Source: Zetaproteobacteria bacterium CG_4_9_14_3_um_filter_49_83
GTDB lineage: Bacteria; Pseudomonadota; Zetaproteobacteria; Mariprofundales; Mariprofundaceae
DNA length: 34,241 bases
Assembly: GCA_002791545.1 (NCBI GenBank)
Contig: PFXG01000003.1
Coordinates: 1-34,241 of the forward strand
Direction: 5' to 3'
Shown: positions 1 to 34,241 of the stretch, piece by piece
How the letters are laid out: every line of letters begins with the position of its first letter
Numbering within the stretch: position 1 is the stretch's first letter
Notes under the pieces: generated by a model
Seen by the model: the letters and a program-made list of their open reading frames with translations, nothing else
What the model was told of the DNA's origin: nothing
The model's database searches: none
Translations under genes and position numbers: made by a program

Positions 1-2
1 TC

Positions 3-74
3 GGCATTAAGAATCGAAGGCTTAAAGCTGGATGGGATAATGATTATTTGGAAAAACTGCTAATGGGAAAGTAA
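3..74 (+). CDS. C-terminal end of an unidentified protein (truncated by window edge)
   Basis: An open frame enters from the left edge and stops with TAA at 72-74. Only 23 residues are visible, a basic and aromatic tail ending in LLMGK. I do not recognise the family. It could be the end of a real gene or chance, because such a short frame is weak evidence. Confidence 0.3.
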   Translation, partial: GIKNRRLKAGWDNDYLEKLLMGK

Positions 75-82
75 CAGTTTTA

Positions 83-271
83 ATGCGATTGCCCTGGCAT
101 ATGTGGGGCTATGTGTCCGATGATGCAAGAGCTGACAAGGTCGATGTGCATGGTTGTGCATTAAGAGAGTTACTATTGGAAACTCAGCGACGCGCGATGG
201 CGAACAGGATGGATTATTTGACCGCATCTACCGCCTTAAGTGAGCTGATGCTGTGGATTTCCGAATGTTAA
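83..271 (+). CDS. Small hypothetical protein (62 aa), doubtful
   Basis: A 62-codon frame starts with ATG 8 nt after the preceding stop and ends just before a strong hairpin (294-334). A GGGAAAG sequence lies upstream, but about 12 nt from the ATG, so ribosome-binding support is weak. The protein has no signal peptide, membrane segment or motif that I recognise. Its position, between a partial frame and a terminator-like hairpin, is what a short last gene of an operon would show, but a non-coding interval is equally possible. Apart from this frame and the hairpin, I see nothing in 1-349. Confidence 0.3.
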   Translation: MRLPWHMWGYVSDDARADKVDVHGCALRELLLETQRRAMANRMDYLTASTALSELMLWISEC

Positions 272-293
272 ACCTGTCTTTTTAGACGACGAG

Positions 294-334
294 GGTACAG
301 AGGCACGCTCCGCTAAACTTAGTGCCTCTGTACC
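294..334. terminator. Perfect 13-bp hairpin downstream of purH, probable bidirectional terminator
   Basis: Arms at 294-306 and 322-334 are perfect reverse complements (GGTACAGAGGCAC and GTGCCTCTGTACC) around a 15-nt loop. On the minus strand it begins 15 nt after the purH stop. On the plus strand it lies 22 nt after the small ORF at 83-271. Neither side has a clean U-tract, so the terminator role is inferred from position and stem strength. Confidence 0.55.
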
Positions 335-349
335 ATCATGGTTCAAATT

Positions 350-1912
350 TTAATGCCTGAAGTGACGGATGCCGGTGAAGATCATCGCTATGCCTGCCTC
401 ATCGGCTGCGGCAATGACTTCTTCGTCACGGATCGAGCCGCCCGGTTGAATCACGGCTGTTGCACCGGCTTCAGTCAGGGCATCAATGCCATCGCGGAAC
501 GGGAAGAAGGCATCAGATGCCACGGCCGAACCCTTAATCGCCTCACCGCCATGATGCGCAGCAATGCGGGTGGAGTTGACGCGGTTCATCTGGCCAGCCC
601 CGACACCCAGCGTTACGCCATCTTTTGCGAAAACGATGGCGTTGGATTTGACATGCTTGGCGACTGACCATGCGAATAGCATATCCTGCCATTCAGTTTC
701 AGTTGGCTGACGTTTGGTGACGACCTTGCAGGCTTCACGATCCAGAATATGCGCATCGCGCTCCTGCACTAACAGACCGCCATTGACGCGCTTGAACTCA
801 AGACCGCCGGTGACGGCATCAGCATGGGGTGACTGTAACAGGCGCAGATTTTTCTTTTCGGCCAGTGCTACGCGGGCACCATCGGTAAAGCCCGGTGCGA
901 TGACCACTTCCATGAAGGTTTCGGCGATCAATTTCGCCGTTGCCTCTTCCAGCGGACGATTGAAAGCGGCAATGCCTCCAAAGGCCGAGGTCGCATCGGC
1001 TGCGCGGGCCCGCTCATAAATCACTTCCTGCGCACCACCGACGGCTACACCGCACGGGTTGGCATGCTTGACGATCACCGCTGCGTTATCGGTGAAGTCG
1101 CGGACGCAGGCAAATGCCGCATCGGCATCGGCGATGTTGTTGTATGACAGTGCCTTACCTTGCAGCACGTCGCAATCGGCAAGGCTTAAGCCGACATCTT
1201 CCGGATCAGCGTAAAATGCGCCGTCCTGATGCGGATTTTCGCCGTAGCGCAACTCGTCTGCTGTCTTGATAAACTGGCGGGTGAAGATGTCCGGGAATTT
1301 ACGTTTGGAAGCATCCGAATTCAGTGCGGAAAAGTGGTTGGCAATGGCACCGTCATAAGCGGCAGTGTGGGCAAAGGCTTTGGTCGCCAGAGCCCGGCGG
1401 ATATTTAAATTCAACGTGTTGCCATCGATTCCGGCAATCACCATGTCGTAATCGGAAGGGTCCACGACAATCGTAACAAATTTATGATTCTTGGCCGAGG
1501 CGCGTACCATGCACGGGCCACCGATGTCGATATTCTCAATGGCATCCTCAATCGTGCAGCCTTCTTTGGCGACTGCCTGACGGAAGGGATACAGATTTAC
1601 ACACACCAGATCAATCTGCTCAATACCATGCTCTGCCATGGATGCCAGATCGCCCGCATTATCGCGACGGGCCAGGATGCCACCGTGCACTTTCGGGTTC
1701 AGCGTTTTCACGCGCCCATCCATCATTTCAGGGAATCCGGTGTAATCTGAAACATCACGACAGGTTATGCCTGCTTCACGCAACAATTTGGCTGTGCCGC
1801 CAGTAGATAAAATGCCCACACCGCGCTCGGCAAGTGCCCGCGCAAATGCTTCAACGCCGGTTTTATCGGAAACGCTGATCAGCGCCCGTTTAATTGTGGA
1901 TTCATGTGACAT
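350..1912 (-). CDS. purH: Bifunctional AICAR transformylase / IMP cyclohydrolase PurH
   Basis: This enzyme catalyses the last two steps of de novo IMP synthesis in the cytosol: formylation of AICAR with 10-formyl-THF, then ring closure. The N-terminal MGS-like cyclohydrolase domain spans about residues 1-200, with the typical LISVSDKTG start and the [15 protein letters not shown] block. The transformylase domain follows, with the catalytic KHANPCG motif at residues 282-288. The length of 520 aa is normal. I chose the ATG at 1912 because a GGAG lies 7 nt upstream; a longer frame exists only through a TTG at 1933. It diverges from the M16 operon and ends in front of the 294-334 hairpin. Confidence 0.97.
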
Positions 1913-1943
1913 GGTAAACTCCGTGGCTTGCAAAGATGAAAAC

Positions 1944-1962
1944 GATGCGCAAGCTACGCATC
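1944..1962. promoter_or_regulatory. Short inverted repeat in the purH / M16 divergent intergenic region
   Basis: GATGCG (1944-1949) and CGCATC (1957-1962) form a 6-bp inverted repeat with a 7-nt spacer, midway between two divergent start codons. It could be an operator. It does not match the PurR box that I know, and I see no convincing -35/-10 pair. Low confidence. Confidence 0.2.
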
Positions 1963-2015
1963 CAGCGTTCGGCGAACAAGGCTAACACGTCTGGCCAGCC
2001 TCATTGGAGATTATC

Positions 2016-3374
2016 ATGAACCACTTTTTCACACATGTTATCGCACGCCCCGGAATCTGGATGCTTCCTTTTTCTATGCTCTTTTTCAGCGCCATGGCTG
2101 TCGGCAATACGGCCGAACTACAATCCTTCACCTACAACAACGGTGTTAAACTGGTTGTTGAAGAAGATCATTCTGCCCCTGTTGCCATGGTTCAGATTTG
2201 GCTGAAAGTTGGAGGTCGCGATGAAGTGCCGGGTAAAACAGGGCTGGCGCACGTGTTTGAACACATGATGTTCAAGGGCTCCAAAAAACTGGCGCCGGGT
2301 GAATTCTCCAAACGTATTTCTGCCATCGGCGGCAATGACAATGCTTTTACCAGCACCGATTACACCGCATATTTTGAGACCGTTCCGGCATCGGCCGTCG
2401 ATGATGTGCTGGGCATGGAAGCAGAACGCTTCGCCAACCTGCGCCTGCGCGATGAAGATTTTCAGAAGGAAATCAAAGTGATCATGGAAGAGCGGCGCAT
2501 GCGTACCGATGACGATCCGAACTCTCATATGTTCGAAGAATTATCGGCTGCTGCCTTACGCTTACATCCATACCGTAATCCGGTGATCGGCTGGATGCAG
2601 GACCTGCAACGATTGAGTATTGAAGATGTACGGGCTTTCTACAACAAACATTACGTTGCCGGCAATGTGACTGTGGTTGTCGTCGGTGATGTCGATTTCA
2701 AGCATCTTCAGAATAGTGTTAAAAAGACTTTCGGCCACATGAAAGCCCGCCCTGTTACCGAACGGTTCAACCCGATTGAGCCGCCACCACTGGGTGCCAA
2801 ACGTATTGAAGTTTCGCTGCCCGCCAAACTTCCTCTGCTTGCCATGGTTGTACCAGTACCGGTGTGGCAACCGGGCCAAAATGACCATGAAGCTGCCGGT
2901 TTGGCTCTGGCTACATTTTTGCTTGGCGGTGGACGCACCGCACTGGTGCAACAGGATCTGGTCGACAAGCAGCGACTGGCATTTTCTGCCAGCGTCGGTT
3001 ATGACCCGTTCGGTATGGGGCTGGATTTATGGTATGCCTACGCCATGCTCGGTCCGTCGCAAACACCCAAAGCTTTTGAAGATGGCTTCTGGAAACTTAT
3101 TGAGACCTTATCTTTATCACCTGTCAGTCAACAGCGTCTGGATATCGCGCGTAAAAATATGATCGCGCAAGAAGTGTTTGAACAGGACTCCTTGTATTTA
3201 CGCGCTAAAACCATTGGCCGACTCGAAACATCGGGAATTGGCGCTGATCACAAAGATGACTGGATCAAAGCGCTGCAACAAGCGACGCCGGATGATGTGC
3301 AACAGGCGCTGAAAACCTGGATACGTCAGGATCATTCCACCACGGGCTTACTCAAACCGGAGAAAACATCATGA
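2016..3374 (+). CDS. Secreted M16 family zinc metallopeptidase (catalytic subunit)
   Basis: This is a periplasmic or envelope peptidase of the pitrilysin/processing-peptidase family, 452 aa. A signal peptide is visible (hydrophobic stretch about residues 14-30, cleavage near GNTA/EL). The inverted zinc motif HVFEH is at residues 79-83, and the third ligand is the Glu pair at 158-159 in the MEERRMR segment. An NAFTSTDYTAYFE block follows the motif, as is usual. The C-terminal half carries the M16 repeat with LGGGRTALVQQDL. The ATG at 2016 is chosen for GGAG at 2006-2009. It overlaps the next gene by ATGA. M16 peptidases often work as an active/inactive pair, and the neighbour fits the inactive role. 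The substrate is unknown. Confidence 0.93.
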   Translation: MNHFFTHVIARPGIWMLPFSMLFFSAMAVGNTAELQSFTYNNGVKLVVEEDHSAPVAMVQIWLKVGGRDEVPGKTGLAHVFEHMMFKGSKKLAPGEFSKRISAIGGNDNAFTSTDYTAYFETVPASAVDDVLGMEAERFANLRLRDEDFQKEIKVIMEERRMRTDDDPNSHMFEELSAAALRLHPYRNPVIGWMQDLQRLSIEDVRAFYNKHYVAGNVTVVVVGDVDFKHLQNSVKKTFGHMKARPVTERFNPIEPPPLGAKRIEVSLPAKLPLLAMVVPVPVWQPGQNDHEAAGLALATFLLGGGRTALVQQDLVDKQRLAFSASVGYDPFGMGLDLWYAYAMLGPSQTPKAFEDGFWKLIETLSLSPVSQQRLDIARKNMIAQEVFEQDSLYLRAKTIGRLETSGIGADHKDDWIKALQQATPDDVQQALKTWIRQDHSTTGLLKPEKTS

Positions 3375-4735
3375 AATTTAACCCTGTCACCCAAAGCTCG
3401 TTTCCTCTGCCATTTCTGACTCTGCTGATTGGCTTGCTGTTGCCGTTTTACGCTGAAGCGATACCGCAGATTCAGGAACAATCACTGCCTAATGGCGTGC
3501 GTGTGCTGCTGGTTGAAGCGCACAATATCCCTATGGTTTCCATGCAGATCACCCTGCCGGCTGGCAGTCGCTTCGATCAGCATGGTAAAGGCGGCAGCGC
3601 TTCATTGCTGGCTGAAATGCTTACTGATCACACGGCTTTGCATGATGATAAGCAGTGGGCTCTCTGGCTTGATAGTGAAGCCATGCGCATAGGTTCAGGT
3701 GCAGATCGTGATACCCTGCAATTATCGATGACCGTGCTCAGGGAAAGCCTGGGAACCGGCATTCAGGCCGTCTCTGAAGCCCTGTTGCATCCGGGCTGGA
3801 AGCAGCAGCGTTTTGATTTGATCAGAAAAAATGCTGTTGACGGCGCGACCAAGGCACTCGAAGACCCCGGCACTCAGACAGCAGAAGCTACGGCCAGCTT
3901 ACTTTATGCTGATCACCCGTACGGACACCGCTCACCCGGCACCGCAGAATCACTGGCCAGAATTCAGCTGCCGGACCTGCAACGCCTCTACAGCGAGCAG
4001 ATCAAACCACAGGGTAGCGTGATTGCCATTAGCGGCGACACGACGATGCAGGAAATTATCAGTCTGCTACAACCCCGATTAAAAGACTGGGTTGGTGTAC
4101 CATCCGTAGCAGCTATGGCTATTGCCGAACCTCCGCTGGTGCTCGGTCAGAACAATCAAATCAGCATGCCTACTTCGCAAGTTCAGCTTCAGTATTCTCG
4201 TCTGGGCATTGCTCGCTCAAGCAAAGATTTCTTTCCTCTGTTCGTGCTCAATCATATTCTCGGTGGAGGCGGTTTCGGTTCACGCCTGATGGAAGAAGTG
4301 CGCGAAAAACGCGGACTGGTTTATGGTGTTTATTCCTACTTCATGCCGCTTCTTGCACCAGGCCCTTTTATTATCTCCCTGCAAACCAAGGCGTCACAAG
4401 CTGATGATGCCGATCTGGTAGTTCGTGATGTGCTGGATCAAATGCGTCATGGTGCCATTACTGAGAAGCAATTATCCGACAGCAAAAAGAATCTGATCGG
4501 CAGCTTTGCCCAACGGCTTGACTCCAATCGTGAACGTGTCGGGCTGATCGGCATGATCGGCTTTTATCATTTACCTCTGGACTATCTACAGCAGTGGGTT
4601 GAGCAAGTGAATGCCGTCTCGCTTGCCAATGTAAAAATTATTGCGCAAGATTGGCTTGATCCTGACGCGTGGAATCTGGTAGAAACAGGCCCATATAGTA
4701 TCGCAAACCCTTCCCATAGGAGCATTAAACCATGA
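3371..4735 (+). CDS. Secreted M16 family protein lacking the zinc site (non-catalytic partner)
   Basis: This 454-aa M16 protein has a signal peptide (hydrophobic about residues 12-26, cleavage near YAEA/IP). Where active members have HxxEH, it has S-L-L-A-E after GGKGGSA, so all three residues of the motif are replaced and it should not bind catalytic zinc. The C-terminal half keeps the typical GGGGFGSRLMEEVREKRGL segment and the following Tyr-rich stretch, which in the family helps to bind substrate. It overlaps the upstream active M16 gene by ATGA and is followed by ATGA into the response regulator, so the two M16 genes are translationally coupled. By analogy with PqqF/PqqL-type and mitochondrial MPP pairs, I infer a heterodimer. 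Confidence 0.9.
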   Translation: MKFNPVTQSSFPLPFLTLLIGLLLPFYAEAIPQIQEQSLPNGVRVLLVEAHNIPMVSMQITLPAGSRFDQHGKGGSASLLAEMLTDHTALHDDKQWALWLDSEAMRIGSGADRDTLQLSMTVLRESLGTGIQAVSEALLHPGWKQQRFDLIRKNAVDGATKALEDPGTQTAEATASLLYADHPYGHRSPGTAESLARIQLPDLQRLYSEQIKPQGSVIAISGDTTMQEIISLLQPRLKDWVGVPSVAAMAIAEPPLVLGQNNQISMPTSQVQLQYSRLGIARSSKDFFPLFVLNHILGGGGFGSRLMEEVREKRGLVYGVYSYFMPLLAPGPFIISLQTKASQADDADLVVRDVLDQMRHGAITEKQLSDSKKNLIGSFAQRLDSNRERVGLIGMIGFYHLPLDYLQQWVEQVNAVSLANVKIIAQDWLDPDAWNLVETGPYSIANPSHRSIKP

Positions 4736-5577
4736 AAACTATTCTTGTTGTTGAAGATTCAGGCTCAAGCCGAGACATCACGAGCCATTTTTTACAGCAA
4801 GGCGGATTTCGTGTACTTGAAGCTGAAGATGGAGAAGTTGCACTTGCCATCATCAAATCTCAACATGTCGACCTGATCCTGACTGACATCATGATGCCTA
4901 AAATGGATGGTTGGGCACTTTACAGAGAAGTTCGCAAGGATCACAAATTTAACCTGACACCATTCGTTTTCCTGACAGTTCTGGATGAGCTGGAAAGCCA
5001 GATTAAAGGCCTGAGCCTTGGTGTTGATGATTATATTACCAAGCCAGTTACACCTCAGCAGCTTATTGCCCGTGTTAATACAACACTGCTGCGCAGCGAG
5101 CGCTTATCTGCTTACTTTTACATTAACCCGGTATCCGATCTGGGAACTCCCGGTTATTTACGCCACCGTTTACAGACTGAAGCCGTCCGTTGCCGGGCAG
5201 CCAATCAGCACCTGAGCCTGGTCATTTTCGGTATTGGTAATTATGTGTCTCTGGTCGTTCAAAACGCTCAGTGGTTTGCTGAGAGTTGCTCGCGCGAAGC
5301 TGGAAAACTGCTTCTTTCCAAAGCTCGTGAATATGATGTGGTTGCCGATATGGGCCAGGGTTGTTTTGCCATTTTACTGCCTAACATTTCTGCCGATAAA
5401 GCCAATCCGTGGGCAGCTAACATCACCAACAAAGCACGGCTTTCTCAAGTTTGGCCGGATACCGAGCAACAAATCTCTATCGATCTTGGCTTCAGCTGTG
5501 ATTCCATCTCACCGGGTGATCAGGACCCAATCGAACTTTTGAACAAACAATTAGCCTCATTTGAACGCAAGTGGTAA
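4732..5577 (+). CDS. Response regulator with degenerate GGDEF-like C-terminal domain
   Basis: 281 aa. The receiver domain (about 1-120) has the acidic pair E8/D9, phospho-acceptor D52 in the LILTDIMMPKMDGW block, and the conserved Thr and Lys (FLT, ITKP). The C-terminal part (about 130-281) is built like a diguanylate cyclase domain. However, the signature position reads MGQGCFAILLP instead of GG(D/E)EF-type, so catalysis is unlikely. No DNA-binding motif is visible. The start overlaps the second M16 gene (ATGA), so this regulator is made together with the peptidase pair. No cognate histidine kinase is present in the window. It probably signals by protein contact, although nucleotide binding by the degenerate domain remains possible. 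Confidence 0.85.
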   Translation: MKTILVVEDSGSSRDITSHFLQQGGFRVLEAEDGEVALAIIKSQHVDLILTDIMMPKMDGWALYREVRKDHKFNLTPFVFLTVLDELESQIKGLSLGVDDYITKPVTPQQLIARVNTTLLRSERLSAYFYINPVSDLGTPGYLRHRLQTEAVRCRAANQHLSLVIFGIGNYVSLVVQNAQWFAESCSREAGKLLLSKAREYDVVADMGQGCFAILLPNISADKANPWAANITNKARLSQVWPDTEQQISIDLGFSCDSISPGDQDPIELLNKQLASFERKW

Positions 5578-5595
5578 TTCGCTCTATCTGACAGT

Positions 5596-6150
5596 ATGCA
5601 TGTAACTGCCGGCCACTTGCGCGGCCGGAAAGTTCCGGTGCCCAATGTGCAGGGTCTTCGCCCGACACCTTCAAAAGTAAGACAGGCGCTGTTTAATATC
5701 CTTTGCGATATTGAGGGCTGGCAGATGCTCGATCTCTTTGCGGGTTCGGGCCTGATGTCCATCGAAGGTATTTCCCGAAACATCAAGCAAGCCACGTCGA
5801 TTGAGCAAAACAAGCTGGCAATCCGGAACATGCACACAATAAAGCAACAGTTTAACACTGATGCATGGCGTATCCTTCCCGGCACCTTGCCGCAGGCTCT
5901 TGTGCACGTCAGAGACTCTTTCTTTGATCTTGTTTTTGCTGATCCACCCTATGACAAAGGCATTGCAGCCTGTATTCCCGGCTGGCTGGATCAATACAAC
6001 ATTCGTTGCCATTATCTGGTGATTGAAGAAGCATCACGCGCCAGTCCAGACTGGCCGGATAACTGGCAGCTCGAACAATCCAGGCGCTATGGCGAAAGCA
6101 ATCTGCATTTCCTTGTACCAGTCGACCCATCTTCAGCGGAGAATCCATGA
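5596..6150 (+). CDS. rsmD: 16S rRNA (guanine966-N2)-methyltransferase RsmD
   Basis: This SAM-dependent methyltransferase modifies G966 of 16S rRNA during 30S assembly. The 184-aa protein opens with the family start (AGHLRGRKVPVP), then LRPTPSKVRQALFNIL, the SAM-binding DLFAGSG at 46-52, and the catalytic DPPY at 116-119. It begins 18 nt after the response regulator and overlaps coaD by ATGA. The rsmD-coaD pairing is common in bacteria and supports both calls. No clear ribosome-binding site is visible, so coupling to the upstream gene is likely. Confidence 0.95.
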   Translation: MHVTAGHLRGRKVPVPNVQGLRPTPSKVRQALFNILCDIEGWQMLDLFAGSGLMSIEGISRNIKQATSIEQNKLAIRNMHTIKQQFNTDAWRILPGTLPQALVHVRDSFFDLVFADPPYDKGIAACIPGWLDQYNIRCHYLVIEEASRASPDWPDNWQLEQSRRYGESNLHFLVPVDPSSAENP

Positions 6151-6632
6151 ATCGTGTCACCATTTATCCCGGAACTTTCGACCCTATTACGCTTGGTCAT
6201 GTTGATGTCGTCGAGCGTGGCCTCAAGCTGTTTGATCATGTCATTCTAGCCGTTGCCAGCAATCCCGGAAAACTTCCCATGTTTGATCTGGAGACTCGAT
6301 TGGCCATGGTGCGTGAAACTTTCGCACAGCACAGCAATGTGACAATCACCGGATTTAATGGTTTGCTGGTTGATCTGGCGCATCAATATCACGCCACTTC
6401 AATTTTGCGCGGCTTACGCGCCGCATCAGATTTTGAATATGAATTTCAGATGGCCACCATGAACCGGCGACTGGATGCAGATATTGAAACTGCTTTTGTT
6501 ATGGCCAGAGAAGATTATACCTTTGTATCTTCAAGATTTATCAGAGAGATATCGAGCATGGGTGGCGATGTCTCCACGTTGGTACCGTCACCGGTCTTAA
6601 AGCACCTGCAAAAAGCTTTTAACCAGAGCTGA
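6147..6632 (+). CDS. coaD: Phosphopantetheine adenylyltransferase CoaD
   Basis: This enzyme transfers AMP from ATP to 4'-phosphopantetheine, the penultimate step of coenzyme A synthesis. The 161-aa length is typical. The nucleotidyltransferase motif TFDPITLGH is at residues 10-18, with H18 the catalytic histidine. The second signature, SSRFIREISSMGGDVS, lies near the C-terminus. It overlaps the rsmD stop (ATGA) and is the last gene of this operon. Its stop is only 7 nt from the stop of the convergent cyclic-nucleotide-binding gene, with no terminator hairpin that I can see between them. Confidence 0.97.
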   Translation: MNRVTIYPGTFDPITLGHVDVVERGLKLFDHVILAVASNPGKLPMFDLETRLAMVRETFAQHSNVTITGFNGLLVDLAHQYHATSILRGLRAASDFEYEFQMATMNRRLDADIETAFVMAREDYTFVSSRFIREISSMGGDVSTLVPSPVLKHLQKAFNQS

Positions 6633-6639
6633 ACTCAAT

Positions 6640-7854
6640 TCAAGCAAAAGACTGTTCAGTTTCATCCTTCTTTTGCTGAATCCATTCAGCAATTGAAGGG
6701 GTATCCGCCATCAGCTGGGCAAAATCTTCGCCGTTGATTTTCAGCAGATGACATCGATCCATGGCAAACACTGTTGCTGAACGTATCCCAGCATTCAAAT
6801 GCGCCTGTTCACCAACAAAACCACCAGTCCGTAACTGCCGAAGCATTTTGGGGGTGCCGCCCACTTTCATCGTCACGGCCAGACGACCATCACGCACAAA
6901 ATAAACATCATCGCCAACATCGCCTTCCTGATACAAAGGCGAACCTTTGCTCAGCTCAAATGGCTCCATTTTCCTTGCCAGCATCATACGTTGGGGTGGT
7001 TTCACACCCTTCATCATGGGATGAAAGCCCAACTGTTGAACCAGCACATGCTCCTGATACAACATTTGCCAATGATTCTTTAATTCTTCGTTATCATTTT
7101 GCATGCTTTCGATGCTTTCATAGGTAAGCACCATGACTTCTGATTTACCTTGCGCCTTCAATAAAACATTTCGCTGATCTCCGGTGAAGTAACCCAGCGC
7201 ACCACAAATACCGCCCTGCGGAATCGACGACAAACGTTTGGCCTGCCCCTTAATGGAGGCCCATTCCTCAATGGTTCCATTAACCACAATGTAAATGGAC
7301 TGGGCCGTTGCTGTTGATGCGGTCAACACTTCCCCATCTTCCAGATACTGGTGTTGCGTTGAGCCAAGCACCTGCTCGAACGCTTCCTGACTTAAACGAC
7401 CAAACACATTCTGCGCACGTAAATGGTACGATACACGAAAGCCAGTCGTCATCAGCGGATCCATGTTTTCAGAGACAAAGCCCTGCTCCTGACATTGCTC
7501 GATAATTGGTTGAATTCTGGCTTTTTCTTCCGGAGCAATACGCTGGTGCATCTGTAAGGCTGCAATAGCCTGAATACCAAAGCCTGTTTCGGCGTATTCT
7601 TTTCCAGCCAGATAATAACAGGTCGCAGCCTTCTTCTTTTCACCGGAGCGCTCAAAGCTTTGTCCTGCACGCAAGAGATAATCAAGCTTCTTTAACGATA
7701 GAGAAAACATTGCGACATAGATTTCAGCAGCTTTTTCATGGTTGCCTGAGCCCAGCTCAGATTTCAGTTCACTCTGTAAATTGCGCGTGATAACCCGATC
7801 CATGTCCATGGATTGATTAAACAATGTCTGATACAGTCGATGTGCATCAATCAT
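6640..7854 (-). CDS. TPR-like protein with two cyclic nucleotide-binding domains
   Basis: 404 aa, no signal peptide or membrane segment. The first ~125 residues are helical and TPR-like (AEIYVAMFSLSLKKLDYLLRAG and following repeats). Two Crp-type cNMP-binding domains follow, about 145-255 and 280-390. The second keeps a good phosphate-binding cassette (GFVGEQAHLNAGIRSATV, with the expected Glu and Arg). The cassette of the first is degraded. There is no HTH, so it is not a Crp/Fnr transcription factor. The start overlaps the lspA stop by 8 nt, so it is the last gene of ileS-lspA. A cAMP/cGMP-responsive adaptor is plausible, since a CpdA-like phosphodiesterase is encoded in the window, but no partner is evident. 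Confidence 0.82.
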   Translation of the reverse strand: MIDAHRLYQTLFNQSMDMDRVITRNLQSELKSELGSGNHEKAAEIYVAMFSLSLKKLDYLLRAGQSFERSGEKKKAATCYYLAGKEYAETGFGIQAIAALQMHQRIAPEEKARIQPIIEQCQEQGFVSENMDPLMTTGFRVSYHLRAQNVFGRLSQEAFEQVLGSTQHQYLEDGEVLTASTATAQSIYIVVNGTIEEWASIKGQAKRLSSIPQGGICGALGYFTGDQRNVLLKAQGKSEVMVLTYESIESMQNDNEELKNHWQMLYQEHVLVQQLGFHPMMKGVKPPQRMMLARKMEPFELSKGSPLYQEGDVGDDVYFVRDGRLAVTMKVGGTPKMLRQLRTGGFVGEQAHLNAGIRSATVFAMDRCHLLKINGEDFAQLMADTPSIAEWIQQKKDETEQSFA

Positions 7855-8341
7855 GTTCCACCTTCCTGAATCCTGTTAGCAGCAGAGTCACTACAGCAAC
7901 TGAAATATACGCATCAGCGAAATTAAATGATGGCCAATAATAAGCGTGACCATCGATTACAACATACCACTGTATAAAGTCAACCACGTAGCCCAGCTGG
8001 ATTCGATCCCAGATGTTTCCCGCAGCACCGGCTAGAATCATGATCAGTAACCATGTGTCGAGCCCTGCTTTATCGCGTTCCCGCCACCACCATAATGCTA
8101 CAGCAAGGGCGATCCCTATGGTTACTCCCAGCAATAATCGCGTTCGCCATGCGTGATCCCAATCGGCAAACATGGAAAATGCAACCCCAAAATTATGCGC
8201 TTTAACCAGATTAAACCAGTGCTCAATCACCGTCATATGAAAATATAACGGCTGCTGCTCAATCCATAGCTTGCTGAGTTGATCGGCAACGACCAACAGC
8301 AGCAAAAGGACCAGCTGAAACTGAGCTCTGCGCTTAACCAT
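7847..8341 (-). CDS. lspA: Lipoprotein signal peptidase II LspA
   Basis: This inner-membrane aspartyl protease removes signal peptides from diacylated prolipoproteins. The 164-aa protein has four hydrophobic segments. The two catalytic aspartates are D121 in GYVVDFI and D143 in FNFADAYI, and the AGAAGNIWDR block precedes the first. It follows ileS by 12 nt, the classic ileS-lspA arrangement. Lnt, the last enzyme of the same lipoprotein pathway, is encoded at 28857-30413. Confidence 0.97.
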   Translation of the reverse strand: MVKRRAQFQLVLLLLLVVADQLSKLWIEQQPLYFHMTVIEHWFNLVKAHNFGVAFSMFADWDHAWRTRLLLGVTIGIALAVALWWWRERDKAGLDTWLLIMILAGAAGNIWDRIQLGYVVDFIQWYVVIDGHAYYWPSFNFADAYISVAVVTLLLTGFRKVEHD

Positions 8342-8353
8342 GGCACATCATAA

Positions 8354-11134
8354 TTAAGCAATTGCCTCAAAGCAGCGGGGGCAGAGTGCGGAATGAACAT
8401 CATGCGATGCATCAGCGGGCTCTGCCACATTCCAGCAGCGCGGGCATTTAATACCTTCGGCCGCTTTGATAGTCAGGGCAGCTCCATCGACAACGTTAGC
8501 GACAATGAAAAGTTGCTCATAGGTTTCACCCAGCGATTCGGCAAAGCCACTGTCAAGATTTGGCACAGTAACGGATGCGGCAATGGATGAACCGACCACC
8601 TTGTCTTTCTTTGCCTGATCCAGTGCCGTATTGACCTGCTCACGGATATCGAAAAAGGCATTCCATGCCGCCTCATCTATCTGAACGTCTGTCACCGGAT
8701 GAAAATGATGCATATGAATACTGTTAGTCGCTGAGCCGGGTAAAAACTCCCATGTTTCTTCCGCCGTAAACGGCACGATTGGCGCAATCAGGCGAATTAA
8801 CGTGTCGGCCAGATCGTAGATGGTGGCACGCGCCGAAGCACGTCGCGCTGAGTTTGCGCCATCGCAATAGAGGCGATCCTTAATCACATCCAGATAAAAT
8901 CCACCCAGATCTACAGAACAGAAATTATGCACTTCCTGATGAATACGATGAAACTGATAATTCTCATATGCATCCACAACATTCTTCGTCACCTGCGACA
9001 ATCGATGCATGGCCCATTGATCGAGCCTGCTTCGCCCGGCCAGCGGCACTGCATCGATTTGCGGATCAAAGCCATCGATATTACCAAGCAGGAAACGAAT
9101 TGTGTTTCGAATGCGACGATAAGCCTCTGCCAGTTGTTTCAGAATTTCATCGGAGATGCGGATATCGGCTGAATAATCGGAAGATGCAATCCACAAACGC
9201 AGAATATCTGCACCCATCTGTTCGATGATCTTCTGTGGTGCAATCACGTTACCCCTGGACTTTGACATCTTATTGCCATTTTTATCAACAACAAAGCCAT
9301 GCGTAAGAACACCCTTAAACGGAGCAACGCCACGGGTTCCGATGCTCTCTAGTAATGATGACTGGAACCAGCCGCGATGCTGATCTGATCCTTCCAGGTA
9401 GAGATCGGCAGGTGAACTCAGCTCATCTCGCTGCTCCAGCACACAGGCATGCGTTGAGCCGGAATCAAACCAGACATCGAGAATATCCGTCTCTTTTTCA
9501 AAGGCTGTTCCATTGCAGTTCGGACAGACTGTTCCTTCTGGCAAGAAAGCACTGACATCCTTGGCAAACCATACATCAGCCCCGCCAGCCTCAACCTGTT
9601 TGGCAATACCTTCGACCACCTCCGGCGTTGTCACAGCGTGCGACTCACAATGTGTGCATTTGATGGCCGTGATCGGCACACCCCAATTACGCTGACGTGA
9701 AACACACCAGTCCGGACGCCCTTCAACCATGGCACGAATTCGTTTCTCGCCCCACTCTGGCATCCATTCGGTTTCGCCGATGGCTTTCAGCGCTTTGTGG
9801 CGCAGATCGTTGGTTTCCATGGAGATAAACCATTGTGGCGTAGCACGGAAAATAAGCGGATTATGACAGCGCCAGCAATGCGGATAAGAGTGCTTGATCT
9901 GACTGGTCTCCAGCAGTGCACCGCACTCCAGCAGATGCTCAATAACAATGGCATTGGCTTGATAAACATGGCGTCCGGCAACCACTGGCGTGGCCTCATC
10001 GAATACGCCGGTATCACCAACCGGATTGAAAGGCTTGAGGCCATACTTCAAACCGATTTCGTAGTCCTCCTGACCATGGCCGGGGGCGGTATGTACCAAA
10101 CCGGTACCGGCATCCAGGGTGACATGATCGCCGACGAGAATCGGCGCATCCTGCTGCAGGTAAGGGTGCCTGAATTTACGCTTATCGAGCTTGTCACCGC
10201 TAAAATGAGCAATAACTTCACCCGCTGCGCCAATGGCGGTAAGCACGCCTGGGCGTAAATCTTCTGCCAGAATCAGGATTTCTCCGGGCTTAAGATTCCG
10301 ATTCTCTCCGACATCGGTCATCTTCACTGCTGCATATTCAATATTCGGACCAACTGAAACAGCAAGGTTGGCAGGAATTGTCCATGGCGTCGTTGTCCAT
10401 ATCACAATCGAAGTATCCGCTGACAACGCTGGAGAAATATCACTAAGGTCTTCGCCCGCTGCAAATTTCACATAGATTGAATGCGAGGTATGATCATCAT
10501 ATTCAACTTCAGCTTCAGCCAGCGCCGTTGCACATGAGACGCACCAGTGCACCGGTTTTGCCCCTTTGTAGAGGCCGCCATTACCGAGGAACTTGCCGAT
10601 TTCGCGCACGGTATTGGCTTCAAAATGGTAGTCCATGGTGATGTAAGGGTTTTCCCAGTCACCCATAACGCCGAGTCGTTTGAACTCTTCACGCTGAATG
10701 TCGATCTGCTCTTTGGCGTATTCACGGCACTCGGCGCGAAACTCGGAGTCGCTGATATCTTCTTTCTTGCGTTTCTTCTTTTTGAATTTCTCTTCAACCT
10801 TCAGCTCAATCGGCAAGCCATGGCAATCCCAGCCCGGCACATAAGGAGCGTCGAAACCCATCATACTGCGCGAACGAACAACGATATCTTTCAACACCTT
10901 ATTCACAGCATGACCGATATGGATCGAACCATTGGCGTACGGTGGACCATCATGCAGGTGGAACTTGGGAGCACCTGCACGGGCCTTGCGCAGTTCGGCG
11001 TAAAGATTGATTTCTTCCCAGTAAACCAGCTTCTTCGGCTCATTTTGCGGCAGGTTACCGCGCATGGGGAAATCAGTCTTCGGCAGGAAGACGGTAGGTC
11101 GATAATCGTAGGGTTGTAGGTCTGACACTGTCAT
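8354..11134 (-). CDS. ileS: Isoleucyl-tRNA synthetase IleS
   Basis: This class I synthetase charges tRNA-Ile. 926 aa. HIGH is at residues 72-75 after GPPYANGSI, and KMSKS is at about 622-626. The C-terminus holds the cysteine zinc finger (CPRCW and CPRCF) typical of the bacterial type. The editing domain lies between, with the [12 protein letters not shown] block. A GGGAG sits only 1 nt before the ATG at 11134 but 7 nt before an in-frame GTG at 11128, so the real start may be that GTG, two codons shorter. It heads the ileS-lspA-cNMP operon. Confidence 0.97.
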
Positions 11135-11243
11135 GCTCCCGTTAGTGAATCACTTAAAGCCCGCGAAGCATAGGGAAATTCAGCATTGTTTCCTAGTCCG
11201 GTCTGGCCAAGTTGATTAAAAATTTTAAACTGTAGGTGAAAGC

Positions 11244-12245
11244 TCACCATGGTGTGATTAAAACCCCCAACCCAAGCACATTCTGATAGCGATTGTAGTC
11301 GATTAAACTATTGCCATAACCTGAAAAACCTTGCAAATATCCTTTCAGCGATCCGGCAATCGGGAATACGTAATCTGCCTGCAATGCGCCTTTATTGCCT
11401 GTCACACTGTAGCGTCCCAAAACGGATAAATACTGTTCCTCATATTTATAAATCACCCGCGCATCACCATAACCCATGAAACGGGTAATATCGGGATTAT
11501 CGTCCGTCTTGCCGTTTTCCGGGATTCTCATCCATGGTCGTAGTAACACCGCCAGATGTTCATTATCAAAACCGAATTCAGCATACAAACGATTCCAGCT
11601 ACGAGAAAGGCCACCAGACTGTCCGTTTGACTCGTGCAGAATCGCCAGATTGAGCATTTTCCATTTTAAATCCAAAGGTAGCGTGGTTTCCAGCGACCAG
11701 CTGTTGCGGGCTGGCAGACTCAAAATGAGTTCGGGCGCGTAATCCGATTCGCGAAACGGTGATGATTGCGAAGTATTATAGAGTTGCCAGAATGACTTCT
11801 GCGTATAGGCAAACCACAACGTACCCCCACCGGTCATCGGTACATCGCGCAGTAGTTTGTTTTTAAAACTTAACTGGTAAGACATTTCCATCGGATCAAC
11901 TTTGCGCATGGGTGTTAGCGGATGCGTTGGTGATGCCGGTATCGCATTCGGATCGTCCACATATCGTGCCGGCAAAACATAGTTGGGCTGATAGCTGCTG
12001 AACACATACAAGGGAATATGTTCCGATTTCAAATCCCACGTATAATCCAGCAACGATGCCGGTGCTTTCGCTTCCTCGGTTCCAAACAATTGATCATAAC
12101 ACTGCAATCGATTCACATCGTTCTGGGTGGACTTACACGCTGCAATTGCGGCATGAGCGCTGGTCTGTTCAGCTCCCATAGCGATAGAACTGTTCAGCCA
12201 AACGAGGAGAGTCGCCCACAGCAATCTTCGCAAAATAAGCATCAT
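11244..12245 (-). CDS. pldA: Outer membrane phospholipase A1 PldA
   Basis: This is an outer-membrane beta-barrel lipase, calcium-dependent and active as a dimer on misplaced phospholipids. 333 aa. The signal peptide covers about residues 1-25 (cleavage near AMGA/EQ). Catalytic H204 and S206 lie in HESNGQS and N218 in SRSWNRLY, the same spacing as E. coli H142/S144/N156. A periplasmic segment with two cysteines (ACKSTQNDVNRLQCYDQLF) precedes the barrel, as in many non-enteric homologues. The ATG at 12245 is chosen because GGAG lies 5 nt upstream; the longer frame would overlap bioB. It starts 28 nt after the bioB stop. Confidence 0.94.
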   Translation of the reverse strand: MMLILRRLLWATLLVWLNSSIAMGAEQTSAHAAIAACKSTQNDVNRLQCYDQLFGTEEAKAPASLLDYTWDLKSEHIPLYVFSSYQPNYVLPARYVDDPNAIPASPTHPLTPMRKVDPMEMSYQLSFKNKLLRDVPMTGGGTLWFAYTQKSFWQLYNTSQSSPFRESDYAPELILSLPARNSWSLETTLPLDLKWKMLNLAILHESNGQSGGLSRSWNRLYAEFGFDNEHLAVLLRPWMRIPENGKTDDNPDITRFMGYGDARVIYKYEEQYLSVLGRYSVTGNKGALQADYVFPIAGSLKGYLQGFSGYGNSLIDYNRYQNVLGLGVLITPW

Positions 12246-12273
12246 TTCCACTCCGTACCTGTTAGGGCATAAC

Positions 12274-13263
12274 TCAAACTGAATCTGCCACACGTCGGGA
12301 AGATGGCGTGGCTTTCTCCTCAGCATATATACCCAGTTTTTTAAACATGGCCATATCCTGATCGGCGGCCTGATTTCCCGTGGTTAAAAGTTTCTCACCG
12401 TAAAAGATTGAATTGGCACCGGCCAGAAAACAAAGCGACTGCAAATGCTCACTCATCGTTTCCCTGCCGGCCGACAAACGCACGTAACTGCCCGGCATGG
12501 TGATTCTAGCCACGGCAAGGGAGCGTACAAAGTCAAATGAATCAAGCTCCTCCGCGAACTGCTCGTCCTCAGCCATGGGTGTTCCCTCAACCTTGACCAG
12601 CATATTGATCGGAACCGATTCGGGATGTGGATTCATGCGTGCCAACTGGGCTATCATACCGGCGCGGTTGTGCAACGATTCGCCCATGCCTACGATGCCA
12701 CCGCAGCACACGCTCATGCCCTCGGCACGGACGTTTTTCAGCGTATCCAGACGCTCCTCATATGTCCGCGTAGAGATGATTTCTTTGTAGTATTCTGGGT
12801 CGGTATCAAGGTTATGATTATAATAATCAAGGCCCGCCTGCCGGAGTCTGGCCGCCTGCCCAGCGCTGAGCATACCCAGTGTCGCACATGTTTCCATACC
12901 CATGGCCTTAACCTCGCTGACCATCTCGCAAACCATCTCAAAAGCGCGACCTTTGGGCTCGCGCCATGCTGCACCCATGCAAAAGCGTGATGCCCCTTTC
13001 TCTTTGGCTGCGCGGGCTGCTTGCAGAACTTCGTCCTTCTTCATCAACAACTCGGATTCCACTTCGGTGTTGTAACGCGCCGATTGCGGGCAATATTTGC
13101 AGTCTTCCGGACATCCGCCTGTTTTGATCGATAGCAACGTTGACAGTTGAACGGCATTGGCGTCGAAATGGGTCCGGTGTACTTGCTGGGCTCGAAATAT
13201 CAGATCGTTAAATGGCAATTCATACAGCGCCATAATTTCATCTACAGTCCAGTCATATCTCAT
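12274..13263 (-). CDS. bioB: Biotin synthase BioB
   Basis: This radical-SAM enzyme inserts sulfur into dethiobiotin. The 329-aa length is typical. The [4Fe-4S] motif CPEDCKYC has cysteines at 51, 55 and 58, and the family blocks CMGAAWREP and [11 protein letters not shown] are present. No other biotin gene is adjacent. It lies 110 nt downstream of ptsI on the same strand, and pldA follows 28 nt later. I looked for a BirA operator upstream and found no convincing one. Confidence 0.97.
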
Positions 13264-13373
13264 CGTGATGCCTCTCGTTAACTAAATCGAGGCGCAGGGT
13301 AAACCGTTTTGTGCAGTTCGGCAAAATCCTGCAAAGGTCAGTAACAAATCCGATACTAAATATGCCTCCGCCA

Positions 13374-15014
13374 CTACACAGACTGGTGTGAAACCAGGCT
13401 CAGTTGGCGCCGTACCAACAACAATTGACTCGCACTCATAGAAAGTGAATCCATATCCAGACGTAAAAAAGTTTCAGTCCATAGCGGATTAGCCGCCAGT
13501 TCGCCGCAGATAGAAACCGGGATACCTGCTTGCTTTGCCGCTGCCACAGTCAACTGAATCATTTTTAATATCGCAGGATGATCAGCGGTATATGTCGCAC
13601 TGACCTCTTCATCACTTCGATCTGCTGCCAGCGTGTACTGGATCAAATCATTGGTTCCGATGGAGAAAAAATCCGACACTTTAGCCAGCTCATCGGCAAT
13701 CATTACCGCCGCAGGCACTTCGATCATCGTCCCGACTTTCGGACTTTCCAAGCCCAGCTCATCACTGCACCTGCGAACCAAATTCCGGATAAGCGTAACT
13801 TCTTCACACTGCGTCACCATTGGAATCAGGATATACACCGGGCCATGTGCCGCTGCTCGAACCAGAGCCCGCAATTGCACGGACAACAGATCCAAACGAT
13901 CGAGTAATAAGCGAACACCCCGTTTACCCATTGCCGGATTATCACCGCAGCGCAAATCTCCCACGCCATCCATCGATGGGCTGATTTTATCACCCCCCAT
14001 ATCCAGCAAGCGAAACGTTACAGGCTTACCCTGCATACCTCTGACAACGCCGCTGTAACAGTTAAACTGTTCGCTTTCACTTAGCGGTTTTTCTGATTGC
14101 ATCAGTAAAAACTCAGTCCGGAACAATCCAATACCTTCCGCCCCCAGACTGCGTGCTCGATCCACTTCATCATTGAATTCAAGGTTCACCATTAATGGCA
14201 GATGATATCCATCGGCACTTTTCGATTCCCTGCCGGCAAACTCACCGAGGCCAAGTTGTTCAATAGCCAGTGCTTCACACTTCTTTGCATAGAGTGAGTA
14301 AGTGCTGGCACTGGGGCAAAGCGTCCAGCTTGAGGCTTCTGCATCCAGCACAAATGCATCACCTTCCTCGGCCAAATCAAAAACATCATTAACGCCAGCC
14401 AACATCGGCAGTCCGATACCACGAGCAACGATGATGGCGTGGGAATTGCTACCTCCCTGCCGTGAAAGCAAACCTGCTAGCCCCATGCGCCACAGGCGGA
14501 TTACTTCAGAAGGCGAAATATCATCAGTCAGCAAAATTGTACCTGACTCAATCAGAACCTCTTCACCCGACTCGCTACCACTGATGCATCGCATAATGCG
14601 TGAGCCGACCTGCTCAATATCACGACCCTTTTCCCGCAAATAAACATCATCAAAAGCTTCAAAGGTCCGGCATAATTTGCGAATCTGTTTTTGCAGAGCC
14701 CACTCGGCATTGATCAGTTCATCTCTGATCCGCGAAATCACCGCCTGCTGAAAGTCCTGATCAGCAATCAACATCAGGTGTGTCTTCAATACCATGGCAA
14801 CATCCGGATATTCCCGGATATGCTCATATTCATGCTGAAGCACGGCTGATGCCTGCTGTATGGCCAGGCTGAAGCGCGCTATTTCGTGTTGGCCCTGTCC
14901 GATATCCAGATGCCGTTCAGGAACAAGTACGCCATACGACGATAATTTCTGAACATGCCCCAGAACAATACCCTGGCTGCAAGCCAAAGCTGAGCCCTTA
15001 GCTTGCCGCTTCAC
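13374..15014 (-). CDS. ptsI: PTS enzyme I (phosphoenolpyruvate-protein phosphotransferase)
   Basis: This enzyme takes phosphate from PEP and passes it to HPr. 546 aa, a little shorter than the E. coli enzyme, and without the N-terminal GAF domain of PtsP. The phospho-acceptor H192 lies in GGSNSHAIIVARG. The PEP-binding TIM barrel has FRTEFLLM, RLLDMGGDK and FFSIGTNDLIQYTLA, and a catalytic Cys lies in SICGELAANP. The start is GTG at 15014, overlapping the HPr stop (GTGA). It is the last gene of the rpoN-PTS operon. No sugar-specific EIIB/EIIC is nearby, so a regulatory function is likely. Confidence 0.95.
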   Translation of the reverse strand: MKRQAKGSALACSQGIVLGHVQKLSSYGVLVPERHLDIGQGQHEIARFSLAIQQASAVLQHEYEHIREYPDVAMVLKTHLMLIADQDFQQAVISRIRDELINAEWALQKQIRKLCRTFEAFDDVYLREKGRDIEQVGSRIMRCISGSESGEEVLIESGTILLTDDISPSEVIRLWRMGLAGLLSRQGGSNSHAIIVARGIGLPMLAGVNDVFDLAEEGDAFVLDAEASSWTLCPSASTYSLYAKKCEALAIEQLGLGEFAGRESKSADGYHLPLMVNLEFNDEVDRARSLGAEGIGLFRTEFLLMQSEKPLSESEQFNCYSGVVRGMQGKPVTFRLLDMGGDKISPSMDGVGDLRCGDNPAMGKRGVRLLLDRLDLLSVQLRALVRAAAHGPVYILIPMVTQCEEVTLIRNLVRRCSDELGLESPKVGTMIEVPAAVMIADELAKVSDFFSIGTNDLIQYTLAADRSDEEVSATYTADHPAILKMIQLTVAAAKQAGIPVSICGELAANPLWTETFLRLDMDSLSMSASQLLLVRRQLSLVSHQSV

Positions 15015-15283
15015 TCGGCCTCTCCGAATTTATTGGCTACCAGTTGCGACAAAGACTCCTGTGCTTCACTGGCATCATTTCCTTCAGTCAGCAGCATCAG
15101 TTCAGTTCCTTTTGCTGCAGCCAGCATCATCACGCCCATAATGCTTTTTCCATTCACTCTGAAACCATCTTTCTGCAAATACACTTCAGCGGTAAAATGC
15201 GATGCCAACTGTACAAATGCTGCTGAGGCGCGTGCATGTAATCCCAATTTGTTTTCTATGCGAATCAAACGTTCTGTTTTCAT
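15011..15283 (-). CDS. ptsH: Phosphocarrier protein HPr
   Basis: 90 aa. H16 in LGLHARASA receives phosphate from enzyme I. S47 in NGKSIMGVM is the site that HPr kinase phosphorylates, and the kinase is encoded in the same operon. The gene overlaps the EIIA-Man stop (ATGA) and is overlapped by the ptsI GTG. HPr of this kind (also called NPr/PtsO when regulatory) distributes phosphate to both EIIA proteins encoded here. Confidence 0.96.
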   Translation of the reverse strand: MKTERLIRIENKLGLHARASAAFVQLASHFTAEVYLQKDGFRVNGKSIMGVMMLAAAKGTELMLLTEGNDASEAQESLSQLVANKFGEAE

Positions 15284-15693
15284 ATACTTAATTCCTCAAC
15301 ATCCGTTCCAGATGCCAGCCTCACATATTGCTTTCCAGCGACTTCAATCATTTGCGCCAGTTGTCTCAGCGTTTGTTCCTGCTTCCGTTTGGATGCAGTT
15401 TTAATCAACATCGGCAAATTAAATCCCGAAATAATTTCGCCCTGTCCCTGTTGCATCTGTGCAAGCGCAATGTTGCAAGGTGTACCACCAAATAAATCTG
15501 CAAAAACGATAACACCCGCTCCACTATCGCAGCGCTTTACAGCTATCAGTAATTGACTCCGAATAAGCTCAACATCATTCGAATCCAGCACATCAATAGC
15601 TTCGAACTGTGTTTGAGCACCCAACACATGCTCAACAGCCCGCCTCATTTCGCTGGCAATATGCGCATGAGCAATCAGAATCATACCAATCAT
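15280..15693 (-). CDS. PTS EIIA component, mannose family (stand-alone)
   Basis: 137 aa with the EIIA-Man fold. The start MIGMILIAHAHIA places H9 at the usual phosphorylation site, and the VIVFADLFGGTPCN block is diagnostic of the family. The ATG at 15693 overlaps the rapZ stop (ATGA), so the longer frame upstream is rejected. No EIIB, EIIC or EIID of the mannose family is in the window, so it probably works as a regulator receiving phosphate from HPr, as in other proteobacteria with an HprK-linked PTS. Confidence 0.92.
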   Translation of the reverse strand: MIGMILIAHAHIASEMRRAVEHVLGAQTQFEAIDVLDSNDVELIRSQLLIAVKRCDSGAGVIVFADLFGGTPCNIALAQMQQGQGEIISGFNLPMLIKTASKRKQEQTLRQLAQMIEVAGKQYVRLASGTDVEELSI

Positions 15694-16562
15694 ATTTTCT
15701 TTTCCAGTTCCCGATGATGCACCCGGGGTTCTACTTTCAATTGCTGACGCGCCCATACCGCAAGTTGCTCAGCCATATATACAGATCTGTGACGACCGCC
15801 GCTGCAACCGAAGGCAACGGTAAAATATTGTTTGCGCTCCCCTTTCAGGTGTGGCCAGACGAACTCAAGCCATTGAAACACCCAACGCCTGGCTTGTGTC
15901 ACTTCGGGAAAACTCTCGAAAAATTCCTGAATTTGTCGGTCGCAACCGGTTAATTTAGCCAACTCCGGTTGATAGTGGGGGTTAGGTAAAAACCTCAGAT
16001 CAATCACCATATCGGCTTCAGCAGGCAGTCCTCTCTGATAACTAAACGATAGCACAGAAAACACTGGCGATTGAACGTGCCAGTCAACATCCTCAGAGAC
16101 TCTGGACTGGCGACTCCAAAATGATTCTACAAGCCAGGATAATTCATAAGGATTTAAATCTGAACTATCCAGAACCAAATCAGCACATGCCCTCAGTGGA
16201 GCCAGAATCTCCCGCTCTTGCCGTATCGCTGACTCCAGGTCGGCCTCGGAATCAAACGGGTGTCGACGACGCAAGGCTGAAAAGCGTCGTTGTAATACGT
16301 GATTGCTGGCATCAACAAAGAGAACCTTCCAATTATGTGTCTCGCGCGCTTTATGGATATGTTCTATTAGACGTCTGGGCTCCTGGCTACTACGCACATC
16401 GATACAGACCGCTGCATTTTTGTATTCTTCCGGCACATGACTGACCCAGGATTGCAGCATGGTGACTGGAAGATTATCCGTGCAAAAAAAAGACATATCT
16501 TCAAGTGCATGTGTTGCCGTGCTTTTACCCGCACCGGACAGGCCGGTAATAATCAGTCGCAT
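15690..16562 (-). CDS. rapZ: RNase adapter / nucleotide-binding protein RapZ
   Basis: 290 aa. Walker A GLSGAGKST is at residues 7-15, followed by DMSFFCTDNLPV. The C-terminal half has GCSGGRHRSVYMAE, the highly conserved family block. In E. coli RapZ binds GlmZ/GlmY sRNAs and controls glucosamine-6-phosphate synthase. In other phyla the role is less clear, and linkage to hprK and PTS genes is frequent. The start overlaps the hprK end by 10 nt, and the stop overlaps the EIIA start. Confidence 0.95.
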   Translation of the reverse strand: MRLIITGLSGAGKSTATHALEDMSFFCTDNLPVTMLQSWVSHVPEEYKNAAVCIDVRSSQEPRRLIEHIHKARETHNWKVLFVDASNHVLQRRFSALRRRHPFDSEADLESAIRQEREILAPLRACADLVLDSSDLNPYELSWLVESFWSRQSRVSEDVDWHVQSPVFSVLSFSYQRGLPAEADMVIDLRFLPNPHYQPELAKLTGCDRQIQEFFESFPEVTQARRWVFQWLEFVWPHLKGERKQYFTVAFGCSGGRHRSVYMAEQLAVWARQQLKVEPRVHHRELEKKI

Positions 16563-17527
16563 TCCTGATCGCTTCCCTGCTCATCAATACGCTGCTGTAA
16601 ACGCTCAATAAAGCGGTTGTGACTGTAAATACCTCTCAATTTCAACAGCTGATTTCGTGTCGCCACTTCGATCAACACCGCCAATGAGCGGCCGGGCCGA
16701 ATTGGAATCTGTACACGTGGCAAAGTAACGCCATTGATTTCTATGCTGTCTTCTTCGTCCAAAATCCGTGTTTCATGCGCCACTTCTTCCCAGTGCATAA
16801 GATGAATAACCATTCTTACCCGCTTGGCATCGGTGATAGCCGCCGCTCCGTATAAATCACGGACATTCAAAATACCAAGGCCTCGAATTTCCATATGATA
16901 ACGTAAAGATTCCGGACTATGCCCGACAAGTACGCCGGGTGCTGATCGAACAAGCTCAACCACATCATCCGAAATCAGTCGGTGTCCTCGCGAAATGAGC
17001 TCCAGGCCAATTTCACTTTTACCGATGCCACTGCTCCCAAGCAAAAGAACTCCCAGGCCAAACACGTCCATATACACACCGTGTTGCCAAAGCCGTGGAG
17101 CAAGCCTATTTGAAAGGTACAGAAGCATATCTGTCATAAATTTTGACGATGCATGTTCAGAAATAAATAACGGGGTGTCCGTGCGACGGGCCGCCAGACG
17201 GATAATCTCCGGAGGCTCGATGCCGCGCGTCACCACAACACCGGCCAGCCGCAGATCAAACAACTCTTTTATGACTCTTTTTTGTTCTTCTGCAGACTTG
17301 GTGGATAAATAATGAAGCTCAGTCATGCCGATAACCTGCAAACGATAATCACTGAGATGTTCGAGGAAGCCATCAAAGGCCAGCGAGGGTTTCTGCATAC
17401 GGGGATGATCAATATACCGACTCAGTCCCGCCTCTCCCTCAATCAAACGCATCTGCATAATTTCACCCTGTTCGGCAAAAATTTCTCCGAGAGTGATTCT
17501 TGGATGCTGCGGCGATTGCTCGTCCAT
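16553..17527 (-). CDS. hprK: HPr kinase/phosphorylase HprK
   Basis: 324 aa from the ATG at 17527; the codon before it is a TTG that could also start. The N-terminal HprK domain spans about 1-130. The catalytic domain has H149 in WQHGVYMDVFG, Walker A GSSGIGKS at 164-171, the DDVVEL pair and the signature MEIRGLGILNVR at 212-223. It phosphorylates HPr on S47 and can reverse the reaction. In Gram-negatives it is generally coupled to regulation, not carbon catabolite repression through CcpA. It follows ptsN by 16 nt and overlaps rapZ. Confidence 0.95.
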   Translation of the reverse strand: MDEQSPQHPRITLGEIFAEQGEIMQMRLIEGEAGLSRYIDHPRMQKPSLAFDGFLEHLSDYRLQVIGMTELHYLSTKSAEEQKRVIKELFDLRLAGVVVTRGIEPPEIIRLAARRTDTPLFISEHASSKFMTDMLLYLSNRLAPRLWQHGVYMDVFGLGVLLLGSSGIGKSEIGLELISRGHRLISDDVVELVRSAPGVLVGHSPESLRYHMEIRGLGILNVRDLYGAAAITDAKRVRMVIHLMHWEEVAHETRILDEEDSIEINGVTLPRVQIPIRPGRSLAVLIEVATRNQLLKLRGIYSHNRFIERLQQRIDEQGSDQECD

Positions 17528-17543
17528 CAATTAATCACGAAAG

Positions 17544-17999
17544 TCACGAAGCACTGAAAGGCATTTTCAATTCAACAATACTCTTGAAAAGATCAGATAA
17601 TTCTTCTGCATTACCGGCACCCATGATGCTCTGCCTGAACAATTTATCCTGAAGGCTGCGTGCCAATGCAGCCAGTGTTTGCAAATGTTTTCTATCCTCA
17701 TCATCCGGAACCAGAAGCATAATCACAATATGCACAGGAAGTCCGTCAATGGCATCAAAATCAACACCTTCGACGTGGCGAGCCAGAGCCAGTCGAGTTT
17801 CCGTCAGTTCCGGAATCCGGCAATGGGGTATTGCTACCCCATGACCGATTCCAGTACTTCCCAACTTTTCACGTGCCATAATACTTTCGAGAACCTGATC
17901 TGAGTCCATCGACGAAAACAATCCAGCCATTTCAGTCAACATCGCTTTTTTGCTTGTTGCCTCAGATGCAGCAAGCACTCTTTCCGGAGGAATGTTCAA
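17544..17999 (-). CDS. ptsN: Nitrogen-regulatory PTS EIIA protein PtsN
   Basis: 151 aa, with H59 in GHGVAIPHCRI as the phospho-acceptor and REKLGSTGIG just before it. The protein is about 14 residues shorter at the N-terminus than E. coli PtsN. The only usable start is TTG at 17999 (a CTG two codons earlier is the alternative), because an in-frame TAG lies just upstream. It begins 9 nt after the hpf stop without a good ribosome-binding site, so translational coupling is likely. EIIA-Ntr proteins bind partners such as K+ transporters and kinases according to phosphorylation state. Confidence 0.93.
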   Translation of the reverse strand: MNIPPERVLAASEATSKKAMLTEMAGLFSSMDSDQVLESIMAREKLGSTGIGHGVAIPHCRIPELTETRLALARHVEGVDFDAIDGLPVHIVIMLLVPDDEDRKHLQTLAALARSLQDKLFRQSIMGAGNAEELSDLFKSIVELKMPFSAS

Positions 18000-18008
18000 G
18001 GTCAGCTA

Positions 18009-18578
18009 TCAGGCCGCTTCCGGCTCAATCCAGCTAAGTGCACCATCCGGCCTGCGATACAATGCATTCAAACGATCTGTTTCCACATTCATGAAAAACA
18101 ACACGTCTTTATTATCTGACAATTCCAACTGCATCACCGCTTCATCCACGCTCATCGGCATGGCTTCAATTTGCTCGTGGCGCAGCACATCATGTTGATG
18201 TTCTGCCGTCAGTTCATCTTTCTCATAAGCCAAATCCAACACGCGATGAGAGACCTTTAGCTCTCTTCCCTCACGCTGATGATGCTGGGAAGAATGTCGC
18301 TGCATCTTGGCGCGATAACGCTTCATCTGACGATTCAGCTTGTCCATCACGCCATCGATAGATGCATACATATCCTCGGTTTCATGTTTGGCATGCACAT
18401 TCATGCCATTTGCCTGCAAACTCACTTCAGCGCGCTGCCTGAATTTTTCCACCGACAAAACCGCATGCACATCCATCACATAATCAAATGAATGTTTTAA
18501 ATGCTGGAGTTTTTCTTCCACGTACTGCTTTAGCGGATCAGTCAATTCTACATGACGACCGGTAATGGATACTTGCAT
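18009..18578 (-). CDS. hpf: Long-form ribosome hibernation promoting factor HPF
   Basis: 189 aa. The N-terminal domain (about 1-100) is the ribosome-binding YfiA/HPF fold (MQVSITGRHVELTDPLKQYVEE). The C-terminal domain (about 130-189, with FFMNVETDRLNALYRRPDG) is the dimerisation domain of long HPF, which drives 100S ribosome formation without RMF. The start at 18578 has a strong AAGGAGGT 5 nt upstream, so a longer frame is rejected. It follows rpoN by 10 nt. The long form argues against an enteric-type gammaproteobacterium. Confidence 0.95.
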   Translation of the reverse strand: MQVSITGRHVELTDPLKQYVEEKLQHLKHSFDYVMDVHAVLSVEKFRQRAEVSLQANGMNVHAKHETEDMYASIDGVMDKLNRQMKRYRAKMQRHSSQHHQREGRELKVSHRVLDLAYEKDELTAEHQHDVLRHEQIEAMPMSVDEAVMQLELSDNKDVLFFMNVETDRLNALYRRPDGALSWIEPEAA

Positions 18579-18588
18579 AACTACCTCC

Positions 18589-19971
18589 TTATTGATTCTG
18601 CATGCGTTCTGCATGCCGTCTTTGGCTGCTTGATGGCAACCCAAGTTGTTCTCTATATTTTGCAACGGTTCGACGTGCAACATCAATACCCTCTGCAACC
18701 AATCGCTCTGCTATCACCTGGTCTGACAGAGGTTTGCCCGGCAGCTCGGACTCAATCAGCGACTTCACTCTCTGACGAACCCGGTACACGGAAATCATAC
18801 CACCCCCCAACACAGGAAGACCAGCAGAAAAAAACCGTTTCAACTCAATTAATCCAATCGGTGTTTGTGCATACTTTCCCTGCACCGCACGCGAAACCGT
18901 CGACTCATGAAGACTCAATTCTTGAGCAACTTCCTGCATCGTCAATGGCTGAAGCGCAAGCATGCCCGATGTTAAGAATGTCTTTTGCCGTTGCGCCAGG
19001 CAATGACCTATTCTTATTAAAGAATGCTCCCGCTCTTCAATAGCCTGAATCAGTCGAACAGCCTCCCGTTCAGCATGACCCATAAACTCTTTATCTTTGC
19101 CTTCCCACGCATGCCCTTTCCATTGTTCACCCATTTTCACACGCAAACCTTTGCCTGCGAGCTCAACCGAAATGACATCCTCTTCATCCGCCCTGAAAAT
19201 AAGATCAGGCGTAACATATACATTCATCGGAGAGATGCTATGGCCAGGAAATGGATCTAAGCGTTTAAGCGCATTTTTCGCATCAGTTACCGACTGAACC
19301 GGGCAATCAAGCTTGCTCGCCAGCACGGTGTCGGGAAGTGCTATATCATCGGCAAAATGTAACAGGAGCCGCCTTGCGATCTGGTCGCCTTTCGCATCTC
19401 CCAACTGCAACAACAAGCATTCAGCCAAATCCCGAGCACCAATACCTGCCGGTTCCAGCTCTTGCACAACCTGCTCCAGCACTTCTGTCAGAAGATGGCT
19501 GTTTACATCTAAATCCTCTGCCATCGCCGACAAATCCGCCCGGCAATAGCCATCTTCATCCAGCGTATCAACCAATGCGTGAGCTATAGCCCGGAAATTA
19601 TCGGCCATCGGCTGCTGATTGATCTGCTCATGCAGAGAATCTGGCACACTGGGCACATCTGCCTGCTGTAACTCAAATGAATAATCTGTATCCCGGCTTG
19701 AGGAGACATACATAAGCTCCCATCGATTATCGCCCTCACCGTCTGCCAGCTCACGGGATGTTGTATCAGCCGGATCTTTGGCATCAGGCTTGGCTGCCGG
19801 TGGAACAACTTCAAGAAGAGGATTACTTTCCAGGCACTCCAGCAGATAGGTTTCAAGCTCCACCGAGCTTTTCATCAGAATTTCCAAACTCTGTTGTAAC
19901 ACAGGTGCCAGAGTGAGCTTTTGCTGTAGTGACTGGGAAAGTCCGGCCTGCATCGAACGGCTAGCGGACAT
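18589..19971 (-). CDS. rpoN: RNA polymerase sigma-54 factor RpoN
   Basis: 460 aa. Region I is Gln-rich (GLSQSLQQKLTLAPVLQQSLEIL), followed by an acidic region II. The core-binding region and the HTH (LSLHESTVSRAVQGKYAQTP) come next, and the RpoN box ARRTVAKYRE is at residues 432-441. The ATG at 19971 has GAGGG about 5 nt upstream; the longer frame starts with TTG and lacks support. It is the first gene of the regulatory-PTS operon. The usual upstream partner lptB is not here; grxD is upstream instead, 135 nt away. A promoter probably lies in 19972-20106, but I cannot define one. Confidence 0.96.
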   Translation of the reverse strand: MSASRSMQAGLSQSLQQKLTLAPVLQQSLEILMKSSVELETYLLECLESNPLLEVVPPAAKPDAKDPADTTSRELADGEGDNRWELMYVSSSRDTDYSFELQQADVPSVPDSLHEQINQQPMADNFRAIAHALVDTLDEDGYCRADLSAMAEDLDVNSHLLTEVLEQVVQELEPAGIGARDLAECLLLQLGDAKGDQIARRLLLHFADDIALPDTVLASKLDCPVQSVTDAKNALKRLDPFPGHSISPMNVYVTPDLIFRADEEDVISVELAGKGLRVKMGEQWKGHAWEGKDKEFMGHAEREAVRLIQAIEEREHSLIRIGHCLAQRQKTFLTSGMLALQPLTMQEVAQELSLHESTVSRAVQGKYAQTPIGLIELKRFFSAGLPVLGGGMISVYRVRQRVKSLIESELPGKPLSDQVIAERLVAEGIDVARRTVAKYREQLGLPSSSQRRHAERMQNQ

Positions 19972-20106
19972 GCGTTCCCTCTGCGACAGAGAAATCAACG
20001 ATTAGGGAAAAAATCCTTATACTCATATACAAGCAGTGTAGTTCACACCACCAAAAACGACAAGTGCCAGACTCTCTTGAATTTGCAAATAATCCGCCCT
20101 GAAGAA

Positions 20107-20433
20107 TCAGGCAGTCAGATAAGGCTTCAATGTTTCAGCCAGCTCTCCGCTGGCCTGCATCTCTTTGACGATATCACAACCGCCAACAAACTCTCCACCA
20201 ATATACAACTGAGGTATGGTCGGCCAGTCGGAGTAATCTTTTATACCCTGCCGAACAGCTTCATCCAGCAACACGTTCACCGCTGCAAACGGTATCTGAT
20301 AGGCATTAAGAATCCCTGCCACCTGCTGGGAAAATCCACACTGAGGAAATTCCGGGGTGCCTTTCATAAACAATACAATGTTGTTTTCTTTAACAACTTT
20401 GTCGATTTGATCCAGAATAGGTTGACTCATCAT
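20107..20433 (-). CDS. grxD: Monothiol glutaredoxin (Grx4/GrxD type)
   Basis: 108 aa with the CGFS active site (C32 counting from the first Met), the preceding VLFMKGTPEFPQ, and WPTIPQLYIGGEFVGGCDI, the glutathione-binding region. CGFS glutaredoxins bind a bridging [2Fe-2S] cluster and hand it on, often as a heterodimer with BolA proteins. Such a protein is encoded 24 nt upstream. Two consecutive ATGs start the frame; the second (20430) is better spaced from the AGGGG. Confidence 0.96.
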   Translation of the reverse strand: MMSQPILDQIDKVVKENNIVLFMKGTPEFPQCGFSQQVAGILNAYQIPFAAVNVLLDEAVRQGIKDYSDWPTIPQLYIGGEFVGGCDIVKEMQASGELAETLKPYLTA

Positions 20434-20457
20434 TGCCCCTGCTTAATAGATTCACTG

Positions 20458-20685
20458 TTATGCACGTGTTTTCAATGCCAGTGCGTGCACCGCTTCACGC
20501 ATCTGGTCTCCCAATGCCGCATACACCATCTGATGCTGGGCAATCCGCGACTTTCCTGCAAAGACCGGTGATGTCACTTCCATTTCAAAGTGATCGTCAC
20601 CGGAATACGTACGGACTGTTACATGCGAATCGGGAATAGCTTGCTCAACCAGGTCTTTTAATGTTTGGGCATCCACTTTCGCCAT
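20458..20685 (-). CDS. BolA/IbaG family protein
   Basis: 75 aa. The family core GDDHFEMEVTSPVFAGKSRIAQHQMVY is complete, including the conserved His residues that co-ligate an Fe-S cluster with monothiol glutaredoxin. The ATG at 20685 has GGGAG 7 nt upstream. The shortness and the lack of the BolA C-terminal extension suggest the IbaG/YrbA branch. The upstream neighbour is a tRNA whose CCA end is 18 nt away, so the leader of this mRNA probably begins with tRNA processing. Confidence 0.93.
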   Translation of the reverse strand: MAKVDAQTLKDLVEQAIPDSHVTVRTYSGDDHFEMEVTSPVFAGKSRIAQHQMVYAALGDQMREAVHALALKTRA

Positions 20686-20703
20686 GTCGATACTCCCGAA
20701 AAC

Positions 20704-20780
20704 TGGTGGGCTCACCAGGACTCGAACCTGGAACCAACCGGTTATGAGCCGGTAGCGCTAACCAATTGCGCCATGAGCCC
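20704..20780 (-). tRNA. tRNA with CAU anticodon, probably tRNA-Ile2 (or elongator Met)
   Basis: 77 nt including an encoded CCA. The cloverleaf is complete: acceptor GGGCTCA/TGAGCCC, D-stem GCGC/GCGC, anticodon stem ACCGG/CCGGT with loop CTCATAA, and T-arm CCAGG/CCTGG with TTCGAGT. The anticodon is CAT. G1-C72 pairing excludes the initiator. The C4-G69 pair and the GGCTCATAACC anticodon arm resemble the lysidine-modified tRNA-Ile2 (decoding AUA) more than elongator Met, but this is not decisive. The D-arm lacks the common AGCTCAG sequence. Confidence 0.93.
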
Positions 20781-20850
20781 TGATTTAAGAATGCGCGAGA
20801 CTAGCAGTCAGATGTAGCAAGGCAATCACAGAAATTGTAGCCTGAGCACG

Positions 20851-22224
20851 ATGTCAAATAATCTCACCCCTACCGAAGCACCGAAAAATTCACCGCTCGA
20901 GAAAAAATTGCCGCCGCGCAGCTTCAATGAACTTGATCTGCCAGCGGAACTTCTCACATCAATTAAAGACCTTGGGTTCACCGAATTAACTGCGGTTCAG
21001 CAAATTGCCTTGCCTTTAACGCTGGCGGGCAAAGATGTGGCTGGACAAGGACGAACCGGCACCGGGAAAACGGCGACTTTTCTGATCACCGCCATTCATA
21101 AGCTGCTGAGATCTGATGAAAAAGCCGGACGCAAACCACATCATCCTCGCGCCATCATCGTTGCACCGACACGTGAACTGGCCATTCAAATTGCTGAAGA
21201 CGGGAAAAGTCTGACTCGCCATACCGCGCTGAAATTACATACTGTCTATGGCGGTGTTGATTACGAAAAGCAAAAGAAGGCTTTCGAGCAAGGCGTTGAT
21301 ATCCTGATTGGTACACCCGGCCGCCTGATTGATTTCTTCAAGCAGCAATGTTACGCATTGAAGCATTGCGATATTATCATCGTGGATGAAGCAGACCGCA
21401 TGTTTGATCTGGGTTTTATTAAAGACCTTCGTTATTTGATGCGTCGTATGCCGCCATACGACCAGCGACAGGCCCTGCTATTTTCGGCCACTTTATCGCA
21501 TCGCGTCATGGAACTGGCTTACGAGCATATGAACAACCCGAAAAAGATTCGCGCCGAACAAGGCGACTTAACAGCACACGGCATTGAAGAATCAGTTTAT
21601 CACACCGCTATGGATGAAAAAATCCCCTTGCTGATTCATTTACTCAGAAGCCAACAGGTTGAGCGCGGCATGATTTTCATCAATGAAAAACGAACCGGTG
21701 AGAAAGTTGCCCGCAAACTTGCACAATATGGCTTCAGAGTCGGCATTCTCTCCGGTGATGTCCGCCAGAAAAAACGCATGCGTATATTGGAAGACTTCAG
21801 TTGTGGAAAGCTGCAATTGCTGGTTGCCACTGACGTCGCCAGCCGTGGCATTCATGTTAACGATGTCAGCCATGTGTTTAATTACGACTTGCCTGAAGAT
21901 GCTGAAAACTATGTCCATCGCATCGGCAGAACGGCCCGCGCCGGATCGACCGGCACTGCCATTTCTTTCGCCTGTGAGCGTCATTGTTTCGGACTTCCTG
22001 ATATCGAAACCTTTATCAAGCGTAGCATTCCTCTTTTGTCTGTGCCGCAAGACGCTCTTGAAATCGGCGAGCCTGTCGATGTACACGCCACAGCCGAAGG
22101 TATGCAAAAGGAAGACCGGGCAGAAACACACGGTGATCGGCATGCAGCCAAGCCTTCGAATCGACAACAACCCGGCAAACGCCGACCCAGACGCAGCTCT
22201 GGCAGCAAGCCTCCTGCTCACTAA
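20851..22224 (+). CDS. DEAD-box RNA helicase, RhlB-like
   Basis: 457 aa. Conserved motifs appear in order: Q-motif region with F25 and the TAVQQ block, motif I GRTGTGKT (67-74), Ia PTREL, DEAD at 179-182, SAT, and HRIGRTARAG near residue 360. The C-terminal tail is Lys/Arg-rich (GKRRPRRSS), as in RhlB-type helicases that act in RNA degradation. RhlE and other DEAD subfamilies cannot be excluded. The start at 20851 is the first ATG, with only weak ribosome-binding sequence. It diverges from the tRNA gene. Confidence 0.93.
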   Translation: MSNNLTPTEAPKNSPLEKKLPPRSFNELDLPAELLTSIKDLGFTELTAVQQIALPLTLAGKDVAGQGRTGTGKTATFLITAIHKLLRSDEKAGRKPHHPRAIIVAPTRELAIQIAEDGKSLTRHTALKLHTVYGGVDYEKQKKAFEQGVDILIGTPGRLIDFFKQQCYALKHCDIIIVDEADRMFDLGFIKDLRYLMRRMPPYDQRQALLFSATLSHRVMELAYEHMNNPKKIRAEQGDLTAHGIEESVYHTAMDEKIPLLIHLLRSQQVERGMIFINEKRTGEKVARKLAQYGFRVGILSGDVRQKKRMRILEDFSCGKLQLLVATDVASRGIHVNDVSHVFNYDLPEDAENYVHRIGRTARAGSTGTAISFACERHCFGLPDIETFIKRSIPLLSVPQDALEIGEPVDVHATAEGMQKEDRAETHGDRHAAKPSNRQQPGKRRPRRSSGSKPPAH

Positions 22225-22273
22225 GGCTCACGCAGATTCAGTATGACCCATTGAGCCTCCACGATCAGGCTCA
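22224..22273 (+). repeat. Triple 7-bp repeat able to form alternative hairpins after the helicase gene
   Basis: AGGCTCA occurs at 22224-22230 (overlapping the stop codon), its complement TGAGCCT at 22252-22258, and AGGCTCA again at 22267-22273. The middle copy can pair with either neighbour; the nearer pair leaves an 8-nt loop. No U-tract follows, so this is at most a weak terminator. From here to 22398 I see no gene, only an AT-rich stretch that probably holds the promoter of the next gene. Confidence 0.3.
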
Positions 22274-22398
22274 GCGGAGACTTTCCACCAGAGTAAAGTA
22301 GTTAATTATTTAACCACTCATTGCAAGCTGCTAATATAGTTTCTTTTTTATCTGTGATTCACTTAAAATAAAACTGTACGAAGGGGCAGCATACGCTT

Positions 22399-23187
22399 AT
22401 GAAAGTACTGCATATTACTGATTCACACTTGTATGCTGATGCCGATGTCAGGCTGAAAAATGTAAATACAGACCAAAGCTTCCAGCAGGTCATCAATACT
22501 GCTGTTGCAGCGCATCCGGACGTAGCCTTAACAGTACTCGGCGGAGATATGGCGCAAGATTGCCTTAATGAGACTTACTTTCGATTGCAGCAACATTTTA
22601 AAAACTGGCCTTCCCCGTTTCTCCTCTCTCCCGGCAACCATGCTTTAATTGAAAATATCGAGCTGAGCTTACTGGAAACGCTGATTCAGCCAGAACACTG
22701 GCAACAGGGCTTTCAATCTAAGCACTGGCACATCATCAGCTTAAACTCGAACGCCCCCGGGCAGATTTCCGGCCATCTAAGTGATGAAGAACTGTGCCGC
22801 TTACAGCGGCTTTTAGAAACCAGCCAGTCAACATACATCATGATAGCACTGCATCATCATCCGCTACCGATAGACTCAGCCTGGCTGGATCAAATCAGCC
22901 TGCAAAATGCGGATGCATTCTGGTCCTTGCTTCAAAGCAATGAAAAGGTACGGGCAGTTATCCATGGTCATACGCACCAGAGCGTAGACCATTGGCACAA
23001 GCATATTCGGGTACTGGGAGCGCCATCGACCTGCATCCAATTCAAGCCGAATCAGCAAGATTTCACGCTGGATGACAAGCCGCCGGGGTACCGATGGCTT
23101 GAACTGGCTGACGATGGCAGCATTTCGACCGGGGTTGAGCGTATCGAGGGCCACATCCCCGATCTGACTGACCTTACTTTTTACTAA
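22399..23187 (+). CDS. cpdA: Metallophosphoesterase, CpdA-like cyclic AMP phosphodiesterase
   Basis: 262 aa. Metal-binding motifs of the calcineurin-like family appear in order: DSH (D8, H10), GGDMAQD, GNH, HHHP and GHTH. The order and length match CpdA/Icc, which hydrolyses cAMP. Other class III phosphodiesterases share these motifs, so the substrate is an inference. An AGGGG lies 12 nt before the ATG. It is convergent with hemC and ends in a duplicated TTTTTACTAA sequence. Confidence 0.85.
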   Translation: MKVLHITDSHLYADADVRLKNVNTDQSFQQVINTAVAAHPDVALTVLGGDMAQDCLNETYFRLQQHFKNWPSPFLLSPGNHALIENIELSLLETLIQPEHWQQGFQSKHWHIISLNSNAPGQISGHLSDEELCRLQRLLETSQSTYIMIALHHHPLPIDSAWLDQISLQNADAFWSLLQSNEKVRAVIHGHTHQSVDHWHKHIRVLGAPSTCIQFKPNQQDFTLDDKPPGYRWLELADDGSISTGVERIEGHIPDLTDLTFY

Positions 23188-23206
23188 TTTTTACTAAGCG
23201 CGCTTA
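23178..23206. repeat. Tandem 10-bp repeat plus 12-bp palindrome between cpdA and hemC stops
   Basis: TTTTTACTAA is repeated in tandem at 23178-23187 and 23188-23197. The first copy contains the cpdA stop. The second runs into the palindrome TAAGCGCGCTTA (23195-23206), which contains the hemC stop. This fills the whole gap between two convergent genes. It may be a local duplication; terminator function is not evident. Confidence 0.5.
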
Positions 23207-24133
23207 TTGCAAACGATGATCGTTATATACTTCTCGCAGAATTTCTCTTGCCCCTTCATCCAGAAGCGCATGAGCAAGACTCACACCCAAAGCTTCTGCC
23301 TGTGAGCGATCTGCTTGCATGGAATGCTCTAACATCACTGAACCATCAAGATTGCCAACGCGACCTTTAATGGTTAACACATCACCCTGTAAGGTGGCAA
23401 AAGCAGCAATCGGAACCTGACATCCACCCTCCAGGGTGGTGAGAAATGCGCGTTCAGCCAATGTACAATCGTAAGTATCCTGATGATTCAACTGACGGAC
23501 ATAAGCGTTTAATGCTGTAGCATTATCACAGGTCTGAATAGCCAATGCACCCTGCCCCACTGCCGGTAACAATTCCTCGACTGCAATCGGCCCGTCCATC
23601 AATTCCCAAAGACCCAGACGCTTCACCCCGGCCGCCGCCAGAATCACCGCATCAACTTTTCCGCCCAAATGATCCAGGCGGGTTTGCACGCTGCCGCGAA
23701 TCGAAATACATTCCAGATCAGGATACTGGCGTTTGAGCTGACATACCCGCCGCAAACTGGAGCTGCCTACTTTCGCACCGGCGGGCAAGCCAGCCAAACC
23801 AACATGGCCCACTGTAGCCACCACATCGCGTGCATCTTCGCGCTCAGGCACAGCACAAATCGACATGCCCTCTGGCAATTCAGTCGGCACATCTTTCATC
23901 GAATGCACAGCCACATCGGCCCTGCCGTCGGCTAACGCCATATCGATTTCCTTGGTGAACAGGCCTTTTCCACCCACCTTGGCCAAAGGAACGTCGAGGA
24001 TTTTATCGCCCGTACTGACGATTTTAACCAACTCTGTCGTAATCGAAGAATCCAGAGCTTCCAATAGCCCTGCAACATGGTTCGCCTGCCAAAGTGCCAG
24101 CGGCGAACGCCGCGTTGCGATTCGAATATGCAT
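23204..24133 (-). CDS. hemC: Porphobilinogen deaminase HemC
   Basis: This enzyme joins four porphobilinogen units into hydroxymethylbilane in heme synthesis. 309 aa. The N-terminal IRIATRRSPLALWQA, the KGLFTKEI and HSMKDVPTELP blocks, and the dipyrromethane-cofactor Cys (about residue 238, in LEGGCQVP) are all present. Two ATGs are adjacent; the second, at 24133, is 6 nt from GGGAG and preferred over the one at 24136. It lies 15 nt downstream of ubiA on the same strand. Confidence 0.96.
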   Translation of the reverse strand: MHIRIATRRSPLALWQANHVAGLLEALDSSITTELVKIVSTGDKILDVPLAKVGGKGLFTKEIDMALADGRADVAVHSMKDVPTELPEGMSICAVPEREDARDVVATVGHVGLAGLPAGAKVGSSSLRRVCQLKRQYPDLECISIRGSVQTRLDHLGGKVDAVILAAAGVKRLGLWELMDGPIAVEELLPAVGQGALAIQTCDNATALNAYVRQLNHQDTYDCTLAERAFLTTLEGGCQVPIAAFATLQGDVLTIKGRVGNLDGSVMLEHSMQADRSQAEALGVSLAHALLDEGAREILREVYNDHRLQ

Positions 24134-24148
24134 CATAAACTCCCTTAT

Positions 24149-25033
24149 TCAAAAAACCGATCTAACGGCATAGTCCAGAAACAGGCCTAGAAAAATGACC
24201 GCCCCCAGATAGTGATTGTTCAAAAACGCCTGAAAACAGGCTTGCTTTTGCCGATGATAAATCAGGCGCTGCTGATATAGCGAGAACCCTAGCGCCACAA
24301 GCAAACCAAGATAATAAAAAATTCCGGCATTGAGCATAAAACCAAGTGCCAGCAGCAATAACAGCATCGACACTTGCAGTGCAACGATGATATGCCGGTC
24401 ATAACGTCCAAACAGGATTGCCGTCGATTTGACGCCGATCTCCAGATCATCATCGCGGTCCACCATGGCATACATCGTATCATATGCAATCACCCAACAC
24501 ACCGTGGCGATGAACAACAGCCATGCGGCAAGCGGCAGCTGATTCGTGACCGCAGCAAACGCCATCGGAATCGACCAGGCAAATGCCATGCCCAGAAACA
24601 GCTGCGGCAAGTGCGTAATGCGTTTCATAAATGGATACAATGCCGCCAATAAAACTGCCGCAAACGACAATTGTATTGTCAGCGCATTCAGCAATAGTAC
24701 AAGAAGAAATGCAGCAAGAATAAGCAGCACAAACAGCACCAATGCTTCTGTTGTTGTAGCTTCGCCTGTCGCCAGAGGTCTTCCGCTCGTGCGTTCAACC
24801 GCGCCATCAATATCGCGGTCGGCATAATCATTGATTACGCAGCCAGCCGAGCGCATCAAAAATGCCCCCGCCAGAAAAATCGCCACAATAAATGCATCCG
24901 GGTGGCCGGCTCCGGCAATCCACAATGCCCACAGCATTGGCCAGGATACAAGATAGGTGCCGATAGGTTTTTCAACCCGCATCAGCCGCCCCCACACATG
25001 CAGTTTATTGCTTTGAATCACATCTTTCCCCAT
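24149..25033 (-). CDS. ubiA: 4-hydroxybenzoate octaprenyltransferase UbiA
   Basis: This membrane prenyltransferase attaches the polyprenyl chain to 4-hydroxybenzoate in ubiquinone synthesis. 294 aa with several hydrophobic segments. The first Asp-rich motif is NDYADRDID, and the second is YAMVDRDDDLEIGVKS. The VEKPIGTYL start is typical of the UbiA subfamily. It is transcribed with hemC and diverges from miaB. Its presence suggests that the organism makes ubiquinone and so respires. Confidence 0.95.
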   Translation of the reverse strand: MGKDVIQSNKLHVWGRLMRVEKPIGTYLVSWPMLWALWIAGAGHPDAFIVAIFLAGAFLMRSAGCVINDYADRDIDGAVERTSGRPLATGEATTTEALVLFVLLILAAFLLVLLLNALTIQLSFAAVLLAALYPFMKRITHLPQLFLGMAFAWSIPMAFAAVTNQLPLAAWLLFIATVCWVIAYDTMYAMVDRDDDLEIGVKSTAILFGRYDRHIIVALQVSMLLLLLALGFMLNAGIFYYLGLLVALGFSLYQQRLIYHRQKQACFQAFLNNHYLGAVIFLGLFLDYAVRSVF

Positions 25034-25146
25034 TGAAAACTCATGGCGGAATCATGTCAGGCTGCGCCCATAAAGCCAATCGCCACTGAACAGCTTGCTT
25101 TCACGATGCTTACCAAAGCTTGGTGCGTTGGAACAAGCGCGCTACT

Positions 25147-26526
25147 ATGCGCCATACCATGATCGAAAAAAATCAAAGTTCTCTCCAATCTCTCGACACC
25201 CTGTTCATCAAAACCTATGGCTGTCAGATGAACGAATATGATTCATCGCGAATGGCCGACCTGATGAAGCAGGCTTATGGCATGCGTCTGGTGAATGCGC
25301 CGGAAGATGCTGATGTCATCCTGATGAATACCTGTTCGGTTCGTGAAAAAGCAGAAGAAAAAGTTTATTCAGAACTGGGACGATACCGCAAACTCAAAGA
25401 ACAACGACCTGAGCTGATTATCGGCGTAGGCGGTTGCGTAGGGCAACAGGAAGGCGAACGCATTCAAAAACGGGCACCCTATGTTGATGCTGTATTCGGT
25501 CCTCAGACCTACCACAAATTACCTGAAATGGTTAACGAAATTCGCCGCGACCGCCATAAAGTCAGCATTACTGACATGCCGGAAATCGAAAAGTTTGATC
25601 ATTTACCGGCGCCTTCAGCCCACGGCTTGTCCGGCTATGTCACCATCATGGAAGGCTGCGACAAATTCTGCACCTTTTGTGTGGTGCCATACACTCGCGG
25701 GCCTGAGCTTTCGCGCTCTGTAACATCCATTCTTGATGAATCTCGCCAGTTGCTGGAGCACGGCATTCTCGACATCAGCCTGCTTGGACAAAATGTTAAT
25801 GGTTATCGTGGCCTTGGCCCGGATGGCGAAGAATGGGATTTCACCATGCTGCTTTATGCTGTTTCCACTTTGCCCGGACTGAAGCGCCTGCGTTTCTCCA
25901 CCAGTCATCCAATGGAAATGACGCCCGAGCTGGCTGTCGCTTTCGGCGAAATATCAAATCTCATGCCCTATCTGCACCTGCCAGTACAAAGTGGTTCTGA
26001 TCGGCTGTTAAAAGCCATGCACCGGGGGCATAACCGGGATGAATATTTCGCCATCATCGATTCGCTGCGTGTGCAACGTCCGGATCTGGCACTTTCTTCA
26101 GATTTCATTGTTGGTTACCCCGGTGAAACGGATGATGATTTTGAGCAAACGCTGGATTTGGCCCGACGTGTGCAATACGACACTGCTTTTTGTTTCAAGT
26201 ATTCGCCGAGACCCGGTACACCAGCTTCTAAATCTGAAGACGATGTGCCTGAATCGGTGAAAGATGAACGGCTGCAACGCCTACTCACCCTGATGCGGCA
26301 ACAAACACATCAGGCCATGCAGAACAAGATTGGCAAAACAGAATCCGTGATGATTGAAAAGCAAGGGCGTAACCCCGGCGATTTGGAAGGTCGAACTGAA
26401 GACTTTAAAATTGTTCACTTTGCCGGACAAGCACGTTTGATTGGTCAAATTATGCCCGTGACCATCACCGAAGCCTACGGACAATCATTACGCGGTAAAC
26501 TTGTACTCACTGAAGATGCGGAATAA
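25147..26526 (+). CDS. miaB: tRNA-2-methylthio-N6-dimethylallyladenosine synthase MiaB
   Basis: This radical-SAM methylthiotransferase acts on i6A37 of tRNAs. 459 aa from the ATG at 25147. The N-terminal domain carries the auxiliary-cluster cysteines C26 (YGCQMN), C63 (NTCSVRE) and C97 (GGCVG). The radical-SAM motif has C171, C175 and C178 in EGCDKFCTFC. A TRAM domain lies in the last ~70 residues. The start is uncertain: GTG 25120, ATG 25147 and ATG 25159 are all possible and none has a good ribosome-binding site. It heads a seven-gene operon. Confidence 0.95.
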   Translation: MRHTMIEKNQSSLQSLDTLFIKTYGCQMNEYDSSRMADLMKQAYGMRLVNAPEDADVILMNTCSVREKAEEKVYSELGRYRKLKEQRPELIIGVGGCVGQQEGERIQKRAPYVDAVFGPQTYHKLPEMVNEIRRDRHKVSITDMPEIEKFDHLPAPSAHGLSGYVTIMEGCDKFCTFCVVPYTRGPELSRSVTSILDESRQLLEHGILDISLLGQNVNGYRGLGPDGEEWDFTMLLYAVSTLPGLKRLRFSTSHPMEMTPELAVAFGEISNLMPYLHLPVQSGSDRLLKAMHRGHNRDEYFAIIDSLRVQRPDLALSSDFIVGYPGETDDDFEQTLDLARRVQYDTAFCFKYSPRPGTPASKSEDDVPESVKDERLQRLLTLMRQQTHQAMQNKIGKTESVMIEKQGRNPGDLEGRTEDFKIVHFAGQARLIGQIMPVTITEAYGQSLRGKLVLTEDAE

Positions 26527-26532
26527 CTGTTG

Positions 26533-27525
26533 ATGTTACCTGCTGATAAAAATTTAATTTCCCTGCCCGAATTGACGCCCGACCAACTGGCCAATTTATG
26601 TGGCCCTGATAATCAGTTCATCACACATATCGAGTCACGTTTGCACTGCCAGCTTTCCGGACATCCCGGCCATTGGCATATCGATACCGAGGGCAAGCGC
26701 CGGGAGCAAGTTCAGTCGATATTACTGAAACTGGCCTCGATAGCTCAACTTCAGTCTCTCAAACTGACGGACATTGAACACGCCTTACGCGAAGTTGCTT
26801 TGCCGGTTGATAACACAAAGCATCCGGCCCGGAGCAACGTGACTACAGATACACGTTCAACCCTGTCGTTGCAGGCTGGCAGACGTCAGGTGCAGGGGAA
26901 AACCCCTAATCAAAAACTTTACCTCGATTCAATTCAGTCCAATACGCTGACGTTATCTATTGGTCCGGCCGGCTGTGGTAAAACCTATCTTGCTGTGGCC
27001 ACCGCTGTGGTTGCACTGACCAGTCATCAGGTGGAGCGCATTATCCTGACCCGACCTGCCGTCGAGGCTGGCGAGCGTCTCGGCTTTTTGCCTGGCGACA
27101 TGCAACAAAAAGTCGACCCCTATCTGCGACCCTTGTTTGACGCTCTGACGGATATGCTTGGCGTGGAGAAAATGAATGCACTGATGGAGCAGGGGCGCAT
27201 TGAAATTGCACCATTAGCATATATGCGCGGGCGCACACTCAATGATGCCTTTATCATCCTCGATGAAGCGCAGAATACCACGCGCGCGCAAATGAAAATG
27301 TTTCTGACACGTTTAGGTTTTTCTTCCAAAATGGTTGTTACCGGCGATGTCACCCAGATCGATCTTCCAGCGCATCAGGGAAGTGGCCTTGATCATGCCC
27401 TGAAAGTATTAGCCGGCTTGGAAGGTATCGGTATCTGTCGATTGGGCAGAGAGGATGTTGTACGCCATCATATGGTCGAACGTATTGTTGCAGCCTATGA
27501 AAATGACAGTAATCTTACGTCATGA
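26533..27525 (+). CDS. ybeZ: PhoH-like ATPase (YbeZ)
   Basis: 330 aa. Walker A GPAGCGKT is at residues 144-151 and Walker B is ILDEAQNTT. VTGDVTQIDLP follows, all typical of the PhoH domain, with an N-terminal KH-like segment. In E. coli YbeZ partners with the endonuclease YbeY, encoded next and overlapping by ATGA. The frame can also start at the TTG at 26530, but the ATG at 26533 is preferred. It follows miaB by 6 nt. Confidence 0.95.
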   Translation: MLPADKNLISLPELTPDQLANLCGPDNQFITHIESRLHCQLSGHPGHWHIDTEGKRREQVQSILLKLASIAQLQSLKLTDIEHALREVALPVDNTKHPARSNVTTDTRSTLSLQAGRRQVQGKTPNQKLYLDSIQSNTLTLSIGPAGCGKTYLAVATAVVALTSHQVERIILTRPAVEAGERLGFLPGDMQQKVDPYLRPLFDALTDMLGVEKMNALMEQGRIEIAPLAYMRGRTLNDAFIILDEAQNTTRAQMKMFLTRLGFSSKMVVTGDVTQIDLPAHQGSGLDHALKVLAGLEGIGICRLGREDVVRHHMVERIVAAYENDSNLTS

Positions 27526-28046
27526 GCAACGAAGCAGTTTGTATTTTACTGGATGAAGGCCTGACAGAAGACGCTGAAGAGCTGCCGGATGAGTTAACAA
27601 TCAATACGGCCGTACAACTTTCGTTCCAACGTGCCATGCAGATGCTGGCTTGTGCTACTTCTGATCTGCCGGAAGTTTGCCTTCGTTTTGCTGTGGATGT
27701 CGATGTACAGCAATTGAACGAACAGTGGCGCGGAAAAAATGCTGTAACCGACGTTCTTTCTTTTCCAATGCAGGAACATCCTCCTTTTAATGTTCAGGAG
27801 CCGTTGGGCGACATTATTCTGGCACTGCCTTTCGTCATTCAGGAAGCTCGTCAACGAGATTTAAAACCATCTGCACACATCATTCACCTGATCGTACACG
27901 GCGTTCTGCATCTGTGCGGCTTTGACCACATCGATGATCCGGAAGCCGAACAAATGCAAGCTTTAGAGGCCGATATTTTGCTACAACTGGGTTTGCATCA
28001 CCCATACCCTGACAATACACAGGAAGCGGATTCCACACATGTTTAA
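27522..28046 (+). CDS. ybeY: Endoribonuclease / rRNA maturation factor YbeY
   Basis: 174 aa. The zinc-binding signature HGVLHLCGFDH is at residues 126-136, and the NAVTDVLSFPM block lies near residue 73. The protein takes part in 16S rRNA 3' maturation and 70S quality control. It overlaps phoH by ATGA and corC by 8 nt, the standard ybeZ-ybeY-corC-lnt order. The N-terminus has a slightly long acidic lead (residues 11-25). Confidence 0.96.
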   Translation: MSNEAVCILLDEGLTEDAEELPDELTINTAVQLSFQRAMQMLACATSDLPEVCLRFAVDVDVQQLNEQWRGKNAVTDVLSFPMQEHPPFNVQEPLGDIILALPFVIQEARQRDLKPSAHIIHLIVHGVLHLCGFDHIDDPEAEQMQALEADILLQLGLHHPYPDNTQEADSTHV

Positions 28047-28860
28047 AAAGTTACGTCGTCAGTACCGTTCCACGTTGATTCACTGGTTACGTCCGGGCAA
28101 AACCACGCAGGAACTGCAACATGTTCTGCAACATGCCGAGGCTATTCAGTCCGATGAGCAGCGGCGGATGTTTGAAGATATCGTCGAATTTCGTGAAACA
28201 CGTGTGCGCGAAATCATGGTGCCACGTTCGGATATCTATAGCATTGATCTGCATGCAGGCATTGAACAGGCCGAAGCCAAGATGCTTGAGTATCATGTCA
28301 AAAAGCTGCTGGTTAGCGATGGCGACCTTGACCACATTGCCGGCTTCATTGATATCCGGGATGTATTACACGCCCATCGCAGCAATGAATTGATTGATCT
28401 GGCCAGCCTCATCCGCCCCTGCCTGAAAGTATCCGAGCTTGAGCATATTCCCGGACTGCTTAACAAAATGAAAACAGGCAGCCATATAGCTGTCGTACGC
28501 GATGAATTCGGTGGCACGGCCGGTCTGGTTACTTTATCCGATCTGCTTGAAGAAATTGTCGGCGATATCGGGCAGGGCCAGTCCACCGATGATTCCGAAT
28601 GTGTTCAAACGGATTCCGGCTGGGAAGTGCTGGCCAAAATGCATGTCGAGGATCTGGCTGATGTGCTTCGTATTGAGTTGCCAGAAGGTGATTACGACAC
28701 AGTCGGCGGACTCATCACCACTGATCTTGGCCGCATTCCCGTTCGCGGTGAACGCTTACTGGTTGCCGGACTCGACATTCATATCAAGGAAGCTGATCCG
28801 CGCAGAGTGATTCGGGTGCTCATCCGCTCCGCTTCTGTTGAGCCTACCGACAACGCGTGA
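28039..28860 (+). CDS. corC: CorC/YbeX family protein with CBS pair
   Basis: 273 aa. Two CBS domains cover about residues 60-180, starting with REIMVPRSDIYSID and ending in the DLLEEIVGDI block. The CorC/HlyC transporter-associated domain fills the C-terminus. No membrane segments are present, so this is the soluble CorC/YbeX type. In E. coli it is linked to cobalt/magnesium homeostasis and, through its operon, to ribosome metabolism. It overlaps lnt by GTGA. Confidence 0.94.
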   Translation: MFKKLRRQYRSTLIHWLRPGKTTQELQHVLQHAEAIQSDEQRRMFEDIVEFRETRVREIMVPRSDIYSIDLHAGIEQAEAKMLEYHVKKLLVSDGDLDHIAGFIDIRDVLHAHRSNELIDLASLIRPCLKVSELEHIPGLLNKMKTGSHIAVVRDEFGGTAGLVTLSDLLEEIVGDIGQGQSTDDSECVQTDSGWEVLAKMHVEDLADVLRIELPEGDYDTVGGLITTDLGRIPVRGERLLVAGLDIHIKEADPRRVIRVLIRSASVEPTDNA

Positions 28861-30413
28861 ACCTGACGTTCCTCTCACCAGCAAGCGATCATCATTATAA
28901 GTTTAATTTAAGACTGCTGACGGCCTTTATCTGCGGCGCCTGCATGCAATTTTCATTCGCGCCACTGCAATGGTCATGGCTGGGTGTGATTGCTATCGCT
29001 ATCTGGGCTTCGCTGTTGTGTCGGGCCCTCAGCCGTCAACAGGCCCTCTGGCTGGGCCTGTCTTTCGGTTTTGGCTGGTTTTCTGTCGGGGCATGGTGGT
29101 TATCGGTAACCGTACACGATTATGGTGGATTACCGTGGTTCGTCGCTGCCTTGTGTGTCGTCCTGACGGGTAGCGTACTATCTTTATTTGCTGGCCTGTG
29201 GGGCTGGCTCTCGCATCTTCTGGCCCGTTCAAATCCCTGGTCATGGTTTTTCGCTTTTCCTGCCATGGCTATACTGAGTGAATGGTTACGCGGGCATCTC
29301 TTTTCCGGCCTGCCATGGACAGCGCTGGGTAATCTCACGCTTGATTCACCGTGGTCTGCATGGGCAAGCGTTCTTGGTGTTTATGGCACAGGCTTATTCC
29401 CGGCCTTAGCTGCCTTTTCTCTGGCTGCCTTATTCCATCGTCCATTCCTGCTACCGGGACTGACAGGCTTGTTTCTGCTGCTCCTGAGCTCTGTATTTCC
29501 ACCAGCCATTTCAGACTTATCTAACACTGCGACTTACCGGGCGGCGCTGATTCAGGCAAGTATCCCGCAGGATCAAAAGTGGGATGCCGCTTTTTTGCAG
29601 GAAACCATGCTGCGTTATACCCGCTTATCTAATCAGGCTACTGAGGCTGACATCATCATCTGGCCGGAATCGGCTGTTCCATTTTTTCTTGAGCTGGCTC
29701 CCGACTGGTCGAACTGGCTCGACAACAATGTTCGCCAATGGAACAAACCCCTGTTCTTTGGCGGCATGAAGCTTGGTGAAGCGATATCGTCCGGAGACGC
29801 ACAACAGCAAGCTGAAAACGGGCTGTTTTTATTTGAACCGGTGCAAAACAGTACGATTATTCAAAAATCCTTTGCCGGTAAACATCATCTTGTTCCATTC
29901 GGCGAATATGTGCCGTCGTGGATTCCCTGGTTGCATACACTGGTTCCGGCCATTGCCAGCTTTCAACCCAGCAATGACGACGGCGGCGTCATCTGGCAGG
30001 GCCAGCATTTTGGCGCATTAATCTGTTATGAATCTATTTTCCCTGAAGAAGCCCGCCACCGCGTACTGCACGGCGCTCAGGTGCTGGCTATCGTCACCAA
30101 TGATGCCTGGTACAACAAGACACCCGCCGCATGGCAACATTTGCAGGCCTCGCGAATGCGGGCCATTGAAACAGGCCGCTTTGTACTGCGGGCTGCCAAT
30201 AGCGGCGTCTCTGCCATCATCGATCCGGCCGGCGACATTCAGGTTACAGCCCCATGGTGGACCCAGCGTGTTATTCAGGGTGATTATCATCTTTCCGATC
30301 ACATCACGCCCTATGTTCGCCGGGGCGATATGCCAAGTTTGGCAGCAGCACTGTTCATGCTTATGATAGGCCGATGGATACGACGCAGAGACACTTCATC
30401 ATACGCCGGGTAA
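28857..30413 (+). CDS. lnt: Apolipoprotein N-acyltransferase Lnt
   Basis: 518 aa. The start is GTG at 28857, overlapping the corC stop. Several hydrophobic segments occupy about residues 18-215, and the nitrilase-type periplasmic domain follows. The catalytic triad is E271 (WPESAVP), K342 (GKHHLVPFGEYVP) and C390 (ICYESIFPE), in agreement with E. coli E267/K335/C387. It acylates the N-terminal Cys of lipoproteins after LspA has acted. Confidence 0.96.
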   Translation: MNLTFLSPASDHHYKFNLRLLTAFICGACMQFSFAPLQWSWLGVIAIAIWASLLCRALSRQQALWLGLSFGFGWFSVGAWWLSVTVHDYGGLPWFVAALCVVLTGSVLSLFAGLWGWLSHLLARSNPWSWFFAFPAMAILSEWLRGHLFSGLPWTALGNLTLDSPWSAWASVLGVYGTGLFPALAAFSLAALFHRPFLLPGLTGLFLLLLSSVFPPAISDLSNTATYRAALIQASIPQDQKWDAAFLQETMLRYTRLSNQATEADIIIWPESAVPFFLELAPDWSNWLDNNVRQWNKPLFFGGMKLGEAISSGDAQQQAENGLFLFEPVQNSTIIQKSFAGKHHLVPFGEYVPSWIPWLHTLVPAIASFQPSNDDGGVIWQGQHFGALICYESIFPEEARHRVLHGAQVLAIVTNDAWYNKTPAAWQHLQASRMRAIETGRFVLRAANSGVSAIIDPAGDIQVTAPWWTQRVIQGDYHLSDHITPYVRRGDMPSLAAALFMLMIGRWIRRRDTSSYAG

Positions 30414-30417
30414 CGCA

Positions 30418-31434
30418 ATGACACATACAATGGCAATATCCTCCCGCGAACCGGTTTGCGTGTGGGGTGCCGGCTCCTGGGGAACCGCACTGGCGATGGT
30501 GCTGTCGCGCCATGGGCGGCCGGTTCAGCTGATTGCCCGCACCGATGAAAAAGCAGCTCGTATGCAACAAGCCCGACAAAATGCCGACTATCTTCCCGGC
30601 ATCCGTTTTCCCGACAGCTTACAGGTCACTGCGGATACAGCGGCAGCCATCGCTCTAAGTGCCGCCATTGTTGTAGCGCTTCCGTGTAGCGCCGCAGCCA
30701 GGGAATTATCGCAACTGGATACCGGAAATGCGCCCGTCATCACGGCCTGCAAAGGTCTCGACCCGAACACGCTGGAGCGCGTCGATGACTGGTTGATCCG
30801 CATCGTCGGCGCTGATCGAGCCGTACTCCTGTCCGGTCCCTCATTTGCGCTGGATGTGGCACAAGGTAAACCCACTGCATTAACCATGGCAGCCGCCGAT
30901 GCATCACTGGCGCGGCGCGCTGCATCCTTTTTCGACGACAGCAGTTTCCGCATCTATACCAGTATTGACGTCACCGGTGTGGCGCTGGGTGGCGCGCTGA
31001 AGAATGTAATCGCTATTGCCGCAGGCATTGCCGAAGGTCTTGATCTGGGGCATAACGCCAGTGCGGCTCTGGTAACGCGTGGCATTGTGGAGATTTCGAG
31101 GCTGGCCGTTGCCTGCGGCGGCAAGCAGGAAACGCTTAATGGTCTGTCCGGTCTGGGTGATCTGGTGCTCACCTGTACGGGCAATTTGTCGCGCAATCGC
31201 AAACTCGGCATGGCGCTGGCTCAGGGTATGAGCCTGGATGAAGCACGCGCTTTTGTCGGTCAGGTGGTGGAAGGCGAACGTTCAACCGCCGCAGCCTGCC
31301 TACTGGCCCAACAGCGCGGTATTGAAATGCCGATTGCCAACAGTGTGCTGGCTGTGCTGCAAGGCCAAATGTCTCCGGTGATGGCCGTCCAGTCATTGTT
31401 GTCGCGACCTGAGCGGCATGAATCAATCACCTGA
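30418..31434 (+). CDS. gpsA: Glycerol-3-phosphate dehydrogenase [NAD(P)+] GpsA
   Basis: This enzyme reduces DHAP to glycerol-3-phosphate for phospholipid synthesis. 338 aa. The Rossmann motif is WGAGSWGTALA. The catalytic Lys lies in GGALKNVIAIAAGI, near residue 195, and LSGLGDLVLTCTG is the typical C-terminal block. It starts 4 nt after lnt. The first ATG at 30418 gives a small N-terminal lead; the ATG four codons later is also possible. Confidence 0.96.
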   Translation: MTHTMAISSREPVCVWGAGSWGTALAMVLSRHGRPVQLIARTDEKAARMQQARQNADYLPGIRFPDSLQVTADTAAAIALSAAIVVALPCSAAARELSQLDTGNAPVITACKGLDPNTLERVDDWLIRIVGADRAVLLSGPSFALDVAQGKPTALTMAAADASLARRAASFFDDSSFRIYTSIDVTGVALGGALKNVIAIAAGIAEGLDLGHNASAALVTRGIVEISRLAVACGGKQETLNGLSGLGDLVLTCTGNLSRNRKLGMALAQGMSLDEARAFVGQVVEGERSTAAACLLAQQRGIEMPIANSVLAVLQGQMSPVMAVQSLLSRPERHESIT

Positions 31435-31440
31435 TTTCTG

Positions 31441-31968
31441 ATGACCTCCAGCGACGACTTGTTTCAACAGGCCATGGCAGCGGTCACACCGATTGAAGCA
31501 CCGAAAAAAGTTCAGGTAAAAAAAACGGCCAAACGACATTTATCAGTTCACCCCCCACTAACACCGGCCTACCGACCTTCTGAACCCAAACACCACTCGG
31601 CTCCCGTTCGAATCACCCATGACACCCTTCTGGCCAACGGCATTTCGCAGGAACGATTAAAACGTCTGGCCGGTGGCGAACCGCCCATCGATTTCGAGCT
31701 TGATCTGCATGGCTGTAATCGGGATCGATCACTGGAATTGCTGGATACCTGCGTATCCCGCATGCTGCAAGAAGGGCAGCGCGTGCTTTGCATTGTTCAC
31801 GGACGCGGCCTCCACTCCTCCGAGCAAACGCCGGTGCTGAAGCAAACAGTATACCAATGGCTACAATCCGGCCCGGCCAACCATGAAATTCTGGCAACCA
31901 TCCCCAAACCCGGCACCCGTGGCGGCTCATGTCTTGTCATGCTGCGGCGGCAAAAAGATCAGTACTAA
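31441..31968 (+). CDS. Smr-domain protein (DNA/RNA endonuclease type)
   Basis: 175 aa. The N-terminal ~80 residues are basic and low-complexity. The Smr domain follows with FELDLHGCNRDRS, CIVHGRGLHS and the C-terminal GTRGGSCLVMLRR. SmrA/SmrB-like proteins cut nucleic acid, and SmrB acts on collided ribosomes; which subtype this is remains open. It starts 6 nt after gpsA and ends the operon. Its TAA stop (31966-31968) lies exactly at the outer edge of the integron attC site, so the last codons are also the array boundary. Confidence 0.9.
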   Translation: MTSSDDLFQQAMAAVTPIEAPKKVQVKKTAKRHLSVHPPLTPAYRPSEPKHHSAPVRITHDTLLANGISQERLKRLAGGEPPIDFELDLHGCNRDRSLELLDTCVSRMLQEGQRVLCIVHGRGLHSSEQTPVLKQTVYQWLQSGPANHEILATIPKPGTRGGSCLVMLRRQKDQY

Positions 31969-32050
31969 CGTCGCAATTCACCGGCGGCAAAAGCCAAAGC
32001 GAGGAACGAGCGGCGCTTTTTGCCGTCCGAGTGAAATTGCCTTGTTAAGC
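31963..32050 (-). other. attC site 1 (terminal, against smr)
   Basis: On minus, R'' is GCTTAAC (32044-32050) and the terminal box is GTTAGTA (31963-31969). The arms GCAATT-CAC-CGG-CGGCAAAA (left) and their complement on the right are identical except for four extra bases in the right arm, the extrahelical bases that attC sites use for strand choice. The R'' box contains the stop codon of the cassette A gene, and the other end contains the complement of the smr stop. Confidence 0.88.
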
Positions 32051-32554
32051 AATTTCCTGTGGCCGGCTTTTTCCTCCGGATAACGCCCAACGAAGAAATT
32101 TTACCCACCATGACCATTCTGAAACTGTTGGCGTAAGGTTGAGCCGTAGTTCAGCAAAGCAAAGTGAATCTTCGATTAAAGCATCGTGCAGCGGACGAAA
32201 TATCAATGGCCACGATAGTTGCGCGATTCCATGCGTGTTCATCTTCAACGTCTCACGCAGCTCCGTTTTATCTTTTTCCAACTCGAAGACATCATACCCA
32301 TGAAAGCCGTCAAAGCCACTCGGTCCCGTAAATCGAAACACAACCCGTTTTCCGGGCACATATTCTTCGACGAAATATCGAATCGGACCGTGCCCACCGT
32401 TGGCGGAAACGGCAAGTGGTTTATCGAATTTCATTCGAGGCCAAAGCTGGTGAGGCCACAACAAATCGTTTTTTGACGATAGTGTATCAACCAAGCGACC
32501 GACTTCGGCTGATGCGACTGGGTACTCACGTCTATGAACGTTGATAACCTTCAT
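32045..32554 (-). CDS. Cassette A: SRPBCC/START-like protein
   Basis: 169 aa, cytosolic, no signal peptide. The pattern of a ligand-binding SRPBCC fold is visible: an early WPHQLWPRMKFDKPL segment, a strand-rich middle (YFVEEYVPGKRVVFRF, YDVFELEKDKTELRETL) and a C-terminal helix (LIFRPLHDALIEDSLCFAEL). Catalysis is not evident and the ligand is unknown. The TAA stop lies inside the attC1 R'' box, and the ATG is about 16 nt after the cassette start, with a weak AGAAAG upstream. Expression would depend on a promoter in the array or at attI. Confidence 0.75.
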   Translation of the reverse strand: MKVINVHRREYPVASAEVGRLVDTLSSKNDLLWPHQLWPRMKFDKPLAVSANGGHGPIRYFVEEYVPGKRVVFRFTGPSGFDGFHGYDVFELEKDKTELRETLKMNTHGIAQLSWPLIFRPLHDALIEDSLCFAELRLNLTPTVSEWSWWVKFLRWALSGGKSRPQEIA

Positions 32555-32564
32555 TGTCTTTCTA

Positions 32565-32634
32565 GCCTAACGTCCAAGCTCAGGGGCGCTGCGCAGCTTT
32601 ATCGCGTAGCGTCCCTTGGAGCGCAGTGTTGGGC
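32565..32634 (-). other. attC site 2
   Basis: 70 bp. R'' is GCCCAAC (complement of 32628-32634) and R' is GTTAGGC (complement of 32565-32571), both matching consensus. The arms GCTC-AGGGGCGCT and AGCGTCCCTTGGAGC pair with one G-T and two extra bases. The size is typical of short attC sites. Confidence 0.92.
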
Positions 32635-32640
32635 CACGGC

Positions 32641-33120
32641 TCACAACGAAACCTTCAGCTTGCGGCCACCGCTTATGGCAAACCCCTCACGCTCATAGAA
32701 CGCCAAAGTTCTGTCGAACTGCGGAAGCGGAGGGGTCGTAACCTCTAATCGTGTCCAGCCTCGCGATGAACCAAAAGCCTTCGCTTTAGATACGAGGTGA
32801 AGCCCCAATCCATTTGCGCGGTGCTCGGGCCGAACGTATAACTCGGGAATAGTGCCGAATGCGCCCTCAGCGTATAGAGCGTAGCTTTCATACAGAGCTA
32901 TAAACCCTGCCGGGTTTCCACTCGCGCTGCGAGAGACGAACACGAAATATTTCTCTTGATTGAGGAAGTCAGTAAGTCTGGATGTGGTTTCAGCAAGGTC
33001 AAAGTTGAACGCTTGAATACCAATGGCGTTCATGATTTCGGCCAGCAATTCGCCAACCATCTCAGCGACTTCCGGTGCGTCGCTTGCGGTTGCTTTTTGG
33101 ACAGTGAACTCTGTACTCAT
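32641..33120 (-). CDS. Cassette B: GNAT family N-acetyltransferase
   Basis: 159 aa. The acetyl-CoA-binding motif A is YVRPEHRANGLGLHLVSKAK, preceded by GFIALYESYALYAEGAFGTIPEL, and motif B ends in AFYEREGF, as in GNAT enzymes. The substrate is unknown; the architecture resembles small-molecule or antibiotic acetyltransferases but is not diagnostic. No good ribosome-binding site precedes the ATG. Instead a two-codon frame (ATG AAA TGA) overlaps the start codon by ATGA, which may allow coupled initiation. The stop lies 6 nt before the attC2 R'' box. Confidence 0.92.
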   Translation of the reverse strand: MSTEFTVQKATASDAPEVAEMVGELLAEIMNAIGIQAFNFDLAETTSRLTDFLNQEKYFVFVSRSASGNPAGFIALYESYALYAEGAFGTIPELYVRPEHRANGLGLHLVSKAKAFGSSRGWTRLEVTTPPLPQFDRTLAFYEREGFAISGGRKLKVSL

Positions 33121-33128
33121 TTCATGTG

Positions 33129-33197
33129 GCCCAACGCCTAGCTCACCCGACGAAAACCGCGAAGCGGTTTTTGGTCGGGTGGAGCGCCGTGTTAGAA
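33129..33197 (-). other. attC site 3
   Basis: 69 bp. R'' is TTCTAAC (complement of 33191-33197, one mismatch to consensus) and R' is GTTGGGC (complement of 33129-33135). The arms GCTC-ACCCGACGAAAACCGC and GCGGTTTTTGGTCGGGTGGAGC pair almost fully with a GAA loop and an unpaired base. Confidence 0.92.
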
Positions 33198-33204
33198 GCT
33201 ATTT

Positions 33205-34035
33205 TCATAGTTGCGCCAAATTGGTTATAAGGTTGTAAGTAAACCAACCATCACCAGTTTGGAATGATTGCGGTTTAGCCGTCTGTGCGTCTCTTTGAAC
33301 GCCTATGCCATCAGAAAACGGTTCAAATGCGACAATCTTGTTAAATGCAATGCGGAACATTTTTGATGGGCCTGCAAAATAGATATGTTTATTCGTAATA
33401 CCTAGAAGCCCTGTATCGGCATGAATTGTTTCAGAGGTTTGCACTCTCTCACCTTTAAAGGCGCCTGTTCTGTAATACAAACCTTTGGCAATACGAATGC
33501 TCACGCCCTGAGAACCACCAACATATCTTGTTCTGGTTTTTTCTTCATAGTAGTTGACGTTTTGAAAAACCCAGACAACCTTTTCCGTTTTTTGCAAATT
33601 AAAAGGCAAGTCGCCGTCTACTTTCATACGCTCTGGCAAGTTACCGTCCATGATGTCACGTAGAACAGCACCTTTTACTAGTTTTGAATACGAACCAGTT
33701 CTATCAAGAGCTTGTTGAGATAAGCCAAAATGCTCTTTCAGCTCACTGAGTGCCGTTTCCTCTTGCTCGGAGAGCAAGCCATCATCAAATGCAAGTTCAA
33801 CTGCTTTTTCCCATCCAGAGGCAACTAATGCCCTCAACGATTCAGAGTCAACAAAGCTGTTTGCTGCAACTTGCTCAATTGAGCTTTCCAAGTGCTTCAG
33901 ATCTCCGCCCTCAGAACCAACCTTACCAACAAGGGAAACAATTTCAGACTTTCCTTGATCGTGTTTCTGTTTGCATTCCTTGTGTGTTTTTCTCAAAAAT
34001 CCGGCAGGTTTGCCACAGTAAATACAGTTTCCCAT
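33205..34035 (-). CDS. Cassette C: zinc-ribbon protein with TerB-like helical and PH/GRAM-like domains, unknown function
   Basis: 276 aa, no signal peptide or membrane segment. The N-terminus is a small zinc ribbon (NCIYCGKPAGFLRKTHKEC; three Cys and one His as candidate ligands). A helical middle with AFDDGLLSEQEETALSELKEHFGLS resembles the TerB/acidic-helix type. The C-terminal ~120 residues are strand-rich with LLGITNKHIYFAG and FRIAFNKIVAFEPF, a pattern of PH/GRAM-like domains that bind lipid or protein. I do not recognise a characterised homologue. The ATG has AAGGAG 6 nt upstream, the best ribosome-binding site of the array. By eye it is more AT-rich than the core genes, which suggests foreign origin. 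The stop is 7 nt from attC3. Confidence 0.85.
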   Translation of the reverse strand: MGNCIYCGKPAGFLRKTHKECKQKHDQGKSEIVSLVGKVGSEGGDLKHLESSIEQVAANSFVDSESLRALVASGWEKAVELAFDDGLLSEQEETALSELKEHFGLSQQALDRTGSYSKLVKGAVLRDIMDGNLPERMKVDGDLPFNLQKTEKVVWVFQNVNYYEEKTRTRYVGGSQGVSIRIAKGLYYRTGAFKGERVQTSETIHADTGLLGITNKHIYFAGPSKMFRIAFNKIVAFEPFSDGIGVQRDAQTAKPQSFQTGDGWFTYNLITNLAQL

Positions 34036-34051
34036 TGTTTCTCCTTATTGC

Positions 34052-34156
34052 TTCTAACGCCTAGCATCAGCCGACCATTGTAGCGGTGTGAGGCTTGTGG
34101 CATTCGCCACAAACGAAACGCCGCAGAAATGGGTCGGATGAATGCAATTGTTGGAC
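34052..34156 (-). other. attC site 4
   Basis: 105 bp. R'' is GTCCAAC (complement of 34150-34156) and R' is GTTAGAA (complement of 34052-34058). The arms AGCCGACC-ATT and AATGGGTCGG pair, then AGCGG/CGCCG, and finally a GTGGC-ATTC-GCCAC tip. It is the longest of the four and belongs to the cassette that continues beyond the window. Confidence 0.87.
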
Positions 34157-34163
34157 GAACCCG

Positions 34164-34241
34164 CTATCGCGGAGAAAAAGAATTCACGCACTCAAATATC
34201 CTCCCTCTCGCCAAATCATCTAAAATGTAACTCATCTCCCT
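34164..34241 (-). CDS. Cassette D: C-terminal end of an unidentified protein (truncated by window edge)
   Basis: An open minus-strand frame enters from the right edge and gives 25 residues ending in FECVNSFSPR, with stop TAG at 34164-34166, 7 nt before the attC4 R'' box. The placement is exactly that of a cassette gene. The stop lies inside a small CCGC-TATC-GCGG hairpin. Too little is visible to name the protein. Confidence 0.55.
   Translation of the reverse strand, partial: REMSYILDDLARGRIFECVNSFSPR

Follow-up and report, generated by a model that had tools for sequence, protein, structure and literature searches.

The 34,241-nucleotide stretch of DNA that we analysed (the window) makes up the whole of contig C77 in a draft genome of 2.68 Mb and 89 contigs, and the last 2.3 kb of the window hold gene cassettes. 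We put at about 85% the probability that a chromosomal integron occupies the interval from smrA to a small conserved gene, c5, which is paired with a thiE-like gene, and that the window carries the distal portion of it. This integron would have kept its attI and lost its integrase; its other end lies on contig C19, linked to C77 by synteny across an unassembled gap. An earlier note on the window, made from the letters alone, had described an integron-type cassette array beside the housekeeping cluster lnt-gpsA-smrA (28857-31968, plus strand, identified from open reading frames, Pfam/NCBIfam matches and synteny in relatives), and the covariance-model matches, clean controls and synteny reported below bear this out. 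The cassettes of the window are genuine, and they represent ordinary integron biology in an under-studied lineage.

We searched the window with an attC covariance model, R2, trained on 22 attCs that exclude the window sites (19 near integron integrases of other genomes and three from C37 and C19 of this genome). With filters off and at E≤5, R2 gave exactly four matches across the window, all on the minus strand: attC A (31963-32050, 88 bp; E=1.4e-8, DNA fold z=-3.7), attC B (32565-32634, 70 bp; E=8.4e-6, z=-2.4), attC C (33129-33197, 69 bp; E=1.4e-5, z=-3.9) and attC D (34052-34156, 105 bp; E=0.038, z=-4.1), the last also placed by junction comparison. The earlier note had named these four positions and lengths, which R2 reproduced exactly, and had proposed a covariance model as the check on them; the model matched at all four. 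The sites have R''/R' boxes, paired arms and an extrahelical base, as attCs do, and the plus strand, which is their bottom strand, folds far more stably than shuffles in single-strand DNA folding. attC D scores poorly (E=0.038 when the window was searched and 0.3 in a larger search), probably because its outer R box comes from an IS91-family element.

The cassettes delimited by these sites each consist of one gene and an attC in the same orientation, with boundaries at G^TTRRRY. Cassette A (31969-32570, minus strand, bounds from R' boxes) carries a gene at 32045-32554 for an SRPBCC-family protein that is 51% identical to Streptomyces SRPBCC proteins. Cassette B (32571-33134, minus) encodes a GNAT acetyltransferase (32641-33120; Pfam Acetyltransf_1, E=4.6e-10). 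The product of cassette C (33135-34057, minus; gene 33205-34035, 276 aa) has no assigned function: it has no match in Pfam or NCBIfam and is 29% identical over 98% of its length to a Prevotella plasmid protein. The R'' box is complementary to the start of its own cassette at 7/7 positions for B and C, as the earlier note had seen, and at 6/7 for A. That note had counted four single-gene cassettes; they are indeed one-gene units on the minus strand, with only three complete in the window and the fourth attC lying upstream of the third gene. attC A is the terminal attC. Its R' box and the stop codon of smrA (31966-31968) overlap, the crossover point is at 31968/31969, and the distal end of the array is flush with that stop codon. 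The further suggestion that the cassettes came from several sources is consistent with our data, which do not prove it: pairwise identity among the window attCs is 67-75%, against a shuffled baseline of 64% and 80% in a homogeneous array of the relative G034, and the best plasmid homologues of the cassette products are from Prevotella, Streptomyces and Rhizobiales.

In relatives from the Mariprofundaceae, lnt-gpsA-smrA is followed by c5 and then by a second thiE-like gene. The sole c5 of this genome, together with the best match to the smrA-neighbouring thiE-like gene, is found at C19:2767-3773. As smrA and the c5/thiE-like pair adjoin in relatives, the simplest reading is that C77 and C19 are opposite ends of a single array. 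The end of the array on C19 (C19:1-2600, all on the minus strand) consists of a SIR2-like cassette, an attC (1125-1196), an enolase cassette (gene 1210-2484, minus), which would be the attI-proximal cassette of the joined array, and an 80-bp attI (2509-2588) with 89% identity to that of the intact C47 integron. This cassette holds a full enolase gene; a glycolytic housekeeping enzyme is unusual cassette content. Relatives keep smrA and c5 without these cassettes, so the locus varies by presence and absence, in the comparison with related genomes that the earlier note had suggested. We also considered a direct join of C77 to C47, the contig with intI and queG, and rejected it because queG and gpsA-smrA are far apart in the relatives G007 and G008 and because the thiE of C47 is a paralogue of the smrA neighbour.

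Taken by itself, with four attCs and no intI on the contig, the window is a CALIN, and it might have arisen by cassette insertion at a secondary, attG-like site after smrA, without ever having had an attI of its own. The overlap of the terminal R' box with the smrA stop codon is what insertion at a chance GTT would produce, and other bacteria commonly have CALINs at a distance from intI (PMC12444791). Against this, the other flank of the synteny block has a conserved attI with correctly oriented cassettes, and we regard such an origin as unlikely.

At the right end of the window, the final ~92 bp most likely represent one end of an IS91-family element and not a cassette; the transposase was seen in homologous plasmid elements. 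The 5' end of this element (34150-34241, plus strand) sits at the R'' position of attC D, and the contig ends inside it; since the window spans an entire contig, it is at this repeat that the assembly breaks the array. The outer R box of attC D (GTTGGAC, 34150-34156) is element sequence. The body and R' box of the attC D of the earlier note are native, while its outer R box is an element end; both this contig end and the attI-bearing, intI-less end on C19 were overlooked by the earlier reader. The terminal 92 bp of the window are found again at about ten other sites, on other contigs of the genome, and ten contig ends carry the matching opposite end of the element. Nine of ten copies have GTTA at the downstream junction and the other has GTTC, a fixed tetranucleotide target. 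The interiors of the copies in this genome are unassembled, and deleted internal copies on C1 and C35 preserve the start of an open reading frame with a weak Phage_int_SAM match. Among 61 genomes searched, this recombinase frame is present in this genome alone. A plasmid search with the element DNA gave no matches, and one with the frame gave none at E≤1e-5 and three weak matches at E≤10. These weak matches led to complete plasmid elements with homologous ends, in which a gene for a tyrosine recombinase precedes one for an IS91-family transposase (Y2_Tnp, Zn_Tnp_IS91), and we thus read the repeat as an IS91-family element. Viral contigs scanned with the proteins of the E. coli element gave no matches.

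Could the repeat instead be a gene cassette that IntI spread to secondary sites? The 3' end of the repeat has an attC-like fold, and every junction is at G^TT. We nonetheless hold this to be improbable, since the complete elements with homologous ends encode the recombinase and transposase and share the same type of junction and the GTTA target. Those complete elements also led us to reject the reading of the 97-bp repeat, found at ten contig ends, as a dispersed cassette or as one homogeneous family of attCs.

Judged from synteny, the order of the locus would be smrA, attC A, cassettes A, B and C, attC D, the IS91-family element, the unassembled gap, the SIR2-like cassette, attC, the enolase cassette, attI and, with no intI before it, c5. 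Cassettes are captured by attI x attC recombination, the established integron mechanism, and those of this locus would have been captured in this way while the integrase was present. Loss of intI would have followed, with attI retained. Any further exchange would now be possible only through the intact IntI of C47 or C2 acting in trans. The element would have entered the R'' core of attC D. With an R''-like box recreated by the element's own end, GTTGGAC, attC D keeps the look of a complete site.

A rival reading is a complete integron with its intI hidden in the stretch that separates C77 from C19. The gap is unsequenced, and intI genes elsewhere show that the lineage carries them. But intI normally adjoins attI, on the flank opposite the cassettes, and on C19 that position is taken directly by c5, with neither intI nor a recognisable remnant between the two; nor did our search find intI anywhere on C77 or C19. 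By the synteny-based link to C19, the locus would have an attI, with no intI beside it. We give a hidden intI very little credence. Loss of the integrase fits the state of sister loci: C47 and C2 encode an intact IntI, the IntI copy on C37 lacks the catalytic C-terminus, C10 has an attI with a 61-aa intI stub, and C48 has an attI without intI, the last two showing the same decay elsewhere in the genome. Outside the window, attCs occur on C37, C19, C48, C1, C44, C2 and C60. Among relatives, 14 of 40 have intI above the family cut-off, and some without it still hold attI-like stretches.

Chance hairpins between ordinary genes, the remaining explanation, can be set aside with near certainty: simple R''/R' scans do match elsewhere in the window, whereas R2 has no other match there and none in control DNA, and R'' matches the cassette starts; for attC A, B and C it is already refuted. 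The control comprised 188 kb from 14 loci of relatives and yielded zero matches at E≤10. In an E. coli class 1 integron unseen in training, R2 recovered the aadA1 attC and the next attC upstream. RNAalifold found no consensus structure on the attC alignment, so the 21 pairs of R2 were set by hand on the aligned attCs and then checked for covariation, which was strong (score 0.359 versus 0.134 shuffled). Pattern scanning for R''/R' as the sole attC caller was abandoned as unspecific (eight matches in the rest of the window). Rfam at gathering cut-offs reported a tRNA alone in the whole window.

The position of the element at R'' is not peculiar to attC D. On C47, C10, C48 and C37 the junctions are exactly the R'' predicted from the start of the interrupted cassette, at 7/7 positions each. 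The chance of at least four such junctions in ten at random GTTA sites is ~1e-7 if the genome has 60 attCs and 4e-10 if it has 15. On the other side of the element, attC bodies follow on C77, C44 and C1. Other copies in this genome are in ordinary sequence. Five of the six closest plasmid elements likewise lie at attC-like R'' boxes. For the element of E. coli (NZ_LT985243), joining the flanks in a script restores the canonical aadA1 attC of a class 1 integron. Those of Salinivibrio and three of Photobacterium are at attC-like R'' boxes, and that of P. ganghwense is not; at the two P. damselae sites and in P. toruni, the junction attC is read by resemblance to Vibrio-type attCs, without a model match there. 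More distant elements from alpha- and betaproteobacteria have no clear attC. As these and the other copies in ordinary sequence indicate, the preference for R'' is strong and not absolute. The element end, GTTGGAC here and GTTGAAC in its relatives, mimics an R box; judged by this resemblance, insertion of the element may reconstitute an attC. Separately, plasmid pTs485 of Thiodictyon syntrophicum has an IS91-family element with a tyrosine recombinase ~1 kb from an annotated integron integrase; the flank of that element gave no attC model match.

The IS1111-attC group, with ISKpn4, ISPst6 and their relatives, comprises insertion sequences whose target is one end of cassette attCs (PMC11187229), and the element here resembles them in this. 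Unlike them, it belongs to the IS91 family, has a GTTA/GTTC target and an R-box-mimicking end, and has complete relatives known to combine an HUH-type Y2_Tnp transposase with a tyrosine recombinase. IS91-family elements with this accessory recombinase (NZ_LT985243, NZ_CP114591) share its homologous recombinase N-terminus and ends; the copies here have no assembled interior. We lean, by a small measure, towards an IS91-family group, with tyrosine recombinase and HUH-type transposase, that prefers integron arrays, enters the R'' core of attCs and rebuilds the attC through its R''-like end, as an independent counterpart of the IS1111-attC group. ISShvi3, an IS91-like element, lies beside an attC in Shewanella, where no insertion sequence interrupting an attC was reported (PMC9229058). 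In the literature that we searched, mostly without subscription papers, we found no description of IS91-family targeting of R'', and the group has possibly gone unrecognised so far. Its targeting of attC is the part of this work most likely to interest specialists: insertion at R'' could explain how such an element enters resistance integrons without destroying the attC, as at the aadA1 attC of the E. coli plasmid.

Like known integrase-less cassette arrays, the locus has attCs with R''/R' boxes and an extrahelical base, one-gene cassettes in one orientation and no integrase; it differs in the attI retained at its inferred other end and in sister loci with intact IntI in the same genome. An array that has attI and cassettes but lacks an integrase offers a natural setting in which to ask whether a single IntI can act in trans on several arrays. 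The earlier note had found the host lineage uncertain and unlike the usual integron model organisms, and rightly so: the host is an iron oxidiser, and the named records with the closest gpsA are MAGs of the Zetaproteobacteria, family Mariprofundaceae. We found no dedicated study of integrons in Zetaproteobacteria in the literature that we searched, and the present genome adds this class, in which a genome holds several integron loci at differing stages of decay.

Several other features of these loci deserve mention. Beside the truncated intI of C37, the genes at C37:10826-12651 (plus strand) encode a type II restriction enzyme (PADLOC E=3.8e-50) and a cytosine methyltransferase (E=3e-149). Other cassettes in these arrays encode SIR2-like and superinfection-immunity/SHOCT proteins; with such content, defence-like genes seem common in them. 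On C47 (614-1621 and 1618-2754), queG apparently starts where the intact intI stops, the two overlapping, which suggests that translation of an integron integrase is coupled to that of a tRNA-modification gene. The first cassette of this intact integron (C47:92-509, 417 bp) has no evident minus-strand gene and is possibly a gene-less or promoter cassette. Finally, contig C15 of the relative G017 has two attI-plus-intI starts, at 2209 and 3015 and 806 bp apart, one with a short intI stub; this is a duplicated, decayed integron head.
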